Positions 1 through 64,000 of a stretch of DNA of 64,000 nt are shown here, one piece after another; the first letter of the stretch is position 1, and each line of letters starts with the position of its first letter. Position numbers and translations under genes: made by a program. Source of the stretch: Nocardia xishanensis NBRC 101358 (GTDB lineage Bacteria > Actinomycetota > Actinomycetes > Mycobacteriales > Mycobacteriaceae); assembly GCF_001613365.1 (NCBI RefSeq), contig NZ_BDCF01000042.1:1-64000 (forward strand), given 5' to 3'. The notes under the pieces were generated by a model. It did not search any database. It was not told where the DNA came from and worked only from the letters and a program-made list of their open reading frames with translations.

Positions 1-2442
1 GCCCGCGGCCGCGAACGTCTCGCGCGCACCGGCCAGGCGCCTGGTGGCGAGCGCGAAATCGCCTCGCCGCCCGGCGATCTGCGCGGTGAGCAGCATCGCC
101 CGAGCGCTGTCGACCGGCATATCGGCCAGGTCGAACTGCCCGATGGCGGCGGTCGCCGCGGCCTCGGCGGAGTCGAGATCTTCTGTCGCGAAGCAGTATT
201 CGGCGCGCGACAGGGACGCGGCCGCCAGCTGACTCGGCAGTCCGAGGTGAGCGGCGGCTACCTCGGCGCGGCTGACGAGCTCCCGCACCGCATCATGATC
301 GCCCTGGGCGAGAAGGAGATTCGCGTATCTCGCCAACTGTGTCGGCATCATCGGGCCCGGCCGCGCGCCCACGGGAGCCTCGACACCGGGATCCAGCACG
401 CCGAGGCGTGCCCCGACCTCGTGCACGGTCGACTCCACCACCTGCCGCCACCAGCGCATCACCGGTCGCGGCAGGCCCGAGACCGCCTCCCACTGCCGGA
501 GCACGGCCTCGCGCGGCGCGGTCAGTTGCAGTGCGCGAAGGGCGAGCGAACCCGCGAACGGAACCAGATCGGAATAGCCGAACTGGCGGGCCAGGTCGTC
601 GGCGTCCTCGGCCGCCGCCAGCGCCTCGCCTACGCGGCCCAGCTTCATCAGGCAATAGGCGCGCACCGTGTGCAGTTCGGCCAGCGCGTAGCTGCGCCCG
701 AAGCGGCGACTGACGAGCACGGCGCGGTCCAGGTGCGCCAGACCTCTCGCCTGCGTGTCGAGGAAGTACGCCGACCAGCCAAGCGCGGGCAGCACGTGCA
801 CCACCTCGCGCAGCCCGCCGTCGTCGAGTCGCTCGAATTCCCGGTCGGCCCGGTCGAACTCCGCGCGAGCCGCCTCGATGCGCAGTTCGGACACCGCGCC
901 GAGGCAGCGCAGCGCGGTCGCGGCCGCGCGCACCGCGGGATCGGCGACGGCCTCGGAGGCGAACAGCGCGTCCAGTCGCGCCCGGCCCTCGGCGTCTTGA
1001 TGATCCTGCATCTCGAGGATGGCCAGCTCGAGCTGGACGGGTCCGTCGCCTGGCAGCAGCGGCAGCTCGGCGGCCGCGGCCAGCAGCGCCCGCGCCAGGT
1101 CGACCCGGCCGAGCATGCGCTCGCAGCGCGCCGAAAGCAGCAGCGCCTCCAGCCGATACGCGCCGGGGCTCGCGATCAGCGGTTCGAGCGCCTCGCGCGC
1201 TCGCGCCCCGGCTCCTGACAGCAGCAGCGCGCGGCCGAGCAACAGCCGGTCTTCCGGCGGTTCGGGCCGCCTGCCGGGAGCCGCCCGCATGGCCGCGGCG
1301 ATCCACCGCGCGCTGGTGCCAGGCGCACTCGGCAACACCTCCGTCGCAGCGCCTTTCAGCTCCGCGGCGGCGATCGGGTCGGTGCCGAGAAGGCCGAGTT
1401 CGAGATGGCGAGCCAGCGCGGGCAGTGCGGCGCCGCGGCGCCGGAGCAGCGCGGCGGCCCTGCGGTGCGCGGCGGCCCGCCAGCCCGCGCCCGCCAGCTG
1501 GTACGCGGCGGTGCGAATCAGCGGGTGGCCGAAGGTCACCGACGATCCGGCGACGTGCACCAGCCCGCGCCTGCTCAACTCATCCAGTGCGGCGACGACC
1601 TCTTCGAGCGGCAATTCGGCTGTGGTGCAAAGTATTTCGAGATCGGCGTTGGCGCCGCACAGCGCCGCGGCCTTGGCGAGGAGCCGTTCCCGGTGCGGCA
1701 GCTGCGCGAGTTCGGCGCGCAGCGTGCGGTCCAGTCCCGGGTAGTCGCCCTGGGCCGGGTCCTCGCCGTCGATCGCCCGCTCCACCTCCCGATCCGGCAG
1801 GTCGGCGAGAAGCAGCAGGTAGAGCGGGTTGCCACGGGAGGCGGTGAGCAGCCGAGCGCGGCGCGCGGCCGTCGCCTCCGGTAGCAGGGCGGCGACGTCG
1901 TCTTCCGAGAACGGCGGCACCCGCACCGACCGGTTCGCGGTATGGGTCGCGGTGAGCACGCGGGTAAGGGCGGCCGGGCATTGTCCGGAGCGGTAGGAGA
2001 GCAGCAGCCGGAACGACGGCGCGGGGCGATTGCGGACGAGATATGCCAGCGCGCGGACGGATTCGGCGTCCGCCCAGTGGGCGTCGTCGACGACGAGCAG
2101 CGTGCTCGTCGTGGCGAGATGCCTGCGCAGGGCGCTGCCGATCGAGGTGAGGTCGCCGTCGGTGGGCACCTTCGACACGTCGGCCCCCGCGTCGGCGAGG
2201 CGTTCCAGCACATCGTGAATCACGTGCAGAGGTTGCGGCTGCTCGTCCTCGGTGGCCGTGACCGTCAGCACCCGCAGTCCACGGCGGACGGCGGCCGGGG
2301 CGAGCGCCGCGAGCAACCGGGATTTGCCGATGCCGGCCTGCCCGTCGACCAGCAGCACCCACGGGCCGTCGGGCGATTCCAGGGCTTCTTCGAGGGCGGC
2401 GAGCTGGGCGCGGCGTCCCACGAATGCGCGCTCGACCATCAT
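1..2442 (-). CDS. LuxR-type AAA ATPase transcriptional regulator (3' end outside window)
   Basis: Large signal-transduction ATPase of the MalT/LuxR (LAL) kind, read from 2442 down to the window edge as an open frame of about 814 codons. The N-terminus reads MMVERAFVGRRAQLAALEE, followed by a P-loop GQAGIGKSRLL (about residues 34-44) and a Walker B-like LLVVDDAHWAD (about residues 115-125). The rest is helical, Ala/Leu/Arg-rich and TPR-like. In this family a C-terminal GerE helix-turn-helix would follow, but it lies outside the window and was not seen. A GGAGG stands directly before two adjacent ATG codons (2442 and 2439); spacing favours 2439. The ligand and targets cannot be inferred. It is divergent from the lipoprotein gene at 2682. 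Confidence 0.8.
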   Translation of the reverse strand, partial: MMVERAFVGRRAQLAALEEALESPDGPWVLLVDGQAGIGKSRLLAALAPAAVRRGLRVLTVTATEDEQPQPLHVIHDVLERLADAGADVSKVPTDGDLTSIGSALRRHLATTSTLLVVDDAHWADAESVRALAYLVRNRPAPSFRLLLSYRSGQCPAALTRVLTATHTANRSVRVPPFSEDDVAALLPEATAARRARLLTASRGNPLYLLLLADLPDREVERAIDGEDPAQGDYPGLDRTLRAELAQLPHRERLLAKAAALCGANADLEILCTTAELPLEEVVAALDELSRRGLVHVAGSSVTFGHPLIRTAAYQLAGAGWRAAAHRRAAALLRRRGAALPALARHLELGLLGTDPIAAAELKGAATEVLPSAPGTSARWIAAAMRAAPGRRPEPPEDRLLLGRALLLSGAGARAREALEPLIASPGAYRLEALLLSARCERMLGRVDLARALLAAAAELPLLPGDGPVQLELAILEMQDHQDAEGRARLDALFASEAVADPAVRAAATALRCLGAVSELRIEAARAEFDRADREFERLDDGGLREVVHVLPALGWSAYFLDTQARGLAHLDRAVLVSRRFGRSYALAELHTVRAYCLMKLGRVGEALAAAEDADDLARQFGYSDLVPFAGSLALRALQLTAPREAVLRQWEAVSGLPRPVMRWWRQVVESTVHEVGARLGVLDPGVEAPVGARPGPMMPTQLARYANLLLAQGDHDAVRELVSRAEVAAAHLGLPSQLAAASLSRAEYCFATEDLDSAEAAATAAIGQFDLADMPVDSARAMLLTAQIAGRRGDFALATRRLAGARETFAAAG

Positions 2443-2681
2443 CCTCCGCCGACTTCCGGCAAACTCGCCGCGAAACAATCCGGGCCGAGCTTAACCGGCG
2501 CCAGGACGCCGCGAGGGATTCCCGTGTTTTCCCGGATGCTGTCCGCGCGATTGTGCGATTGGGTGTTCGAGGCCGATCGCGACCCTGCGGGGCATGCCGA
2601 AGGGCACGGCGACGGCCGGAGTTCGGCGCGACGAGGGGTACTCCGGTCGGTCGCCTTCGCATCGACGAGAAAGTGACACGA

Positions 2682-3224
2682 ATGAAATTCGTTGGTTCTG
2701 GCATCCTCACGCGGTTGCCGCTGGCGCTCGCCACCGTGGCCGCGTTGGGCGCGCTCGGCTGTTCGGCGGTGGAGAAGGGCGCCCAGGTGGTCCAGGATGC
2801 CAGTAAGTCCGACACCGCCCGCGCGAACGTCGGCGACTGCATCAACGTCATCGAGGGGTCGATGATCGACCCCGAGACCGAGCCGGTGGACTGCTCGTCG
2901 GACCTCGCCGTCTACAAGGTCGTGCAGGTCTTCGACAACAAGACCGAGTGCCACGAGGACCACACCTCTTACGAGGAGACCCTCAACGGCGGCACCACCG
3001 CGTTCCTCTGCCTGGCCCCGAACTTCAAGCAGGGCCTCTGCTACAACGAAAGCATGCTCACCGGCTACAAGTACGTGGCCTGCACCGCCTCGGAGGCCAG
3101 CTTCAAGGTCGTGCGGCGCATCGACGGGCAGGCCGATGAGAACCTGTGCGGCGAGGACGCCGACAAGTACCTCACCTTGGCCGAGCCCAAGACCACTTTC
3201 TGCCTGGGCAGCGCGACGCGCTGA
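2682..3224 (+). CDS. LppU/SCO3897-like lipoprotein
   Basis: Secreted lipoprotein of 180 residues. The start MKFVGSGILTRLPLALA gives a signal peptide whose hydrophobic stretch ends in a lipobox LGALGC at about residues 22-27, so the mature protein would be lipidated on that Cys and held on the outer face of the cytoplasmic membrane. The mature part has six or more Cys, a VGDCINV motif and a DCSSDLAVYKV motif. These are typical of the LppU/SCO3897 group of actinobacterial lipoproteins, whose biochemical role is unknown to me. An in-frame start exists much further upstream (about 2424), but the ATG at 2682 is the one that places the signal peptide at the N-terminus. Confidence 0.75.
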   Translation: MKFVGSGILTRLPLALATVAALGALGCSAVEKGAQVVQDASKSDTARANVGDCINVIEGSMIDPETEPVDCSSDLAVYKVVQVFDNKTECHEDHTSYEETLNGGTTAFLCLAPNFKQGLCYNESMLTGYKYVACTASEASFKVVRRIDGQADENLCGEDADKYLTLAEPKTTFCLGSATR

Positions 3225-3272
3225 CCCGACGGCACCGCGGTCGCCGATGGGCGCGTCCGGCGTTGTAACCCT

Positions 3273-3297
3273 GTTTCACCTGCATATGGCCGGGTAA
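3273..3297 (+). promoter_or_regulatory. SigF/SigB-type promoter before the DUF3618-like gene
   Basis: GTTT at 3273-3276, 15 nt, then GGGTAA at 3292-3297. This fits the GTTT-N15-17-GGGTA pattern of actinobacterial SigF/SigB promoters. It lies 85 nt before the ATG at 3382. The same pattern occurs at three more sites in this window, one of them before the sigma factor gene. Confidence 0.6.
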
Positions 3298-3381
3298 CCG
3301 GCCAGCGAACGGAGGCGAGCGACGCGCGCCTCAGCGGACGGTCGCCCTCCGTGACGTCGAGGCCGAGAAAGGGAGCCGACG

Positions 3382-3756
3382 ATGAGCAACAAGGGACGAC
3401 CGGACGTCTCGCACATCTCCGATGCCATACGGCGGGACGGGACTCGGGTCAAGCGGCGGCTCGGTGAGCTGACCGACAAATTCGATGTCCCGACCGGCGC
3501 CGAGGACAAGATGCATCACGCCGCGGACGCGGCGCGGCACCGTGCCGCCGACGCCAAGCATTACGCGCGCGACACCGCGGAACACGCACGCGCGCAGGTC
3601 GAGCACTTGGTCGGCCGCGCTACCTCGGGCGCGCCCCCGGTGGCGGGGGTCGGCAAGCAGGTGCTCGGCGCGGCGCGCGGGCGGCCGCTGTCGATCACGG
3701 CGGCCGCGATCGTCGGTGTGGTGCTGATCTGGTGGATCGCGCGGAGGCGGGCATGA
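3382..3756 (+). CDS. Small stress-type membrane protein, DUF3618-like
   Basis: Protein of 124 residues. The N-terminal half has the IRRDGTRVKRRLGELTDKFD type of segment seen in DUF3618 proteins. The middle is a charged Ala/His/Arg-rich amphipathic helix rich in AxDAARHRAADAKHYARD-like repeats. The C-terminus has one membrane helix (SITAAAIVGVVLIWWI, about 104-119) followed by positive residues, so the bulk is probably cytoplasmic by the positive-inside rule. A good ribosome site (GAAAGGGAG) stands before ATG. The stop TGA overlaps the ATG of the next gene. DUF3618 and DUF4235 genes often occur together in actinobacteria, usually linked to envelope or osmotic stress; no molecular function is known. 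The SigF-type promoter upstream supports a stress role. Confidence 0.7.
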   Translation: MSNKGRPDVSHISDAIRRDGTRVKRRLGELTDKFDVPTGAEDKMHHAADAARHRAADAKHYARDTAEHARAQVEHLVGRATSGAPPVAGVGKQVLGAARGRPLSITAAAIVGVVLIWWIARRRA

Positions 3757-4013
3757 CGATGCTGTACAAGCCGCTCGGCATGATCGTCGGCGTGCTCGGC
3801 GGCGTCGCGGCCAACGCGGTGTTCACCCGGGTGTGGCGGCGGGTGAGCGGAGAGGATCGAGCGCCCAGCGCGACGGCGCGCGAGTACGGTTGGCGCGAAG
3901 TGCTGATCGCGGCCGCGCTACAGGGCGCCATCTTCGGCTTGGTGAAGGCGGCCGTCGATCGTGCCGGTGCGGCGGGATATCAACGCTTGACCGGGACCTG
4001 GCCCGGCAGATAG
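3753..4013 (+). CDS. DUF4235 small membrane protein
   Basis: Protein of 86 residues matching the DUF4235 pattern: an N-terminal membrane segment (LGMIVGVLGGVAANAVFTRVWR), a short polar stretch and a second hydrophobic segment (VLIAAALQGAIFGLVKAAVDR). The ATG at 3753 forms an ATGA overlap with the stop of the preceding gene, so translation is probably coupled. The function of the family is unknown; it is expected to act in the cytoplasmic membrane together with its DUF3618-like neighbour. It converges on the FAD oxidase gene that ends at 4076. Confidence 0.75.
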   Translation: MTMLYKPLGMIVGVLGGVAANAVFTRVWRRVSGEDRAPSATAREYGWREVLIAAALQGAIFGLVKAAVDRAGAAGYQRLTGTWPGR

Positions 4014-4075
4014 CGAGTGATCGCCGGTTCGCCGCATGCTGCGCGAAGTTTCTGGCGCGCAGGGCTTTTTCGTAG

Positions 4076-5719
4076 CTACAGGCATCGACCGCGGCACGGG
4101 CGCGGTCGATCGGTGTGGGGCGGATCGATCAGCACGCCGGGGTTGAGGATGCCCGCCGGATCGAGCGTCGACTTCGCCGCGCGCAATGCGGCGGCGAAGG
4201 GTTCCGGTCGCTGGCGGTCGTACCACGGCCGGTGATCGCGGCCGACCGCGTGATGATGGGTGATGGTCGCGCCGTTGGTCGCCAGCGCCTCCGAGACCGC
4301 GGCCTTGATCTCGTCCCACTGCTCTACGGTGCGGCCCCACTGCCCGGCGGCGTAGACGCCGAAATACGGTGCGGGACCGTCGGGATAGACGTGGGTGAAC
4401 CGGCAGCTGACCACCCCGGTCACGCCGAGCGCGTCGAAGGCGGAGGTCGCCGCGTCCAGCACCGCGGCGCGCAGCGCCTCGAAACGGTCCCAGGTGCAGG
4501 CGGTTTCGAAGGTCTCCACGATCATGGACTGCGCCGCGAGCGCGTCGCGCTGGTAGGGCATGCGCAAGAAGGAAGACCGCCAGGTGTCCGCGGCGCCCGC
4601 GCTCGCCTTGTCCTCGGCCGCGTCGGTGATGCGCACGCCGTCGGGAAATCGGCCGCCGTGCTCGCGACAGATCTGCACCGCGCGCTGCATCGGCTCGGTC
4701 ACCGGATGGTCCGCCGACTCGAACCCGAGCACCAGCACGCCGCCCGCGGAGGCGGTTCCGGCGTTGAGGAACGCCTCCACCGGATCCAGCAATCGGCAGT
4801 TGGTCGGAAACAGCCCGGACTGGGCTATGGTCCTGGTCGCGGCGACCGCCTTCGCGTAGTCGTCGAAGACGGCCGAAGCGCCCGCCCGCCACCGTGGCCG
4901 ATCCTGCAGACGCATCCACGCCTCGGTGATCACGCCGAGAATGCCCTCGGAGCCGAGGAACATCCGGTCCGGCGCCGGACCAGCGCCCGATCCCGGCAGC
5001 CTGCGCGATTCGCTCACGCCGATCGGGGTGACGACCCGCATCGACTCGACCATGTCGTCGATATGGGTGTAGACAGTCGCGTAGTGCCCACCGGCGCGAG
5101 TGGCCAGCCAACCGCCGAGGCTGGAGAACTCGAAGGACTGCGGGAAGTGGCGCAGCGTCAGATCGTGCCAGCGCAGCGCGTCTTCCAGCGCCGGACCGAG
5201 AATGCCCGCCTGGATGCGCGCCGCGCGGCTGGTGCGGTCGATCTCCAGAACGCGGTTCAGGTCACCGAGATCCACGGCGATCGTCGCGGGATAGTCTTCG
5301 GCGCAACGCGGTTCGACTCCGCCGACGACGGAAGTGCCGCCGCCGTACGGAATCGCCGCGACTCCGGAAGCGGTGCACCAGTCGAGCACGTCGATCACGT
5401 CCCTCTCGGTGCGCGGGCGCACGACCTGATCGACCACGTTGTCGACGCGCCCGAGCAGATTCCGCACCACGTCGCGGAAAGCCTGCCCGCGCGAGTGCGC
5501 CACACGATCGACGGGGTCCTCGGAAGCCAACGGGGCCAAGGCATCCGGCACCCGCACACGCGGCGCGGGCAGTTCCAGTGACGACAGCTCGGGAGGCTCG
5601 TGCACGGTGAGATCCGCGCCGGGCAGCGTCGCCGCCACTCGGCGCGCCAACGCCGCGCGCTCCTCGCCGGTCACGGCGTCCGCCACGTTCCCCCAGCCCC
5701 ACCACGACCGCGTCGCCAT
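4076..5719 (-). CDS. AGPS-like FAD-binding oxidase
   Basis: Flavoprotein of 547 residues of the FAD_binding_4 / FAD-oxidase C type, closest in layout to alkyldihydroxyacetonephosphate synthase-like proteins of mycobacteria. The start MATRSWWGWGN has the WWGWG motif typical of that group. The PP-loop region reads PYGGGTSVVGGVEP (about 123-136) after a VVRPRTERDV segment. A HHHAVGRDHRPWY motif near the C-terminus (about 492-504) fits the catalytic His-rich loop. Substrate unknown; an ether-lipid or other lipid-linked role is possible from the family. ATG 5719 has a GGAG at suitable distance; ATG 5725 and GTG 5734 are alternatives. It follows the SDR operon but has its own promoter and operator region (5741-5775). 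Confidence 0.75.
   Translation of the reverse strand: MATRSWWGWGNVADAVTGEERAALARRVAATLPGADLTVHEPPELSSLELPAPRVRVPDALAPLASEDPVDRVAHSRGQAFRDVVRNLLGRVDNVVDQVVRPRTERDVIDVLDWCTASGVAAIPYGGGTSVVGGVEPRCAEDYPATIAVDLGDLNRVLEIDRTSRAARIQAGILGPALEDALRWHDLTLRHFPQSFEFSSLGGWLATRAGGHYATVYTHIDDMVESMRVVTPIGVSESRRLPGSGAGPAPDRMFLGSEGILGVITEAWMRLQDRPRWRAGASAVFDDYAKAVAATRTIAQSGLFPTNCRLLDPVEAFLNAGTASAGGVLVLGFESADHPVTEPMQRAVQICREHGGRFPDGVRITDAAEDKASAGAADTWRSSFLRMPYQRDALAAQSMIVETFETACTWDRFEALRAAVLDAATSAFDALGVTGVVSCRFTHVYPDGPAPYFGVYAAGQWGRTVEQWDEIKAAVSEALATNGATITHHHAVGRDHRPWYDRQRPEPFAAALRAAKSTLDPAGILNPGVLIDPPHTDRPRPCRGRCL
4084..4110. terminator. Strong hairpin at convergent gene ends
   Basis: Perfect 10-bp arms ATCGACCGCG (4084-4093) and CGCGGTCGAT (4101-4110) with a 7-nt loop. 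It lies inside the last codons of the FAD oxidase gene and after the stop of the DUF4235 gene, so it could end transcription of the plus-strand pair. There is no T tract, which is common in high-GC actinobacteria. Confidence 0.4.
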
Positions 5720-5740
5720 CCGCATCCTCTCCACGGCTCG

Positions 5741-5775
5741 AATTGACTAGATAGTAAATTAACTATGAGTCAATT
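5741..5775. promoter_or_regulatory. AT-rich inverted repeat, probable operator of the FAD oxidase gene
   Basis: Outer arms AATTGACT (5741-5748) and AGTCAATT (5768-5775) match perfectly. Inner arms ATAGT (5751-5755) and ACTAT (5762-5766) also match, with a one-base asymmetry between inner and outer arms. The site stands 22 nt before the ATG at 5719, is strikingly AT-rich for this genome, and contains a TTGACT that could serve as a -35 box on the minus strand. A TetR- or similar-type repressor would be expected; which one is not known. Confidence 0.55.
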
Positions 5776-5788
5776 CACAACCGCGTCG

Positions 5789-6724
5789 TCACGCGTCGAT
5801 CGCGCGCCCCCGCTCCGCGCGGATGCGCTGCTCCAGGCGGTTCGTCAGCGACCGCACCCGCTCGTCGGTGCTGAGCTGCTGATCGAGAACCACGTTCAGC
5901 GCGCCGCGCAGCATGGCGTACGGCTCCCAGCCCGCGGGGGCGATGGTGCGGGGCGCGCGCCTTGCGATGCCGTCGGCGATGGACGCGGCGGCCTCGGTGG
6001 GGCTGATCCGCTTGTTCAGCGGCCAGGGCAGCAGGTCGCCGAGTTCGGCGCCCATGTCGTCGTCATCGAGCGTCTCGTGGGTCATCGCGGTGTCGACGAT
6101 GCCGAAATAGGCCACGCCCGCCGTCGCGCCGGAGGCGGCGAGCTCGACGCGCAGCGCCCGGCCGAACTGCTCGACGCCCGCCTTGCTCACCATGTACGGC
6201 GACCCGCCCATGCCCGGCGCGAATGCGGCGCAGGACGAGACGACGACCACGTGCCCGCGCGCGGCGACGATGTCGTCGAGGCTCGGGTGGACCGTGTTGA
6301 ACACGCCGGTCAGATTCACCGCGAGGACGCGATCGAAATCCGCCGGATCCATCAGCCGGATGCTCGACGGTTTCGGCACGATGCCCGCGTTGGCCACGAC
6401 CACGTCGATGCCGCCGAAGCGCTCGCGCACCCGGTCGATCGCCAGGCGCATGTCCGCGCGATCCGCCACGTCGGCCCCGATCCCGATGGCGCGACTGCCG
6501 AGCCCGGTCGCCGCGGCGGCGGCCGCCCTGCCGTCGATGTCGACCAGCGCGAGACGCGCACCCCGCGCGTACAACAGCCGGGCCAGCGCGTATCCGATGC
6601 CCGTCGCGGACCCGGTGATCACCACGATTTTGCCCTCGACGTCGTACCCTCCCCGGCCGCCCGCCAGCGCGGACGGTACCGCTTGCAACAGTTTTCGCAC
6701 GGTGTGCAGGGTGTGCGCGCTCAT
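5789..6724 (-). CDS. Short-chain dehydrogenase/reductase (SDR)
   Basis: NAD(P)-dependent oxidoreductase of 311 residues. It has the classical SDR set: cofactor loop TGSATGIG (about 37-44), NAG motif VVANAGIV (about 113-120), catalytic Ser in VVSSCAAF and the YMVSK active site (Tyr-x-x-x-Lys). The C-terminal extension of about 60 residues is longer than in minimal SDRs. The ATG at 6724 overlaps the stop of the monooxygenase gene (ATGA), so both are translated from one message. In this operon it probably oxidises or reduces an alcohol/ketone made or used by the monooxygenase; the substrate is not visible from sequence. Confidence 0.85.
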   Translation of the reverse strand: MSAHTLHTVRKLLQAVPSALAGGRGGYDVEGKIVVITGSATGIGYALARLLYARGARLALVDIDGRAAAAAATGLGSRAIGIGADVADRADMRLAIDRVRERFGGIDVVVANAGIVPKPSSIRLMDPADFDRVLAVNLTGVFNTVHPSLDDIVAARGHVVVVSSCAAFAPGMGGSPYMVSKAGVEQFGRALRVELAASGATAGVAYFGIVDTAMTHETLDDDDMGAELGDLLPWPLNKRISPTEAAASIADGIARRAPRTIAPAGWEPYAMLRGALNVVLDQQLSTDERVRSLTNRLEQRIRAERGRAIDA

Positions 6725-8199
6725 CGGACACTCGCTTCGTAGGACGCGACGTCGAATTCGGCGACGCGGCGGCGGTATTGGAAGCTCCAGTCCGGATACA
6801 GACCGGCGTTGCGGCCGTCGGCCGTGGTGTAGTAGCTGTCGCAGCCGCCCTTCAGCCAGACGGTCTCCCTGCTGCGTTCCTCCATCTCGTCCAGGAAGGA
6901 CCGCTGCACGCCGGGACGCACCTCGACGCGACGGATACCCCTGTCGCGCATCGTCTTCAGCGCGTCCACGATGTAGCCGATCTGGGCCTCGATCATGTAG
7001 ATGGCCGATTGATTCCCGGCCGCGCCGAACGGGCCCAACGTGCAGAACATGTTCGGGAAACCGGCGGCGGCCGCGCCGAGATAGCTGCCGGGCCGGTCCC
7101 GGTACGCCTCCGCGATCGACCGGCCGTCCTTGCCGACGATTCGCTCGTACAGCTGCGGCAGCGCACCGAACCCGGTGCCCCAGACGATGGTGTCGACCGG
7201 GTATTCCGCGCCCGTGTCGGTGACGATCGACCGCGGCCGGATCTCCGCGATGCGCTCGGTGACGACATCTACGTTGTCCTGGGCGAGCGCGGGGTAGTAC
7301 GCGTCGGAGAAGATGGCGCGCTTGCAGCCGATCATGTAGTCGGGCGTGAGCTTCTCGCGCAGCTCGGGGTCGCGAACCTGCCGGTGCAACTGCCACCGCG
7401 ACAGCGCCTGGAACGGATGCCGGAACCGCCTGTCCACGAATCCGACCAAGCCGAAGCTCTCGATCCCCGCGAAATACGCGCCACGCATCGCCTTGCCCAG
7501 CAGTGGCATTCGCCGCAGCAGCGCGCGTTCCACACCGAGCGTCCTCCGGTCCATCCTGGAGACGATCCACGGCGCGGAGCGCTGGAACACGGTGAGCCGC
7601 CGGGCGATCGGCTGGATCTCCGGGATGAATTGCACTGCCGACGCGCCGGTGCCGATCACGGCCACACGCTCGCCGGTGAGGTCGTGCTCGTGATCCCAGT
7701 GCAGCGAATGGAATTGCGCGCCTTCGAAATCGCTCAGGCCGCGGAAGCCGGGGATCTTGGCCTCGCTGAACGGGCCGACCGCGGAGATCAGCACGTCGGC
7801 CGAGAACTCGCCGCGCTCGGTCTCGATGCGCCACCGCAGCGCGTCTTCATCCCAGCGCGCGCGGAGCAGCGGGGTGTCGAAGCGCATGTGCCGCACAACA
7901 TCGTGGCGCTCGGCCACCGAGCGCAGGTAGGCGAGGATCTCCGGCTGGGTCCCATAAGTGCGCGACCAATCCGGGTTCGGCGCGAACGAATACGAGTACA
8001 GGTGCGATGGCACGTCGCAGGCGCAGCCAGGGTACGTGTTGGCCTGCCAGGTCCCGCCGAGCCGGCTCGCGCGCTCCAGCAGGACGAAATCGTCGAAACC
8101 TGCTTCGCGCAGCTTGACGGCGAGGCCGATGCCCGCGATGCCCGCGCCGATCACGACGATCGCGCGGTGCTCGGGCTCGGTTCCGCTCGGTGCGGACAT
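6721..8199 (-). CDS. Flavin-containing monooxygenase, Baeyer-Villiger type
   Basis: FAD/NADPH monooxygenase of 492 residues. Two Rossmann motifs are seen: VVIGAGIAGIG (about 15-25) and VAVIGTGASAVQF (about 176-188). Between them is FEGAQFHSLHWDHE, which fits the Baeyer-Villiger fingerprint FxGxxxHxxxW(P/D). This suggests insertion of oxygen next to a ketone to form an ester, though related FMOs oxidise S or N. An AAAGGA ribosome site stands before ATG 8199. It lies between the ferredoxin-reductase-like gene (41-nt gap) and the SDR gene (4-nt overlap). Similar FMO/SDR pairs occur in mycobacterial lipid and xenobiotic oxidation operons. Confidence 0.85.
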   Translation of the reverse strand: MSAPSGTEPEHRAIVVIGAGIAGIGLAVKLREAGFDDFVLLERASRLGGTWQANTYPGCACDVPSHLYSYSFAPNPDWSRTYGTQPEILAYLRSVAERHDVVRHMRFDTPLLRARWDEDALRWRIETERGEFSADVLISAVGPFSEAKIPGFRGLSDFEGAQFHSLHWDHEHDLTGERVAVIGTGASAVQFIPEIQPIARRLTVFQRSAPWIVSRMDRRTLGVERALLRRMPLLGKAMRGAYFAGIESFGLVGFVDRRFRHPFQALSRWQLHRQVRDPELREKLTPDYMIGCKRAIFSDAYYPALAQDNVDVVTERIAEIRPRSIVTDTGAEYPVDTIVWGTGFGALPQLYERIVGKDGRSIAEAYRDRPGSYLGAAAAGFPNMFCTLGPFGAAGNQSAIYMIEAQIGYIVDALKTMRDRGIRRVEVRPGVQRSFLDEMEERSRETVWLKGGCDSYYTTADGRNAGLYPDWSFQYRRRVAEFDVASYEASVR

Positions 8200-8240
8200 G
8201 AGGAGATTCCTTTCCGGAACGGGCGCCGTTGCCCGTGGGG

Positions 8241-9314
8241 TCAGAGATCGAGGACGAGGTCGTCCCCGAGCGCGCGCGACACGCAAGTGAGCATGGCGGA
8301 ATCCCGCTCGGATTCCGGCAGCGACCGGTCGCGGTGGTCGATCTCGCCTGCGAAGACCCGCGTCTTGCAGGTGCCGCAGAAGCCCTGCCTGCACGAGAAC
8401 GGGGTGCCGGGCCGCACGCGCAGAATGGCGGCCAGCGCGGACTCGTCGCCGCCGACGTCGACCGTCTTTCCGCTGCGCAGCAACGTGATACGGAACGGCG
8501 CGCCGTCCTGGACGGGAAGCGGCGAGAAGCGCTCGGTGTGCACCGAGGCGGTCGGGTCGGTGGTGGAGAGCACGCGGCGCGCTGACTCCATCAGCGGCGG
8601 CGGACCGCAGACGTATACCGCGGCGCCGCGCGGCGCCTCTGCCATGAGGGCATCGAGATCGGGTACGCCGTACTCGTCGTCCGGCCGCACCTCGAGGCGG
8701 CCGCCGCGACAGCGCTCGAGCCGTGGCAGGAACGGCATGCTCGCCCGCGATCGCCCGAGGTAGATCAACCGCCACGGCGCGCCGCGGCGCGCGCACTCGG
8801 TCACCATCGGCAGGATCGGCGTGATGCCGATGCCGCCCGCGACGAACAGGTACTCCGGCGCGTCGACGAAGGTGAAGGCGTTGCGCGGCCCCCTGATTCG
8901 CAACAGGTCGCCCTCGCGCAGCTCGTCGTGCATCTCACGGGAACCGCCGTCGCCGTCGGCGAGATAGCGCACCGCGATTCGGTACGTCTTGCGGTCGAAA
9001 GGATCGCCGGTGAGCGAATACTGCCGCTGGCGGCCGGACGGCAGGAACACGTCGACGTGCGCTCCGGGAATCCAGGACGGCAGATCAGCGCCGCCGGGCG
9101 ACCGCAGCGTCAGGCTGATCACGTCCTCGGCCTCGACGACGCGCGCGTCGATCCGCAGCTGTAACTCGAAACCAGTGCGGCGCACGGGATTCGGACGCGA
9201 CAGCAGCCCGGCAGTTGCCTCGGAGGCGAAAGCGCGCTTGTAGGCGCCGAGCAGGCCCGCCACCGCGCGCGCCGGGAGCGGCGGACGATAGCTCCCGGTC
9301 ACGATGGCGTTCAC
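8241..9314 (-). CDS. PDR-type ferredoxin reductase (flavin, NAD(P)H, 2Fe-2S)
   Basis: Electron-transfer protein of 357 residues with three domains in order: flavin domain with RQYSLTGD (the RxYS motif), NAD(P)H domain with GGIGITPI and CGPPPLM, and a C-terminal plant-type 2Fe-2S domain with CRQGFCGTC and a fourth Cys about 28 residues later (LTCVSR). It passes electrons from NAD(P)H to a partner oxygenase or membrane-bound desaturase/hydroxylase. The GTG start at 9314 overlaps the stop of the PF10118 gene (GTGA), giving tight coupling. The partner is not obvious: the adjacent FMO normally takes NADPH directly, so the PF10118 di-metal protein is the more likely acceptor. Confidence 0.85.
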   Translation of the reverse strand: MNAIVTGSYRPPLPARAVAGLLGAYKRAFASEATAGLLSRPNPVRRTGFELQLRIDARVVEAEDVISLTLRSPGGADLPSWIPGAHVDVFLPSGRQRQYSLTGDPFDRKTYRIAVRYLADGDGGSREMHDELREGDLLRIRGPRNAFTFVDAPEYLFVAGGIGITPILPMVTECARRGAPWRLIYLGRSRASMPFLPRLERCRGGRLEVRPDDEYGVPDLDALMAEAPRGAAVYVCGPPPLMESARRVLSTTDPTASVHTERFSPLPVQDGAPFRITLLRSGKTVDVGGDESALAAILRVRPGTPFSCRQGFCGTCKTRVFAGEIDHRDRSLPESERDSAMLTCVSRALGDDLVLDL

Positions 9315-10186
9315 GCCTCACCCGCGCGGGCCGCGGGCGACTGCGCGAGGTAGCGAATCGCGTTGTCCATGGGGCCGAGCTGGGACGGATGGAAACCCGG
9401 CCGCAGATAGCGTGGGATCTCGGTGACGAAGGTGGTGAACTGCGGAATCACACCGCGGGCCGAGGCGCTCAGCATCTGGAGCGGCCAGTGCCGTCCCTTG
9501 TCCGGCTCTGGATCCTTGTGGAACAGGTAGCCGCCGGAGATCACGAACAGCGCGAGCAGGCCGAAGCTCGCCAGCAGGCTGGTCCGCGCCTTGCGGAAGT
9601 ACCCGCCGTCGACGTGCATGTAGGCGTCGTAGACCACGCTGCGGTGCTCCACTTCCTCCGCGCCGTGCCAGCGGATCAGATCCAGCATCGCCGGATGCAT
9701 GTTCTTGGCCTCGAGCTGGTCGTTCGTCAGCAGCCACTCGCCGATGACCGCCGTGTAGTGCTCCATCCCGGCGAACAGGGCGAGCCGCTCGCAGAGCCAC
9801 TCGCGCTTGGCGCGCCCGCTCAGGCCGTGATCGCCGAGCACCCGGTCGACCAGCCAAGACACGGTGTCCACCATCGGGCCGACGTCCAGCCCGATCGACT
9901 CGAGATGCTTGCGCGCCTTCTCGTGCGAGCTGGCGTGCATGTTCTCCTGGCCGATGAATCCCTGGACTTCCTCGCGCAGCCGTTCGTCGTCGATGAGCGG
10001 CAGCGCTTCGGCCAGCGCCTGCGCCATGGCCCGCTCGCCTTCCGGCAGCACCAGGTGCATGACGTTGATGATGTGGGTCGCCATCACCTCGCCGGGGATG
10101 TAGTGCATGGGCACCGAATCGAAATCGAACCGCACGTCGCGCGCGTGTATCGCGTGCGCCTGGTCGTCGTACGTGGTTGTGCTCAT
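9311..10186 (-). CDS. PF10118 metal-dependent hydrolase-like protein
   Basis: Protein of 291 residues of the family named metal-dependent hydrolase (PF10118). It shows ferritin-like helical character with repeated Glu/His pairs: GQENMHASSHEKA, FAGMEHYTAVIGEW and HGAEEVEHRSV. These could bind two metal ions, as in di-iron oxygenases. A hydrophobic segment SLLASFGLLALFVISGG (about 209-225) suggests membrane contact. It is the first gene of the operon with the reductase, monooxygenase and SDR. The ATG at 10186 forms an ATGA overlap with an upstream 26-codon ORF. Role inferred only: an oxygenase or hydrolase acting on a lipid-like compound. Confidence 0.7.
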   Translation of the reverse strand: MSTTTYDDQAHAIHARDVRFDFDSVPMHYIPGEVMATHIINVMHLVLPEGERAMAQALAEALPLIDDERLREEVQGFIGQENMHASSHEKARKHLESIGLDVGPMVDTVSWLVDRVLGDHGLSGRAKREWLCERLALFAGMEHYTAVIGEWLLTNDQLEAKNMHPAMLDLIRWHGAEEVEHRSVVYDAYMHVDGGYFRKARTSLLASFGLLALFVISGGYLFHKDPEPDKGRHWPLQMLSASARGVIPQFTTFVTEIPRYLRPGFHPSQLGPMDNAIRYLAQSPAARAGEA

Positions 10187-10263
10187 GCCTGCGCCTCGCT
10201 GTCGCTCGGCTTCGGCATGCGCAAGGCGCGCTGGCACATGATTCGCTCACTTCGTTCGCTCAT
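10183..10263 (-). CDS. Upstream ORF copy 1 (26 aa), ATGA-coupled to the PF10118 gene
   Basis: ATG at 10263 opens a 26-codon frame that begins MSERSERIMCQRALRMP and ends SDSEAQA. Its TGA overlaps the ATG of the downstream gene by the sequence ATGA (10186-10183). The second tandem copy is identical, and a diverged copy with the same length and the same overlap precedes the DUF4254 gene at 31962. The preserved reading frame and stop/start overlap suggest a translated leader peptide or a coupling device. No function is known to me. Confidence 0.5.
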   Translation of the reverse strand: MSERSERIMCQRALRMPKPSDSEAQA

Positions 10264-10340
10264 GCCTGCGCCTCGCTGTCGCTCGGCTTCGGCATGCGCA
10301 AGGCGCGCTGGCACATGATTCGCTCACTTCGTTCGCTCAT
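10260..10340 (-). CDS. Upstream ORF copy 2 (26 aa)
   Basis: Identical in sequence to copy 1, exactly 77 bp further upstream. Its stop TGA overlaps the ATG of copy 1 (ATGA at 10263-10260). Together with copies 1 and 3 it forms a chain of stop/start overlaps leading into the PF10118 gene. Confidence 0.45.
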   Translation of the reverse strand: MSERSERIMCQRALRMPKPSDSEAQA

Positions 10341-10381
10341 GTCTCCGCCTCGCTGTCGCTCGGCCGACTTCGTTCGCTCAT
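10337..10381 (-). CDS. Upstream ORF copy 3, shortened to 14 aa
   Basis: Short version of the element, MSERSRPSDSEAET. Compared with copies 1 and 2 it lacks 36 bp (12 codons) in the middle, which keeps the frame and again ends in a TGA overlapping the next ATG (10340-10337). Loss of exactly 12 codons without loss of the overlap supports a role for translation of the element. Confidence 0.4.
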   Translation of the reverse strand: MSERSRPSDSEAET

Positions 10382-10430
10382 ACCGCCGTCCTCGCCTCTC
10401 ATCGTTGAAACAGGCTCCTCTGACGGTATT

Positions 10431-10454
10431 TGTTGACATCACGTGATGTCAACA
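10431..10454. promoter_or_regulatory. Perfect 24-bp palindrome, probable operator/promoter
   Basis: Each half is 12 nt: TGTTGACATCAC followed by its exact complement, ending at 10454. The palindrome carries a TTGACA on both strands. On the minus strand TTGACA is followed after 18 nt by TACCGT, a plausible -35/-10 pair for the oxidation operon that begins at 10186. A dimeric repressor of the TetR or GntR kind could bind here. No regulator gene faces this site directly; the TetR gene at 11354 is a candidate by proximity only. Confidence 0.65.
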
Positions 10455-10655
10455 GTGTGCTGCCATAGAAAACTCGATGTCTCACATCTCGATTCCTATT
10501 GGCGATGCCCGGCGAATCGCGCCTACCGTCGTCGATGTCGCCACTGACGGATCGGACGCGGAACGTCAGTCCGTGGACATGGCGACCTGATCCGGACCAG
10601 ACGACGTGCACCGATGACCGAACCCGTCGCGGGTTCCGAACGAGGGAGACGAGAA

Positions 10656-11351
10656 ATGGCGAAAATTCTGTTCGTGATGACCGGTGTCGACTACTGGACA
10701 CTGGCCGACGGCACCAAGCACCCCACCGGATACTGGGCTGAGGAGTTCGTCGTGCCCTTCGAGGCGCTGAAAGGCGCGGGCCACCAGGTCGTGGTGGCCA
10801 CCCCTGGCGGCGTCGTACCCAGCGTTGACAAGGGCAGCCTGGCGCCCGAGGTCAACGGCGGTCAGGAGACCGCGGACCACCGGGCCGAGGTGGTGTCCAC
10901 CAGTCCCGAGCTCGCCGAGCCCATCGCGCTGGCCGACGTCGACCTCGCCGAGTACGACGCCGTGTTCTACCCCGGCGGGCACGGGCCGATGGAAGACCTC
11001 GCGGTCGACGCCACCTCCGGCGCACTGCTCACCACCGCACTGGATTCCGGTAAGCCGCTGGCCGTGGTGTGCCACGCGCCCGCCGCGCTGCTCGCCGCGA
11101 CCAAGGCCGACGGGACCAACGCCTTCGCGGGCTACACGCTGACCGGCTTCACCAATGCCGAAGAGACGCAAGCCGGTTTCGCCGACAAAGCCAAGTGGCT
11201 GTTGCAGGACCGGTTGGTGCAGATCGGCGCCGACTTCCGCGAGGCGGACCCGTGGTCGCCGAACGTGGTCGCCGATCGCAACCTGATCACCGGCCAGAAC
11301 CCCGCCTCCTCGGCCGGCGTCGCCGAGGAGCTGATCCGGAAACTGTCCTGA
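10656..11351 (+). CDS. DJ-1/PfpI family protein, Hsp31-like
   Basis: Protein of 231 residues of the class I glutamine-amidotransferase-like DJ-1/PfpI family. The nucleophile elbow reads AVVCHAPAALL, with Cys at about 135. An FYPGGHGPMEDL loop and the MTGVDYWTLADGTKHPTGYW start resemble Hsp31-like chaperone/glyoxalase III proteins. Likely role: protein or metabolite repair (methylglyoxal or deglycase-type chemistry) in the cytoplasm; the exact activity is not decided by sequence. A GAGGGAGA ribosome site precedes ATG 10656. The TetR gene follows after 2 nt, so they form an operon. Confidence 0.85.
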   Translation: MAKILFVMTGVDYWTLADGTKHPTGYWAEEFVVPFEALKGAGHQVVVATPGGVVPSVDKGSLAPEVNGGQETADHRAEVVSTSPELAEPIALADVDLAEYDAVFYPGGHGPMEDLAVDATSGALLTTALDSGKPLAVVCHAPAALLAATKADGTNAFAGYTLTGFTNAEETQAGFADKAKWLLQDRLVQIGADFREADPWSPNVVADRNLITGQNPASSAGVAEELIRKLS

Positions 11352-11353
11352 TC

Positions 11354-11980
11354 ATGGCCACCGACCGGCTCGACGAGGTCCTCGACGCCACCTACGAGTG
11401 CCTGGCGCGATACGGCGTGCGGCGCACCACGGTCGACGACATCGGCGCCACGATGGGCGTGTCCCGGTCGGCGGTCTATCAGTACGTCCGCGGCAAGGAC
11501 GACGCCGTGCGCAGGCTCGCCGAGCGGCTGCACGATCAGGCGCTCGCCTGCGCCCGTGCCGCCGCGTCGGCGGATGCCCCTGCGGCCGAACGCATTCGGG
11601 GCGTCCTTGCGGCGAAACTCGAGCTGGTGCTTCGGCTGCGCGGCGACTCGCCACACGCGGCGGAGTTGCTCGACGCCAAGGCGCGGCTGTTCGGTGATGT
11701 CTGCGCCACGTTCACCGGCGATCTGCGCGGGCTGCTGATCGAGTTGTTCGACACCGCCGGCACGGCGGGTTCCGTGCCGCCCGCGGCCGCCGCCGACATC
11801 TGCGTCGCGCTGGTGATCGGCCTGGAATCCGTGGCGAATCCCCGCGACCTGTTCGATCCCGCGATCGACGCGGTACTCGCGGGGCTGCTCGGCACCGGGC
11901 CGTCCGCCGGCTTCACGCGCGACGGATTCGGCGCGCCGATCGAAGCGTTTCCGGGCATGATGCGCGGCGCGGGCGCGTAG
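11354..11980 (+). CDS. TetR family regulator
   Basis: DNA-binding repressor of 208 residues. The N-terminal helix-turn-helix is clear: TVDDIGATMGVSRSAVYQYVRGKDDAVRRLAER (split by the usual turn at GVSRS, about residues 27-59). The C-terminal ligand domain is unassigned. It begins 2 nt after the stop of the PfpI gene and precedes the aldo/keto reductase gene by 45 nt, so it probably belongs to the same transcript and may regulate this small carbonyl-stress operon. Confidence 0.85.
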   Translation: MATDRLDEVLDATYECLARYGVRRTTVDDIGATMGVSRSAVYQYVRGKDDAVRRLAERLHDQALACARAAASADAPAAERIRGVLAAKLELVLRLRGDSPHAAELLDAKARLFGDVCATFTGDLRGLLIELFDTAGTAGSVPPAAAADICVALVIGLESVANPRDLFDPAIDAVLAGLLGTGPSAGFTRDGFGAPIEAFPGMMRGAGA

Positions 11981-12025
11981 CCCGGCGCCGCGCGCACGAA
12001 TCGTCTTCTCTCAGAAAGGTTTCCC

Positions 12026-12898
12026 ATGCCAACCACGGACACCTCCCGCCCCGCCGAATCGTCTGGCGTCTTCGCCCTCGGTGGTGACCTGCCCGTCCAC
12101 CGCCTCGGCTACGGCGCGATGCAGATCACCGGTCCCGGCGTCTGGGGCGACCCCGCGGATCCGGACGAGGCCGTCCGGGTGCTGCGCCGCGCCGTCGAAC
12201 TCGGCGTGAACTTCATCGACACCGCCGACTCGTACGGTCCGTTCGTCAGCGAACAGCTGATCCGCAAGGCGCTGCACCCCTACGCCGACGATCTCGTCAT
12301 CGCCACCAAGGGCGGGCTGACCCGCTCCGGCCCCGGCGACTGGCGCCCGGTCGGCAGGCCGGAATACCTGCGCCAGCAAACCGAACTCAGCCTGCGTCAC
12401 CTCGGCGTCGACCGCATCGACCTCTACCAGCTGCACCGCATCGACACACAGGTGCCGCTGGCCGACCAGCTCGGTGAACTCGTCCTGCTGCAACAAGAGG
12501 GCAAGATCCGGCACATCGGCGTCTCGCAGGTGAGCGTGGAGCAGCTGCGGCAGGCGCGCGAGATCGCGACGATCGTGTCGGTGCAGAACCTCTACAACCT
12601 GGCCAACCGCGCCGACGAGGCGGTGCTCGAGTACGCCGAGGCCGAGAACATAGCGTTCATTCCGTGGTTCCCGATCGCCACCGGTGAACTCGCCCGGCCA
12701 GGCGGCCCGCTGGACGCCATCGCCAAGGAGCACGGCGCGACGCCTGCCCAGCTGGCACTGGCCTGGCTGCTGCGCCGCTCCCCGGTGATCCTGCCGATCC
12801 CGGGCACCTCCTCGGTGGCCCACGTCGAGGAGAACATCGACGCCGCGCGAATCACGCTCACCGACGACGAGTTCGCGGCGCTGTCCGCTGCGGCCTGA
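12026..12898 (+). CDS. Aldo/keto reductase
   Basis: NADPH-dependent reductase of 290 residues with a TIM-barrel pattern. The catalytic tetrad is visible: Asp in [10 protein letters not shown], Tyr in the same motif, Lys in [10 protein letters not shown] and His in LYQLHRID. The cofactor-binding C-terminal part has [23 protein letters not shown] stands before ATG 12026. Family members reduce aldehydes and ketones. Its place behind the PfpI and TetR genes fits detoxification of reactive carbonyls, which is an inference from context. Confidence 0.9.
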
Positions 12899-13083
12899 TC
12901 CGAGTCCGCCTCCGCCCGGCCGGGTCCCCGAAAGGCACCGTCGGGCAACCCTGCTCGCCGCAGCGGGCTGATTCGTGTTGTACGGCCCCGCCGTTCGTGG
13001 GTAGTGTCGTGGTCGAGACCAGGGGCGTTGCGCCCGAGCGAAAGCCACCACCGAGACTCGGACGGTAGAAGGGGAAGCGGGCA

Positions 13084-13665
13084 ATGATCACGCTCCGGAA
13101 AGAGGACGGCGCCGCGGATCTCGCCGGCATCACCAAGCTGAGCGTCGGGGTGAGCTGGGATCCCACGGCGGGCACCAGCGGCGGAGCGCTCGGCTGGGCG
13201 CGCCGCAAGCGCGGCGTCGACCTGGACCTGATCGCGATTCTCATGCAGGGCAGCGAGCCGGTCCGCTTCGCGGGCCTCGATTCGCTCGATCCGCTGGGCA
13301 ACGGCGCGGTCCTGCACACCGGCGACGAGCAGACGGGCGCGGCCGCGGGCGACGACGAGACGGTGCACGTCACCTTCGCCGATGTGCCGGGCGGCGTCGA
13401 CGCCATCGTCTTCGTGGCGGCGGCCTTCAAGAAGGGCAGCTCGTTCGAGAAGGCGAACAACATCTCGTTCAAGATCTACGACGCCAGTGGCGGCAGCAGC
13501 CAGCAGGTCGCCGACATCTGGCCGTCCCTGCTCGGCACCGACAACGCCAATGCCGTTGCCCGCGCCTTCCGCAACGGCGGCGCGTGGCAACTGGAAGTGC
13601 TCAACCGCAAGGGCAAGATCAAGCAGGGCGACAAGCAGGCGCTGCTCCGCTTCGCCATGCAGTAG
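13084..13665 (+). CDS. TerD family protein
   Basis: Protein of 193 residues of the TerD/CABP family linked to tellurite and general stress responses. It shows SVGVSWDP near the start, DLDLIAILM, the acidic calcium-binding stretch GDEQTGAAAGDDETVHV and the INNISFKIYDA-like motif FEKANNISFKIYDA. Family members are cytoplasmic calcium-binding proteins, and what they do is not settled. It stands alone here with no terZ/terC neighbours, and converges on the LysR gene. Confidence 0.85.
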   Translation: MITLRKEDGAADLAGITKLSVGVSWDPTAGTSGGALGWARRKRGVDLDLIAILMQGSEPVRFAGLDSLDPLGNGAVLHTGDEQTGAAAGDDETVHVTFADVPGGVDAIVFVAAAFKKGSSFEKANNISFKIYDASGGSSQQVADIWPSLLGTDNANAVARAFRNGGAWQLEVLNRKGKIKQGDKQALLRFAMQ

Positions 13666-13678
13666 CCGAGTGAGCCGA

Positions 13679-13705
13679 CGCGGGAACGGTTTTCGCGCTC
13701 CCGCG
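13679..13705. terminator. Bidirectional hairpin terminator
   Basis: Arms CGCGGGA (13679-13685) and TCCCGCG (13699-13705) enclose a 13-nt loop containing GGTTTTCG. It lies between the convergent ends of the TerD gene (13665) and the LysR gene (13717). Confidence 0.55.
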
Positions 13706-13716
13706 GTCGGCCGGGA

Positions 13717-14625
13717 TCAGCCGATACCGGGGGCGCTGAGCGCCTCGCGAATCGTGTCACGCAGCCAGCGTTGTGCGGGGTCGGCGTCGAGCCGTGTATG
13801 CCAGTGCAGTCGCACATCGATTTCCGGCAGGTCCGCCGGGATCGGGAACCAGCGAATGCCGAGGGTTCGGCCGTATTGCTCGGCGAGGCGCTGTGGGATG
13901 AGTCCTACGTAGTCGCTCGCGGACACCAACAGCGCGGCGACGGCCGAGGTGGGCACGACGACGGCGACGTGGCGGTGCAGGCCCGCGGCGGCGAGCGCGT
14001 CGTCGAGCGGTCCCCGCGCGCGCCCCCGGCGGGAGGCCGAGACGTGCGGATATCGGCACAGCTGTGCCAAGGTCGGGCTGCGTCGACGGCCGAGCGCACT
14101 GCCCGCGCGGACGACGCCGACCAGTCGTTCCCGATACAGGACGGCGTCGTGGATGTCGGGAGCGTCTTCGTCGCCGACACCGACGTCGAGATCGATCGAG
14201 CCGTCACGCAGCGCCTCGATGCTCTCCGTGCCTTCCGTCACGAACCGCAACGTCACACCGGGAGCCGCGGATACGGCGTCGACCGCGGTCGTCACCAGCG
14301 TCGCCGCGACGCCGTCGTTGATGCGAATGGTGAACGTGCGCTGCAATTCCGCGACGGTGATCTCCCGGTCGGCGTTGATCAACGCCTCGGCTTGGTCGAG
14401 CAGTGACCGCACGCGCGGAGCCGTGCGCAGCGCGAACGGTGTCGGCGCGAGCCCGCGGCCAGCGCGCACCAGGATCGGGTCGCCCATCGTGCGCCGCAAC
14501 CGGCCCAACGCTCGGCTGGTGGCCGGAACGGACAGATTCAGCCGTTCCGATGCCGCCGTGACGCTGCCTTCGCACAGCAGTGCGTCGAACACACGCAGGA
14601 GATTCAGGTCGAGCTGCCCAGGCAC
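13717..14625 (-). CDS. LysR family regulator
   Basis: Regulator of 302 residues. The N-terminal winged helix-turn-helix reads LNLLRVFDALLCEGSVTAAS then ERLNLSVPATSRALGRLRR, as usual in the family; the rest is a type 2 periplasmic-binding-protein-like ligand domain. The GTG start at 14625 is the only suitable one, because the nearby ATG at 14633 is out of frame. It is divergent from the MFS exporter at 14674 with an inverted repeat between them, the classical arrangement of a LysR activator and its target. Confidence 0.85.
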   Translation of the reverse strand: MPGQLDLNLLRVFDALLCEGSVTAASERLNLSVPATSRALGRLRRTMGDPILVRAGRGLAPTPFALRTAPRVRSLLDQAEALINADREITVAELQRTFTIRINDGVAATLVTTAVDAVSAAPGVTLRFVTEGTESIEALRDGSIDLDVGVGDEDAPDIHDAVLYRERLVGVVRAGSALGRRRSPTLAQLCRYPHVSASRRGRARGPLDDALAAAGLHRHVAVVVPTSAVAALLVSASDYVGLIPQRLAEQYGRTLGIRWFPIPADLPEIDVRLHWHTRLDADPAQRWLRDTIREALSAPGIG

Positions 14626-14645
14626 GATTGCATAGTACGCAATCG
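14625..14645. promoter_or_regulatory. LysR-type box between regulator and exporter
   Basis: Perfect arms CGATTGC (14625-14631) and GCAATCG (14639-14645) with a 7-nt AT-rich spacer. The inner part has the T-N11-A form expected for LysR regulators. It touches the GTG start of the regulator and lies 28 nt before the exporter start, so it probably serves both autoregulation and target control. Confidence 0.7.
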
Positions 14646-14673
14646 TCGGTTGTAAAAGTTGCGTGGCGTGCAG

Positions 14674-16206
14674 ATGTCGCAGGTCAATACCGTCATCGGC
14701 ATGCGATCAACCGTCCTGAACCCAACATCACCCGCCGCGTCCGTGCGTCCGGCCGCCCCGCGCGGCTTGCTCACCGTCATGTGCGCATGCGTCGTCCTCG
14801 TCGTCGGGATGGTCGCCGCGATCAACCTCGCCGTCCCCATACTCGCCGCGAGCGCGCTGCGCCCGTCCGCGTCGGCGCTGGTGTGGATCGTCGACACCTA
14901 CGTGATCTGCTTCGCCTGCCTGGTGATCTCCGGCGGTGCGGCAGGGGACCGCTTCGGGCGCAAGGGGATACTGCTCGCCGGGCTGACCTCGTTCGCGGTC
15001 GGCGCGCTGATCTCGGCGGCAGCGCCGAATGTCGCCGTCCTGCTCGCGGGCCGCGCGGTCACGGGGATCGGCGCCGCCGCCGTGCTGCCGAACACGCTCG
15101 CGATCCTCCTGCACGCGGTACCCGCCGAACGCAGGAGCGCGACGATAGCGACCTGGGCCTCGATGACCGGGATCGGCGGAGTCGTCGGCAACGTCGGCGG
15201 CGGAGCCCTGCTGACGAGCGGGTCGTGGCGCTGGCTCTTCGGTGCGGGAATCCCGGTCGCACTGATCCTCGCGGCGCTCGTCGGCCTGGTCGCGCCGGTT
15301 TCGCCGCGCAGCGGCCGGAGCCTCGACCCCTTCGGCACCGTGCTGCTCGTCGGCGCGTCGGTCGCACTGCTGCTCGGCATCGTTCAAGGCCAGGAGGCGG
15401 GCTGGGGCAGCGCGTTGGTGATCGGTGAATTCTGCTGCGCCGCAGCGCTGTTCGCGATCTGGACGATCGTCGAACTGCGAGTGGAGCACCCACTGCTCGA
15501 CCCGCGGATACTGCGGCTGCCACGCCTGCGCAGCGCCTGCCTCGGCATGACGGCGGTCTTCTTCGGCATGTTCGCGCTGTTCTACGTCAACGCGTCGTTT
15601 CTTCAATACGGCAAGGGATTCGGCGTCCTGCACACCGGGCTCGGCATCATCCCGCTCACCGTCCCGGTCGTCCTCGGCACCCGGCACGTCGGACGCCTCG
15701 CGCATCGCGTCGGTCCGGACGCCACCGTCGCCCTTGCCTTCGTGTTCGTCGGCGGCGGACTGCTCGGCATATCCACCAGCACCGAACAGACGCCGTACGC
15801 CGCCTACGCCGCGTGGCTCGTCGTCACCGGAATCGGTGTGACGCTGGCACTTCCGACGCTTTCCGGCGCGATCACCATGTCACTGCCGTCCGATCGGGCC
15901 GGAGTGGGAGCCGGACTACAGGCCACCACCCGCGAGTTCGGCAGCGCGCTCGGCGTCGCGGTCATCGGCACCGCGCTCAACGCCCGGTTCGTCGCCGCGC
16001 TGCCACCCGACATTCGCGTGGGCCACGATCCGCGCACCGTGGCCGAGGCGCTCGCCGCCACCACCTCCGCGCGCGCCGACGAGGTCGTCGCGGCGTTCGT
16101 GGCGGGCGCCGAGTTCGGACTGCGCGTGATCGGCGTGGCCGTGCTCGCCCTCGGCGCCTTGGTCGTCTTGCAATCGCTGCTGTCTCGACGCGGGCAATCG
16201 CGCTGA
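14674..16206 (+). CDS. MFS exporter, DHA2 (14-TM) type
   Basis: Membrane exporter of 510 residues with about 14 hydrophobic segments. MFS motif A reads GGAAGDRFGRKG after the second helix, and motif C-like glycines follow (TGIGGVVGNVGGGALL). SGSWRWLFGAGIPVALI is typical of the QacA/EmrB drug:H+ antiporter group. ATG 14674 is chosen; TTG 14659 and ATG 14701 are also in frame, and none has a strong ribosome site. It is divergent from a LysR gene with a shared operator, which suggests induction by the exported compound. The substrate is unknown. Confidence 0.8.
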   Translation: MSQVNTVIGMRSTVLNPTSPAASVRPAAPRGLLTVMCACVVLVVGMVAAINLAVPILAASALRPSASALVWIVDTYVICFACLVISGGAAGDRFGRKGILLAGLTSFAVGALISAAAPNVAVLLAGRAVTGIGAAAVLPNTLAILLHAVPAERRSATIATWASMTGIGGVVGNVGGGALLTSGSWRWLFGAGIPVALILAALVGLVAPVSPRSGRSLDPFGTVLLVGASVALLLGIVQGQEAGWGSALVIGEFCCAAALFAIWTIVELRVEHPLLDPRILRLPRLRSACLGMTAVFFGMFALFYVNASFLQYGKGFGVLHTGLGIIPLTVPVVLGTRHVGRLAHRVGPDATVALAFVFVGGGLLGISTSTEQTPYAAYAAWLVVTGIGVTLALPTLSGAITMSLPSDRAGVGAGLQATTREFGSALGVAVIGTALNARFVAALPPDIRVGHDPRTVAEALAATTSARADEVVAAFVAGAEFGLRVIGVAVLALGALVVLQSLLSRRGQSR

Positions 16207-16488
16207 GCGGAGCGGCCGCACGCTGGCCACGCAGACCACCGGGGGTCCGCTCGGGTCGCCGGCGGAAGAGAAACGTCTCCGCCTACCTCACGGCGAAACT
16301 GTCTGGGCGGCAGTGCATTGTGTCGACGCGGCTATGTAGGTGATGTGGAATGCCGCACCGGCGAGAGTATTCGAATCATCACGAGGTCTGATGCGGCCGA
16401 GGTGGGATCCGCCACAAGGTCTTCATGTCGATCTTCGGCGGGAGCGGGTATGCGAGTGGCTGAGGCAAGTCGACTGAAGGAGGACAAC

Positions 16489-16635
16489 GTGGCCGTTTCG
16501 GCTTCGCGCCCGCAGTATCGTGCCGACCGCCGACACCGTTCCGGCTCGGCCGAGCAAGCGGGCCCCATCCACCTGACCATCGCCGCATGGGTTCTCGTGC
16601 TGTGCGTGCTGAGTTTCACGCTGGCACTGCTGTGA
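16489..16635 (+). CDS. Small single-pass membrane protein (48 aa)
   Basis: Not recognised. A GTG start at 16489 stands 5 nt after a perfect AAGGAGG ribosome site, giving 48 residues. The N-terminal 30 residues are basic and polar (SRPQYRADRRHRSGSAEQ), and the C-terminal segment IHLTIAAWVLVLCVLSFTLALL is one membrane helix ending the protein. The MscS gene starts 75 nt later on the same strand, so the small protein could be an accessory of the channel; this is only a guess from position. Confidence 0.55.
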   Translation: MAVSASRPQYRADRRHRSGSAEQAGPIHLTIAAWVLVLCVLSFTLALL

Positions 16636-16710
16636 ACGCCCGAGGCCACGGTGCGTTTCCGCTATCGCGGCGCACCGTGGCCCACCTGACGACGAGAGGA
16701 GTTCGAGCTC

Positions 16711-17814
16711 GTGGAGGACGTATTACGGCCGTTGATCGTCCTGTTCGGCACGGTCGCGATCACCGTGTCGGCGGGACTGCTGGTCGATGGACTGCTGCGC
16801 TACACCGCGCGTCGTCGTCCCGATACGCATCTGCCGATGCTGTTGCGCCGGGTCCAGCTGCCTTTCCAAGCACTGGTCGGTGCGGTGACCCTGCATGCCG
16901 CCTATCCCTTGGCGGAGTTGAACTTACGTCAAGACGCGGCGATACGGAACCTGCTGGCCACCGCGGCGATCATGGCGGCGGCATGGCTGATCATCCGGGC
17001 CGCCGACGCGGTCGCCGAGAATCTGCTGCGGCGCTACGCCGGACGCACGAACGAGATTTCGCGCGTCCGCCAACTGCGCACCCAGCTCGCGCTGGTGCGC
17101 CGCATCGTCACCTCGGTGCTGGTGGTCACGACCGCCGCGGTTTCCATCTTGCTGCTGTTCCCGAGTCTGCGCACGCTGGGCACCTCGATGCTGGCATCGG
17201 CAGGCGTGATCGGCATCATCGCGGGCGTCGCGGCGCAGTCGACGTTGAGCAATCTCATGGCCGGGTTGCAGATCGCCTTCGGCGATTCGGTGAAGATCGG
17301 CGACACGGTCGTGGTGGAAGGCGAATGGGGGACCGTGGAGGAGATCACCCTTGCCTTTCTCACCGTGCGAATCTGGGACGACCGCAGGCTGACCATGCCG
17401 GTCTCCTATTTCAACAGCAAGCCGTACGAGAACTGGTCGCGGGGCGGCTCCCAGCTCACTGGCACGGTGTTCCTGCACCTCGACCACAGCACGCCGGTGC
17501 CGCTGCTGCGCGAGCATCTGCACGACTACCTGCGTGACCGCCCGGAGTGGGACCGCCGCAACTGGAACCTGGTCGTCACCGACAGCACGCCGACGAACAT
17601 CGTGGTGCGCGCGACGATGTCGGCCGCGGACGCCGACGACGCGTGGAACCTGCGCTGCGCGGTCCGCGAGGAACTGCTGGACTGGCTCGGCCGCCACCAT
17701 CCATACGCCCTGCCGAAGATTCCCACCGCGATCACCGAGGCCGACGGCGAGCGCCGCGAAATGGCGTTGTCGGCCAACGGGTCCGGCGATTCGAACCGTC
17801 GCGAGGGCGACTGA
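16711..17814 (+). CDS. MscS family mechanosensitive ion channel
   Basis: Channel protein of 367 residues in the cytoplasmic membrane. Membrane segments are seen at about 8-30, 50-70, 82-100, 125-145 and 153-180. The last, GVIGIIAGVAAQSTLSNLMAG, is the pore-lining helix of MscS, followed by the beta domain (GDSVKIGDTVVVEGEWGTVEE and RLTMPVSYF). The family opens under membrane tension to release solutes during osmotic downshock. GTG 16711 follows an AGAGGAG site. The C-terminal tail after residue 340 is polar and probably disordered. Confidence 0.9.
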   Translation: MEDVLRPLIVLFGTVAITVSAGLLVDGLLRYTARRRPDTHLPMLLRRVQLPFQALVGAVTLHAAYPLAELNLRQDAAIRNLLATAAIMAAAWLIIRAADAVAENLLRRYAGRTNEISRVRQLRTQLALVRRIVTSVLVVTTAAVSILLLFPSLRTLGTSMLASAGVIGIIAGVAAQSTLSNLMAGLQIAFGDSVKIGDTVVVEGEWGTVEEITLAFLTVRIWDDRRLTMPVSYFNSKPYENWSRGGSQLTGTVFLHLDHSTPVPLLREHLHDYLRDRPEWDRRNWNLVVTDSTPTNIVVRATMSAADADDAWNLRCAVREELLDWLGRHHPYALPKIPTAITEADGERREMALSANGSGDSNRREGD

Positions 17815-17920
17815 CAACGAATCGCCTGGTACGTCGATCACGAGCGACTCGCTATGGGTGACATAGCCGTCGGCCGCCAGCGCCGGATGCGGCTCGACGT
17901 AGGCGGGCGGGGCGGAGGGC
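17815..17920 (-). pseudogene. Possible fragment of an SRPBCC-like gene
   Basis: On the minus strand the stretch just upstream of 17920 reads PPAYVEPHPALAADG then YVTHSESLVIDVPGD, the latter resembling the first strand of SRPBCC (polyketide cyclase-like) domains. It stops making sense near 17820, where the MscS gene ends. No complete gene exists. Together with the TetR-like fragment facing the other way it looks like the scar of a deleted divergent pair. Confidence 0.25.
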
Positions 17921-17921
17921 G

Positions 17922-18000
17922 GTGCGGACCACACGGGACACCCTGATCGAGGTGGCGGCGCGGCTCGTGGACGAGGGAGGCGAAGCGGCCGCGCACGGTG
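17922..18000 (+). pseudogene. N-terminal fragment of a TetR-like regulator
   Basis: GTG at 17922 opens the sequence MRTTRDTLIEVAARLVDEGG EAA, written here in two parts. It matches the first helix of TetR regulators (R-x-x-I-L-x-A-A-x-x-L-x-x-x-G pattern). After about 24 codons the similarity ends before the helix-turn-helix, and the frame runs into the leader repeat that begins at 18024. It is therefore only a remnant. Confidence 0.4.
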
Positions 18001-18023
18001 ACGAGAACCGCGGCTGTTGGTGC

Positions 18024-18168
18024 GACCGGCCGTTCTATCTATCTGTCGGTCCGCACAAACGACGTCGGGACGTTGCCCAGCTGCCACAAACCCGCTGGAG
18101 AGCGGCCGCCGCTGGGTATTGCGCGGGTTACGGTGGCGGCGCGTGCACTACCAGCGGGAGGTTTCATG
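18024..18168 (+). repeat. Leader element copy A, before the PucR-type gene
   Basis: This stretch and 20311-20457 are clearly homologous. Shared blocks in order are GACCGG, ATCTGTCGG, GCACAAA, GTTGCCCAGC with GCCACAA, CTGGGT, CGGGTTACGGTG and GCGGGAGGTTYCATGTCC. The two genes behind them encode different regulators. The TACGGT in the conserved GGGTTACGGTG block, about 40 nt before ATG, may be a -10 box. Confidence 0.7.
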
Positions 18169-19413
18169 TCCGCACAGGAGGCCGATCCGGAACTTACGGT
18201 GTCGGGCCGACCGGTATCGGCACATCTCGAGGATGTTCGCAAGATATCGCAGCGAATGGTCGGGCATTTTCTCGAAACGGTCGCTCCGTGTAACACCCTG
18301 CCGGGTGACGCACTAGGTGGGGACGTGGCCGCGGTGACGCGCGTGTGTTTGGAGCTCGCGACGCGGATGCTCGATGGCGGTGAGGAAACGGGTTCCGACA
18401 TCGAGCAGGTGGGCGCGGCCGCCGCGCAATGGGCGCGCGAGGGCGTTCCGATCGACACCATCCAGCATGCGATACACGAGGGTTTCAAGCTGGGCTTCGA
18501 TCTCGTCCTAGCGAACGCGACTACCAGCGATCACCAGAGTCTGGTGCATCTCGCGCGCCGGTTGCTGGACATCCTGGACACCATCAGCGCGACCGTGTCG
18601 GTCGCCTACGTGCGAGAGCTGAAGGCGGTGGTCAGCGAGCATCACACCGCGGTGCACACGCTCACCTCGGCACTGCTCGGCGGCAACAGCAACTCCACCA
18701 TGGCCCGCGAGTGCGGAGTCCCGATCGCCGACTCCTATCACGTTCTGGCGGTGCATATTCCGCCGCACCCCGACGAAGCGAACCGCAAGCTGGACCCGAA
18801 AGTGGTGGCGCGGCGCAAGTTACGCCGCGTGCAAGCGGAGCTGGCCACCCGGTGCGGGGATCGCGCGCTGTCGCTGTTGAGCGTCGACGGCGGAACAATT
18901 CTGTTGCCCGTCGACGAATTCGACGACGCCGCATTGGAATTCCTGGTGAAGTGGTTGACCGACGCCGCTCAGACGCCGATCGAGGCGACCGTTGTGCAAG
19001 CGGGATTGCGACGGATCCCAGAGGCCGCCGACGAGGCGCACGAGCTGCTGGACATGGTGCAGCGGTTGCAATTCGACGCCGGGTTGTATCGGTTCGACGA
19101 CATGGCGTTGGAGTATCAGCTGAGCCGGCCCGGTCCGGCACGCGACTTCCTCGGTTCGCTGCTGGATCCGTTGGAGGAGTATCCGGAGTTCCTCGAGACG
19201 CTGAAGACCTACATCGCCACCAATCTGAACCGCCAGCGCACGGCGCGGCTGCTGCACGTGCACACCAACACCGTCGACTATCGCCTCAAACGGATCGGTC
19301 AACTCATCGACTTCGACCCGACTCAGGCTTCCGGGTTGTGGTACCTGCGCTCGGCGATGGTGGCTCGCGGTCACCGTGACGCCGACACCGTCCCGCGGCG
19401 GGTGGCGCGGTAG
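18166..19413 (+). CDS. PucR/CdaR family transcriptional regulator
   Basis: Regulator of 415 residues. The N-terminal part (about 15-170) is helical and resembles RsbR-type sensor domains. The middle has a GGDEF-like fold region as in CdaR proteins. The C-terminal PucR helix-turn-helix reads LLDPLEEYPEFLETLKTYI then NLNRQRTARLLHVHTNTVDY and RLKRIGQLIDFDP. The ligand is unknown. GGGAGG precedes ATG 18166. Its leader is shared with the MarR gene at 20455. Confidence 0.85.
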   Translation: MSAQEADPELTVSGRPVSAHLEDVRKISQRMVGHFLETVAPCNTLPGDALGGDVAAVTRVCLELATRMLDGGEETGSDIEQVGAAAAQWAREGVPIDTIQHAIHEGFKLGFDLVLANATTSDHQSLVHLARRLLDILDTISATVSVAYVRELKAVVSEHHTAVHTLTSALLGGNSNSTMARECGVPIADSYHVLAVHIPPHPDEANRKLDPKVVARRKLRRVQAELATRCGDRALSLLSVDGGTILLPVDEFDDAALEFLVKWLTDAAQTPIEATVVQAGLRRIPEAADEAHELLDMVQRLQFDAGLYRFDDMALEYQLSRPGPARDFLGSLLDPLEEYPEFLETLKTYIATNLNRQRTARLLHVHTNTVDYRLKRIGQLIDFDPTQASGLWYLRSAMVARGHRDADTVPRRVAR

Positions 19414-19416
19414 GTG

Positions 19417-20106
19417 TCAGGCGTCGATGCTCAGACGATGCAGCGTGCCGTTCCAGGTGAACGGCGGCTGATATCGAGTGCCGAGACGGAGTCCGCAGTC
19501 GTAGCCCACGGACAGGATCGTCGGCTCGTGCGGGTTCGTGAGCGGGAGGCGGTGTTCGCCGCGGCCACCTCCGACCACCACGCCGTCCAGCATCGCGCCG
19601 ACGTGCAGGTTCTCGCCCGCGGGACGCAGTACGCAGCCGACACGGTGCCGACCCGGAGTCAGAATTCGGTCGGCCCGCACGTGCAACGTTCCGCTCGCCG
19701 TCGTGACGGCGACGCGGAGCCTCGAGCCGATGACATAGACCGCCACGCCGCCGCACCGGTTGCCGAGGGCGAAGAGGAGTCCGCGGGGATCGGTTTCCGG
19801 CACGTCGATATCGGCGGTGATGCTGCCGCCACCGGACAGCGTGGGCAGTGTCTCGACGGCATGTTCTCCACCGGGCGAGAACACGGTTGTCTCGGTCGAT
19901 CCCACCGGCGTCCGCGCCAACGCGTCGGCCGGTGTCGTGGTATCGAAATCCGCACTGCGCCAACGGTACTCGAACCCATGCGGCGACCATTGCGTCTCCC
20001 ACAGCGCGTGGACGGGTGTGTCGTCCACTCCTGCCGCCGAGGGATCGGCGGCTGCCGTCGCCGCGCGCCTTCGCGAACCAGGAAGGTCGAATCCATGGCA
20101 TGCCTT
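19417..20106 (-). pseudogene. Remnant of an arylsulfatase (C-terminal domain only)
   Basis: The minus-strand frame from about 20100 to the stop at 19417 ends in GLLFALGNRCGGVAVYVIG and the tail PPFTWNGTLHRLSIDA. This is the concanavalin-like C-terminal part of actinobacterial arylsulfatases (R-F-G-G-x-x-L-Y followed by G-T-L-H-x-v). The whole catalytic sulfatase domain with its C/S-x-P-x-R formylglycine motif is missing. Upstream the frame runs into sequence with no recognisable similarity and no good start. I call it a decayed gene; a short secreted or cytosolic protein cannot be fully excluded. Confidence 0.55.
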
Positions 20107-20310
20107 GTTCGCCTGCACGTCTAGACGATAGGGCGCGACCACCGGTATCGATCGTGAAAATCGGCCATTCGTCGAATGCACATGGGCGCGCGGGATCTGT
20201 TGTCTCAGAGCATATGTCGCCGACGACAAGGATTCGCCTACGGCATTGACGCAGCATCGTGTTCGGTCCGATCCCTTTCGGCGCGGAAGTGTGCCGCATT
20301 GCGTTGCTGA

Positions 20311-20457
20311 GACCGGTCGTTGCATCAATCTGTCGGCGGGCACAAAGGATACTCGGATGTTGCCCAGCCGCCACAAGGCGTGCGCGGCTGGGTGTGTCGC
20401 GGCACGAAGATCGGGTTACGGTGAGCCTGCGTGTTCGACCCCGCGGGAGGTTCCATG
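20311..20457 (+). repeat. Leader element copy B, before the MarR-type gene
   Basis: Second copy of the leader described at 18024-18168. The best kept parts are ATCTGTCGG, GTTGCCCAGC with GCCACAA, CGGGTTACGGTG and GCGGGAGGTTCCATGTCC, the last including the ribosome site and start codon. About 250 nt of gene-free sequence before it (20107-20310) show nothing I recognise. Confidence 0.7.
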
Positions 20458-20988
20458 TCCCCACAACAGATTGGCGAGACGGCGGCGGCTCCGTCGTTCT
20501 CACCGCAGCAGAAGGGCTTTCGTGAGGTCTTTGATCAGATCGAAGCTGCGGACGCCGCGGAGTCCGTACCGCTGCCCGCCGTCGCCGCGCGCCTGCGCGT
20601 GGTGTTCGTCCTGCTGTTGCGGCGAAGTCGCCAGCGGGACAGCGCCGGTCGCCTGTCGCCCTCCCAGCTTTCGGTGATGGGCAGGCTCGACCGTTTCGAA
20701 ACCATGACCGCGACCGAACTGGCGCAGGCGGAGGCGCTGCGCCCGCAAACGATCCGGAATCTGATAGACGAACTGCGCGACGAAGGCTTGATCGTCGGCG
20801 TGCGCGACGCCGACGACGCGCGCCGCGTCAATCTGATGCTCACCGGCGAGGGGCGTGCCATGGTGCGCGGTACACGCGGCCCGGACGACCCTTTCCTGCT
20901 CGACGCCCTACGCGAGAAACTGACCGAAACCCAGCGGCGAAAAGTGATCGATGTCCTCGAGATCCTCGAAGACATCGCCTACAGCTGA
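20455..20988 (+). CDS. MarR family regulator
   Basis: DNA-binding protein of 177 residues. The winged helix-turn-helix reads LSPSQLSVMGRLDRFETMTA then TELAQAEALRPQTIRNLIDE and LRDEGLIVGVRDADDARRVN, with the DxR wing motif of the family. An N-terminal extension of about 30 residues is unusual. ATG 20455 has GGGAGG six bases upstream. Ligand and targets are unknown; the leader shared with the PucR gene suggests the same upstream control. Confidence 0.85.
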   Translation: MSPQQIGETAAAPSFSPQQKGFREVFDQIEAADAAESVPLPAVAARLRVVFVLLLRRSRQRDSAGRLSPSQLSVMGRLDRFETMTATELAQAEALRPQTIRNLIDELRDEGLIVGVRDADDARRVNLMLTGEGRAMVRGTRGPDDPFLLDALREKLTETQRRKVIDVLEILEDIAYS

Positions 20989-21103
20989 CATACCGTCACC
21001 AGCCGGCGATCCGACGCTGGTTCCCCGCAGGGACTTCCAACGTCTCGCAGCGCCCACAGACTCTGCGAGGCGTGGGAAAGGTCTGCGAGATTGTCCGGCA
21101 GTG

Positions 21104-21988
21104 TTATTCGGGCCGGACTGCCAGCAGGGCCGGTGTCCCGTGTGGCGCTGTGGAATTCATCTCGTCGATAAGTGCCGCCAGTTCGTCTGTCGGCGCCACC
21201 GAGGTCGTTCTGACGAACACCGGCAGCCGGGTGGCCGTCCACAGCAGCGCCGCGACCACGGAGATCGGCAGGCGGCTAAGAACGGCCATCGGGCTGGGGG
21301 TGATGCTGCTTCCCAGTTGGCGTACCAAGCGCAATCCCTCGCGCAGGGCGCGGGCCAGTGCGGTCGCTTCGCGTCGGTCGAGACCGCGGCCGGTGCGGTG
21401 CGCACTCTGCCCGGCCAGCAACATCGGCACGACGAACGCAGCGTGGGTACGCAGCCAGCTCTCCATATCGGGGTGTGCGGCCGACGGGATGCCTGCATCG
21501 GAAAAGGCAGCCGCCCAACGCTCATCGGAAACGGTCGACGGCGTGCCGCCGCCCAGAATCCTGGATTCCAGTTCACCGTCTCGAATGGTGGCGACCACCG
21601 AAGGAAAGCCGAATACTGTGCGCTCCGGTCCCACCGCGTCGCGGAAGCGGTCGAGGGATTCGAAGATGTTGAACATGAACATGACGGTGTGCGCGGCGGA
21701 GTCCGCCAGCCGCTGGAGCAGCACGTCGACCTCCGATCCGAGAACCGTGACGAGCACGAGATCCCACGGTGTCGTGGTGTCCAATTCTCCCGCGACACGC
21801 ACGGCGGCCTTTTCGCCGGTGGTGGTGACGATCGCCTGATCGCGGCGCAGGCGTTCGAGTCGAGATCGGCGCGCGACGACGGTCACGTCGTGACCCGCGC
21901 GGGAGAGCTGAAAAGCGAAAGTGCTGCCGATTCCGCCGGGGCCGATGACGGCGATTCGCAAACCGGCCGCGGCAACGGGTCGAGACAT
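21104..21988 (-). CDS. Ketopantoate reductase-like (ApbA/PanE family) protein, atypical
   Basis: Protein of 294 residues with an N-terminal NADP-binding fold IAVIGPGGIGSTFAFQLSRAG (split as IAVIGPGGIG at 12-21 and STFAFQLSRAG) and the helical C-terminal domain of the ApbA family. In true ketopantoate reductases a W-x-K-x-x-x-N motif holds the catalytic Lys. Here the matching stretch is W178-L-R180-T-H-A-A184, so Lys is Arg and Asn is Ala. Pantothenate synthesis is therefore unlikely, and another 2-keto acid or hydroxy acid is more plausible. It is divergent from a TetR gene with paired operators between. Confidence 0.75.
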   Translation of the reverse strand: MSRPVAAAGLRIAVIGPGGIGSTFAFQLSRAGHDVTVVARRSRLERLRRDQAIVTTTGEKAAVRVAGELDTTTPWDLVLVTVLGSEVDVLLQRLADSAAHTVMFMFNIFESLDRFRDAVGPERTVFGFPSVVATIRDGELESRILGGGTPSTVSDERWAAAFSDAGIPSAAHPDMESWLRTHAAFVVPMLLAGQSAHRTGRGLDRREATALARALREGLRLVRQLGSSITPSPMAVLSRLPISVVAALLWTATRLPVFVRTTSVAPTDELAALIDEMNSTAPHGTPALLAVRPE

Positions 21989-22165
21989 GCCAGATTCTCC
22001 TGATCCATAGTGGGAGCGGGTATTTCGCGATCAGCCAGCCGGGAATATTTCCCAGGGTCGGCCGGTCGCCGGAGGACGCGTTCTTCGTCGGTAAATGACT
22101 CGCGCGAACGACAACAGCCCGGGGAGGTCCGGCGACTACGCCGGGATGGTGCGGCTCGCGATTCA

Positions 22166-22224
22166 GTCAACAACCGTAGACTGAGGCTAACAGTGCGACC
22201 CTCGTCCAGTCAACGGACGTAGAC
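22166..22224. promoter_or_regulatory. Two TetR-type operators
   Basis: GTCAACAACCGTAGAC at 22166-22181 and GTCAACGGACGTAGAC at 22209-22224 share the palindromic form GTCnAC-n3-CGTnGAC and are followed in both cases by TGAG. They lie 43 bp apart in the region between the divergent reductase and TetR genes. The second ends 7 nt before the TetR start codon, which suggests autoregulation. Confidence 0.65.
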
Positions 22225-22231
22225 TGAGAAC

Positions 22232-22819
22232 ATGAGCTCCCGTCCCCTCACCCGCGCCGAGCAGCGCCAACGCACCGAGTCCCGGATCCTGGCGGCAGCT
22301 AAGAGATTGTTCGCCGAGGTCGGCTACGACCGGGCCACCGTGCGCGCGATCGCGACCGAAGCGGAGACCGATCCGGGACTCGTCATGCGCTACTTCGGAT
22401 CCAAGGACAAGCTCTTCGCCCAGGCCGCGGGGTTCGAAGCCGAAGAGTTGATCGCCGGCACGCCAGAGCAGGCGGCCGAGCAGTTGCTCGCCGCGCTCGA
22501 AGACAAGCTCGCCGCCGCGCCGATCGATGCGCTTGCCTCGATCCGATCCATGTTCACCCACCCCGAGGCCGCCGACGAGGTCAGGTCCGCCATGGTCTCC
22601 CGTCAGCAGCAGGCGGCCCAGCACCTCGCCGCCGATGACGCGGACCTGCGCGCCGGGCTCATCGGCGCCCTCACCATCGGCGCGGTCATCGGACGCTATC
22701 TGCTCCAACTGGACGGTCTGCGCGACGCCGAGCCCGAACGAATCACCGCGCTGCTCCGGTCCGCTTTTCACGACATAGCCCACGGGGTTCCGCGAACCGC
22801 TCCCGATCGGTCGGCCTGA
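22232..22819 (+). CDS. TetR family regulator
   Basis: Repressor of 195 residues. The helix-turn-helix region is TVRAIATEAETDPGLVMRYF after an AEQRQRTESRILAAAKRLFA helix, and YFGSKDKLFAQA closes the domain, all standard for TetR. The C-terminal part resembles the TetR_C_17-like group (ADDADLRAGLIGALTIGAVIGRYLL), a guess. The start codon lies only 7 nt after an operator half and has no ribosome site, so the message may be very short-leadered. The probable target is the divergent PanE-like reductase gene. Confidence 0.85.
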   Translation: MSSRPLTRAEQRQRTESRILAAAKRLFAEVGYDRATVRAIATEAETDPGLVMRYFGSKDKLFAQAAGFEAEELIAGTPEQAAEQLLAALEDKLAAAPIDALASIRSMFTHPEAADEVRSAMVSRQQQAAQHLAADDADLRAGLIGALTIGAVIGRYLLQLDGLRDAEPERITALLRSAFHDIAHGVPRTAPDRSA

Positions 22820-22948
22820 CCTCTTATGCCGAGTTGTCAACGGGTGCAAGCGATGTGAGGTCGCCGAGAAGCCGAAGGGTATGGCTCAACGTCTGGTGAG
22901 GTCCGATGAGCACCGATGAGTTTCGAGCGCACGGGAGGTCTACCTGTC

Positions 22949-23512
22949 ATGAGGAAACTGATCTACACGTTCGGCGTGTCCCTGGACGGCTATGTCAACG
23001 ACCGTGACGGCAGCATCGACTGGACTGTTCCGGACGAGGAGCTGCACCAGTTCCACAACGACCGCTACCGCGAGATCGAGATCTCGCTGCACGGCCGCCG
23101 GCTGTACGAGTTGATGGCCCAGTACTGGCCGCACGTGCCAGAGGACGCGACGCGCATCGAGCGTGAGTTCGGCGGGCTCTGGATGGCGAAGCCCAAGGTC
23201 GTCTTCTCTCGGACGCTCACCGAGGTCCATTGGAACAGCACGCTGGTCAGTGCGAACGCGGTCGAGGAGGTCCGCAAGCTCAAGGCCGGAGGTGATGGGG
23301 TCATGGAGGTCGGTGGCGCGAGCCTGGCGGCCTCGCTGATGCCACACGGGCTCGTCGACGAGTATCAGCTGTTCGTCTCGCCCGTGGTGCTCGGCGGCGG
23401 CACACCGATGTTCCCATCGCTGGACAAGCGCATCGCGCTCCGATTGGTCGAGACGAGGCACTTCGAGACCGTGGTGATGCTGCGTTACCTCTCCGCCACT
23501 TTCAACATATAG
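22949..23512 (+). CDS. Dihydrofolate reductase/RibD C-terminal family protein
   Basis: Protein of 187 residues of the RibD_C (PF01872) family, NADPH-dependent reductases related to DHFR. Seen motifs: MRKLIYTFGVSLDGYVND at the start, LHGRRLYELM, VVFSRTL and the cofactor loop VMEVGGASLAASLM, then LFVSPVVLGGGTPMF. Small family members are widespread in actinobacteria, and their substrates are unknown. ATG 22949 has GGGAGG at 12 nt; a frame start at 22916 is less likely. It lies just before the rifamycin-associated element, and no link is evident. Confidence 0.85.
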   Translation: MRKLIYTFGVSLDGYVNDRDGSIDWTVPDEELHQFHNDRYREIEISLHGRRLYELMAQYWPHVPEDATRIEREFGGLWMAKPKVVFSRTLTEVHWNSTLVSANAVEEVRKLKAGGDGVMEVGGASLAASLMPHGLVDEYQLFVSPVVLGGGTPMFPSLDKRIALRLVETRHFETVVMLRYLSATFNI

Positions 23513-23519
23513 CGCAGTG

Positions 23520-23540
23520 GGGGTCTTGCGGCAAGACCCC
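23520..23540. promoter_or_regulatory. Rifamycin-associated element (RAE) upstream of rox
   Basis: Perfect inverted repeat: GGGGTCTTGC (23520-23529), one central G, GCAAGACCCC (23531-23540). The family of RAE elements described upstream of rifamycin-inactivating genes in actinobacteria has a near-identical core (GGGGCTTGCGGCAAG as I remember it). It lies 129 nt before the rifampicin monooxygenase start. The element is associated with rifamycin-induced expression. Confidence 0.85.
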
Positions 23541-23627
23541 GGTCGTGCCGCAGAATGTCCGGCCGAAGCCAGAACCTGCTGAAACCAGGGGCTCGCGACG
23601 TGCGTGCCGCGTCGCGAGACCGCGTGA

Positions 23628-25094
<1,467 letters not shown>

Positions 25095-25121
25095 GTTCGC
25101 AAGGGGCGGAAAGGAAGTGAC

Positions 25122-25147
25122 CGGCCGGTGCGGTATCGCACCGGCCG
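25122..25147. terminator. Hairpin terminator between rox and DUF1772 gene
   Basis: Arms CGGCCGGTGCG (25122-25132) and CGCACCGGCCG (25137-25147) pair perfectly over 11 bp with a GTAT loop. It lies between the convergent ends of rox (25094) and the DUF1772 gene (25155), so it can serve both strands. Confidence 0.75.
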
Positions 25148-25154
25148 CGCTCCT

Positions 25155-25670
25155 TCAGCGTGCCGCGTGGGCGTCGATAGAGCGTCTACCGCCGGCGGGA
25201 TCGTCTTCGCCGGCCGCGACGAATCCGCTGACGACCGCGATCACCAAGGCGAAGGCGACCAGCGCGCACCCGGTTCGAGTGAAATGGAACAACTCCCAGC
25301 GTCGCAGGATGTCGGCGTAGTCGTCGGGCGGCGTCCCGACCGCCCAGCGCTTGATCTGCTGGTTGATCGGCACGTTCCCGAGTCGGGTCACCAGGAACGA
25401 CAGTAGTGTCAGCGCGGACGCGCTCCCGGCGACCCAGCGCGGCCACGACTTCGATCGCGTCGCCAGCAGCAGCGTGCTCAGCACGGCCAACCCCATCAGC
25501 GACTGCATCACCACACCGTTGACGCGCATCAGCGCGGTGTGAAACGTGAACCGAACCTCCAGCGGCACTTCGCGAAACGCGTACAGCACGTTCACCGCTC
25601 CGTATCCGAACGCCCCCGCGAGCAGGCCGGGAAACAACAGCGCCGCCGCGCGGACGGATTTCGACAGCAT
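25155..25670 (-). CDS. DUF1772 membrane protein
   Basis: Membrane protein of 171 residues with four hydrophobic segments, ending in VAFALVIAVVSGFVAAGE. The pattern FTFHTALMRVNGVVMQ, then LGNVPINQQIKRW and RRWELFHFTRTGCALVAFAL is typical of DUF1772, the family that includes anthrone oxygenase-like proteins. GGGAGTT stands before ATG 25670. It is divergent from a TetR gene, with perfect inverted repeats between them, so it is likely repressed by that regulator. The substrate is unknown. Confidence 0.8.
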   Translation of the reverse strand: MLSKSVRAAALLFPGLLAGAFGYGAVNVLYAFREVPLEVRFTFHTALMRVNGVVMQSLMGLAVLSTLLLATRSKSWPRWVAGSASALTLLSFLVTRLGNVPINQQIKRWAVGTPPDDYADILRRWELFHFTRTGCALVAFALVIAVVSGFVAAGEDDPAGGRRSIDAHAAR

Positions 25671-25690
25671 CGCAACTCCCATCTCAAAGA

Positions 25691-25758
25691 TCGCAACACA
25701 GAGTTGCGATATCGTCAGCATGCCCGGCTGCCGTCGATATCGCAACAAGGAGTTGCAA
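25691..25758. promoter_or_regulatory. Paired TetR operators TCGCAAC-N5-GTTGCRA
   Basis: TCGCAAC (25691-25697), 5 nt, GTTGCGA (25703-25709) is a perfect repeat. A second site TCGCAAC (25740-25746), 5 nt, GTTGCAA (25752-25758) has one mismatch and runs into the start codon of the TetR gene. A lone half-site TCGCAAC is at 25670-25676, at the start of the DUF1772 gene. The layout fits repression of both divergent genes. Confidence 0.75.
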
Positions 25759-26345
25759 TGAGTTCTGCCGCACCCCTCGGACGAGGGCCGAAGGTCCGCG
25801 CCGCCGTGCTCGCCGCGACCGTCGAGGAGTTGAGCGAACACGGCTACGGCGCGTTCACCGTCGACAACGTCGCCCAGCGCGCCGGTGTGCACAAGACAAC
25901 CGTCTACCGGCGGTGGCCCGACCGCGACGCCCTCATCGCCGATGCGCTGGCCGACAGCGTCGCCGCGGAGATATCGATCCCCGACACGGGTTCGATCGAG
26001 GACGACCTTCGCGCGCTCTCGCGGAGCCTGGTCGCGTGGATCAACAGCCCGTCCGGCCAAGCCGTCCTCACGGTCATGGTGTCCAAGGCCGCCGGGTTAC
26101 CCTCGCCGCCCGACAGCATTCGTCACGTTTTCCGCGATCGCATCCGCCGGGCGCTGCCGGTCGTGCCGCGCGCGATCGCACGCGGCGAGCTTCCCTCGGG
26201 GACGGATCCCGCCGAACTCGTCAAAACCCTTGTGGCACCTATCTATTTCCGTGTCCTGATCACCGGCGAGCGGGTGAACGACAGCACGGCCGACGCCGCC
26301 GCGGCGCTGGCGGTGACGGCCGCGCGCGCAGGTCTCTTCGGCTGA
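25758..26345 (+). CDS. TetR family regulator
   Basis: Repressor of 195 residues with helix-turn-helix FTVDNVAQRAGVHKTTVYRRWPDRDALIADAL (residues about 32-63, split around the GVHKT turn). The WP-D-R motif and a TetR_C_11-like ligand domain (LVKTLVAPIYFRVLITGERV) are seen. AAGGAG stands 6 nt before ATG 25758, within the operator. It probably controls itself and the divergent DUF1772 gene. Confidence 0.88.
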   Translation: MSSAAPLGRGPKVRAAVLAATVEELSEHGYGAFTVDNVAQRAGVHKTTVYRRWPDRDALIADALADSVAAEISIPDTGSIEDDLRALSRSLVAWINSPSGQAVLTVMVSKAAGLPSPPDSIRHVFRDRIRRALPVVPRAIARGELPSGTDPAELVKTLVAPIYFRVLITGERVNDSTADAAAALAVTAARAGLFG

Positions 26346-26650
26346 CCGGGTGGCATCGCCCCTGCGCCCTCGACACCACCATCCGCCTCGGTTTCGGCCC
26401 CGTGCCCGCTCCGATGGCGGCCCTGATCCACCTGACCGAAATCCTGGTGCACGGCACCGACATTGCCGTCGTGATAGGTCGACAGCACCTGATCGACGAG
26501 GACTTCTGTCAGCAGCTACTGACCACCATGCAGTCGATGGACTTCAGCGTCTTCCGCCGCCCCGGCATGTTCGCCGACCAGCAACCAGCGCCCGAGAACG
26601 CGTCCAACCATCACCGACTGCTGGCCTTCCTCGGTCGACACCTCGACTGA
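26346..26650 (+). pseudogene. C-terminal remnant of a TIGR03086 family protein
   Basis: Frame ending at 26650 reads VPAPMAALIHLTEILVHGTD and later FRRPGMFADQQPAPE with HRLLAFLGRHLD. This is the second half of TIGR03086 proteins (DinB-like, mycothiol-dependent maleylpyruvate isomerase superfamily), which are about 190-200 residues. The N-terminal half with its metal-binding His is absent, and the remnant begins right after the TetR stop. No start codon or ribosome site makes a sensible protein, so a decayed gene is likely. Confidence 0.6.
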
Positions 26651-26722
26651 CCGCCGGCCGCACGCGCGGCGAGCAATCGACGACCACTCGTCGCCGAATC
26701 GGCCGCGGCGGCGGGCGCCGGA

Positions 26723-27193
26723 CTACTGTTCGGCGATCCGCTGGGCGGTCGCGTACGCCAGATGCAGGAAATCGGCACCGGCCAGCACGGCCAGGGACTC
26801 GCCGATCATTCGTGTCGTGCGCGGCGCGAAGACGTGGCCGATGGTGAAACCCGTGACAACCCAGACGTCGAAGCAGAACGGGCAGGTCAGCAGCTGACCG
26901 ATGCTGTGCGCGACGCCGTCGTCCGCGTCGGGCCGCTCCATCACTTCGCCGGGGCCACCGTCGCCTGCCGGCCGCGTGAACGGAGCTCGAAGCGGTGCGA
27001 GCACAGCGTCTTTGGTGACGGTGCGGGAGAGCTTGTGCGCCGCGAACGCGGTCATCACGAGGTCCCGTACGCTCATGGTCTCCGGAAGTTTCCGGCGGGT
27101 GAGTTTGCCCAGTATCGCTACCGCGGTCACGATGATCGCGTACATCGCCAGAGTCGCGAGGTAGCCGCTCGTCGATCGGTTGTTCTCGGTCAT
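26723..27193 (-). CDS. DUF1360 membrane protein
   Basis: Protein of 156 residues of the DUF1360 family, first noticed in Bacillus sporulation proteins. Membrane helix GYLATLAMYAIIVTAVAILG near the start, then RDLVMTAFAAHKLSRTVTKD AVLAPLRAPFTR, written in two parts, which is the conserved heart of the family. A CPFCFDVWVV motif with two Cys is followed by a second hydrophobic stretch. The function is unknown. It is divergent from the hemerythrin gene at 27427 in the stress region. Confidence 0.8.
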   Translation of the reverse strand: MTENNRSTSGYLATLAMYAIIVTAVAILGKLTRRKLPETMSVRDLVMTAFAAHKLSRTVTKDAVLAPLRAPFTRPAGDGGPGEVMERPDADDGVAHSIGQLLTCPFCFDVWVVTGFTIGHVFAPRTTRMIGESLAVLAGADFLHLAYATAQRIAEQ

Positions 27194-27350
27194 GAACGCA
27201 CGCCTTCTGCTCGGCAGTCATTCCCGGTATGCCCACTGTCGTGCCCACTAGACCACCTGCCGGCCGAACTCCACGTCCGTCACCGAGCTGGGGATGAACC
27301 GGCCGGTGGCCGTTCGGCGGTGGGTTAGGGGGTAGGCGCTGTCGCTGTCC

Positions 27351-27375
27351 GTTTGGTCGCCGCATGTCCGGGTAC
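27351..27375 (+). promoter_or_regulatory. SigF/SigB-type promoter before hemerythrin gene
   Basis: GTTT at 27351-27354, 15 nt, GGGTAC at 27370-27375, a close match to the SigF consensus. It stands 51 nt before the GTG start at 27427. Confidence 0.65.
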
Positions 27376-27426
27376 CGCCGCAGCATCCAACTGGCGAGAC
27401 GACGACTGCTCCGAGGAGATTCCATC

Positions 27427-27996
27427 GTGGAAGCAACGACGATCAACACCACCGGCGATGCCGTCACATTCCTGATCGAACAGCACACACAGATCCGGAC
27501 TCTGTTCGACGAGGTCGAGCACGCCCCGACCGCCGACGAGCGGGAAGTGAAATTCTACGAGCTGCGGCGTCTGCTGGCGGTGCACGAGACCGCCGAGGAA
27601 GAGATCATCCATCCTCTCGTCCGCCGTGAGGTCGACGACGGCGCGCACATCGTCGACGCGCGTCTCGAGGAAGAGAACAAGGCCAAACGTCAGCTCGCCG
27701 ATATCGAAGCCGTAGACATCGACTCGATCGAATTCGATGTCAAGCTGGCGAAGCTGCGCGAGGCCGTGCTGGCGCACGCCGAGCACGAGGAACGCGAAGA
27801 GTTCAACCGCCTGCGCGCCGAGTTGGAGCCGAACGAACTGGAGCGGCTGCGCAGCGCGGTGAAGTTCGCCGAAGCCACGGCGCCGACCCGCCCGCATCCG
27901 GGGGTGGAGTCCGCGACCGGGAACATTCTTGCCGGGCCGTTCGCCAGCATGCTCGATCGCGCCAAGGACGCCATCAGCAAACCCCGCAACAAGTGA
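27427..27996 (+). CDS. Hemerythrin HHE domain protein
   Basis: Protein of 189 residues with a four-helix hemerythrin domain. Ligand-type motifs in order: IEQHTQIRTLFDEVE, LLAVHETAEEEIIHPLVRRE, and LAHAEHEEREEFNRLRAEL. These hold the His and Glu residues expected for a non-haem di-iron centre. The tail has TAPTRPHPGVES and a C-terminal SMLDRAKDAIS segment typical of actinobacterial members. GTG 27427 has GAGGAGA at suitable distance. Possible roles are oxygen, NO or peroxide sensing or detoxification. The SigF-type promoter supports a general-stress role. Confidence 0.88.
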   Translation: MEATTINTTGDAVTFLIEQHTQIRTLFDEVEHAPTADEREVKFYELRRLLAVHETAEEEIIHPLVRREVDDGAHIVDARLEEENKAKRQLADIEAVDIDSIEFDVKLAKLREAVLAHAEHEEREEFNRLRAELEPNELERLRSAVKFAEATAPTRPHPGVESATGNILAGPFASMLDRAKDAISKPRNK

Positions 27997-28063
27997 ACGC
28001 GGTCCAGTCCGCCGCAGCACCTGTCTCCTCCGGTGTCCGGCTGGCCCGCCCGCAAGGCGATTG

Positions 28064-28087
28064 GTTTTCGCGGTCGTTTCGGGGGTA
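28064..28087 (+). promoter_or_regulatory. SigF/SigB-type promoter before Mn catalase operon
   Basis: GTTT at 28064-28067, 15 nt, GGGTA at 28083-28087 (GGGTAG). It lies 45 nt before the Mn catalase start at 28133. Confidence 0.6.
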
Positions 28088-28132
28088 GGCGGCCGTCAAT
28101 GGTGTTTGCCATCACGACTATCGAGGAGAGCG

Positions 28133-29023
28133 ATGTTCATTCACAACAAGGATCTCCAGTTCGAGGTGCGGGTGGACCGGCCGGATCCGCGGTTCGCGAC
28201 CCTGTTGCAGGAGCAGTTCGGCGGGGCGAACGGCGAGCTCAAAGCGGCGATGCAGTATTTCAGCCAGGCGTTCGTGCTGCGCAGGAAGCACCCGAAGATG
28301 TACGACCTTTTCATGGACATCGCGACCGAGGAATTCAGTCACCTCGAGATCGTCGGCTCGATGATCACCATGCTGCTCGACGGGCTCAACGACGATCTGA
28401 AGCAGGCCAACGAGCGCTGCGACTGGATGCCGGTGATCGCCACCTCCGACGGCCGTGAGCAGGCCGTGCACCAGGTCGCGGCCGATCCGCTGTTCTTCGC
28501 GCTGCGCGGCGGCGGTCCCGATGTCGGCAATTCCGCGGGTGTGCCGTGGACGGGGGCGTATGTGAACTCCGAGGGCGAGCCGTCGGTCGACCTGCGCAGC
28601 AACCTGGGTGCGGAATCGCGCGCCAAGATCGTCTACGAGTACCTCAAGCAGTTCACCGACGACCCGGGTGTGCAGGACACGCTGTCGTTCCTGATGAGCC
28701 GCGAGGTCGCTCACTTCCAGCAGTTCACCGCGGCGCTCAACGAGCTGCCGGTCAACTTCCCTCCCGGCGCCCTGCCCGGCGACGACCGCTTCCAGAACGT
28801 CGCGTTCAACATGTCCAACGGTTCGGCCAGCGCCCGCGGCCCGTGGAACGAAGGACAGGGACCATGGCCCGAGGGCATGGAATGGCGCTACATCGAGAAC
28901 CCCACCTCCGATTGGCTCGGCACCGGCGAGCGCGAAAACCACGGTGCCGAAACGAATCCGGAAGGAAACCCGACGGTGCAGGGCAGCAAGCCCTTCACTC
29001 ACGAGCAGCACACTCCGGCCTGA
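28133..29023 (+). CDS. Manganese catalase
   Basis: Non-haem catalase of 296 residues that breaks hydrogen peroxide into water and oxygen with a di-manganese site. Metal ligands are visible: Glu35 in NGELKAAMQYF, Glu67 and His70 in ATEEFSHLEIVG, a Glu in AESRAKIVYEYL and Glu/His in SREVAHFQQF. The KxxHPKMYDLFMDIA and NSAGVPWTGAYV stretches are also family-typical. GAGGAGAG stands before ATG 28133. A short hemerythrin gene follows after 35 nt, so they form an operon. The SigF-type promoter suggests expression in stress or stationary phase. Confidence 0.93.
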   Translation: MFIHNKDLQFEVRVDRPDPRFATLLQEQFGGANGELKAAMQYFSQAFVLRRKHPKMYDLFMDIATEEFSHLEIVGSMITMLLDGLNDDLKQANERCDWMPVIATSDGREQAVHQVAADPLFFALRGGGPDVGNSAGVPWTGAYVNSEGEPSVDLRSNLGAESRAKIVYEYLKQFTDDPGVQDTLSFLMSREVAHFQQFTAALNELPVNFPPGALPGDDRFQNVAFNMSNGSASARGPWNEGQGPWPEGMEWRYIENPTSDWLGTGERENHGAETNPEGNPTVQGSKPFTHEQHTPA

Positions 29024-29058
29024 GATCGAGTCGGGTCCCGAAAGAGGGGGTGAAAATC

Positions 29059-29463
29059 ATGGACGCGTTGACATTCCTGCGTGGCGAGCATGAGAGCGTG
29101 CTCGGGATGATCGAGTCGCTGGAACGTGGTCGCGGCAACCGCGAGGCCGAGTCGCAGGCCCGCGATCATCTGGCCACGAGCCTGGTGATCGCCGCTTCCC
29201 CGCACGAGGCCGTGGAAGAGCAGTTCTTCTGGCCCGCCGTGCGGCGAGCACTGCCCGATGGCGACGAGCTCGCCGATCGCGCACTGGCCCAAGAGGATTC
29301 GGCCAAGCAGCTGTTGCAGCGGATCGACGACTCAGAAGTCGGAACCCCCTCCAGTCCCGGCGCGCAGAAGACCGCGGGCTTGGCGGCGGCCGTCTTGGAC
29401 AAAGCCCGCGACGTGGTCACCGGAAGGAGATCGCACCGGCCACCGGATCCGCCCGCACCGTGA
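29059..29463 (+). CDS. Shortened hemerythrin-like protein
   Basis: Protein of 134 residues. The first half is a normal hemerythrin start (FLRGEHESVLGMIESLERG, then SPHEAVEEQFFWPAVRRALP). After QLLQRIDDSE it jumps directly to GTPSSPGAQKTAG and the usual tail VLDKARDVVTG. In full family members about 50 residues stand at this place and include the third helix with the H-x-x-x-E ligands (AREHxxxEE). The protein therefore probably cannot form the complete di-iron site. GAGGGGG precedes ATG 29059. It is co-transcribed with the Mn catalase. Confidence 0.75.
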   Translation: MDALTFLRGEHESVLGMIESLERGRGNREAESQARDHLATSLVIAASPHEAVEEQFFWPAVRRALPDGDELADRALAQEDSAKQLLQRIDDSEVGTPSSPGAQKTAGLAAAVLDKARDVVTGRRSHRPPDPPAP

Positions 29464-29644
29464 CGAGCGCTTCCGAAAGGCCGGAGCTCGGTCGATCGGA
29501 CCGGCGAGGCGCAGAGAGCTGCTTCCCGACCTCTGCGTCTCGCCGGCCTCTTCCGGCCTGGGTCTGCCTTCTCGGTCGACTCGCCGCCCTTCGGACCGCG
29601 GTCGAAACATTTCATCGAGGTCGACCAACCGCATCGGGAGTCTC

Positions 29645-30202
29645 ATGAGCGCGATATCCGGCGGGGTGATCGCCTCGAAAGGCGTGGCCGGCGACGGTCG
29701 GGAGATGCTCATCGAGGTCGACCGGCCCACCGAGGTCGACGGTGGTGCACAGTGTGGATTCCGCATCAACGGTCGCGGCGAATCGAGCGTGCCCGGCGTG
29801 GACGGATTGGCCGCGCTGTATGCCGCGTTGCTCCGGGTTGGTGAGCTGCTGGACCAGGCCGACGCCGCTCCCGGACATATCCGGTTCGTCGGGCCCGCCG
29901 AACGTGGGTTCCCCGTGAGCGCTGTCGAGGAAGCCGGTATCGGTGCGGACGGGATCGTCGCCGGGCGCACGTTCAGGTTCGATGAGCGCGAGCACACCGT
30001 GCGGATCGGGCGTCCGTTCGCCCACGAGAACGGTTCGATCGTGCTGTGTCCGTTTCTGGTCGACGATCGCGAGCAGGCGGTGGCGTCGGGCTGGGACGGC
30101 ATCGGGGCGCTGCTGACCGCGTTGCGGATGATCAGCGCCTGGCTGTGCCTGCCCGAGGACTGGCCCTTGACCTGTCTGCCATCACAGGCGGAGACCACCT
30201 AG
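29645..30202 (+). CDS. Hypothetical protein, DUF6968-like
   Basis: Protein of 185 residues, not firmly recognised. Visible features: VEVD-type acidic start, GVDGLAALYAALLRVGELLD in the middle and the C-terminal pattern VRIGRPFAHENGSIVLCPFL with DGIGALLTALRMISAWLC. A similar arrangement (small protein with V-x-I-G-x-P and W/I-x-C-P-F motifs) is found in DUF6968-type proteins; I recall the family only roughly. It stands between the Mn catalase operon and the sigma factor gene, converging on the latter. The start context CTCATG has no strong ribosome site. Confidence 0.55.
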   Translation: MSAISGGVIASKGVAGDGREMLIEVDRPTEVDGGAQCGFRINGRGESSVPGVDGLAALYAALLRVGELLDQADAAPGHIRFVGPAERGFPVSAVEEAGIGADGIVAGRTFRFDEREHTVRIGRPFAHENGSIVLCPFLVDDREQAVASGWDGIGALLTALRMISAWLCLPEDWPLTCLPSQAETT

Positions 30203-30280
30203 CCGAAGACAGCGGACCCGGCGTCGCGGAGGGGAAATCCGACACGCAGGGGGCCCGAAGAGGCCGCGCGGACCGCGGTT

Positions 30281-31120
30281 TCACACAGCGTCGACGCCGG
30301 TGAGGGCCTGCTCGCGCAGCTTCGCCAGGGTGCGGGACAGGATTCGGGACACCTGCATCTGCGATACGCCGAGACGTTCGGCGATCTGGGTTTGACTCAA
30401 CGATCCGAAGTACCGCCAGATCAAGACCTGGCGTTCTCGCCCGGGGAGCGCCGCGATCAAAGGCCGTACCGCCATGGCGTCCTCGAGCAGTCCGTAGCAG
30501 GGCTCGTTCCGACCGAAGGCGGCGGTGAGTGGGTAGGAGCCGTCCTGATCGTCGTCGCGGACGGCCACGTCGAGGGAGTTGGTGTTGTAGCAGTTGGCGG
30601 CGGTCATCGCCTTGGTGACCTCGATCAGGTCGACGTCGATCTCGGCGGCGATCTCCCGTGCGGTCGGCAACCGGCCCAGCCGTTGGGCCAAGACCTCGGT
30701 AGCCGGGCCGAGCTTGGCGTGGGTCTCTTTGACGCCGCGTTCGACGCGCAGCGCCCACGCGTGGTCTCGGAAGTGGCGGCGCACCTCGCCCATGATCGTC
30801 GGCACCGCGAACGCCAGGAACGAGGTGGCGCGGGCGGGATCGTAGCGATTCACGGCCTGCACCAGTCCCATTCGCGCGGTCTGGAGCAGGTCCTCGAACG
30901 CCTCGCCACGACCGGAGAAGCGGCGCGCGATGTGCTCGGCCAGCGGCAACCCGCACGCCACGATCTGCTCCCGCAGTCGAGCGTGCCGTGGATCTTCCGG
31001 CGCGATCTCGGCCAGTTCGTCCAGCCACGGCTCGAGATGCTCATAACCATCACGGCGCGATGGACCCGCCACGCGGGGAGGTGATTGGGATGCGGGTGGT
31101 GCGATGGTCGGTTTCGTCAT
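30281..31120 (-). CDS. sigF: SigF/SigB-type RNA polymerase sigma factor
   Basis: Sigma-70 factor of group 3, 279 residues. Region 2 contains LPLAEHIARRFSGRGEAFED then LLQTARMGLVQAVNRYDPAR and FLAFAVPTIMGEVRRHFRDH; region 3 is RLGRLPTAREIAAEIDVD; region 4 is LPGRERQVLIWRYFGSLSQT then QIAERLGVSQMQVSRILSRT. All are characteristic of SigF of mycobacteria and SigB of Gram-positives, which drive general-stress genes. AGGAGGA stands before ATG 31120. No rsbW-like anti-sigma gene is adjacent, unlike M. tuberculosis. Three other genes in the window have the matching promoter. Confidence 0.88.
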   Translation of the reverse strand: MTKPTIAPPASQSPPRVAGPSRRDGYEHLEPWLDELAEIAPEDPRHARLREQIVACGLPLAEHIARRFSGRGEAFEDLLQTARMGLVQAVNRYDPARATSFLAFAVPTIMGEVRRHFRDHAWALRVERGVKETHAKLGPATEVLAQRLGRLPTAREIAAEIDVDLIEVTKAMTAANCYNTNSLDVAVRDDDQDGSYPLTAAFGRNEPCYGLLEDAMAVRPLIAALPGRERQVLIWRYFGSLSQTQIAERLGVSQMQVSRILSRTLAKLREQALTGVDAV

Positions 31121-31193
31121 CGGGACTCCTCCTGGTGTCCTTCGACTCGTACGAACCGGCAACGTGTTTGCACCGACCCGACGTGACTATGGG

Positions 31194-31220
31194 GTACCCC
31201 ATCGGCGCCGTCGCTGAAAC
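31194..31220 (-). promoter_or_regulatory. SigF/SigB-type promoter of the sigma gene (autoregulatory)
   Basis: On the minus strand GTTT (31220-31217), 17 nt, GGGTAC (31199-31194). The predicted transcript would start near 31187, giving a leader of about 67 nt to the ATG at 31120. The GGGTAC lies in the palindrome GGGGTACCCC. Confidence 0.6.
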
Positions 31221-31884
31221 GTGACCGTTTCGGCACATCGAATCCGGCGTCCCTCACCGAGTGAGGGAGGGGTCCTTTCGGCAGTAGTGCACGAGATACG
31301 CGCCGTCGACATCGAGGAAGGCGGCGGGACGGCGACTCCGCGCCGGATGTCGAGGCGCTGTTGCGCACCCTCCGGCGTGGCGACGACTGGTGCTCGTCGC
31401 CGTTACGACATTCTCGCGCAGGAGGATCGAGCATTCGGGCGGTATGAGACCCGGTCGCGATGCCAGGACGTTGCCGCGGCGGCAGGCGGTTTCGCGCGCA
31501 AGCGGATCAGCACACGATGCAGTTCGGGGCAGTGGTTCGACGCGGTAGAGGAACCGGGGCTCGAGGCGTTTCGTCCGGTTTCCGCGAAGTCTCGGCTATC
31601 GGAACCGGTTGTGGAAAGGCCCCTTACGCACCGGCATTCGGCCCTTTTCTACGACCCGGAACACGTCCTAGCTGCGTGGTTGCGGCCCCGCGGAAGCCAA
31701 GCGGAAGCAAGTCGCCGCAGAGGGAACGCAATATTGCGTTTTCTGTTGTGTTCTTGCATCTGTAAGAGCATGATCCAGCTAGCCTAGGTGTGAACAACCG
31801 AGCCGATGACCGGGATTACCGAATCGAGAGCCAATGATGTTGGTACATAAAGGGTTGGTGTCGGGTGAAGCAGGGGTGGTGGCG
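31221..31884. other. Gene-free stretch with a 16-bp palindrome
   Basis: I see no convincing gene here. A 188-codon open frame on the plus strand has Arg/Cys/Ser-rich composition and no family resemblance. The stretch ends in AT-rich sequence and contains the perfect palindrome AACGCAATATTGCGTT at 31725-31740. A TAGCCT near 31778 could be the -10 box of the DUF4254 gene. Confidence 0.5.
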
Positions 31885-31965
31885 ATGAGCGAACGCAGTG
31901 GGCGAATCATGTGCCAGCGCGCATCGCGCGAGCCGGAGCCGAGCGTCAGAGAGGTGAAGGCATGA
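31885..31965 (+). CDS. Upstream ORF (26 aa), ATGA-coupled to the DUF4254 gene
   Basis: ATG 31885 opens a 26-codon frame beginning MSERSGRIMCQRASREP and ending SVREVKA. The TGA overlaps the ATG of the DUF4254 gene (31962-31965). It is the diverged sister of the leader ORFs at 10183-10340: same length, the same start MSERSxRIMCQRA, the same overlap. The DNA differs at about 11 of 77 positions and gives about nine amino-acid changes but no stop or frameshift. Confidence 0.5.
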   Translation: MSERSGRIMCQRASREPEPSVREVKA

Positions 31966-32405
31966 GCGCGCCGACGGTGGGGGTGCTGCCGACGGCTCCG
32001 CAGATTCTGTGCGCGTTTCAGGGACGGCGTTTCCAGGACCGCGAGCTGTTGCGGTCCGCGCACGCGCTCGCCGAGCTGCACGCTCGGCGAGCGGAAGTGC
32101 GCGACGCCTATCTGGTCGCCGAAATCGATTGTCGGCGAAGCGAACTCGTCGACGACATCAACGACTGGATCGCGCAGGAGGTGCCGCAGCACCGCAACGG
32201 CGCCTCACTGCACACCGAGAGCCTCGGCGCCGTGGTCGATCGCATGGCGCGCAGCTGGGTGAACGCGAACCAGGCGATCGACGCCGACGGGCCGCGCAGT
32301 GACAACACCCATAAACACTGGTACCACTTGGCGGAACTCGTCGACGGCTACACTGATCTGGTAACCGACGTGGCCGGAGGCCGCCGTCGACTGCCGGGAC
32401 AGTAG
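31962..32405 (+). CDS. DUF4254 family protein
   Basis: Protein of 147 residues, mostly helical. LHARRAEVRDAYLVAEIDCR, DDINDWIAQEVP, LHTESLGAVVDRMARSWVNA and HWYHLAELVDGYTDLVTDVA are segments that fit the DUF4254 family. No biochemical function is known to me. A GAGGTGAAGG ribosome site stands before ATG 31962, inside the leader element, so translation may depend on the upstream ORF. Confidence 0.7.
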   Translation: MSAPTVGVLPTAPQILCAFQGRRFQDRELLRSAHALAELHARRAEVRDAYLVAEIDCRRSELVDDINDWIAQEVPQHRNGASLHTESLGAVVDRMARSWVNANQAIDADGPRSDNTHKHWYHLAELVDGYTDLVTDVAGGRRRLPGQ

Positions 32406-32691
32406 CTGTTCCAGGCGGGCCGGCGGGGTACCGCGCCACCGCCACGACGGCGACGTCCCGGGTGGAATGTCATCCGACCAGTGTGTCCGCCCGGCTGCGA
32501 ACGTCGCCGCCCGTAGTGACGGCGGGCGCAACGGGGCGCCCCGCCCGGCGTGCCGCGTGGTCGACTGGCGCGGCACGCCCGCTGGATGCCCGGCCGAGCA
32601 GAGCCCAGGCGCGAATTCACGAAGCTAGCGCGACGCATTCATATTGCTCGGTCGAATAGGGCCGCGCGGGAGTTCGCAAAACTCGCGTGGC

Positions 32692-33294
32692 TCAACCAGG
32701 TTGCGTGGCCGTGAGGCGGGCGAGGCGCCGCTCCCGGCGCCGACGGCGATAACGGCGAATCCGGCTGGCCAGCAGGATGATCGATATCAGGCCGATCAGC
32801 AGGAACGTTCCCGCGATCATCGCCGCGGGCAGCGGATGGAAGACCGCGAGCGTGATCACGCCCGCGACGCCGAGATCCTCCAGCGCGCTGGTCACGATAT
32901 TGCTGGCGGGTTCCGGCGAGGTGTTGATCGCCATCCGGATGCCCGCCTTGACGAGGTGGCTGACCAGCGCGGCGGTGCCACCCACCGCCGCCGCGGCCAG
33001 CTGCGGCAGCGAATCGTCGGAACCCGCGAGGAGGGCCGCCACCACAGCGCCCGCGGCGGGACGGACCACGGTGTGCAGCGTGTCCCAGAACGTGTCGAGG
33101 TAGGGGATCTTGTCGGCCACGGCCTCGACGAGGAACAGCACTGCGGCCGCGACCAGCACGTCGGTGCGTTGCAGCCCCTCCGGCACGTCCTCGGAAAGTC
33201 CTGTGACGCCGAACAACCCGAGCAGCAGCACCACGGCGTAGGCATTGATACCGCTGGCCCAGCCCGCGGTGAAGATCAAGGGGAGCAGCGACAC
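32692..33294 (-). CDS. DUF4126 membrane protein
   Basis: Integral membrane protein of 200 residues with five to six hydrophobic segments. It has the DUF4126 hallmark start LPLIFTAGWASGINAYAVVL followed by LVEAVADKIPYLDTFWDTLH and RPAAGAVVAALL. A strongly basic C-terminal tail (RRYRRRRRERRLARL) is probably cytoplasmic. The function is unknown. The GTG start at 33294 is chosen because it opens directly on the first membrane segment. It stands alone, between the stress region and the phosphonate cluster. Confidence 0.8.
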   Translation of the reverse strand: MSLLPLIFTAGWASGINAYAVVLLLGLFGVTGLSEDVPEGLQRTDVLVAAAVLFLVEAVADKIPYLDTFWDTLHTVVRPAAGAVVAALLAGSDDSLPQLAAAAVGGTAALVSHLVKAGIRMAINTSPEPASNIVTSALEDLGVAGVITLAVFHPLPAAMIAGTFLLIGLISIILLASRIRRYRRRRRERRLARLTATQPG

Positions 33295-33407
33295 TCTGTG
33301 ATCCTATGCGGCAGCCGGCTTGTCGTATCGACACCGAATAGTCGGCGCTGCCAGTCGCAGTACGCCGCACCACCTCGAGCGGACTCGACGCCGCACCCCG
33401 AGCGAAT

Positions 33408-34205
33408 TCAACGCAGCGCCGCACGGCCTTTCACCCGGCCGAGCAGCACCAGCGCAACCAGCGTGACCAGCACCAGCATCGTGGTACCGGCCGCCGCGTC
33501 GAACACGTCCCCGCGATCGGTCTGGCCGAAGATGGTGACCGGCAGTGTGCGCCAGGTGGCCGGATAGACCATGATGGTCGCCCCCAGCTCGCCCATCGAC
33601 AGCGCGATCGCCAGCCCCGCCGCGGCGCCCAGCGCGGGCAGCAGCAACGGCAGCGTCACCCGGCAGAGCACCCGGACCGGACCCGCGCCAAGGGATTCGG
33701 CGGCCTGCCGGTAGGCGGGATCGAGCCGGTCGAGGGCGGCCGATACCGCGCTGAAGGCATAGGCCAGCACAAGTACCGCGTGCGCCAGGACGACGATCCA
33801 CCGGGAACCGCCGAGCAGCAGCGGGCGTTCGTTGAAGGCGATGACCACGCCGAGGCCGATGGCGACCGAGGGCACCGCGACCGGCAGGTGGAACACGGCG
33901 TCGGTCAGCCTGCGGCACCAGGCCGGTGTCTCCCGGGCGGCCAGCGCCGCCCAGGTGCCGACGACCAGTGCCCCCGCACTCGCCAGCAGCGCCGTCTGCA
34001 AGCTCACCGACAGGCTGGCCGCCTCGTCACCGGACAGCGCCTGCCGGAAGTTGGCCGAGCCGAGATCCGAAGGAAGCGGACCGGTCCAGCTGCCGGCCAG
34101 CGATGCCGCGACGACGGTGGCGATCGGTGCGGCGAACACGATCGCGACGACCAGGCCGAACACCGCCAGCACCGCGGCACGGCCGGTTCTGGTCCAGACC
34201 AGCAT
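33408..34205 (-). CDS. ABC transporter permease, 2-aminoethylphosphonate type
   Basis: Inner-membrane permease of 265 residues with six hydrophobic segments. The EAA loop reads YRQAAESLGAGPVRVLCRVT LPLL, split here, which contacts the ATPase. Sequence type is that of the second permease of 2-aminoethylphosphonate importers (PhnV-like). The ATG at 34205 lies 2 nt after the stop of the first permease. Both act with the ATPase (35145-36365) and the binding protein (36367-37434). Confidence 0.85.
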   Translation of the reverse strand: MLVWTRTGRAAVLAVFGLVVAIVFAAPIATVVAASLAGSWTGPLPSDLGSANFRQALSGDEAASLSVSLQTALLASAGALVVGTWAALAARETPAWCRRLTDAVFHLPVAVPSVAIGLGVVIAFNERPLLLGGSRWIVVLAHAVLVLAYAFSAVSAALDRLDPAYRQAAESLGAGPVRVLCRVTLPLLLPALGAAAGLAIALSMGELGATIMVYPATWRTLPVTIFGQTDRGDVFDAAAGTTMLVLVTLVALVLLGRVKGRAALR

Positions 34206-34207
34206 GG

Positions 34208-35104
34208 TCACTGTCCTTTCCGCGCGGTCACGCGCGCGAAGACGAAGCGGTAGACGGCGTAGAGCGTCAGCGACAGCGCCACCTGTACCGAGGCGAGCAC
34301 GGCGGCGCCGGGCAGGTCGAAGGTCACGATGCCGCGGGTGTAGATCAGCGCGGGCAGCGTGAGCACGCCTTTGGCGCCGGTGAACAGCACGATGCCGAAT
34401 TCGTTGAGCGTCAGCAAGAGCACGAGACTGCCGCCCGCGGCCATTGCGGGCCAGGCTTCCGGGAGCACGATCCGGCGCAGCACCCGCCACGGCGACGCCC
34501 CGAGGCTGGCCGCCACATCGAGCTGTTCGCGGGGCAGCTGGGCGAAGGCGGCGAGCAACGGCCGCACCACGAACGGTGTGAAGAAGGTGATCTCCGCGGC
34601 GATCACGCCGAGCGGGGTGTGCAGGAAGTTCAGCAGGGGAGTGTCGCGGCCGGTGAGGTCGGCCAGTAACGCGTTGACAGCGCCCGCGGTGCCGTAGAGG
34701 AAGGTGAACGCGAGCGTCACGAGGAACGACGGCAGGGTGATCACGGTGTCGATCAGCCTGCCGACCACCGCCGAGCCAGGGAACGGGACGAAGGCCAGCA
34801 CGACGGCGAGAAACGCGCCGAGCACGAGACACCCGGCCGTCGAGGCTACCGCGATGGAAATCGTGCGCCACAGTGCGTTTCGGAACAACGCGGAGTCCAG
34901 TACCGAGGACCATACCTCGGTCCCGCGCCCCTCCGGGGTGACGGTCGACTCGGTGAGCACCCGCAGGATCGGATACCCGGCGACGAGGAGCACCACGAAC
35001 ACCGGTGGCAGCGTCCAGAGCACCGCGCGCCAGGTCCGCCGACCGGCGTCCGGTGCGGCGGCTTCGGCACTCGCCGCAGGGCGTTCCAGCAGCATCGCGC
35101 TCAT
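34208..35104 (-). CDS. ABC transporter permease, 2-aminoethylphosphonate type
   Basis: Inner-membrane permease of 298 residues with six hydrophobic segments after a polar N-terminus of about 25 residues. The EAA loop is LDVAASLGASPWRVLRRIVL PEAWPAM, split here. FITPFVVRPLLAAFAQLP-like (actual: FFTPFVVRPLLAAFAQLP) is typical of PhnU-like subunits. ATG 35104 has CGAGGAGG at 7 nt. It is the partner of the next permease, and the two form the membrane channel of the phosphonate importer. Confidence 0.85.
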   Translation of the reverse strand: MSAMLLERPAASAEAAAPDAGRRTWRAVLWTLPPVFVVLLVAGYPILRVLTESTVTPEGRGTEVWSSVLDSALFRNALWRTISIAVASTAGCLVLGAFLAVVLAFVPFPGSAVVGRLIDTVITLPSFLVTLAFTFLYGTAGAVNALLADLTGRDTPLLNFLHTPLGVIAAEITFFTPFVVRPLLAAFAQLPREQLDVAASLGASPWRVLRRIVLPEAWPAMAAGGSLVLLLTLNEFGIVLFTGAKGVLTLPALIYTRGIVTFDLPGAAVLASVQVALSLTLYAVYRFVFARVTARKGQ

Positions 35105-35144
35105 CGCGTTCCTCCTCGCGCGGCCGTCCTGGACCGCGGGCCCC

Positions 35145-36365
35145 TCATGCCCGCGCTCCGCTTCCGTCGGAAAGTGTTGTGGTGGACGGTGCTTCGGTAC
35201 CGACTCGGCGCGGAACGAGCACACCCGCCGGATCGGGGAATCGCACGCCGATCACCGATCCGGGCGCCACGGTGGCATGTCCTGGAACATCCACGTCCAG
35301 CGGCTCCGGCAACCCGTCCACGTCGACCTCCAACCGCGTCGAGGCGCCACCCCACACGCTCGTGATCACTCTGCCGCGCACGATATTCCGCTCGATAGTC
35401 GTGGTGATCGTGACGGTGTGCGGCCGGATGCACAGCAGCGCGGCCGAGTCCGGATCCCAGGGGAGACCGCCGACGCCCGGCTCCGGCGCATGGGCGCGCA
35501 GCGTGTGCGAGCCCGCGGTGACCAGCGCGGTGCCACCGGACAGCCGATTCACCGTGCACGACACCAGATTCGCCCCGCCGAGGAAGGCGGCGGTGAAATC
35601 GCTCGGCGGCCGCTGCCAGAGGTTCTCGACGGTGTCCACGTCGACCAGCCGGGCGTCGCGCATGACGGCGATCCGGTCGGCGAGGGCCAACGCCTCGGCC
35701 TGATCGTGCGTGACGTACAGCATCGCGGTGTCCGGCAATGCCTCCCGCAGCTGCCGCAGCTCGCCGAGCATGGACTGGCGCAGCTGGGCGTCCAGCGCGG
35801 CCAGCGGTTCGTCGAGCAACAGCACCTTGGGCCGGATGGCGAGCGCCCTGGCGATCGCCACGCGCTGCTGCTGGCCCCCGGACAGTTCGCGCGGCAACCG
35901 CCCGGCGTAGCCGGCCATGCCCACCATGGTCAGCGCCTCGCTCACCCGGTCCGCGATGGCGTTGCGCGGCACGCGATGCGCCTTCAGCCCGAAGGCCACA
36001 TTGCCGTGCACGGTCATGTGCGGGAACAGGGCGTAGGACTGCACGACCACGCCGATGCCGCGCTTGGCCGGGGACAACTGGGTGACGTCGCGCCCGGCCA
36101 GCCGGACCGCACCCGAGGTCGGCCGGACGAATCCGGCCAGCGCTTTGAGCGCGGTCGACTTGCCCGACCCGCTCGGGCCGAGCAGCGCGACGGTCTCGCC
36201 CGTGGCGACGCGCAAGCTGAAATCGGCCAGCGCGACCGTGGTCTTGCGGCCGGAGCCGTACCGCACGCCGACTCGGTCGAACACGATGGCGGGTTCGCCG
36301 TCGGTTCCGGCCCGTGCCGTCCCGGTGGCGGTGGACGATTCGGTGAGCGTGTCGCCGGGGGTCAT
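35145..36365 (-). CDS. ABC transporter ATPase, 2-aminoethylphosphonate type
   Basis: ATP-binding subunit of 406 residues. Walker A GPSGSGKST (63-71), Q-loop VVVQSYALFPHMTV (about 107-120), signature LSGGQQQRVAIARAL (161-175), Walker B VLLLDEPLAALD (181-192) and H-loop YVTHDQAEAL are all intact. The C-terminal 160 residues form a TOBE-like regulatory domain (LCIRPHTVTI, GVRFPDP). ATG 36365 is one base after the stop of the binding-protein gene, so the four transporter genes are one operon. Confidence 0.88.
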   Translation of the reverse strand: MTPGDTLTESSTATGTARAGTDGEPAIVFDRVGVRYGSGRKTTVALADFSLRVATGETVALLGPSGSGKSTALKALAGFVRPTSGAVRLAGRDVTQLSPAKRGIGVVVQSYALFPHMTVHGNVAFGLKAHRVPRNAIADRVSEALTMVGMAGYAGRLPRELSGGQQQRVAIARALAIRPKVLLLDEPLAALDAQLRQSMLGELRQLREALPDTAMLYVTHDQAEALALADRIAVMRDARLVDVDTVENLWQRPPSDFTAAFLGGANLVSCTVNRLSGGTALVTAGSHTLRAHAPEPGVGGLPWDPDSAALLCIRPHTVTITTTIERNIVRGRVITSVWGGASTRLEVDVDGLPEPLDVDVPGHATVAPGSVIGVRFPDPAGVLVPRRVGTEAPSTTTLSDGSGARA

Positions 36366-36366
36366 G

Positions 36367-37434
36367 TCAGCCTCCGATGGCCTTCTCGTAGGCGGCCACA
36401 TCGCCGTTCAGGTCGGCGAGGACCTTGGTCCAGTCGGGACGCACGACTTGGACGCCCTGCAGCAGTGCGGCGGGGGTGGGGCCGGAGCCGGCGGCGGGCG
36501 CGGCGGCCAGATCGGTGCGGGCCGAGACCGCGAACGCGTCCGGACCGAGCGTCTGCTGCACTTCCTTGCTCAGCAGGTAGTCCATCAGCTTCTTGGCGGC
36601 CTCGGCGTGCGGTGCGCCTTTGGCCAGGCCCATGAAGTAGGGGAGCGCGACGGTGTGCCTGGCACCATCGGCCGAGGCGGGGAAGAAGATGCCGAACTCG
36701 GAGCCCTTCGAGGTGATCGACTCCAGGTTCATCTGGACGTCGCCGTTGGCGATCAACAGCTCGCCCTTGTCGACCTTGGGCTGCAGCTTGCCGGTGGAGG
36801 CCGAGGGGCCGACGTTGTTGACCTGCAACCGCTTCAGGTAGTCCAGCGCGCCGTCCTTGCCGCGCAGCTGTTGCAGCAGAATCAGCACGGCGGTGCCGTC
36901 GCCCGCTTGGCCCGGTGTCGAATACTGGAGCTTGCCACGGTATTCCGGCTTCAGCAGGTCGTCCCAGGTGAGCTTCGAGGCGTCGACGGAGTTGTTCGCG
37001 ATGAAGTTCAGGTAGTTTCCCGCCAGGCTGACGAACTTGCCGTTCGGGTCCTTCTCGGTGGCGGGATAAGCCGAGGTGTCCACGCCAAGCGGCTGCAAAA
37101 GCTGTGCGGCGTCGGCCTTCTGAATGAACGGGGGCAGCGTGACCACGACATCGGCCTGCGGGTTGGACTGCTCCTTCTCGAGGCGGTTGACCACCTCGCC
37201 GGAGCCCGCCGCGACGACGTCGACGGCGATGCCGGTCTCGGCGCGGAACTTGTCGAACTGGGTCTTGTACCAGGCGTCGAGGCCGTCGGCGGAGTAGACG
37301 GTGACCGTCTGTCCGCCGGAGCCGCCTGAGCCCGTGCCGCCGCAGGCCGCGGTGGCGGCGACCGCGGTCGCGGTGACGACCAGCAGGGCGGTCCTGGTCA
37401 GGGCGCGGGACAGGCGCGTGGGAGAAGTACGCAC
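36367..37434 (-). CDS. Phosphonate (2-aminoethylphosphonate-type) binding lipoprotein
   Basis: Substrate-binding lipoprotein of 355 residues. The signal peptide ends in lipobox AATAAC (Cys at about 31). The mature part starts VTVYSADGLDAWYKTQFDKF, as in PhnS-like proteins of the iron/phosphonate-binding fold, and has LPPFIQKADAAQLLQPLGVD. It would capture the phosphonate outside the cell and deliver it to the two permeases. The GTG start 37434 is used. A 68-nt gap separates it from the phosphonatase-like gene. Confidence 0.85.
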   Translation of the reverse strand: MRTSPTRLSRALTRTALLVVTATAVAATAACGGTGSGGSGGQTVTVYSADGLDAWYKTQFDKFRAETGIAVDVVAAGSGEVVNRLEKEQSNPQADVVVTLPPFIQKADAAQLLQPLGVDTSAYPATEKDPNGKFVSLAGNYLNFIANNSVDASKLTWDDLLKPEYRGKLQYSTPGQAGDGTAVLILLQQLRGKDGALDYLKRLQVNNVGPSASTGKLQPKVDKGELLIANGDVQMNLESITSKGSEFGIFFPASADGARHTVALPYFMGLAKGAPHAEAAKKLMDYLLSKEVQQTLGPDAFAVSARTDLAAAPAAGSGPTPAALLQGVQVVRPDWTKVLADLNGDVAAYEKAIGG

Positions 37435-37502
37435 GGTGTGAGCAACTTTCGTTTGGGGCTGTCGATGTGCCGAAGGGGCGGTGGGTCGAAAGGGTCGGTG
37501 AC

Positions 37503-38195
37503 TCAGGTTCGTTCGGCTCGAATCAGCTCGGCGAACTCGACCACCGATGGCAGCACGTGGGTGGCGCCCGCGGCACGCAGTCGCGGTTCGTCGTGCGCGC
37601 CGGTCAACGCGCCCGCGACGATTCGGGCGCCCGCGGCACGCCCCGCGGCGATATCGCTGGTGGTGTCGCCGAGCACGGCGACGCGATCGACGGCGTCGAT
37701 GCGCAGGCGCAGCAGCGCGGTGAGTACGAGGTCGGGGTGGGGACGGCCGCGACCGGCGTCGGAGGGCGCCAGTGTGAGATCGGCGATATCGCGCCAGCCG
37801 AGCGCGTCGAGCAGCCGATCCTGGGTTTTCCGGCTGAAGCCCGTCGTCAGCGCCACCCGCACGCCCGCCGCCCGCAGTGCCGAGATGGCCTCGGCCGCAC
37901 CGGGAATCGGCGCGATGTCAACCTCGTCGATCAGGTCGTCGTAAGCGGTCTCGAACGCGCGGTTGGCGGTCTGCGCGCGGTCCTCGTCGCCGAGCAGCGC
38001 GCGGAACACGGCAATCTTGGACTGGCCCATGGTGGCCAGCACGTACTGCCGGGCCTGTTCGCGCAGCGGCCCTTCGGTTTCCAGTCCCGCCGCGGTCGCG
38101 GCCGTGTCGAAGGCGCGCAGCACAAGGCCGCCGTCGGCCACGGTGGTGCCCGCCATGTCCAGGACGGCGAGGTCGATCGTGTTGTGCGGCATCAT
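37503..38195 (-). CDS. Phosphonatase-like HAD hydrolase
   Basis: HAD enzyme of 230 residues of the phosphonatase-like group (TIGR03351 type). The nucleophile motif is LDMAGTTV with Asp13, the Ala-Gly-Thr form peculiar to phosphonoacetaldehyde hydrolase relatives. MGQSKIAVFRAL places a Lys (about 60) where PhnX has its Schiff-base Lys. HAD motif II is LTTGFSR and motif III/IV AVLGDTTSDIAAG. It probably cleaves the C-P bond of phosphonoacetaldehyde or a relative, releasing phosphate. GGGAGAC precedes two ATG codons (38195, 38192). It stands between the importer genes and the FAD oxidoreductase. Confidence 0.8.
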   Translation of the reverse strand: MMPHNTIDLAVLDMAGTTVADGGLVLRAFDTAATAAGLETEGPLREQARQYVLATMGQSKIAVFRALLGDEDRAQTANRAFETAYDDLIDEVDIAPIPGAAEAISALRAAGVRVALTTGFSRKTQDRLLDALGWRDIADLTLAPSDAGRGRPHPDLVLTALLRLRIDAVDRVAVLGDTTSDIAAGRAAGARIVAGALTGAHDEPRLRAAGATHVLPSVVEFAELIRAERT

Positions 38196-38202
38196 GTCTC
38201 CC

Positions 38203-39339
38203 TCAGAGTCCGAGAAGGTCGGCGGTGTCCTCGCCGAGTGCGGGGCCGAGTGTCATACCGCGGCCGCCGGGGCCGGTGATCACCCAGACGTGCTCGTCGG
38301 CCTTGGCGCGGGTGACGATCGCGGCGGGATCGACGCTCTGGCTGTACACCCCGGCCCAGCGGCGCACGATCGTCGGCAGCTTGCGGCCGAGTAGCTCCTC
38401 GGTGACCGAGGTGAGGTGGTCGTACGGCGCCTCGTCCACGTCGAAGGGAAACGGTTCGGTGTATTCGTGGGTGTCGCCGACGGTGAGGCCGCCGTGCAGG
38501 CGCTGCACGCACAGCAGCTGCATCTTGTGCTCGGCCGCGGTGGCGGTCTGGGACTGCTCGCGTTCGAGCGCGTCCACCTCGGGACCCGCGAAGCCGGGGT
38601 AGTAACGGAAGCTGTCGCCGTCGGCGATCGCGGTGGTCAGCGGCTCGTCCAGCGGCGCGGTCTGCATCATCTGGAGCCGGACCCGCCGCACGGGAATAGC
38701 GCCGACCAGCTCCCTGGTCAGCCCGGCGTGCGCGGCGCCGGGGCAGACCAGCGCGAGGTCGGCGGTGAAAGCGCGCCCTTGGTCATCGAGAACGGTGGCG
38801 CCGGAACCGGTATCGGTGATCGACCGGGCTTCGGCCGCGGCGTGGAAGGTGTAGCGGCCGGTCGCCGTGAGGTAGGCGCGCAGGGCGGGCAGCGCCTGGC
38901 GCGACTCGACCGCCGCGTCGGTCGCGCAGTGCAGACCGGCCAGATACTTGCCGCGCAGCGCGGGGTTGATCGCGCGCACCCGCTCGGGTTCGAGCAGATC
39001 GAAGCCGCGCGCCTGCGCGGTGTCGTTCGCCGCCGCGGCGGCCGCCACCGCCAGTTCCTCCGGGGTGCGCACCAGCGTGATGGACCCGGTCGGGCGGAAG
39101 CCGACGCCGGGAACTTTGCCGCCGATCTCCTCCCAGAGCTCGCGCGACCGCAAGGTCAGGGCGAGTTCCGCGGCGGACCGCCCGGACACCCACACCAGTC
39201 CGAAGTTGCGCACCGTCGCGCCACGGGCCTCTGGCTCCCGCTCCAGCTGCACGACCTCGTGTCCGCGGCGGATCGCCGCCCAGGCGTGGGCGGTGCCGAG
39301 AATTCCGCCGCCGATGATGACCACTCGCATGGGACCCAT
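38203..39339 (-). CDS. FAD-dependent oxidoreductase of phosphonate clusters (TIGR03364 type)
   Basis: Flavoenzyme of 378 residues related to glycine oxidase/DAO. N-terminal dinucleotide motif VVIIGGGILGTAHAWAAIRR, then LEREPEARGATVRNFGLVWV. The C-terminal WAGVYSQSVDPAAI and VITGPGGRGMTLGPALGED match the TIGR03364 family, found next to phosphonatase genes. Likely it oxidises 2-aminoethylphosphonate or its N-methyl form to phosphonoacetaldehyde, replacing the PhnW aminotransferase that is absent here. The gene lies 7 nt before the hydrolase. ATG 39339 or 39330; neither has a ribosome site. Confidence 0.8.
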   Translation of the reverse strand: MGPMRVVIIGGGILGTAHAWAAIRRGHEVVQLEREPEARGATVRNFGLVWVSGRSAAELALTLRSRELWEEIGGKVPGVGFRPTGSITLVRTPEELAVAAAAAANDTAQARGFDLLEPERVRAINPALRGKYLAGLHCATDAAVESRQALPALRAYLTATGRYTFHAAAEARSITDTGSGATVLDDQGRAFTADLALVCPGAAHAGLTRELVGAIPVRRVRLQMMQTAPLDEPLTTAIADGDSFRYYPGFAGPEVDALEREQSQTATAAEHKMQLLCVQRLHGGLTVGDTHEYTEPFPFDVDEAPYDHLTSVTEELLGRKLPTIVRRWAGVYSQSVDPAAIVTRAKADEHVWVITGPGGRGMTLGPALGEDTADLLGL

Positions 39340-39348
39340 GGTGAGCAA

Positions 39349-39407
39349 TGGTCTAGACCGATGGGTGTTACTCGCGCGAACGCCGGGTTAACAATTGGTA
39401 TAGACCA
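39349..39407. promoter_or_regulatory. Two GntR (PhnF-like) operators TGGTMTAGACCR
   Basis: TGGTCTAGACCG at 39349-39360 and TGGTATAGACCA at 39396-39407; the second is extended to the near-palindrome CAATTGGTATAGACCAATTG (39392-39411). They lie 47 bp apart in the divergent region between the FAD oxidoreductase and the GntR gene. TGGTATAGACCA is the site I remember for the mycobacterial repressor PhnF. Both genes should be repressed until phosphonate or phosphate limitation relieves them. Confidence 0.8.
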
Positions 39408-39428
39408 ATTGCGGGTAGGCTGTCGGGT

Positions 39429-40196
39429 ATGGAAGCAACGGAGGTGACGCGCGGCCGACGCGGCGAGACGTCCGGCGGGAGCGCCGAATTGGCCCTGCCG
39501 GAGCGCTTGCCGAAGTCGTATCGGGTGCGCACCGAGCTGGAGGGGATGATCGGCGAGCTGGACGAGGGCGATCCGGTGCCTTCGGAGCGCGAACTCGCGC
39601 TGCGATTCGAGGTCGCCCGCGAGACCGTCCGGCAGGCATTGCGAGATCTGTTGGTGGAGGGACGTATTCGGCGGCAGGGCCGGGGGACGGTGGTCTCGCG
39701 TCCGAAGATGGTGCAACCGCTGTCGCTGCGCTCCTACACCGAGGGGGCGCTGAGCCTGGGCCGGGTGCCCGGCCGCATCCTGGTCGCCTGGGAGGATGTC
39801 CCCGCCGACGCGGACACCGCCCGCGATCTCGGGCTGACCGCGGGCACGCCCGTCATGCACCTGGAGCGGGTGCTGCTCGCCGACGGCGAGCGGATCGGAC
39901 TGGAGAGCACCTTCCTGCCGCTGGCGCGCTTCGCCGGACTGCGCGACGACTACGACCCGACGACCTCGCTCTACGCCGCGGTGCGCGCCTCGGGCGTGGA
40001 ATTCGGCGCCGCCACCGAACGCATCGAGACGGTGCTGGCCTCTCCGCGCGAGGCCGCGCTGCTCGAATGCACGACGGCGCTGCCGCTGCTGTTGCTGCAT
40101 CGGCGCAGCATCGACGACGACGGGCAGCCGATCGAACGGGTGCGCGCCCTGTATCGCGGCGACCGGATCGCGTTCGAGGCCCGGCTGTCGAAGTAG
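39429..40196 (+). CDS. GntR/HutC family regulator, PhnF-like
   Basis: Repressor of 255 residues. The winged helix-turn-helix is DPVPSERELALRFEVARETV followed by RQALRDLLVEGRIRRQGRGT, and the C-terminal half is a UTRA ligand domain (MHLERVLLADGERIGLESTF, HRRSIDDDGQPIERVRALYR). Such HutC-type members bind small acids or phosphonate-related ligands. It is divergent from the phosphonate cluster with two matching operator boxes, so it is almost certainly its regulator. It ends 1 nt before the convergent LLM gene. Confidence 0.88.
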   Translation: MEATEVTRGRRGETSGGSAELALPERLPKSYRVRTELEGMIGELDEGDPVPSERELALRFEVARETVRQALRDLLVEGRIRRQGRGTVVSRPKMVQPLSLRSYTEGALSLGRVPGRILVAWEDVPADADTARDLGLTAGTPVMHLERVLLADGERIGLESTFLPLARFAGLRDDYDPTTSLYAAVRASGVEFGAATERIETVLASPREAALLECTTALPLLLLHRRSIDDDGQPIERVRALYRGDRIAFEARLSK

Positions 40197-40197
40197 C

Positions 40198-41208
40198 TCA
40201 ACGGATTTGCGGTGCCACCTTCGCGCCGAGCAGTTCGATGTTGTGCAGTACTTTTTCGTGCGGCAGTGTGCCGACACTGGTGTGCAGTATGAACCGGTCC
40301 AGGCCGAGGGTGTCGCGCACGGCGGCGATCTTCTCGGCCACATAGTCCGGCGTGCCGACGAACAACGAGCCGCTCTGCGAGCGCAAGGCTGCGAAGTGGT
40401 CGCGGGTCATCGGGCCCCAACCGCGTTCGCGGCCGATGGTGCTCATGGCCAGCGCGTACGGCTGGTAGAAGTCGGCGACGGCCTGTTCGTCGGTGTCGGC
40501 AACGTATCCGTGCGCGTGCACCGCGACCGGCTGCCGCTCGTGACCGCCCTCGGCCAGCGCCCGGTGGTACAGATCGACCAGCGGCCGGAAACGAGCCGGC
40601 TGGCCGCCGATGATCGCGAGCGCCAGCGGCAAGCCGAGCAGCCCGGCGCGGATCACCGACTCCGGGCTGCCGCCGACCGCGATCCACACCGGAAGCGGCC
40701 GGTCGTCGGTGCGCGGATAGGCCACCGCGTCGCGCAGCGGAGCGCGGAACTTGCCCGACCAGGTGACCGGCTCGTCCTCGCGCAGCCGCAGCAGCAGCGC
40801 CAGCTTCTCCTCGAACAGCTCGTCGTAATCGCCCAGGTCGTAGCCGAAGAGCGGGAACGACTCGGTGAACGAGCCGCGCCCAGCCATCAGCTCGGCACGC
40901 CCGCCCGACAGGCCGTCCAGCGTCGCGAAGTCCTGGTACACGCGGACCGGGTCGTCGGAGCTGAGCACGGTGACCGCGCTGGTCAGCTGGATTCGCTCGG
41001 TGCGCGCCGCGATCGCCGCCAGCACCACGGCGGGCGCCGACGCGGCGAAATCCGCGCGATGGTGTTCGCCGACGCCGTACACGTCGAGGCCCGCGCGCTC
41101 GGTCGCCACCGCCTCGTCGACCACCTCGCGCAGGCGCTGCCCGGCGCTCGGCGCGGGCCGGTCGCCGACCGGATACAGCTCGGCGAACGTCGTCAGTCCC
41201 AGTTCCAC
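40198..41208 (-). CDS. LLM class (luciferase-like) flavin-dependent oxidoreductase
   Basis: Monooxygenase-like protein of 336 residues with the bacterial luciferase TIM-barrel fold. Typical stretches: GVGEHHRADFAASAPAVVLA, RIQLTSAVTVLSSDDPVRVY, DGLSGGRAELMAGRGSF and LFVGTPDYVAEKIA. It would use FMNH2 or F420. The family is very large in actinobacteria and the substrate is unknown. The GTG start at 41208 is chosen. It converges on the GntR gene and is divergent from map, so it is probably not part of the phosphonate operon. Confidence 0.85.
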   Translation of the reverse strand: MELGLTTFAELYPVGDRPAPSAGQRLREVVDEAVATERAGLDVYGVGEHHRADFAASAPAVVLAAIAARTERIQLTSAVTVLSSDDPVRVYQDFATLDGLSGGRAELMAGRGSFTESFPLFGYDLGDYDELFEEKLALLLRLREDEPVTWSGKFRAPLRDAVAYPRTDDRPLPVWIAVGGSPESVIRAGLLGLPLALAIIGGQPARFRPLVDLYHRALAEGGHERQPVAVHAHGYVADTDEQAVADFYQPYALAMSTIGRERGWGPMTRDHFAALRSQSGSLFVGTPDYVAEKIAAVRDTLGLDRFILHTSVGTLPHEKVLHNIELLGAKVAPQIR

Positions 41209-41327
41209 AGTTCGAGTCCCGTCGGTGCGTAGTTACCGTGCCAGACTAAACGGACTGTGGTCCGTTCCTATTCCGGCCTCGTGCGGGCGGACGGGTGCCA
41301 CCGGCGGCGTCCGGATACTCTTGTCCC

Positions 41328-42191
41328 ATGTCCGTGCGTACCCGTAAGCCACTCGTTCCCGGCACGCTCTCGCCAACCCGCGAGGTGCCGCGCTCCATCG
41401 AGCGACCGGAGTACGCGTGGAAGAAGACCGTCAACGAGGGGCGCGAGCCCTGGGTGCAGACGCCGGAGACCATCGAGAAGATGCGGATCGCGGGCAAGAT
41501 CGCGGCGCAGGCGCTCGAAGAGGCCGGTAAGGCGGTCGCACCCGGCGTCACCACCGACGAACTGGACCGCATCGCCCACGAGTTCCTCTGCGACCACGGC
41601 GCCTACCCGTCGACGCTGGGCTACAAGGGTTTTCCGAAGTCCTGCTGCACCTCGCTGAACGAGGTGATCTGCCACGGCATTCCGGACTCCACCGTCGTCG
41701 AGGACGGCGACATCGTCAATATCGACGTCACCGCCTACATCCACGGGGTGCACGGCGACACCAACAAGACCTTCCTCGCGGGCGACGTGGCCGAGGACGT
41801 CCGGCTGCTCGTCGAGCGGACCGAGGAGGCCACCATTCGGGCCATCAAGGCGGTCCGCCCCGGCCGGGCGCTCAACGTGATCGGCCGCGTCATCGAGTCC
41901 TACGCCAACCGCTTCGGTTACGGCGTGGTGCGCGACTTCACCGGCCACGGCGTCGGCCCCACCTTCCACAGCGGCCTGGTGATCCTGCACTACGACCAGC
42001 CCGCCGTGGAATCCGTCATCGAGCCGGGCATGACCTTCACCATCGAGCCGATGATCAACCTCGGCGGCATCGACTACGAGATCTGGGACGACGGCTGGAC
42101 CGTGGTCACCAAGGACCGCAAGTGGACCGCCCAGTTCGAGCACACCCTGGTCGTCACCGAGACCGGCGCGGACATCCTCACCCTGCCGTGA
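41328..42191 (+). CDS. map: Methionine aminopeptidase, type I
   Basis: Removes the initiator Met from new proteins. The 287 residues include an N-terminal extension with the proline-rich motif seen in mycobacterial MapB ([16 protein letters not shown]). Metal ligands: Asp in [13 protein letters not shown], Asp in VHGDTNKTF, His in [11 protein letters not shown], Glu in TIEPMI and Glu in FEHTLVV. A GATACT box at 41314-41319 lies 8 nt before ATG 41328, so the message is probably leaderless; an in-frame start at 41295 is less likely. cobQ follows after 43 nt. Confidence 0.95.
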
Positions 42192-42234
42192 GCGCCGCGC
42201 GCGCTCGATCCGGCCGCCCTCGGGGGAGATCGCG

Positions 42235-43812
42235 ATGAGGGGCGCGCTGCTGGTCGCGGGAACCACCTCCGACGCCGGGAAAAGCGTTGTGGTGGCGGGC
42301 ATCTGCCGCATGCTGGCCAGGAAGGGCGTGCGGGTGGCGCCGTTCAAGGCGCAGAACATGTCCAACAACTCCGTCGTCACGCTGGACGGCGGCGAAATCG
42401 GGCGCGCCCAGGCGCTGCAAGCGCGGGCTTGCGGTCTGGAGCCGAGCGTGCGCTTCAACCCGGTGCTGCTCAAGCCGGGCAGCGACCGCCGCTCGCAGCT
42501 CGTGGTGCGCGGAAAGGCCGTCGGCACCGTCGGCGCGGCGGATTATTTCCAGCACCGGCAGGAGCTCCGCGCGGTCGTCGCCGCCGAACTCGCGTCGCTG
42601 CGGGCCGAATTCGACGTGGTGATTTGCGAGGGCGCCGGATCGCCCGCCGAGATCAACCTGCGCGCCACCGATCTGGCCAACATGGGGCTGGCCGAGGCCG
42701 CGCGGCTGCCGGTACTCGTCGTCGGCGACATCGACCGCGGCGGGGTGCTCGCGCACCTGTTCGGCACCCTCGCCGTCCTGGACCCCGCCGACCAGCGGCT
42801 CGTTTCGGGATTCGTGATCAACAAGTTCCGCGGCGACGTCGAGCTGCTGCGGCCGGGCCTGGATCGGCTCACCGAGCTGACCGGGCGGCCAACCCTCGGC
42901 GTCGTCCCGTTCGCCGAGGACCTGTGGCTCGACGCCGAGGATTCGCTCGGCACGATCGCCGACGCCCCGGTCGGTCGCCCGGCCGCGCCCGCGGGCACGG
43001 AATGGCTGACGGTCGCGGCCGTCCGGCTGCCGCGCATCTCGAACTCCACCGACGTCGAGGCGCTGGCCTGCGAACCCGGCGTCGCGGTGCGCTGGGTGCG
43101 CGACCCCGCCCGGCTGGCCGACGCCGACCTGGTGGTGCTGCCCGGCAGCAAATCGACCGTGTCGGACCTGGAATGGTTGCGGCGCAGCGGAATCGCCGCC
43201 GCGCTTGCCGACCGCGCCGCGGCGGGCAAGCCCATCCTTGGCATCTGCGGCGGCTACCAGATGCTTGGCCGCCGCATCGTCGACGACGTGGAATCGACGG
43301 CGGGCGCGGTCGATGGACTCGGCCTGCTCGACCTGGACGTCGAGTTCGCCGAGCCAAAGGTGCTGCGCCGCAGCGACGGTCGCGGTGCGCCGGGACCGGA
43401 CCCCGCTGTGCCGCTAGGCACGGCGGGTATCTCGGTGCACGGCTATGAAATCCACCACGGACGCGTGACACGCAGCGGTAACCCGGCCTGGCTCGACGCG
43501 GCGGGCGAGCCGGAAGGCAGCGTGCGCGGCGCGATCTGGGGAACGCACCTGCACGGTCTGATGGAGTCCGACGACTTCCGGCGCGCCTGGTTGCGCGAGG
43601 TCGCCCGGCACGCGCGGCGCACCGGTTTCGTTGCCGCCGAAGGAACTTCGGTCTCCGCCGTGCGCGCCGCCCAGCTCGACCTGCTCGCGGACTTGATGGA
43701 GCGCCACCTCGATACGAACCTGCTGGAAACGCTGATCACCGCGGGCGCGCCGGAGGACATGCCCACGCTCCGTTCGGATCTCGTCGCGCCGGACGTCCAG
43801 TACCAGCCCTAG
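42235..43812 (+). CDS. cobQ: Cobyric acid synthase
   Basis: ATP- and glutamine-dependent amidase of cobalamin synthesis, 525 residues; it amidates four carboxyl groups of adenosyl-cobyrinic acid a,c-diamide. The N-terminal dethiobiotin-synthetase-like domain begins [20 protein letters not shown] with P-loop, then [13 protein letters not shown]. The C-terminal class I glutamine amidotransferase has the nucleophile Cys in [13 protein letters not shown] (about residue 338) and His in GTHLHGLME. The length is usual. GGGGGAGA precedes ATG 42235. The other cob genes of the window lie 8 kb downstream, so the pathway genes are split. Confidence 0.95.
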
Positions 43813-43821
43813 CGGCGGCCG

Positions 43822-44532
43822 CTATCGGTGCGGGTGGGTGACCTCCTCCGGCAGCGGCTTGCTCATGGCGACCCCCGAACCGGTCCACGTGTAGGTGATC
43901 GACACGGGACCGCCCTGCGGCGCGGCGAACGGCTCGTCGGCGACCAGCCACTTGTACTCGACGGTGACCGAGTCGCCGTTCGAGCTCGCCACGTAGGTGA
44001 ACGCGTAGGGCTCGGAAGTTGCTGTGCCCAGGTACTTTCCGTCGTGGAAGAACAGCACGTGGATCGGCGCGCCCGCGGACGCCCCGCCCGCCGCGCTCAC
44101 CCACAGCAGCTGCCCACAGCCGCCAGGCTGGTCGGCGGAGGCGTGCTCGGCCACCCAGCCTTCGCCCAGTCCGGCCACCGCGCCGCGCACACCCGGCGAC
44201 GCGAGATCGATACAGCGGCCGGGCCCGCTGATGCCGTTGTCCGGCGCGGTGACGGTGCCGGGTGCGGACGGGCTGGGCTGGGGCGCCGTGTGCGTCACGG
44301 TCGGCGGCGGATTCGTCCCTGGCGCGGCCACGGAGGGCGGCGCCGCGTCGCCGGGCGCGGGCTGCCGGGGCCCCGCGGGCGCGATCGTTCCCCCGGGAGC
44401 GGATGCCGGCGCGGCCACCGCCGTCGTCCGCTGTGAAGTTCGTGTCGGCTGCGTCGAATCGTCGCTCCCGCAACCTGCTGTCAACGCTGCCGCCGCGGCG
44501 ACCAGCGCGGCCAGTCGAACCATGTGGTTCAT
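43822..44532 (-). CDS. LppP/LprE family lipoprotein
   Basis: Lipoprotein of 236 residues. The signal peptide RLAALVAAAAALTAGCGS has the lipobox LTAGC. A Pro/Ala/Thr-rich linker (residues about 25-100) leads to a globular domain with CIDLASPGVRGAVAGLGEGW, LLWVSAAGG, and HVLFFHDGKYLGTATSEPYA, typical of the LppP/LprE family of mycobacteria. The function is unknown; it probably sits at the outer membrane face. ATG 44532 has AGGGG nearby; ATG 44523 is an alternative. It is divergent from the serine hydrolase gene. Confidence 0.8.
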   Translation of the reverse strand: MNHMVRLAALVAAAAALTAGCGSDDSTQPTRTSQRTTAVAAPASAPGGTIAPAGPRQPAPGDAAPPSVAAPGTNPPPTVTHTAPQPSPSAPGTVTAPDNGISGPGRCIDLASPGVRGAVAGLGEGWVAEHASADQPGGCGQLLWVSAAGGASAGAPIHVLFFHDGKYLGTATSEPYAFTYVASSNGDSVTVEYKWLVADEPFAAPQGGPVSITYTWTGSGVAMSKPLPEEVTHPHR

Positions 44533-44616
44533 GTCCCCTCGATTCTGTCGCGACCGTGCCATCGCACGCTCGCTTGTTGCATCGCGGTCGCGCCGGACAT
44601 CGCTACGCTGGGCAGA

Positions 44617-45843
44617 GTGAATGCGCCTGCAGGCTTGTTGGTGACGGTTGCCGCCGATCTGGACTCGGTGACGACGGCCGGGCCCGAAGACGATCCGGCC
44701 GATGCCGGGGTGAGCCGCGCCGCGATCGCCGCTGTGTGGGAATCGGTGCGCGACTGGTATCGGCTGGGTACCACACCGGCGATTCAGGTGTGCCTGCGAC
44801 GGAACGGGAAGATAGTCCTGAACCGGGCGATCGGGCACGGGTGGGGCAATGGGCCTGCGGACGGGCCGGATGTAGAGCGGGTGCTCGCCACACCGGACCT
44901 GCCGTTCTGCGGTTTCTCCACCGCCAAGGGCGTCTCGGCGGCGCTGATGGCCATGCTGATCGAGCAGGGTGCCTTCGCGCTGAAAGACCCTGTGTGCGAA
45001 TACATTCCGGAATTCGCCGCGAACGGCAAACAGCGCATCACGATCGGCGACGTGCTGTCGCATTCGGCGGGCGTCCCGTTCGTGACGCCGCCGTACCGGG
45101 GCCACCAGCTGGTGGTCGACGAGGAGCTTGCGGTGCGGGCGCTTGCCGATCTGCGGCCCAGCTGGCCGCCCGGTCGCTTCCGCGTCTACCACGCGCTGAC
45201 CAGCGGTTTGATTCAGCGGCTCTTGGTGCAGCGAGCCACCGGGAAGCGGATGCGGGAGCATCTGCACGACCAGGTGCTCGCACCGCTCGGATTTCGCTGG
45301 ACGAACTTCGGCGTGCGACCCGACGAGGTCGATCGGGTGGTGCCGAGCGTGCCGGTCGGTCCCGGTCCGTCGCAGGTGTGGAAGTTCTTGGCGCGCAAGG
45401 CGCTCGGCGGCGGTATGGGCGGTGCGATGAACGACGAGGGGACCCGCGCCTTCCTCACCGCCGAACTGCCGTCGGGCAATCTCGTCACCACCGCCTACGA
45501 ACTGTCCCGCTTCTACGAAATCCTCGGGCGCGGAGGAGAACTCGACGGCGTGCGGATCATGCGACCGGAGACCCTGCACGCGGCGGTGCGGCCCGTGAAC
45601 CGGATACCCGGCATCGCGGGCCGGGTCAGCGTGGCGGGCTACGAACTCGGCGCGAGCCGCTCGAAGTTCGGCCGCCATACCGAAACCCATTTCGGCCGCA
45701 GCGGCCTGACCACCCAGTACGGCTGGGCCGATCCCGCCAGAGGCCTCTCCGGCGCCATCCTGACCAGCGGCAAGGCGAAAGCAGACGCCGACCGCCCGTG
45801 GCGTCTGGTCGCCCAGATCTCGGCCGCGATCGACCGTCGGTAA
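44617..45843 (+). CDS. Beta-lactamase family serine hydrolase/esterase
   Basis: Protein of 408 residues of the class C beta-lactamase/EstB fold. The nucleophile motif is S-x-x-K in GFSTAKGVSAALM (about residues 103-115). The Tyr motif is YHAL in FRVYHALTSGLI, and the third motif appears as HFGRSG (HxG type). Such proteins in mycobacteria (LipE/LipL-like) are esterases, and true beta-lactam hydrolysis is unlikely but possible. The GTG start at 44617 lies 8 nt after TACGCT (44603-44608), so the message is likely leaderless. No signal peptide is seen. Confidence 0.85.
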   Translation: MNAPAGLLVTVAADLDSVTTAGPEDDPADAGVSRAAIAAVWESVRDWYRLGTTPAIQVCLRRNGKIVLNRAIGHGWGNGPADGPDVERVLATPDLPFCGFSTAKGVSAALMAMLIEQGAFALKDPVCEYIPEFAANGKQRITIGDVLSHSAGVPFVTPPYRGHQLVVDEELAVRALADLRPSWPPGRFRVYHALTSGLIQRLLVQRATGKRMREHLHDQVLAPLGFRWTNFGVRPDEVDRVVPSVPVGPGPSQVWKFLARKALGGGMGGAMNDEGTRAFLTAELPSGNLVTTAYELSRFYEILGRGGELDGVRIMRPETLHAAVRPVNRIPGIAGRVSVAGYELGASRSKFGRHTETHFGRSGLTTQYGWADPARGLSGAILTSGKAKADADRPWRLVAQISAAIDRR

Positions 45844-45994
45844 CGCCTGAACCGCGCAGGCGGCCGCGCGCGGGCCTGCGGTCTGCCTTGCGCCGCGTCG
45901 AGGCCGCGACCATCACAGCGACGCGGTGGCGGGTGTGAGCCGGTCCGGCGGACACGCCGCCGGGGCGGGTAGCGGCGGTGTAGCGTACTCGGAC

Positions 45995-46558
45995 ATGGAG
46001 TCTCGGCGGATCACGGTCGGTGACCGGGCCTGGACGGTGCGGGTCGACGGCCCGGAATCGCGGCACACGGTATTGCTCTTGCCCGACGCGGGCGATCCGG
46101 TGGACGTGTACGACCAGGTCGCGGCGCGGTTGCACACCTCGGACCTGCGCACCATCGCGGTGGAGTCCATCGAAGGGCTCGACCCGGCCGGAGTGCACGC
46201 GATCCTCGACCAGCTCGGCATCCCCTACACCCACGTCGCCGCGCGCGGCGCGGGCGCAACGGTGGCCTGGCAGACCTGCTCCGGCCCGTTCGGGCGGTTC
46301 ATCAGCCTGGTGGTCGCCGACCGCGGCCATCCCGCGTCGCCCGCCGCCGACGGCACCGTCGCCGACCCTGGCTGCCGTCCGCTGGAACTACCGGTGACCG
46401 TGCTGGTCACCAAGCGGTTGCCGCGGACGGTCGCCGACGGCTCGGGGCGCTTCGTCTACGGCGAATTCCGCGTGGTGCAGGTCGACGTCGACAACGTGGC
46501 CACCGAGGCCGACCACGAGATGGCCACCGAGATCGTGTTACGCACCAGCCTCTGGTGA
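45995..46558 (+). CDS. Small alpha/beta hydrolase-like protein, probably inactive
   Basis: Protein of 187 residues. HTVLLLPDAGDPVDVYDQVA resembles the first strand and oxyanion loop of alpha/beta hydrolases, and THVAARGAGATVAWQTCSGP the nucleophile elbow. The elbow Gly-x-Ser-x-Gly is replaced by R-G-A-G-A, so no catalytic Ser is present, and the protein lacks about a third of the usual length. A non-catalytic role is possible. TAGCGT lies 8 nt before ATG 45995, suggesting a leaderless message. Its end overlaps the convergent hydrolase gene by 21 nt. Confidence 0.6.
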   Translation: MESRRITVGDRAWTVRVDGPESRHTVLLLPDAGDPVDVYDQVAARLHTSDLRTIAVESIEGLDPAGVHAILDQLGIPYTHVAARGAGATVAWQTCSGPFGRFISLVVADRGHPASPAADGTVADPGCRPLELPVTVLVTKRLPRTVADGSGRFVYGEFRVVQVDVDNVATEADHEMATEIVLRTSLW

Positions 46559-47602
46559 TTCGGCCTTGCGCCGGTACACCGCCAGCCAGTCGAGCCAGTT
46601 GTCCATCTCCTCGAAGGCCTTGGCGCGCGGCTCGGCCGAGGACAGGAACACGTCGTGGCGGGCGCCCTCGATCGGCACGATGTTGGTGCGGTCGCCGAGG
46701 CAGCCGGACCAGCGCTGAATCTGCCTGACGTCGAGCACCGTGTCGGCCACGTCGGCGGCCGGACCGTACTTGCGCAGGAACTTGGTCAACCGGGAACGCA
46801 GGATCAGCGCGGGCACCCCGATGTCGAGGCCCTGATGCAGCCGGAACTGACCCCGGCGGATCGCGCGCAGCCAGCCGAAGCGCACCGGCGCACCGGCCAG
46901 CGGCTTCCAGTCCAGGTTGTAATCCCACTCGCCCGCCGCGGTCTTGTGCAGGCTGTCGCCGTAGGTGCTGATCGAGGCGCCCGGCATCTCCAGCATGGAA
47001 CGGAACCGGCCGAGCATGCCGATGATCGGCGTGCCGATCGTCCGGTAGTAGGACGGGCCTTGCAGGTCGAACCAGGGGCTGTTGAGCACTAGCCCGACGA
47101 TGCCGGAAGCGGCGACGCCCACGGTCCGGTTCAGCCGGTCCAGCCACAGCGGCATGATCAGGCCGCCGGTGGAATGCGCGACCAGCAGCACCTGCTCACC
47201 GGCCTCGGCCTTGACGATGCGCAGCGCCTCGTTCAGCTCCTCGTCGTAGAAGGCCAGGTCGGTGACGTAGTGCGGGCTCTGGCCGTCGCGCAGCGAGCGA
47301 CCGCACTTGCGCAGATCGAGGGCGTAGAAGCGGTGACCGCGCGCGGCGAAGTGCTCGGCGAGATGCTGCTGGAAGAAGTAGTCGGTGAAGCCGTGTACGT
47401 AGATCACGGCGCACTCGGTGGCGGCCGCGCCGGAATCGGGGAGATAGCGCACCAGGGTTGCCGAGATGTCGCCCTCACCGTCGGGGTCCGCGCCCAGCGG
47501 GATGGAACGCTGCTCGTACCCCGCTCCCAGGACATCCGGCCGCCATTTGCCTCCGGTCCGCTCCGTGATATCGGACACGTCTAGCGAGGTTTCGTTCGTC
47601 AC
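46538..47602 (-). CDS. Alpha/beta hydrolase, monoacylglycerol lipase-like
   Basis: Cytoplasmic serine hydrolase of about 354 residues, Hydrolase_4 type. HGFTDYF gives the oxyanion loop, and the nucleophile elbow is [13 protein letters not shown] (Ser in the GxSxG-like H-S-T-G-G). The catalytic His is in [13 protein letters not shown] and the Asp probably in [11 protein letters not shown]. The GTG start at 47602 lies about 8 nt after TACATT on the minus strand, suggesting a leaderless message; TTG 47611 is less likely. In M. tuberculosis a similar hydrolase gene lies near mqo. Confidence 0.85.
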
Positions 47603-47790
47603 GAGACCCAATGTAGGCGAGGTACGGCCCGGAAAGAAGATCGCTCGCGACCTGGAGCGAGGGAGGTATCTATGTCACATTCCCCGGGTTCGTTGCCTGA
47701 ATGCGACGTCGCGAGGTGCACAATTGGCGATAGGTGAACGGCGGGTAACCTTATCGACCGCCGAGTCACGCCAGGCTCGAAACGAACACG

Positions 47791-47870
47791 TGCGCCCGTC
47801 GCGAACAACGACACGGCGCCGTCGCCACAACCGCATAGCGCCCGTCGCAAACAACCACATAGCGCCCGTG
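47791..47870 (+). repeat. Imperfect tandem repeat in the mqo upstream region
   Basis: About 23-nt units: GCGCCCGTCGCGAACAACG at 47792, a decayed unit GCGCCGTCGCCACAACC at 47816, GCGCCCGTCGCAAACAACC at 47838, and a partial AGCGCCCGTGCCC at 47861. The rest of the 47603-47930 gap shows nothing more that I recognise. Confidence 0.6.
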
Positions 47871-47930
47871 CCCAGGCCGAACCACCGTGCCGGTGGCCGC
47901 GCCAGAAGTGACAAGGAAGTCGATCTACCC

Positions 47931-49454
47931 GTGCCGAACGCTGCCATGACTGAAAAGACCGATGTAGTACTCATCGGTGCCGGGATCATGAGTGCCACCC
48001 TCGGTGCGCTGCTTCGCCAGCTGCAGCCGGAATGGTCGATCTCGTTGTTCGAGCGGCTGGACGCCGCGGCGGCGGAGAGCAGCGATCCCTGGAACAACGC
48101 GGGCACCGGACACTCCGCCCTGTGCGAGCTCAACTACAGCCCGCAGAACGCCGACGGCTCGGTCGACGTGACCAAGGCCGTCGACATCAACGAGCGCTTC
48201 CAGGTGTCGCGCCAGTTCTGGGCCTACGCGGTGGAGAACGGCGTCCTCGGCGACCCGTCCCGCTTCATCAACCCCATCCCGCACGTCAGCTACGTGCACG
48301 GCGCCGACGACGTGCAGTACCTGCGCAAGCGCTACGAGGCGCTGGCCCCGCACCCGCTGTTCGAGGGCATGGAGTACATCGACAGCCCCGACGAGTTCGC
48401 GCGCAGGCTGCCGCTGATGGCCAAGGGCCGCGACTTCTCCGACCCGGTCGCGCTGAACTGGACCGACGGCGGCACCGACATCGACTTCGGTTCGCTCACC
48501 AAGGAACTGCTCGCCCACCTGGGCGCCAGCGGCGCCGACCTGGCCTTCGGCCACGAGGTGCGCGACATCGACAAGCAGTCCGACGGCAGCTGGAAGGTCA
48601 GCGTCCGCAACCTGCGCACCCGCCAGACCCGCACGGTCGTGGCCAAGTTCGTCTTCGTCGGCGCGGGCGGCGGCGCGCTGCCGCTGCTGCAGAAGTCCGG
48701 CATCAAGGAGATCAAGGGCTTCGCGGGCTTCCCGGTCAGCGGCCAGTTCCTGCGCTGCACCAACCCGGATTTGATCGACAAGCACGAGGCCAAGGTGTAC
48801 GGCAAGGCCGCCGTCGGCGCGCCGCCGATGTCCGTGCCGCACTTGGACACTCGCGTCATCAACGGCAAGCCCGGCCTGCTGTTCGGCCCGTACGCGGGCT
48901 GGACCCCGAAGTTCCTCAAGGACGGCAGCAACACCGACCTTTTCAAGTCCATCCGTCCCGGTAACCTCGCGCCCATGCTCGGCGTCGGCGTCACCGAGCT
49001 GTCCCTGGTCAAGTACCTGGTCTCGGAGCTGCTCAAGTCGCAGTCCGGCAAGGTCTACACCATGGAGGAGTTCATCCCGCGGGCCGACGGCCGCGACTGG
49101 GAACTCATCACCGCGGGCCAGCGGGTGCAGATCATCCGCCGCAAGGGCATCGGCGGCGTGCTGGAACTCGGCACCGCCGTGATCGCCGCCAAGGACGGTT
49201 CGATCGCGGGTCTGCTCGGCGCCTCGCCGGGCGCCTCCACGTGTGTCACCGCCATGCTCGACGTGCTGCAGCGTTGCTTCCCGCGTGAGTACGCCGACTG
49301 GACCCCGCGCCTGCGCGAGATGATCCCGTCGCTGGGCGTGAAGCTCTCCGACGACAAAGCCCTGTTCCACGAGGTGTGGGACTGGACGAACAAGGCGCTG
49401 AACCTCAATAGCGCGAACACTCCGAGGCATGCAGGGGTCGCGCTCGCGCCGTAG
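47931..49454 (+). CDS. mqo: Malate:quinone oxidoreductase
   Basis: Membrane-associated FAD enzyme that oxidises malate to oxaloacetate and passes electrons to menaquinone. 507 residues from GTG 47931, 502 from ATG 47946. The FAD motif is [20 protein letters not shown], and [20 protein letters not shown] is the signature stretch of the family; also [23 protein letters not shown] lies 11 nt before GTG 47931, which decides for this start, though ATG 47946 gives the more usual N-terminus. It is the probable main malate oxidation route. Confidence 0.93.
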
Positions 49455-49472
49455 GTGTGATAGCAAGGCGCG

Positions 49473-49922
49473 ATGATGTCAACGGTTGCTCTCAAACGGT
49501 CATGGGCGCAAGATCTCGATACGGCGACCCTGTATCAGCTGTTGAAACTTCGCGTCGAAGTCTTTGTCGTCGAGCAGAAGTGCGCCTATCCGGAGTTGGA
49601 CGGACTCGATCTGCTGCCGGAGACCCGGCACTTCTGGCTCGATGACGAGGGGGAGGTCATCTGCACCCTGCGCCTGCTGGAAGAGCACGAGAACGGCGTC
49701 AAGTCGTTCCGCATCGGCCGGCTGTGTACGGCCGTGCCCGCTCGCGGGCACGGCTACACGACCCGGCTGCTACAGGCGGCGCTAGCCGAGGTCGGGTCGG
49801 CGACGGTGCGGTTGAACGCGCAGACCTATCTGGTGGACATGTACTCCAAGCACGGCTTCCAGCCGGACGGTGCGGAGTTCGAGGACGACGGGATCATGCA
49901 CGTACCCATGCGGCGCGGGTAG
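49473..49922 (+). CDS. GNAT acetyltransferase, ElaA-like
   Basis: N-acetyltransferase of 149 residues. The ElaA pattern is clear: TLYQLLKLRVEVFVVEQKCA, YPELDGLDLLPETRHFWL, RIGRLCTAVPARGHGYTTRL (acetyl-CoA loop RxxGxG/A) and LNAQTYLVDMYSKHGF. The acceptor is unknown. It starts 18 nt after mqo (ATG 49473, or 49476), so it is probably co-transcribed. The order mqo, GNAT, chelatase is also known in mycobacteria. Confidence 0.88.
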   Translation: MMSTVALKRSWAQDLDTATLYQLLKLRVEVFVVEQKCAYPELDGLDLLPETRHFWLDDEGEVICTLRLLEEHENGVKSFRIGRLCTAVPARGHGYTTRLLQAALAEVGSATVRLNAQTYLVDMYSKHGFQPDGAEFEDDGIMHVPMRRG

Positions 49923-50000
49923 CTCCCGCGCGGTCGGGTCGATGGTCGGGCGCGCGGGGCGGTGCGGGGGTGGCGGCGCCGCGCGCTTAGGCTGGGGGAC

Positions 50001-51995
50001 GTGTCCTTGTCCCGTGTAGAAACCGCTCTGTCGTCCCATTCGTCTCGGGTGGATGCCGAGGCGGGGTTTCCCTTCTCGGCGGTGGTCGGGCAGGAGCGGT
50101 TGCAGCTGGCGTTGATCTTGTGCGCGGTGCATCCTGGTATCGGCGGCGTGCTGGTGCGCGGGGAGAAGGGGACCGCGAAGTCGACCGTGGTGCGCGCGCT
50201 GGCGCACCTGCTGCCGCCGGTGGTGGACGAGACCGGCGCGCGGCCGGCGCGGCTGGTCGAGCTGCCGGTCGGGGCCACCGAGGATCGTGTGGTCGGATCG
50301 CTGGATCTGGAGCGGGTGCTGCGCGACGGCGAACAGGCGTTCCGGCCCGGTCTGCTGGCGGCCGCCCACCACGGCGTGCTCTACGTCGACGAGGTGAATC
50401 TGCTGCACGACCATCTGGTGGATGTGCTGCTCGACGCCGCGGCCATGGGCCGCGTGCACATCGAACGCGACGGCGTCTCGCATTCGCATCCCGCGCGCTT
50501 CGTACTGGTCGGGACCATGAATCCCGAAGAGGGCGAACTGCGCCCGCAGCTGCTCGACCGGTTCGGGCTCACCGTCGACGTTGCCGCCTCCCGCGACGTG
50601 GACGTGCGGATGGCGGTGGTGCGCCGCAGGCTCGACTACGAGGCCGATCCGGCCGGGTTCGCCGCCCGCTACGCCGCCGCCGACCGGGAGATCGCCGGTC
50701 GCATCATGGCGGCGCGCGACCGGCTGCCCGAGGTCGCGCTCGACGACGTGGAGCTGCGGCGAATCGCGGCCCTGTGCGCGTCTTTCGACGTCGACGGCAT
50801 GCGCGCGGATCTCGTCGTCGCCCGCACCGCGACCGCGCACGCGGCCTGGCGCGGCGGCGACGCCGTCACCGAGGACGACGTGCGGATCGCCGCGGAACTC
50901 GCACTGCCGCACCGACGTCGGCGCGACCCGTTCGACGAGCCGGGCATCAGCGAAGAGCAACTCGACGAAGCCATGAAAGAGGCCGCCGAGCAGGCCGATC
51001 GTGCGGAGGAGCCGACGCCGCCAACGGAATTCGACGGCGAACGCCCGGAAAACGATGGTTCCGACGAAGATCGCGGTCCCGAGGGGCCCGATGACGGTCC
51101 CGACGCGCCGCCCGAAGGTCCCGGCGGCGGTCCCGCACCGCGCGAAGGACGCACTGGCACACCCAATCCCAGCGCCGCGAAGCCGCCGCGCTGGGAGGTG
51201 CCCGGTGTCGGCGAAGGCGCGCCGGGCCGCCGGTCCCGCGCCCAGACCAGGCACGGCCGGGTCGTCCGCTCCACCACCGAGACCACCGCCGGTCTGCATC
51301 TGATCGGCACCGTCTTCGCCGCCGCGCCGCACCAGCACGGCCGCGGCCGGGTCGAGGGTCCCCTCGCCCTCGAAGCCGAGGACCTACGCGGCGCGTATCG
51401 CGAAGGGCGCGAGGGCAACCTGGTGGTCTTCGTGGTCGACGCGTCCGGCTCCATGGCAGCCAGGGACCGGCTGTCGGCCGTCACCGGCGCGGTGGTGAGC
51501 CTGCTGCGCGACGCGTATCAGCGCCGCGACAAGGTCGCCGTGATCACCGTGCGCGGCCAGGACGCCGAACTCGTACTGCCCCCGACTTCCTCGGTCGACA
51601 TCGCGGTCCGCCGCCTCGCCGGCCTGCGCACCGGCGGCAAGACGCCGCTGGCCGCGGGGCTGCTGAAGGCGCGCGAGGTGATTCACCGGGAACGCGTGCG
51701 CGACCCGCGCCGCCGCCCGATGCTGGTGCTGCTCACCGACGGTCGCGCCACCGGTGGCGTCGACCCGGTGCCGCGCGCCCGCGTCGCCGCCGCCCTGCTG
51801 GCCAAGGACGCGGTCACGGCGATGGTGGTGGACTGCGAGCGTGGCATGGTGCGGCTCGGGCTGGCGGCGGAGTTGGCGAGGGAGTTGCGCGGCGGATATC
51901 TGCGGCTCGCAGAGTTGACCGGGGCCGCGGTGGCGGACATCGTCCGCGCGGGCTCCGTGGACGGGCCCGCGGCGCGGTCCGCGCGCGCGGCCTGA
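50001..51995 (+). CDS. Magnesium-chelatase-like protein (ChlI-ChlD fusion)
   Basis: Protein of 664 residues that joins an AAA+ domain (ChlI-like) with a von Willebrand factor A domain (ChlD-like). Walker [10 protein letters not shown] (54-62), Walker [31 protein letters not shown] sensor region; then an acidic Pro/Gly linker (about 315-395) and the MIDAS motif [10 protein letters not shown] near 478. With CobN-like partners such proteins insert Co or Mg into tetrapyrroles. It stands directly before cobO, so it could be the cobaltochelatase motor. No cobN is in the window. The GTG start at 50001 follows TAGGCT by 7 nt. Confidence 0.88.
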
Positions 51996-52036
51996 CCGGC
52001 GCGGGCCAGGTTTGAACTGAGGCACAAGGAGATTCG

Positions 52037-52651
52037 ATGCCCAAGGGCGTGCCGGAGACGGTTCCGGACGATGGACTGACCACGCGGCAGCGGCGCAACC
52101 AGCCGGTGCTGGCGGTGCACACGGGGCCGGGCAAGGGAAAGTCGACCGCGGCGTTCGGCATGGCGCTGCGGGCCTGGAACCAGGGGTTCGACGTCGCGGT
52201 CTTCCAGTTCGTGAAGAGCGCGAAGTGGAAGGTGGGCGAGGAGGCGGCGTTTCGCGCCCTCGGGCGGCTGCACGAGGAGACCGGCGCCGGCGGCGCGGTG
52301 GAGTGGCACAAGATGGGCGAGGGCTGGTCCTGGACCCGCAAGCACGGCACCGAGGAAGACCACGCATCTGCCGCCCTGGCCGGCTGGCGGGAGATCGCGC
52401 GCAGGCTCGACGCCGAACAGCACCGCTTCTATGTGCTCGACGAATTCACCTACCCGCTCGAGTGGGGCTGGGTCGACTTGGACGAAGTGGTCGATACGCT
52501 GGTCGCGCGGCCCGGCAACCAGCACGTCGTCATCACCGGCCGCGACGCGCCGCAGGCGTTGCTCGATGCCGCCGACCTGGTGACCGAGATGACCAAGATC
52601 AAGCATCCGATGGACGCTGGTCGCAAGGGGCAGCGGGGGATCGAATGGTGA
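52037..52651 (+). CDS. cobO: Cob(I)yrinic acid a,c-diamide adenosyltransferase
   Basis: Adds the 5'-deoxyadenosyl group to the cobalt of corrinoids, using ATP. 204 residues with P-loop GPGKGKST (30-37) and family stretches VFQFVKSAKWKVGEE, VLDEFTYPLEWGWVD and VVITGRDAPQALLDAADLVT, all of CobA/CobO type. AAGGAGA lies before ATG 52037. It belongs to the cobalamin block with the chelatase-like gene upstream and cobB 34 nt downstream. Confidence 0.95.
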   Translation: MPKGVPETVPDDGLTTRQRRNQPVLAVHTGPGKGKSTAAFGMALRAWNQGFDVAVFQFVKSAKWKVGEEAAFRALGRLHEETGAGGAVEWHKMGEGWSWTRKHGTEEDHASAALAGWREIARRLDAEQHRFYVLDEFTYPLEWGWVDLDEVVDTLVARPGNQHVVITGRDAPQALLDAADLVTEMTKIKHPMDAGRKGQRGIEW

Positions 52652-52685
52652 ACCGGCGTCGCGTGGTCGCGCGCCGTCCGGTGGC

Positions 52686-54419
52686 GTGATGGGCGGCGTG
52701 CCCGCGGTCGTCATCGCCGCGCCCGCCTCGGGGAGTGGGAAGACCACGCTCGCAACGGGTTTGATCGGTGCGCTGCGACGGGCCGGATACCGGGTCGCGC
52801 CGTTCAAGGTTGGTCCGGACTACATCGACCCCGGCTACCACGGGCTCGCGGCGGGACGGCCAGGACGCAATCTCGACCCGGTGCTCGTCGGCGCCGACCG
52901 GGTGCTGCCGCTGTACCACCACGGCGTCGCGGGCTGCGATCTCGCGGTGGTCGAAGGCGTGATGGGCCTGTTCGACGGCCGCATCGACGAGCACGAAGCC
53001 GGCCCCGTCGCTGAGGGGTCAACCGCCCAGGTGGCCAGCCTGCTCGGCGCGCCCGTGGTTCTGGTGGTGGACGCCCGCGGCCACAGCCAGAGCCTGGCCG
53101 CGCTGCTGCACGGCTTCGCCACCTTCGACAGCGGTGTGCGGCTCGGTGGCGTCATCCTCAATCGTGTCGGCAGTGAACGCCACGACCAGGTGCTGCGCGC
53201 CGCCTGCGCGCGGGTCGGCCTGCCCGTTCTCGGCTCGCTGCCCCGTATGGACGCCCTCGAGGTGCCCTCCCGCCACCTCGGGCTCATCCCCGCCGTCGAA
53301 CACGGCGCGGCGGCCGCGGCGGCGGTGGCGGCGATGACGGAACTCGTTGCCGCCCACGTGGATCTGGGGGCGGTGGCGGCGCTCGCGCGACCGACGGTCG
53401 ATGGGATCGCCTGGGATCCGGTCGCGGCGGTGCGAGACGCCGCGACCGCGGGGGATACGACTTCGCGTCCGCGCGGAGGGGTTTCGACCGAAGCGACATC
53501 GGTGCGGGTGGCCCCCTCGGCGCTCGAGGGCTACGCCGGTGGTGAGACGCGCGACGAGAGTTGCCCCGCCGGTGCCGCGACGCGCGACGAGACTGGCCGC
53601 GCGCGTGACGAGTCGGCGTCGGCGGGCCTGATCGGTTGGGAGCGGACCGGCGACGAGGAAGCGGCCGATGTCGCGCCGCCGACGCGCTCCGGTCGGCGTT
53701 GTGTCGATGCTTCGTTTTCGGAGTGGTCTGCAGAGCGACATGACGGGGCGACCGGTTGGGACGGGTCCGGCAGTGATGACGCTCGGGCAGACCGCGGTCC
53801 CGTGATCGCCATGGCGGGCGGGCCGGCCTTCACCTTCGGCTACGCCGAGCATCGCGAACTGCTGATCGCGGCGGGGGCACGGGTGGTGGTCTTCGATCCG
53901 TTGCGCGACGAGCTACCGACCGGCACAGCGGGTCTGGTGCTGCCCGGGGGATTCCCCGAAGAGCACGCCGCCGATCTCGCGGCCAACACACCCCTGCTCG
54001 CCGCGGTCCGCGAGCACGCCGGCGCCGGTCTGCCGATCCACGCCGAATGCGCGGGCCTGCTCTACCTCACCCGATCGCTCGACGGCCACGCCATGGCGGG
54101 AGTCGTCGACGCGGACGCGGCATTCGGCCCGCGCCTGACCCTCGGCTACCGCGACGCCGTGGCGCTGGCCGACTCCGCGCTGTGGCGGGCGGGAGAGCGG
54201 GTGCGCGGCCACGAATTCCACCGCACCAGACTCGTCACCACCGCCACCACCGACGCCCCGGCCTGGGGCTGGCACGACGGCGCGGGCGCTCGTGTTCGCG
54301 AGGGCGCACTCGTCGGCCAGGTCCACGCCTCCTACCTACACACCCACCCCGCCGGAAACCCCACTGCGACAGCCCGTTTCGTCGCCGCGGCTGCCGACTA
54401 CGCCCGTGTGCGGCATTGA
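52686..54419 (+). CDS. cobB: Cobyrinic/hydrogenobyrinic acid a,c-diamide synthase with long linker
   Basis: Glutamine-dependent amidase of cobalamin synthesis, 577 residues. The N-terminal domain has P-loop APASGSGKTTLATGLIGALR and FKVGPDYIDPGYH. The C-terminal glutamine amidotransferase domain starts IAMAGGPAFTFGYAEH and has GGFPEEHA, IHAECAGLLYLT (nucleophile Cys) and SYLHTHPAGN. Between the domains (about 252-369) lies a low-complexity polar insert with RDES/RDET repeats, about 115 residues more than usual for CobB (about 460). The GTG ATG pair at 52686/52689 leaves the start undecided. Confidence 0.9.
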   Translation: MMGGVPAVVIAAPASGSGKTTLATGLIGALRRAGYRVAPFKVGPDYIDPGYHGLAAGRPGRNLDPVLVGADRVLPLYHHGVAGCDLAVVEGVMGLFDGRIDEHEAGPVAEGSTAQVASLLGAPVVLVVDARGHSQSLAALLHGFATFDSGVRLGGVILNRVGSERHDQVLRAACARVGLPVLGSLPRMDALEVPSRHLGLIPAVEHGAAAAAAVAAMTELVAAHVDLGAVAALARPTVDGIAWDPVAAVRDAATAGDTTSRPRGGVSTEATSVRVAPSALEGYAGGETRDESCPAGAATRDETGRARDESASAGLIGWERTGDEEAADVAPPTRSGRRCVDASFSEWSAERHDGATGWDGSGSDDARADRGPVIAMAGGPAFTFGYAEHRELLIAAGARVVVFDPLRDELPTGTAGLVLPGGFPEEHAADLAANTPLLAAVREHAGAGLPIHAECAGLLYLTRSLDGHAMAGVVDADAAFGPRLTLGYRDAVALADSALWRAGERVRGHEFHRTRLVTTATTDAPAWGWHDGAGARVREGALVGQVHASYLHTHPAGNPTATARFVAAAADYARVRH

Positions 54420-54608
54420 GCTGCGCGGGAGGGGCGTGTACCCAGTCGGCTCCGGATACCGCACGCCGTTGGCTGGTTCCGGTTGCGGAGCGCTGCGGGC
54501 TGCTGGCCTCATCGAGCTCCCAGTACAGGGCACGTTCGTACCGGGGTGCGCGGTGGCCTGCGCCATGTCGGCGTCGCTGACCGGTGCCTGCTCGTTCGGT
54601 GGTCGCCG

Positions 54609-55028
54609 GTGACCGGCCGATCCGATGCCCGGCTCCCGGACCGTCCAGACCAGCCGCACCAACCGGACGGTGCGCATGTTGTGATCGGTGTCGGTATGCG
54701 ACCGGGGACGGCCTCCTCCGCGATTGTGGCCGCCGTCCGGCGCGTGCTCGGTGACGCGACCCTCGTCTGCCTCGCCACCATCGACCGGCGCGGTGACGAA
54801 CCCGGCCTTCGTAGGGCCGCCGAAGAACTGGGCGTCCCCGTGCGCACCTTCGGCGCCGGCGAACTGGACGCTGTCGCGGTACCAACCCCGGCGGCTCGCA
54901 CCAAGTCGGCGGTCGGTGCGGCCGGTGTCGCCGAGGCCGCTGCCGTGTTGGGTTCGAACGGGGGAGTTCTGCTGCACGCCAAAGAGATTCACGGTGATGT
55001 CACCGTGGCGGTGGCGCGCCTGCGCTGA
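54609..55028 (+). CDS. CobE/CbiG C-terminal-like cobalamin protein
   Basis: Protein of about 139 residues of the CbiG_C/CobE family. Seen: VVIGVGMRPGTASSAIVAAV, CLATIDRRGDEPGLRRAAEE, PVRTFGAGELDAVAVP and AEAAAVLGSNGGVLLHAKEI. CbiG opens the C-20 ring of cobalt-precorrin, and CobE has an accessory role; members of this small size are CobE-like. The GTG start 54609 is chosen, and ATG 54696 inside the domain is too late. It closes the cobalamin block. No B12 riboswitch box was found before the block. Confidence 0.8.
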   Translation: MTGRSDARLPDRPDQPHQPDGAHVVIGVGMRPGTASSAIVAAVRRVLGDATLVCLATIDRRGDEPGLRRAAEELGVPVRTFGAGELDAVAVPTPAARTKSAVGAAGVAEAAAVLGSNGGVLLHAKEIHGDVTVAVARLR

Positions 55029-55086
55029 ACAGGGCGCGGGGACCTGTTGCCGCGCCCTGGTCGACACCGGGGCGCGGCGCGGCGGA

Positions 55087-56202
55087 TCAGGGGGCGACCG
55101 ATGACCAATCGGCGAACCCAGTCGGATCGTGGCGGCCGAGGGAGGCGTGCTCGAACAGACCCCAGCCTTCGGCGGAACCGCAGCGGGCGTGCGCCACGTG
55201 ATCGATGACGCCGAACGGGACACGGGCCGCGATCGCGGGGTCGGTGAGGTCGTAGCGGCGGAAGTCGGACCAGTCGCGGCCCTTCCACTGGCCGTGCAAC
55301 CAGTCGGGGTCGCCGCCGTAGCCACAGCCGACGTGCAGCGGGACGCCCGCGCTCGGGGTGATCTCGACCTCCAGCGCCTTGCCGTCCGGGGTGGTGAGAT
55401 CGAGCCGCGCGGCGACGGGAATTCTGGTGCCCGAACGGTATTCGATGCTGACGCGCGGCCAGCCGAGCTGTTCGGTGCGGCCGTCCGGCCAGACGCGCAC
55501 CGCATCGTTGAGGGTGCGCCTGCCGTCCGGTTCCTCCTGCACGATCACCACGATCGCGAAATCGTCGAAGCGCAGCGGCACGTACAGCCACCAGAAACCG
55601 CCCGACGGCTCGGCGGCGGCGCGACCCGGCGGCTCTGACTCACCGACCGGCCGGATACCCCACGAGCGGTCGCGGGTCCCGGTCCACACGGCGGGGTCGA
55701 CCGTGATGTCCGCGCCGTCCACGCTCAGCGTGCCCGCCCACGAACCGACCTGCGCGAAGCGGGACGCCTCGATGATGGGCCTGCCGCCGGTCAGGATCAG
55801 GTGCGGCTGTTCCTGCACGGCGGGGAAGGCTCCGGTCCAGGTGAGATCGCAGCTCAGTTCGTCGTGTTCGCAGACGACGCGCACCCGCTGCAGCGGTTCG
55901 AGCACCTCGATCCGGTAGCCGCCTACCTTCATATCCAGGCTGCGGTCGCCGAGCGCGTCGGAGAAACGCACCGAGCGCACCACGTCACCGCGGCGGACGG
56001 CGACATAGGCGTCGGTCACCCCGAGGTTCGGGTAGACGCCGAGCCCGGAGATCAGCAGGGTGCCGCCGTCGCGGTCGTGGGCGTTGAAATAACTGCGGTC
56101 GTAGAAATTACGGTCGCTGGTGCCGACCCGGGTCATCGGGAGCGGGGTCTGGTGGATGGGGTATTCGTCGAGCGGCGCGGGTGCGGTCATGGTGTTCCTC
56201 AT
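55087..56202 (-). CDS. Conserved hypothetical protein paired with a phosphotransferase
   Basis: Protein of 371 residues, no firm assignment. It is rich in beta strands with many Trp and Tyr: SYFNAHDRDGGTLLISGLGV, GSWAGTLSVDG, TGTRDRSWGIRPVG, and GFWWLYVPLRFDDFAIVVIV. It resembles actinobacterial proteins carrying DUF7064/DUF7065-type domains, from memory, with a lipocalin/CrtC-like feel. The ATG at 56202 forms an ATGA overlap with the stop of the upstream phosphotransferase gene. A lipid or sterol role is possible from such neighbours in mycobacteria but is not shown here. Confidence 0.65.
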   Translation of the reverse strand: MRNTMTAPAPLDEYPIHQTPLPMTRVGTSDRNFYDRSYFNAHDRDGGTLLISGLGVYPNLGVTDAYVAVRRGDVVRSVRFSDALGDRSLDMKVGGYRIEVLEPLQRVRVVCEHDELSCDLTWTGAFPAVQEQPHLILTGGRPIIEASRFAQVGSWAGTLSVDGADITVDPAVWTGTRDRSWGIRPVGESEPPGRAAAEPSGGFWWLYVPLRFDDFAIVVIVQEEPDGRRTLNDAVRVWPDGRTEQLGWPRVSIEYRSGTRIPVAARLDLTTPDGKALEVEITPSAGVPLHVGCGYGGDPDWLHGQWKGRDWSDFRRYDLTDPAIAARVPFGVIDHVAHARCGSAEGWGLFEHASLGRHDPTGFADWSSVAP

Positions 56203-57329
56203 GTCCAGTCGTAGGTTCCGTCGAGCAGCGCCTCCAGGCTTGCCCGGTGCATCACGTAGTCGTCCCGGTCGGCAGTGTCGGTGTCCTCGCCGAAATGGAT
56301 CATTCTGCGCTTGACCCTTGCCATCACGATCGCGTGCCGCAGCGCGGCGTAGACCAGGTAGAAATCCAGGTCGCGCACCGTATAGCCGGTCAGCTCTTGG
56401 TATTTCGCCACCACCTCGGAGCGGCGCAGGAAGTCCGGCAGGCCCGGCTGGTCGAAGCGGGTGGCGAGATCCTGGAAGAACCGGTGGATGAAGATGATCC
56501 AGGCGATGTCCAGCTCGCGCGGACCCAGACCCGCCATCTCCCAGTCCAATACGGCGACCGGCTCGAACCCGTCGTAGATGATGTTGCCCGGCCGGGAGTC
56601 GCCCCAGGACAACACGTCCGGACCGGGATCCTCCGGCCAGTGCTCGTCCAGCCAGTCGAAGGCGCGCTCGATCAACGGGACCGGGTACCCGTCGTCGGCC
56701 AGCGCCCAGCGGTACCACGCGCGATGCCAGTCCACGTGCCTGCGCAACGCCTGGCCAGGGCCGTCCAGCATCGAGAACCGGCTCGCGGGGTCCGGGATGG
56801 CGTGGATCTTCGCTATCACGGCGAGCGTGTTGGCGGTGAGCAGCGCGCGTTCGGCGGGTTCGGCGTCGAACAGCCAGCCGTAGAAGACGTACGGCGGGTT
56901 GTCGGCCGGTACCCGCCCCTCGATCCGGCGCATCACGAAAAACGGTGTGCCGAGCACGTTTTCGTCGGTCTCCAGCCAGCACAGCGGCGGCACCGGCACA
57001 TCGGTGGCGGCCGCGACCCCGGCCATCACGTGGTACTGCTTGGCCAGATCGTAGGTCTCGAAGACCGGGAAATCGGCGGCGCTCGGGGCCAGCCGCGCGA
57101 CGAACGTGCCGCCCTCGTCCCGGCCGTTCACCCGCCATTCGGCATCGAAGAGCACCGAGGCGCTCGACATCCCCGAGCCCTGCGGCATGGTCAGCTCGTG
57201 TACCCGCGGCGGCTCGTCGGCCGAGACCTTGCCCGCGAGCCAGCGTGACAAATCATCGGCCAGTCCTCGTAGATCGCGTTCGCTGATCGTGAGCTGGCGC
57301 CGCTCGGTCGGATCTGGCTCGTCGGCCAT
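56199..57329 (-). CDS. Aminoglycoside phosphotransferase (APH) family kinase-like protein
   Basis: Kinase-like protein of 376 residues. It has the APH catalytic loop LSWGDSRPGNIIYDGF (about 245-260; H of the usual HGD replaced by W-G-D) and the metal motif VAVLDWEMAGLGPRELDIAW. The closest known group is the ACAD10/FadE36-type family of lipid-linked kinases rather than antibiotic resistance enzymes. AGGAGGA stands before ATG 57329. The gene is translationally coupled to the hypothetical gene at 55087. Confidence 0.82.
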   Translation of the reverse strand: MADEPDPTERRQLTISERDLRGLADDLSRWLAGKVSADEPPRVHELTMPQGSGMSSASVLFDAEWRVNGRDEGGTFVARLAPSAADFPVFETYDLAKQYHVMAGVAAATDVPVPPLCWLETDENVLGTPFFVMRRIEGRVPADNPPYVFYGWLFDAEPAERALLTANTLAVIAKIHAIPDPASRFSMLDGPGQALRRHVDWHRAWYRWALADDGYPVPLIERAFDWLDEHWPEDPGPDVLSWGDSRPGNIIYDGFEPVAVLDWEMAGLGPRELDIAWIIFIHRFFQDLATRFDQPGLPDFLRRSEVVAKYQELTGYTVRDLDFYLVYAALRHAIVMARVKRRMIHFGEDTDTADRDDYVMHRASLEALLDGTYDWT

Positions 57330-57820
57330 CGTCGTCCTCCTGTAGTCGGGCGGCGGGCCGCCCACCACCCGGTAATTCCTCCCGGGATACGCGACTGTAA
57401 CGCGTTCTAATTCGGTGTCGCCGGGAATCGTCGGGAATAGTTCGCTGATCGAACTCCGGGGTTGACAAGGGTCTTCGTCATCCTTCTGGAGTATCGCGGC
57501 TACCCCGCGGGACGGAGCCGGAAATCGGGATGCCGCCGGAAGCGCCGGGGCCGCCCGCGCGGCTACGTTCGCTCACGGAAAGGCGTCCAGGGCAGTGAGG
57601 AGAGATCCGTGCGGAAGCGCGACAGGCGAACCAGGCGCAGCGTCTCCGAGTGTCGGCGGGGTGCCGCCGTGCGGAAGCGCCGCGAGGCGGCCATCGGCAC
57701 AGTGCCGGGGCACGGCGGTGCCGAGTATCGGCGTGGGGCGGCTCTCCGGGTGCACGACGAGCGAACCGTGAACTCGGCGTCCGCGGGCACGGCGGTGCCG
57801 AGGGTCGGCGAGGTATCGCT
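57330..57820. other. Gene-free divergent region with degenerate repeats
   Basis: Between the phosphotransferase and DoxX genes. Repeated pieces: GTGCGGAAGCGC at 57610 and 57670, and GGCACGGCGGTGCCGAG near 57714 and 57786. A 120-codon Arg-rich plus-strand frame covers the repeats and ends in a TGA overlapping the ATG of the DoxX gene (57821-57824). I doubt that it is a real protein, but the overlap is noted. Confidence 0.45.
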
Positions 57821-59176
57821 ATGAGTGCCATCGGCACGGAGGTGCTCGAACGAGACGGCGAAGACGTGATCGAGCCGTCGCCCCGGTGGTCGCTACCGGC
57901 CCGAATCGCCTTCCGGTTCTTTTTCACCTACCTGCTGCTGTTCTGTCTGACGTTCGCGCAGATCCTGTTCGTCTTCACCGGTGCCGCCGTGCGCTGGATG
58001 CCGGAATCGGCGATCCGATGGCAGATGGACGCGGTCGCGCCGGTGGCCCGGTGGACCGGCGAACATGTCTTCGGCGTCGACGCGGTGATCCACGAGAGCG
58101 GCAGCGGTGATCAGACCATCATCTGGGTGCTGGTCTTCTGCCTGCTCGTCGTCGCGGCCGTCGTCACCGCGATCTGGTCGGTGCTCGACCGCCGTCGCGC
58201 GGGCTACGCCTCACTCGGCGCGTGGTTCGTCACCTTCCTGCGGCTTTGCCTCGGCGGGCAGATGCTCTGGTACGGCTTCGCCAAGGCGGTGCCGAATCAG
58301 ATGCCCTACCCGTCGCTGACGCGACTGCTCGAGCCCTACGGCAACCTCAGCATGACCGACGTGCTGTGGAACCAGGTCGGCGCCTCGCCGTCCTACCAGG
58401 TGTTGCTCGGCATCGCGGAGGTGCTCGGCGGCCTGCTGCTGTTCTGGCCGCGCACCGCGACCGCCGGGGCGCTGCTGAGCCTGGTGAGCATGGCGCAGGT
58501 CTTCGTGCTGAACATGACCTACGACGTACCGGTCAAGATCCTGTCCTTCCACCTGATGCTGATCTCGCTGGTTGTGCTCGTGCCGCAGGCCAGGCGATTG
58601 GCGAATGTGCTTGTGCTGGAACGATCTTCGGAACCGGCCAGGCAGCCGTCGCTGTTCCGCTCGGCGCGGGCGAACCGGATCGCCGCCGTCTTGCAGGTGG
58701 CGCTCGGTCTGTGGACGTGCTCCGGCGCCGCGTACACCGCATGGGATTCTTGGCACGAATATGGTTACGGCGCACCGAAACCCGCGCTCTACGGCATTTG
58801 GAACGTCACCGAGTTCACGGTGGACGGCCACCCGCTCGCGCCGTTGACCACCGAGCCGACCCGATGGCAACGCCTGGTGTTCGACAAGTTCGCCACCGAC
58901 TATCAGCGCATGGACGGCACGTTCGTGCCCGTTCTCGCCGATGTGGACACCGCCGCGCGCACCATCACCATGACCGCGCCGTCGGCCACCCCGGGGGCCG
59001 AGCCGGCGCGGGTGGCGACCTTCACCTTCGAACGTCCCGAGCCCGGCCTGCTCGCCCTGCGCGGCGATCTCGGCGGCAGGCCCGTCACGCTCACCTTGGA
59101 AGAGTTCGACCTGAACGACTTTCCGTTGCGGGGCGAGCGATTCCACTGGACCCAGGAAGTTCCGAACCTGAACTGA
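57821..59176 (+). CDS. DoxX-like membrane protein
   Basis: Membrane protein of 451 residues. Hydrophobic segments at about 27-55, 100-118, 128-150, 185-210 and 225-250; LCLGGQMLWYGFAKAVPNQM PYPSLTRLLEPYGNLS is DoxX-like, written in two parts. The C-terminal 130 residues are soluble (WQRLVFDKFATDYQRMDGTF onward) with beta character. DoxX-type proteins are linked to quinone or redox chemistry, and larger members like this are uncharacterised. GAGG stands 8 nt before ATG 57821. Confidence 0.75.
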   Translation: MSAIGTEVLERDGEDVIEPSPRWSLPARIAFRFFFTYLLLFCLTFAQILFVFTGAAVRWMPESAIRWQMDAVAPVARWTGEHVFGVDAVIHESGSGDQTIIWVLVFCLLVVAAVVTAIWSVLDRRRAGYASLGAWFVTFLRLCLGGQMLWYGFAKAVPNQMPYPSLTRLLEPYGNLSMTDVLWNQVGASPSYQVLLGIAEVLGGLLLFWPRTATAGALLSLVSMAQVFVLNMTYDVPVKILSFHLMLISLVVLVPQARRLANVLVLERSSEPARQPSLFRSARANRIAAVLQVALGLWTCSGAAYTAWDSWHEYGYGAPKPALYGIWNVTEFTVDGHPLAPLTTEPTRWQRLVFDKFATDYQRMDGTFVPVLADVDTAARTITMTAPSATPGAEPARVATFTFERPEPGLLALRGDLGGRPVTLTLEEFDLNDFPLRGERFHWTQEVPNLN

Positions 59177-59178
59177 AA

Positions 59179-59208
59179 AGGCCGGCCCGGAGGGATCCGG
59201 ACCGGCCT
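59179..59208. terminator. Bidirectional hairpin terminator
   Basis: Arms AGGCCGG (59179-59185) and CCGGCCT (59202-59208), extended by inner CCGGA/TCCGG pairing. It lies directly after the DoxX stop, preceded by AAAA, and before the convergent end of the MFS gene at 59229. Confidence 0.75.
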
Positions 59209-59228
59209 CATAGGAGCGGAGGGACTGA

Positions 59229-60722
59229 TCAGCCCTTCATCAGCTCGACCGCGGGCTGCTCGCCCTCGTCCGAGGCCGCCTCCGGCGCGTGCTCGCCCGC
59301 CGCCGCTTCCGGCGCGTGGGAGCGGCTCGGCAGCACGACCGCCATCACGATCACGACCAATGCCAGCGCCGCGGAGACTCCGAAGGCCAAGCGCATGCCG
59401 TCGAGGTGTGCGGTGACCGGGTCGGTGCCGCCATCGATCAACTCGGCGCTGCGGGTGGACATGACCGTCACCACCAGCGCGGTGCCGAGGGCCGCGGCGA
59501 CCTGCTGCAGCGTGCCGAGCATGGAACTGCCGTGCGAGTACAGCTGGTGCGGGAGCGCGCCGAGACCCAGGGTGAAGACGGGCGTGAAGGCCGCCGCCAA
59601 CGACACCATGAGCAGGATGTGCAGGGCGAGCAGCTGCCAGTACGGCATGCTCATCGAGATCTGGGTGAAACCGGCCAGGGCCGCGGTGATGCCGACCGCA
59701 CCGGGGATCACCAGGACGCGGCCGCCGAAACGGTCGAACAGTCGGCCGACGGTCGGGCCGAGCAGACCCATCGCGAGGCCGCCGGGCATGACGAGCAGGC
59801 CGGTCTCGAGCGGGCTCAGACCACGCAGGTTCTGCAGGTACAGCGGCAGCAGGATCATCGAGCCGAGCATCGCGAGGAACGCGACCGACATGAGGATCAG
59901 CGCCTTGGCATACGTACCGATCAGCAGAATGCGCAGGTCGAGCAGCGGCGTGCCGGTGCGCTGCAGGCGCAGCTGCCGCGCGGCGAACAAGCCGATGAGC
60001 GCCAGTCCGGCGGCGACGATCAGCGCGGGAGCGGTGACGTTGCCGGACTCGAAGCGGCTGAGGCCGTACACCAGGCTGCCGAATCCGACCGCGGCCAACG
60101 CAACGCTGGACACGTCGATCGCGCCTGCCTGCGGTTCGCCGATGTTCTCGAGCCGCAGCAGCCCCAGCCAGGTGACCGCACCGGCGATCGGCAGCACAAG
60201 CACGAACAGCCAGCGCCACGAGCCGGCCTGCAGCACCAATCCGGACAGCACCGGTCCCATGGCGGGCGCCACCGAGATGGCGAGGGTGACATTGCCCATG
60301 ACCCGGCCGCGGTCGTGCTCGGGCACCACCGTCATGAGGGTGGTCATCAGCAACGGCATCATGACCGCGGTGCCGCCCGCCTGGATGATCCGTCCGAGCA
60401 GCAACACCTCGAATGCCGGGGCGAGGGCGGACAGCGCGGTGCCGGCGAGGAAGACGCCCATCGCGATCGTGTAGGCGCGGCGCGTCGTGACCCGCTGGAG
60501 GAACCAGCCGGTGGCGGGGATCACGGCGGCCATGGTCAGCATGAACGCGGTCGACACCCACTGGGCCGACCGCTCGGTGACGTCGAGGTCGGTCATCAGG
60601 CGCGGGATCGCGTTGATCATGATGGTCTCGTTCAGGATCACCACGAACGTCGCGAGTACCAGCAGCATGATGACGGTCGGTGTCCGCCGCCCTGTCGGAC
60701 TGGCGGATGGGACGGCGGGCAT
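59229..60722 (-). CDS. DHA2 family MFS multidrug exporter
   Basis: Exporter of 497 residues with 14 predicted membrane segments. Helix 1 VIMLLVLATFVVILNETIMI NAIPRLMTDL and the STAFMLTMAAVIPATGWFLQ helix with RVTTRRAY (motif A variant) are EmrB/QacA-like. GPVLSGLVLQAGSWRWLFVL matches motif C. Closest in look to LmrB/MdtD-like drug pumps. GGAGGTAA precedes ATG 60722. The polar tail is Glu-rich. The upstream region carries a large palindrome but no intact regulator gene. Confidence 0.87.
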   Translation of the reverse strand: MPAVPSASPTGRRTPTVIMLLVLATFVVILNETIMINAIPRLMTDLDVTERSAQWVSTAFMLTMAAVIPATGWFLQRVTTRRAYTIAMGVFLAGTALSALAPAFEVLLLGRIIQAGGTAVMMPLLMTTLMTVVPEHDRGRVMGNVTLAISVAPAMGPVLSGLVLQAGSWRWLFVLVLPIAGAVTWLGLLRLENIGEPQAGAIDVSSVALAAVGFGSLVYGLSRFESGNVTAPALIVAAGLALIGLFAARQLRLQRTGTPLLDLRILLIGTYAKALILMSVAFLAMLGSMILLPLYLQNLRGLSPLETGLLVMPGGLAMGLLGPTVGRLFDRFGGRVLVIPGAVGITAALAGFTQISMSMPYWQLLALHILLMVSLAAAFTPVFTLGLGALPHQLYSHGSSMLGTLQQVAAALGTALVVTVMSTRSAELIDGGTDPVTAHLDGMRLAFGVSAALALVVIVMAVVLPSRSHAPEAAAGEHAPEAASDEGEQPAVELMKG

Positions 60723-61300
60723 CGGGTTACCTCCGGAGGTGTTCGTGGGCGTGCGACGACGTGTGGCCCGGTGCCGAGTTCTCGTGCCGTGTTCCGGCGC
60801 CACGAAAGATCAGACGGGAACGGTTGGCTCAACTCATCGGGCGCGCGCCAGTATTCCGCTCGGCACCGACAGAAATCACCCGGTTTTACCAAGCGTCCAA
60901 TAGTTCGAGCCGTCGAAACAGCCTGCTAACCAGGCTGTTTCGACGGACCGCTCGAAGGATAGTGACGCTCGTCACTCCGATTGTTCCCGTCTGGCCTAGT
61001 CCTCGGGCTGGTCGAGCAGCCAGCGCACGAGATGGGCCCGCGGCTGTCGGCGCTCGGTCGATGTGGCTACGGATCCGCTTGTGCGGCAATGATTGCCGGG
61101 CTGATTGCCAGACGGCGAAGGTGCGGCACGCGCATGCGCGCCGCGGGGGGATCATGCGGCGACGACCGGAAGCCGTTCCGCTCCCGGGGCTGGATTTCCG
61201 CACCGGCAGCCGTGTGTCGCGGTGAGCTATCGCTCGGATTCGGCGCGGTTTGCGGCGCTGAGTGCCGACGTCCGCCGGGCAGGCCGTAGGCTCGAACACT
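60723..61300. other. Gene-free stretch with large palindrome and a regulator-like remnant
   Basis: Holds a 37-bp inverted repeat (60910-60946) and a second repeat AGTGACG-CT-CGTCACT (60961-60976). On the minus strand just right of these, the bases ending in a TAG at 60996 read RAHLVRWLLDQPED, which resembles the end of a regulator or enzyme gene but has no intact upstream frame. No complete gene is seen. Confidence 0.5.
60910..60946. promoter_or_regulatory. 37-bp perfect inverted repeat
   Basis: Arms CCGTCGAAACAGCCTG (60910-60925) and CAGGCTGTTTCGACGG (60931-60946) pair over 16 bp with loop CTAAC. It lies 188 nt before the exporter start on the minus strand. With no gene ending near it, an operator (GTCGAAACAG half-site) fits better than a terminator. 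Confidence 0.55.
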
Positions 61301-62584
61301 GTGCCGAACACGTCTGACAACACCGAGGAACAGGTGGAATCCCACGCTCCCGCCCAGCCAGAGGGCGATCCGAACTACCTGGTGGGGCTCGATCTGAACG
61401 GCCGCCGCGTCGTCGTGGTCGGCGGCGGGACGGTGGCCCAGCGCAGGCTCGGCCTGCTCATCGCCTCGGGCGCGGACGTGCACGTCATCAGCCGTGAGGT
61501 CACCCCGGCGGTCGAAGGTATGGCCACCTCTGGGCAACTCACCGTCACGCTGCGCGCCTACGCCGACGGCGATCTGGAGGGCGCCTGGTACGCCATCGCC
61601 TGCACCGACGAGCCCGAGACCAATGCCGCCGTCGTCGAGGAGGCCAACCGGCGCCGCGTCTTCTGCGTGCGCGCCGACGTCGCACGGCTCGGAACCGCGG
61701 TCACCCCGGCCACGGCCCGCTACGACGGTCTCACTCTCGGCGTGCTCGCCAGCGGGCAGCACCGGCGCTCGGCCGCGGTGCGCAACGGGCTGCTGGAAGC
61801 GCTGCAATCCGGTGTGGTGAGCGATGATTCGTCGCCGGTGACGCCCGGCGTCGCGCTGGTCGGCGGCGGGCCGGGCGATCCCGATCTGATCACCGTGCGC
61901 GGGCGCAGGCTGCTGGCGCGGGCGAACCTGGTGGTCGCCGACCGGCTCGCGCCCCCGGAACTGCTGGCCGAGCTCGGACCCGACGTCGAGGTGGTCGACG
62001 CGGCCAAGATCCCCTACGGCCGCGCGATGGCGCAGGAGGCGATCAACGCCACGCTCATCGAGGGCGCGAAGGCGGGCAAGTTCGTGGTGCGGCTCAAGGG
62101 CGGCGACCCGTACGTGTTCGGTCGCGGCTACGAGGAGCTGGAGGCCTGCGTCGAGGCGGGCATTCCGGTGACCGTCGTCCCCGGCGTCACCAGTCCCATC
62201 TCGGTGCCCGGCGCCGCGGGCATCCCGGTGACCCACCGCGGCGTCACCCACGAGTTCGTCGTGGTCAGCGGGCACGTCGCGCCGGATCACCCGGATTCGC
62301 TGGTCGACTGGCCCGCGCTGGCCCGGCTGCGCGGCACCCTCGTGTTGATGATGGCGGTGGAGCGGATCGAACAGTTCGCCACCGCGTTGCTGGAGGGCGG
62401 ACGCCCCGCCGATACCCCGGCGACCGTCATCCAAGAGGGCACGCTGCGTACGCAGCGGGTGCTGCGCGCCGACCTCGGCAGCGTGGCCGCGCGGGTTCGC
62501 GAGGAAGGCATCCGCCCGCCCGCGATCGTGGTGATCGGCCCGACCGCGGGATTCTCCGCTGAGCTCGGAGAGACCGGGAAATAG
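61301..62584 (+). CDS. cysG: Siroheme synthase / uroporphyrinogen-III C-methyltransferase fusion
   Basis: Protein of 427 residues with two functions in tetrapyrrole synthesis. The N-terminal domain (about 20-180) is precorrin-2 dehydrogenase/ferrochelatase-like: VVVVGGGTVAQRRLGLLIAS. The C-terminal domain (about 185-427) is SUMT: ALVGGGPGDPDLITVRGRRL, VVADRL, RLKGGDPYVFGRGYEELEAC and VVPGVTSPISVPGAAGIPVT. It gives precorrin-2 and siroheme for sulfite/nitrite reductase and feeds the cobalamin path. The GTG start at 61301 lies 8 nt after TAGGCT (61287-61292), so it is likely leaderless. Confidence 0.93.
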   Translation: MPNTSDNTEEQVESHAPAQPEGDPNYLVGLDLNGRRVVVVGGGTVAQRRLGLLIASGADVHVISREVTPAVEGMATSGQLTVTLRAYADGDLEGAWYAIACTDEPETNAAVVEEANRRRVFCVRADVARLGTAVTPATARYDGLTLGVLASGQHRRSAAVRNGLLEALQSGVVSDDSSPVTPGVALVGGGPGDPDLITVRGRRLLARANLVVADRLAPPELLAELGPDVEVVDAAKIPYGRAMAQEAINATLIEGAKAGKFVVRLKGGDPYVFGRGYEELEACVEAGIPVTVVPGVTSPISVPGAAGIPVTHRGVTHEFVVVSGHVAPDHPDSLVDWPALARLRGTLVLMMAVERIEQFATALLEGGRPADTPATVIQEGTLRTQRVLRADLGSVAARVREEGIRPPAIVVIGPTAGFSAELGETGK

Positions 62585-62767
62585 GCGTACCGGGGCTGCC
62601 GACGGACCCCGGCCGTGCCGCGCTTCCGTCTCCGCTCGGGCCGTGCGCGGGGTCGTCGACGGACTTCGGCCGACAGGGAAGTCGGCGGCGCAGGGCGCTG
62701 TCGAGGGCTTCGTCCGGCCGCGCCCGTGGGAACGGAGCGCTTCGGCTATCAATTACAGTGACTCACT

Positions 62768-64000
62768 GTGCTCCAGAATCCCGCTGCGACGATGCAGTAC
62801 CCGGTGACGCAGCGGGCCTTCGGGCTCGCGATCCTAGTTTTGAGCGGGCTGCAGCTCATGGTCGTGCTGGACGGCACGGTGGTGATCTTCGCCCTGCCGC
62901 GCCTGCAAGACCAGATGGGTCTCGGCAGCGCGGGCAGCGCGTGGACGGTCACCTCCTACGGCCTCACCTTCGCCGGGCTCATGCTGCTCGGCGGCAGGCT
63001 CGGCGACGCGTTCGGCCGCAAACGCATGCTGATCAGCGGCGTCGCCCTCTTCACGCTGGCCTCGCTGGCGTGCGGCCTCGCCCAGGGGCCCGCCATGCTG
63101 ATCGCCTCCCGTGCGGTGCAAGGTGCAGGCGCCGCGGTCGCAGCCCCCGCCGCCTTGGCCCTGGTGGCAACGACTTTCGCGCCGGGTAGGGCGCGGAACC
63201 AGGCGATCGCGATCGTCGGCTCCATGGTCGGTATCGGCTCGGTCGGCGGCCTTGTGGTCGGCGGCGCGCTGACCCAGCTTTCCTGGCGCTGGATCTTCCT
63301 GATCAATGTGCCGATCGGCCTGCTCATCGTGCTCGGTGCGGTCTACTGCCTGGCCGACACCGGCCACCACCGCGTCTCCCTCGACGTGCGCGGCGCCGTG
63401 CTCGGCACCCTCGCCTGCGCCGCCATCGTCTTCGGCGCCACCGAAGGACCCGCGATGGGCTGGACCAGCCCGGCCATCATCGGCTCGCTGGTCGGCGGCC
63501 TGGTGCTGCTCGTGGTGTTCGTGCTCGCCGAACGCAATGTCGACGACCCGCTGCTGCCGTGGTCGCTGTTCGGCAGCCGGGACCGCGTCACCACCTTCCT
63601 GCTGATCCTGCTCGCGGGAGGCGTGCTCGGCGCGATGACGTACTTCGTCGCGCAGTTCCTGCAGAACGTCATCGGCTACGGGCCGCTGGAAGCGGGCGTT
63701 GCGTCGATCCCGTTCACCGTGGGCATCGGCATCGGCGGCGCGCTGGCCTCGAAGCTGGCCATGATGGTCGCGCCGCGCTGGCTGCTCGCGGGCTCGGCCG
63801 TGGTGCTCGCCCTCGGCCTGCTGTTCGGTTCGACGCTCGACCGCGACGTGACCTACCTGCCGACGCTGCTGATCCTGCTGATCGTCATCGGATTCGGGGT
63901 CGGCATCGCGATGGTGGTGGCGCCGCTGTGCGTGCTGGTCGGCGTGCCGCCCAATGACATCGGCCCGCTCGCCGCGGTCGGGCAGATGTTCATGAACCTG
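62768..64000 (+). CDS. efpA: EfpA-like DHA2 MFS exporter (3' end outside window)
   Basis: First 411 codons of an exporter, cut by the window end. Helix 1 AFGLAILVLSGLQLMVVLDG TVVIFALPRLQ, motif A GGRLGDAFGRKRML and motif C GSVGGLVVGGALTQLSWRW are those of the QacA/EfpA group. In M. tuberculosis efpA lies directly after cysG, as here, so orthology is likely; EfpA is an essential or drug-induced lipid/drug exporter there. The GTG start at 62768 lies 8 nt after TACAGT (62754-62759), again a leaderless pattern. Confidence 0.85.
   Translation, partial: MLQNPAATMQYPVTQRAFGLAILVLSGLQLMVVLDGTVVIFALPRLQDQMGLGSAGSAWTVTSYGLTFAGLMLLGGRLGDAFGRKRMLISGVALFTLASLACGLAQGPAMLIASRAVQGAGAAVAAPAALALVATTFAPGRARNQAIAIVGSMVGIGSVGGLVVGGALTQLSWRWIFLINVPIGLLIVLGAVYCLADTGHHRVSLDVRGAVLGTLACAAIVFGATEGPAMGWTSPAIIGSLVGGLVLLVVFVLAERNVDDPLLPWSLFGSRDRVTTFLLILLAGGVLGAMTYFVAQFLQNVIGYGPLEAGVASIPFTVGIGIGGALASKLAMMVAPRWLLAGSAVVLALGLLFGSTLDRDVTYLPTLLILLIVIGFGVGIAMVVAPLCVLVGVPPNDIGPLAAVGQMFMNL

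What the first reader, a model, noticed from the sequence alone, without database searches (positions are those of the whole stretch)
10183..10381. Chain of ATGA-coupled upstream ORFs made by a tandem repeat before an oxidation operon
Two identical 77-bp units and one unit lacking 36 bp lie between the promoter palindrome and the start of the PF10118 gene. Each unit encodes a tiny ORF (26, 26 and 14 codons, beginning MSERS) whose TGA overlaps the next ATG, so a ribosome could walk through three leader peptides into the main gene. The 36-bp loss is exactly 12 codons and keeps the stop/start overlap. I know of no described system of this kind, although similar peptides may be annotated as junk ORFs in Nocardia.
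Basis: seen in the sequence. Interest (0 to 1): 0.85.

Follow-up and report, generated by a model that had tools for sequence, protein, structure and literature searches.

The report
Mobile repeat inserted at start codons
The repeat is three tandem copies of a dispersed, apparently mobile DNA element that inserts exactly at gene start codons and carries its own small reading frame, so the gene behind it can probably still be translated; it works like the MIRU repeats known from mycobacteria.

Summary
In detail: a 41-bp and two identical 77-bp units (10187-10381, minus strand) encode 14-, 26- and 26-codon frames chained by ATGA overlaps into the PF10118 gene. It is not a private leader of this operon. 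The unit is dispersed: 93 matches in this genome (lower bound) and a match in 137 of 148 genomes of the genus. The 29 orthologous loci read from other genomes lack it at this place; the three closest show a clean empty site (promoter palindrome 73 instead of 268 bp upstream; 195 = 77+77+41). At ten further junctions 23 of 28 orthologous rows lack it; all 26 element-free starts read DTGA. New, as far as nine searches of an open-access library show: this family, relatives in three other genera, and three coding-strand hairpins supported by covariation (one around the SD and next start codon) while the peptide changes. Insertion probably also rewrites the target start to ATGAGY (small sample). 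Plain sequence shows no homology to MIRU; a structure model does pick out MIRU arrays, weakly. Translation and mobility are inferred, not shown.

The parts
10431..10454 (.). Promoter-side perfect palindrome TGTTGACATCAC/GTGATGTCAACA, probable operator of the operon; not part of the element
   Evidence: 12+12 bp, no spacer. In the three closest relatives it begins 73 bp before the gene start instead of 268.
10390..10393 (-). Native SD-like GAGG of the PF10118 gene, 8 nt before the ATG; should now drive the first leader frame
   Evidence: Sequence; a near-identical gcgaggacggcg context precedes the gene start in the empty sites L210-L212.
10341..10381 (-). Shortened element unit, 41 bp; frame MSERSRPSDSEAET* (10337-10381)
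   Evidence: its junction sequence was found at no other place in the loci of this genus held.
10264..10340 (-). Element unit, 77 bp; frame MSERSERIMCQRALRMPKPSDSEAQA* (10260-10340)
10187..10263 (-). Element unit, 77 bp, identical; same frame (10183-10263), TGA overlaps the ATG of the PF10118 gene
10245..10259 (-). Hairpin 1 of the last unit (columns 5-19): GC-[GA]-AC-(GAA)-GT-[GA]-GC
   Evidence: Columns 9-15 are the top covarying pair; helix counts.
10220..10230 (-). Hairpin 2 (columns 34-44)
   Evidence: 3 of 4 pairs have changes on both sides.
10185..10218 (-). Hairpin 3 (columns 46-79), holding the element's SD-like GAGG (10194-10197) and the first two bases of the downstream ATG
   Evidence: compensatory changes at columns 47-78 and 49-76.
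9311..10186 (-). Target gene, PF10118 metal-dependent hydrolase (291 aa); its start now reads ATGAGC
   Evidence: PF10118, E 1.3e-73; matches at E<=1e-60 in 145 of 150 genomes, own included.
8241..9314 (-). Next gene, Fer2/FAD oxidoreductase; its mechanical GTG start overlaps the stop of the PF10118 gene by 4 bases
31885..31965 (+). Second copy of the element in the window (single unit, MSERSGRIMCQRASREPEPSVREVKA*), ending on the ATG of a 147-codon frame
57758..57818 (+). Weak, degenerate copy just upstream of a 451-codon frame starting ATGAGT
   Evidence: 23 bits, E 6.9e-4.

Best explanation
It is a MIRU-like dispersed, apparently mobile element that inserted at the ATGA start of the PF10118 gene and is now a tandem array of three units. 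Each unit starts and ends with ATGA and holds one open frame, so the gene's own ribosome-binding site now starts the first leader. Each leader's TGA overlaps the next ATG, and the last hands ribosomes to the gene, so expression survives the insertion. The unit also carries an SD-like GAGG and the next ATG inside a conserved hairpin, which the leader ribosome should melt. Tandem copies arise by duplication; in-frame losses are tolerated. Shown: dispersal, placement at DTGA starts, element-free sites in relatives, frame retention, conserved structure. Inferred: direction of change (insertion rather than loss), translation, coupling, melting of the hairpin, the mobilising machinery.
For: Dispersal. 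Placement: 35 of 48 high-scoring arrays end on the start of a strong frame against 22 of 74 control ATGAGY sites; 19 of 48 begin on the stop of an upstream frame against 17 of 461 control ATGA sites. Empty sites: window locus clean in the 3 closest relatives, no element upstream of the gene in 29 of 29 loci read; ten more junctions, 23 of 28 orthologous rows element-free, 11 of them with flanks abutting exactly; all 26 element-free starts read ATGA or GTGA. Copy number varies: at the clpP-like junction two relatives have 0 units, one has 1, this genome 2. Frame: 44 of 49 distinct own units intact against a simulated mean of 22.5 (0 of 2000 simulations reach it); stops alone 41 of 43 against 33.2 (1 of 2000). 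Structure: covariation 0.202 against 0.127+-0.005 shuffled, 0 of 500; G-U cells outnumber A-C cells 102 to 21. Other genera: 27 of the 29 g13, g16 and g29 copies read close the frame although their peptides differ.
Against: No ribosome profiling, proteomics or reporter data. Copies are related, so counts are not independent, and the frame set left out low-scoring and partial units. In 13 of 48 high-scoring arrays the downstream frame failed my thresholds. Five of 49 distinct units have broken frames or starts (L009, L018, L024, L039, L161); a frameshifted first unit sits in the clpP-like junction, where coupling through it should fail. Of the 23 element-free rows, 10 differ from exact abutment by 1-9 bases and two by 50, and at one junction (L014) the only relative found carries a unit. 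The fold of least energy for one unit is not the covarying one, and its energy is only weakly better than shuffles (z -1.8 for the window unit). No transposase is known; Y1_Tnp is absent.
Confidence: 0.84

Rival explanations
1. A regulatory leader evolved for this operon: three leader peptides sense a state (attenuation-like) and tune the hydrolase and reductase genes.
For: It lies between the operator-like palindrome and the gene, with an intact coupled chain.
Against: Absent upstream of the gene in all 29 orthologous loci read from other genomes; the same unit stands before other genes; related elements encode other peptides, and third codon positions vary only slightly more than first and second (0.145 against 0.107 and 0.110).
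Confidence: 0.05
2. A mobile element whose frame is incidental: selection is on a nucleic-acid hairpin needed for mobility, and the ATGA ends are only a target-site preference.
For: Strong covariation with a strand bias; structure is kept while the peptide changes.
Against: Frames are kept far more often than simulated, and in three other genera 27 of the 29 copies read close exactly on the last DTGA although frame closure is not part of the search model.
Confidence: 0.2
3. A REP/RAYT-type element mobilised by a Y1 transposase.
For: Short, GC-rich, hairpin-forming and dispersed.
Against: PF01797 has no match in this genome, while 5 of 14 control genomes ring; the element has an ORF and start-codon placement.
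Confidence: 0.03
4. Chance ORFs in GC-rich repeats generated by local slippage, with no mobility.
For: Tandem arrays exist (21 of 67 arrays have more than one hit) and GC-rich DNA has many open frames (control 22 of 74).
Against: Dispersal, exact empty sites at DTGA and cross-genus structural relatives.
Confidence: 0.01

Closest known systems
MIRU, mycobacterial interspersed repetitive units
   Same: Short dispersed units in tandem arrays, placement at DTGA start codons, one small frame with ATGA overlaps (-4 spacing), frequent placement in operon junctions or 5' UTRs. The senX3-regX3 array of 77+77+53 bp in strain CDC1551 is a close parallel (passage of PMC4213456). Checked on the loci: 76 of 122 arrays have DTGA on both sides; of the 76, 42 have a frame running exactly onto the last DTGA, 62 a downstream frame of at least 100 codons and 34 an upstream frame ending on the first DTGA. 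The hairpin core GAGCGNAGCGA is shared.
   Different: No sequence homology by profile search in either direction (best E 0.82) or by consensus alignment. The unit has two GA-type hairpins about 50 nt apart where MIRU has one core per about 53 nt. MIRU copies repeat the target's own bases after DTGA (63 of 76 match at the next base, shuffled mean 33); this element does not beyond chance (38 of 43, shuffled mean 35.5; two bases 22 of 43 against 20.9).
Translationally coupled upstream ORFs (uORFs) in bacteria
   Same: The short frame's main effect may be delivery of a ribosome to the next gene (passages of PMC12548453).
   Different: Here the uORF is carried by a dispersed repeat.
REP/BIME elements with RAYT transposases
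   Same: Short, dispersed, hairpin-forming.
   Different: No Y1_Tnp in this genome; that REPs carry no coupling frame is recalled.
Leader-peptide attenuators
   Same: Small ORFs between a promoter and an operon.
   Different: Not found with the operon in the 29 other loci read, and the peptide is not conserved among related elements.

Membership tests
MIRU | Dispersed units of about 40-100 bp at many chromosomal places | tested here: met
   77-bp unit, 93 matches in this genome. The 40-100 bp and 41-site description is from passages of PMC2734929.
MIRU | Insertion at start codons so that an internal ORF is coupled at -4 nt | tested here: met
   Position and frame met; coupling itself not testable here. 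Definition from a passage of PMC12548453.
MIRU | Tandem copy number varies between strains (VNTR) | tested here: inconclusive
   Varies between genomes of different species at the clpP-like junction (0, 0, 1, 2 units); strains of one species were not compared.
MIRU | Sequence homology to the MIRU consensus | tested here: not met
   no profile cross-hit, consensus alignment 29 against a shuffled mean of 30.5. R1 found no genus but its own among 301 genomes of the family (only 15 candidates scored per genome).
MIRU | Shared structure (not a published criterion; my own test) | tested here: inconclusive
   Model R2 on 16 of the Mycobacterium loci: nothing significant, best E 0.15. Model R3 on 55 of the 116 loci: 27 of 27 matches at E<=1 lie on MIRU arrays, same strand, which cover 1.1% of the strands, but the best E is 6.5e-4 and the next 0.025; the 23 matches at E 1-10 were not sorted. 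Shared ancestry and convergence both remain possible.
REP/RAYT | Y1 tyrosine transposase in the genome | tested here: not met
   PF01797: 0 matches in this genome, 5 of 14 control genomes ring.
MITE of a DNA transposon | Terminal inverted repeats | tested here: inconclusive
   No inverted repeat of 12 nt or more at the unit ends; the ends are direct ATGA(GC) repeats. Shorter inverted repeats were not tested.
Operon-specific leader peptide | Conserved upstream of orthologous operons | tested here: not met
   0 of 29 orthologous loci from other genomes carry it there.
Known structured RNA | Match to an Rfam family | tested here: not met
   Window 10100-10500, no match at E<=1.

The most novel reading that the evidence does not exclude
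There is a superfamily of structured start-codon elements in this actinobacterial family (here in four genera, with MIRU as a further branch). A hairpin with tandem G-A steps and a tiny loop is the heritable and perhaps mobilising core, while the peptide is free to change. Each copy is a portable translation-start cassette: it takes over the target's ribosome-binding site for its leader, hides its own SD and the next ATG in a hairpin that only the leader ribosome opens, and usually rewrites the target's start to ATGAGY. Insertions therefore re-tune rather than kill genes.
Probability: 0.35. Interest if true: 0.8.

Novelty: new variant of a known kind. Interest (0 to 1): 0.62.

Why it matters
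MIRU copy number is widely used to type tuberculosis strains, yet how MIRUs move and what they do to the genes behind them is open. This family supplies element-free sites at ten genes, an independent lineage with many copies, a structure supported by covariation, and a separation between what is conserved (frame, ATGA ends, hairpins) and what is not (peptide). That makes two questions testable in harmless laboratory actinobacteria: does the leader enforce translation of the gene behind it, and is a hairpin the substrate of mobility? It also warns annotators that MSERSER-type small ORFs here are repeat frames, and that insertion may change a gene's start codon.

Tried and rejected
Sequence homology to MIRU: rejected. 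The fold of least energy for one unit: no covariation. Y1 transposase: absent. Element on plasmids or phages: no blastn match at E<=1e-3 in 72,556 plasmid and 50,697 phage records. Rfam: none. MIRU-like duplication of target bases after DTGA in this family: tested, not beyond chance. Strict rewriting of the target start to ATGAGY: not strict; 38 of 48 high-scoring arrays end in ATGAGY, four in ATGACC, one in ATGAAC, three in GTGA, two have no DTGA. Peptide selection: third codon positions only slightly more variable. Matches of the structure model in genera g4 and g9: the four read have no DTGA ends and no closing frame, so I do not count those genera. GAGCGNAGCGA is not enriched in the window: one match, at 39723, 0.57 expected.

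Rows dropped: one search gave 63 matches at E<=1; one search kept 58 after the E limit of 1e-3 and removal of duplicates; A1 took 35 of these (duplicates, partial and indel copies and a few tandem partners left out); A2 took 69 distinct full copies of 81 bp. Two of 67 arrays at contig edges were left out. In one search two of 30 rows (L275, L276), judged paralogues, were left out. Of 27 matches, 20 had loci and were read. In the start-codon control one of eight genes was not queried (doubtful start), one had no match, and one gave only paralogue-like rows (4), leaving 13 rows.

Papers: nine searches showed no listed paper on such an element in Nocardia; only the listed rows were seen (for example 12 of 1,974 and 20 of 53), so this is a weak statement about one open-access library. 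One listed Nocardia genome paper, PMC13186243, was looked at by passages only and does not describe it there. PMC12548453, PMC4213456, PMC2734929, PMC4128351 and PMC11133741 were seen as passages (the first also as abstract). Supply et al. 1997, the founding MIRU paper, is not held and was seen only in reference lists; its DTGA wording is recalled.

Full report
1. What is there. On the minus strand, between the palindrome at 10431-10454 and the PF10118 gene (start 10186), lie 195 bp made of a 41-bp unit and two identical 77-bp units. The frames are 14, 26 and 26 codons, each TGA overlapping the next ATG. The net loss in the short unit is 36 bp, though its joint is not a single clean deletion.

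2. It is a dispersed element. A plain search gave 54 matches in this genome; a sequence model from 35 copies gave 93 at E<=0.01 (150 of 14,432 candidates scored, so a lower bound). In the genus 137 of 148 genomes, own included, match at E<=1e-4 (only 31 candidates scored per genome, so copy numbers there are capped). Consensus: ATGAGCGAACGnAGTGAGCGAATCATGTGCCAGCGCGCCTCGCGCATGCCGGAGCCGAGCGCCAGCGAGGCGCAGGCATGA.

3. Where copies sit. Of 67 arrays (94 hits) 65 are testable and 48 of these score at least 45 bits. Of the 48, 35 end exactly on the start of a frame of at least 100 codons with GC3>=0.8 (control ATGAGY sites 22 of 74, Fisher p 3e-6), and 19 begin on the stop of such an upstream frame (control ATGA sites 17 of 461, p 2e-12). 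For the 17 weaker arrays the numbers are 11 and 4. The downstream criterion is loose in GC-rich DNA, as the control shows; the upstream one is sharper. These are frames, not annotated genes.

4. Empty sites. The protein finds relatives at E<=1e-60 in 145 of 150 genomes, own included; the 29 best loci from other genomes were read. None has the element upstream of the gene; L235 has one behind its gene, and L224 a chance-level match (E 0.94) far upstream on the other strand. In the closest three (93-96% identical protein) the palindrome begins 73 bp from the start rather than 268, a difference of 195. At ten other junctions in the same three genomes 28 orthologous rows were found: 23 without an element, five with units. 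In 11 of the 23 the flanks abut with no base gained or lost; in 10 they differ by 1-9 bases and in two by 50. The clpP-like junction (named by eye) shows 0, 0, 1 and 2 units. At one junction (L014) only a filled relative was found. All 26 element-free starts (three at the window) read ATGA or GTGA. That the element-free state is the older one is the simplest reading, not proven.

5. Start rewriting. At all 11 loci this genome reads ATGAGY at the gene; the element-free orthologues do so in 11 of 26 rows (others ATGACC, GTGAAC, GTGAGC and so on). Genes of this genome that start ATGAGY without an element keep it in 11 of 13 rows (Fisher p 0.017). Genome-wide 38 of 48 high-scoring arrays end in ATGAGY, so insertion probably brings its own ATGAG(C/T), but not strictly: four end in ATGACC, one in ATGAAC, three in GTGA and two without DTGA. 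The sample of empty sites is small and its rows are related.

6. What is conserved. (a) Frame: 44 of 49 distinct own units intact against a simulated mean of 22.5; stop-free only, 41 of 43 against 33.2. Of 64 full-span units, 17 differ in length, 13 of them by multiples of three, but ten of these 13 share +3 and may be few events. (b) Structure: in 89 distinct copies columns 9 and 15 are the strongest covarying pair of all (0.741, next 0.281), AT in 48 and GC in 32. A three-hairpin model gives 95.1% paired cells against 91.2 shuffled, 11 of 18 pairs with double changes against 4.3, covariation 0.202 against 0.127+-0.005, 0 of 500 shuffles (69 copies). The single-sequence best fold gives nothing. 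G-U cells exceed A-C cells 102 to 21, in 15 against 9 of 18 pairs; barring a mutational bias this points to the coding strand (mRNA, or same-sense single-stranded DNA). Two hairpins hold G-A/A-G steps present in 85-89 of 89 copies; that tandem G-A pairs and GNA loops are unusually stable is recalled, not from a call. (c) Not the peptide: third codon positions vary little more than others, and related elements encode other peptides (next paragraph). Copies are related by descent, so shuffles overstate certainty.

7. Relatives. A sequence-only search of 301 family genomes finds only this genus (22 genomes, 1 of 31 genera). The structured model R2 finds two more genera (14 of 201 genomes). R3, built with those copies, matches 57 of 401 genomes in 6 genera. 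I read 13 copies from g13 and g16 and 16 from g29: 27 of the 29 close their frame on the final DTGA, with peptides such as MSERQRANHSTQRACASCAHGAKRVRA and MSDACERIIGYTCGSRACEATA. The model favours ATGA ends, but frame closure is not part of it. The four matches read in g4 and g9 lack DTGA ends and are set aside, so three further genera are accepted. On the structural alignment across genera covariation is 0.337 against 0.152 shuffled, though that alignment was fitted to the structure.

8. Relation to MIRU. In 122 arrays, 76 have DTGA on both sides; of these 42 have a frame running exactly onto the last DTGA and 62 a downstream frame; bases after the first DTGA repeat those after the last (63 of 76 at one base, shuffled mean 33), which looks like duplication of the target. 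The present element shows no such repeat beyond chance (38 of 43, shuffled mean 35.5). Profiles of the two families do not find each other. R2 found nothing significant in 16 Mycobacterium loci (best E 0.15). R3 on 55 of the loci gives 27 matches at E<=1, all 27 on MIRU arrays on the same strand, which make up 1.1% of the sequence; 23 of them span two GAGCGNAGCGA cores. The best E is 6.5e-4, the next 0.025. Among 28 distinct MIRU matches that depart from the exact pattern, one carries the same paired change (GAACG.AGTGA) as this family and one an unpaired change there. Kinship is therefore suggested, not shown. It works like a MIRU; I do not file it as a MIRU.

9. Mechanism. The native GAGG should now start the first leader; each full unit supplies GAGG seven bases before the next ATG, inside hairpin 3 (sequence). 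Leader translation should open it and the -4 overlap should pass ribosomes on. Both models, RNA unfolding and reinitiation, are reviewed in PMC12548453 (abstract and passages). A parallel in print: in M. bovis a gene has a 77-nt 5' UTR made wholly of a MIRU where M. marinum is leaderless (passage of PMC4128351). Longer repeat arrays before an M. tuberculosis gene in general went with higher mRNA (passages of PMC2734929). Nothing here shows translation. How the element moves is unknown.

10. Verdict.

Noticed in passing
L018 (G000:C24:72465-72623) and relatives L248, L251, L260: A two-unit array sits at the start of a clpP-like gene (named by eye from the translation); its first unit has a +1 frameshift, one relative has a single unit and two are empty. 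A good natural copy-number series.
   Followed up: partly
L235, 2357-2439: In one relative (G120) an element lies just behind the PF10118 orthologue instead of in front of it.
   Followed up: no
L045-L160 (MIRU loci): MIRU copies repeat up to a few bases of the target gene's start after both DTGA ends, like a target duplication (63 of 76 match at one base, 20 of 76 at three; shuffled means 33 and 3).
   Followed up: partly
L346, L352 (genus g9) and L345 (g4): Other repeats with GAGCGNAGCG-type hairpins (in g9 ACCGAGCGNAGCGAGG) but without DTGA ends or a coupling frame; possibly a different use of a similar hairpin.
   Followed up: no
L011, L024 (own genome): L011: an array's last unit matches only its first 34 columns and then runs into other sequence. 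L024: an array lies at a contig end, suggesting that repeats break the assembly.
   Followed up: no
L041 (G000:C38:11920-12190): An array of three full units and one partial unit whose middle hairpin is changed from CGCG/CGCG to CCCC/GGGG, a compensatory swap.
   Followed up: yes
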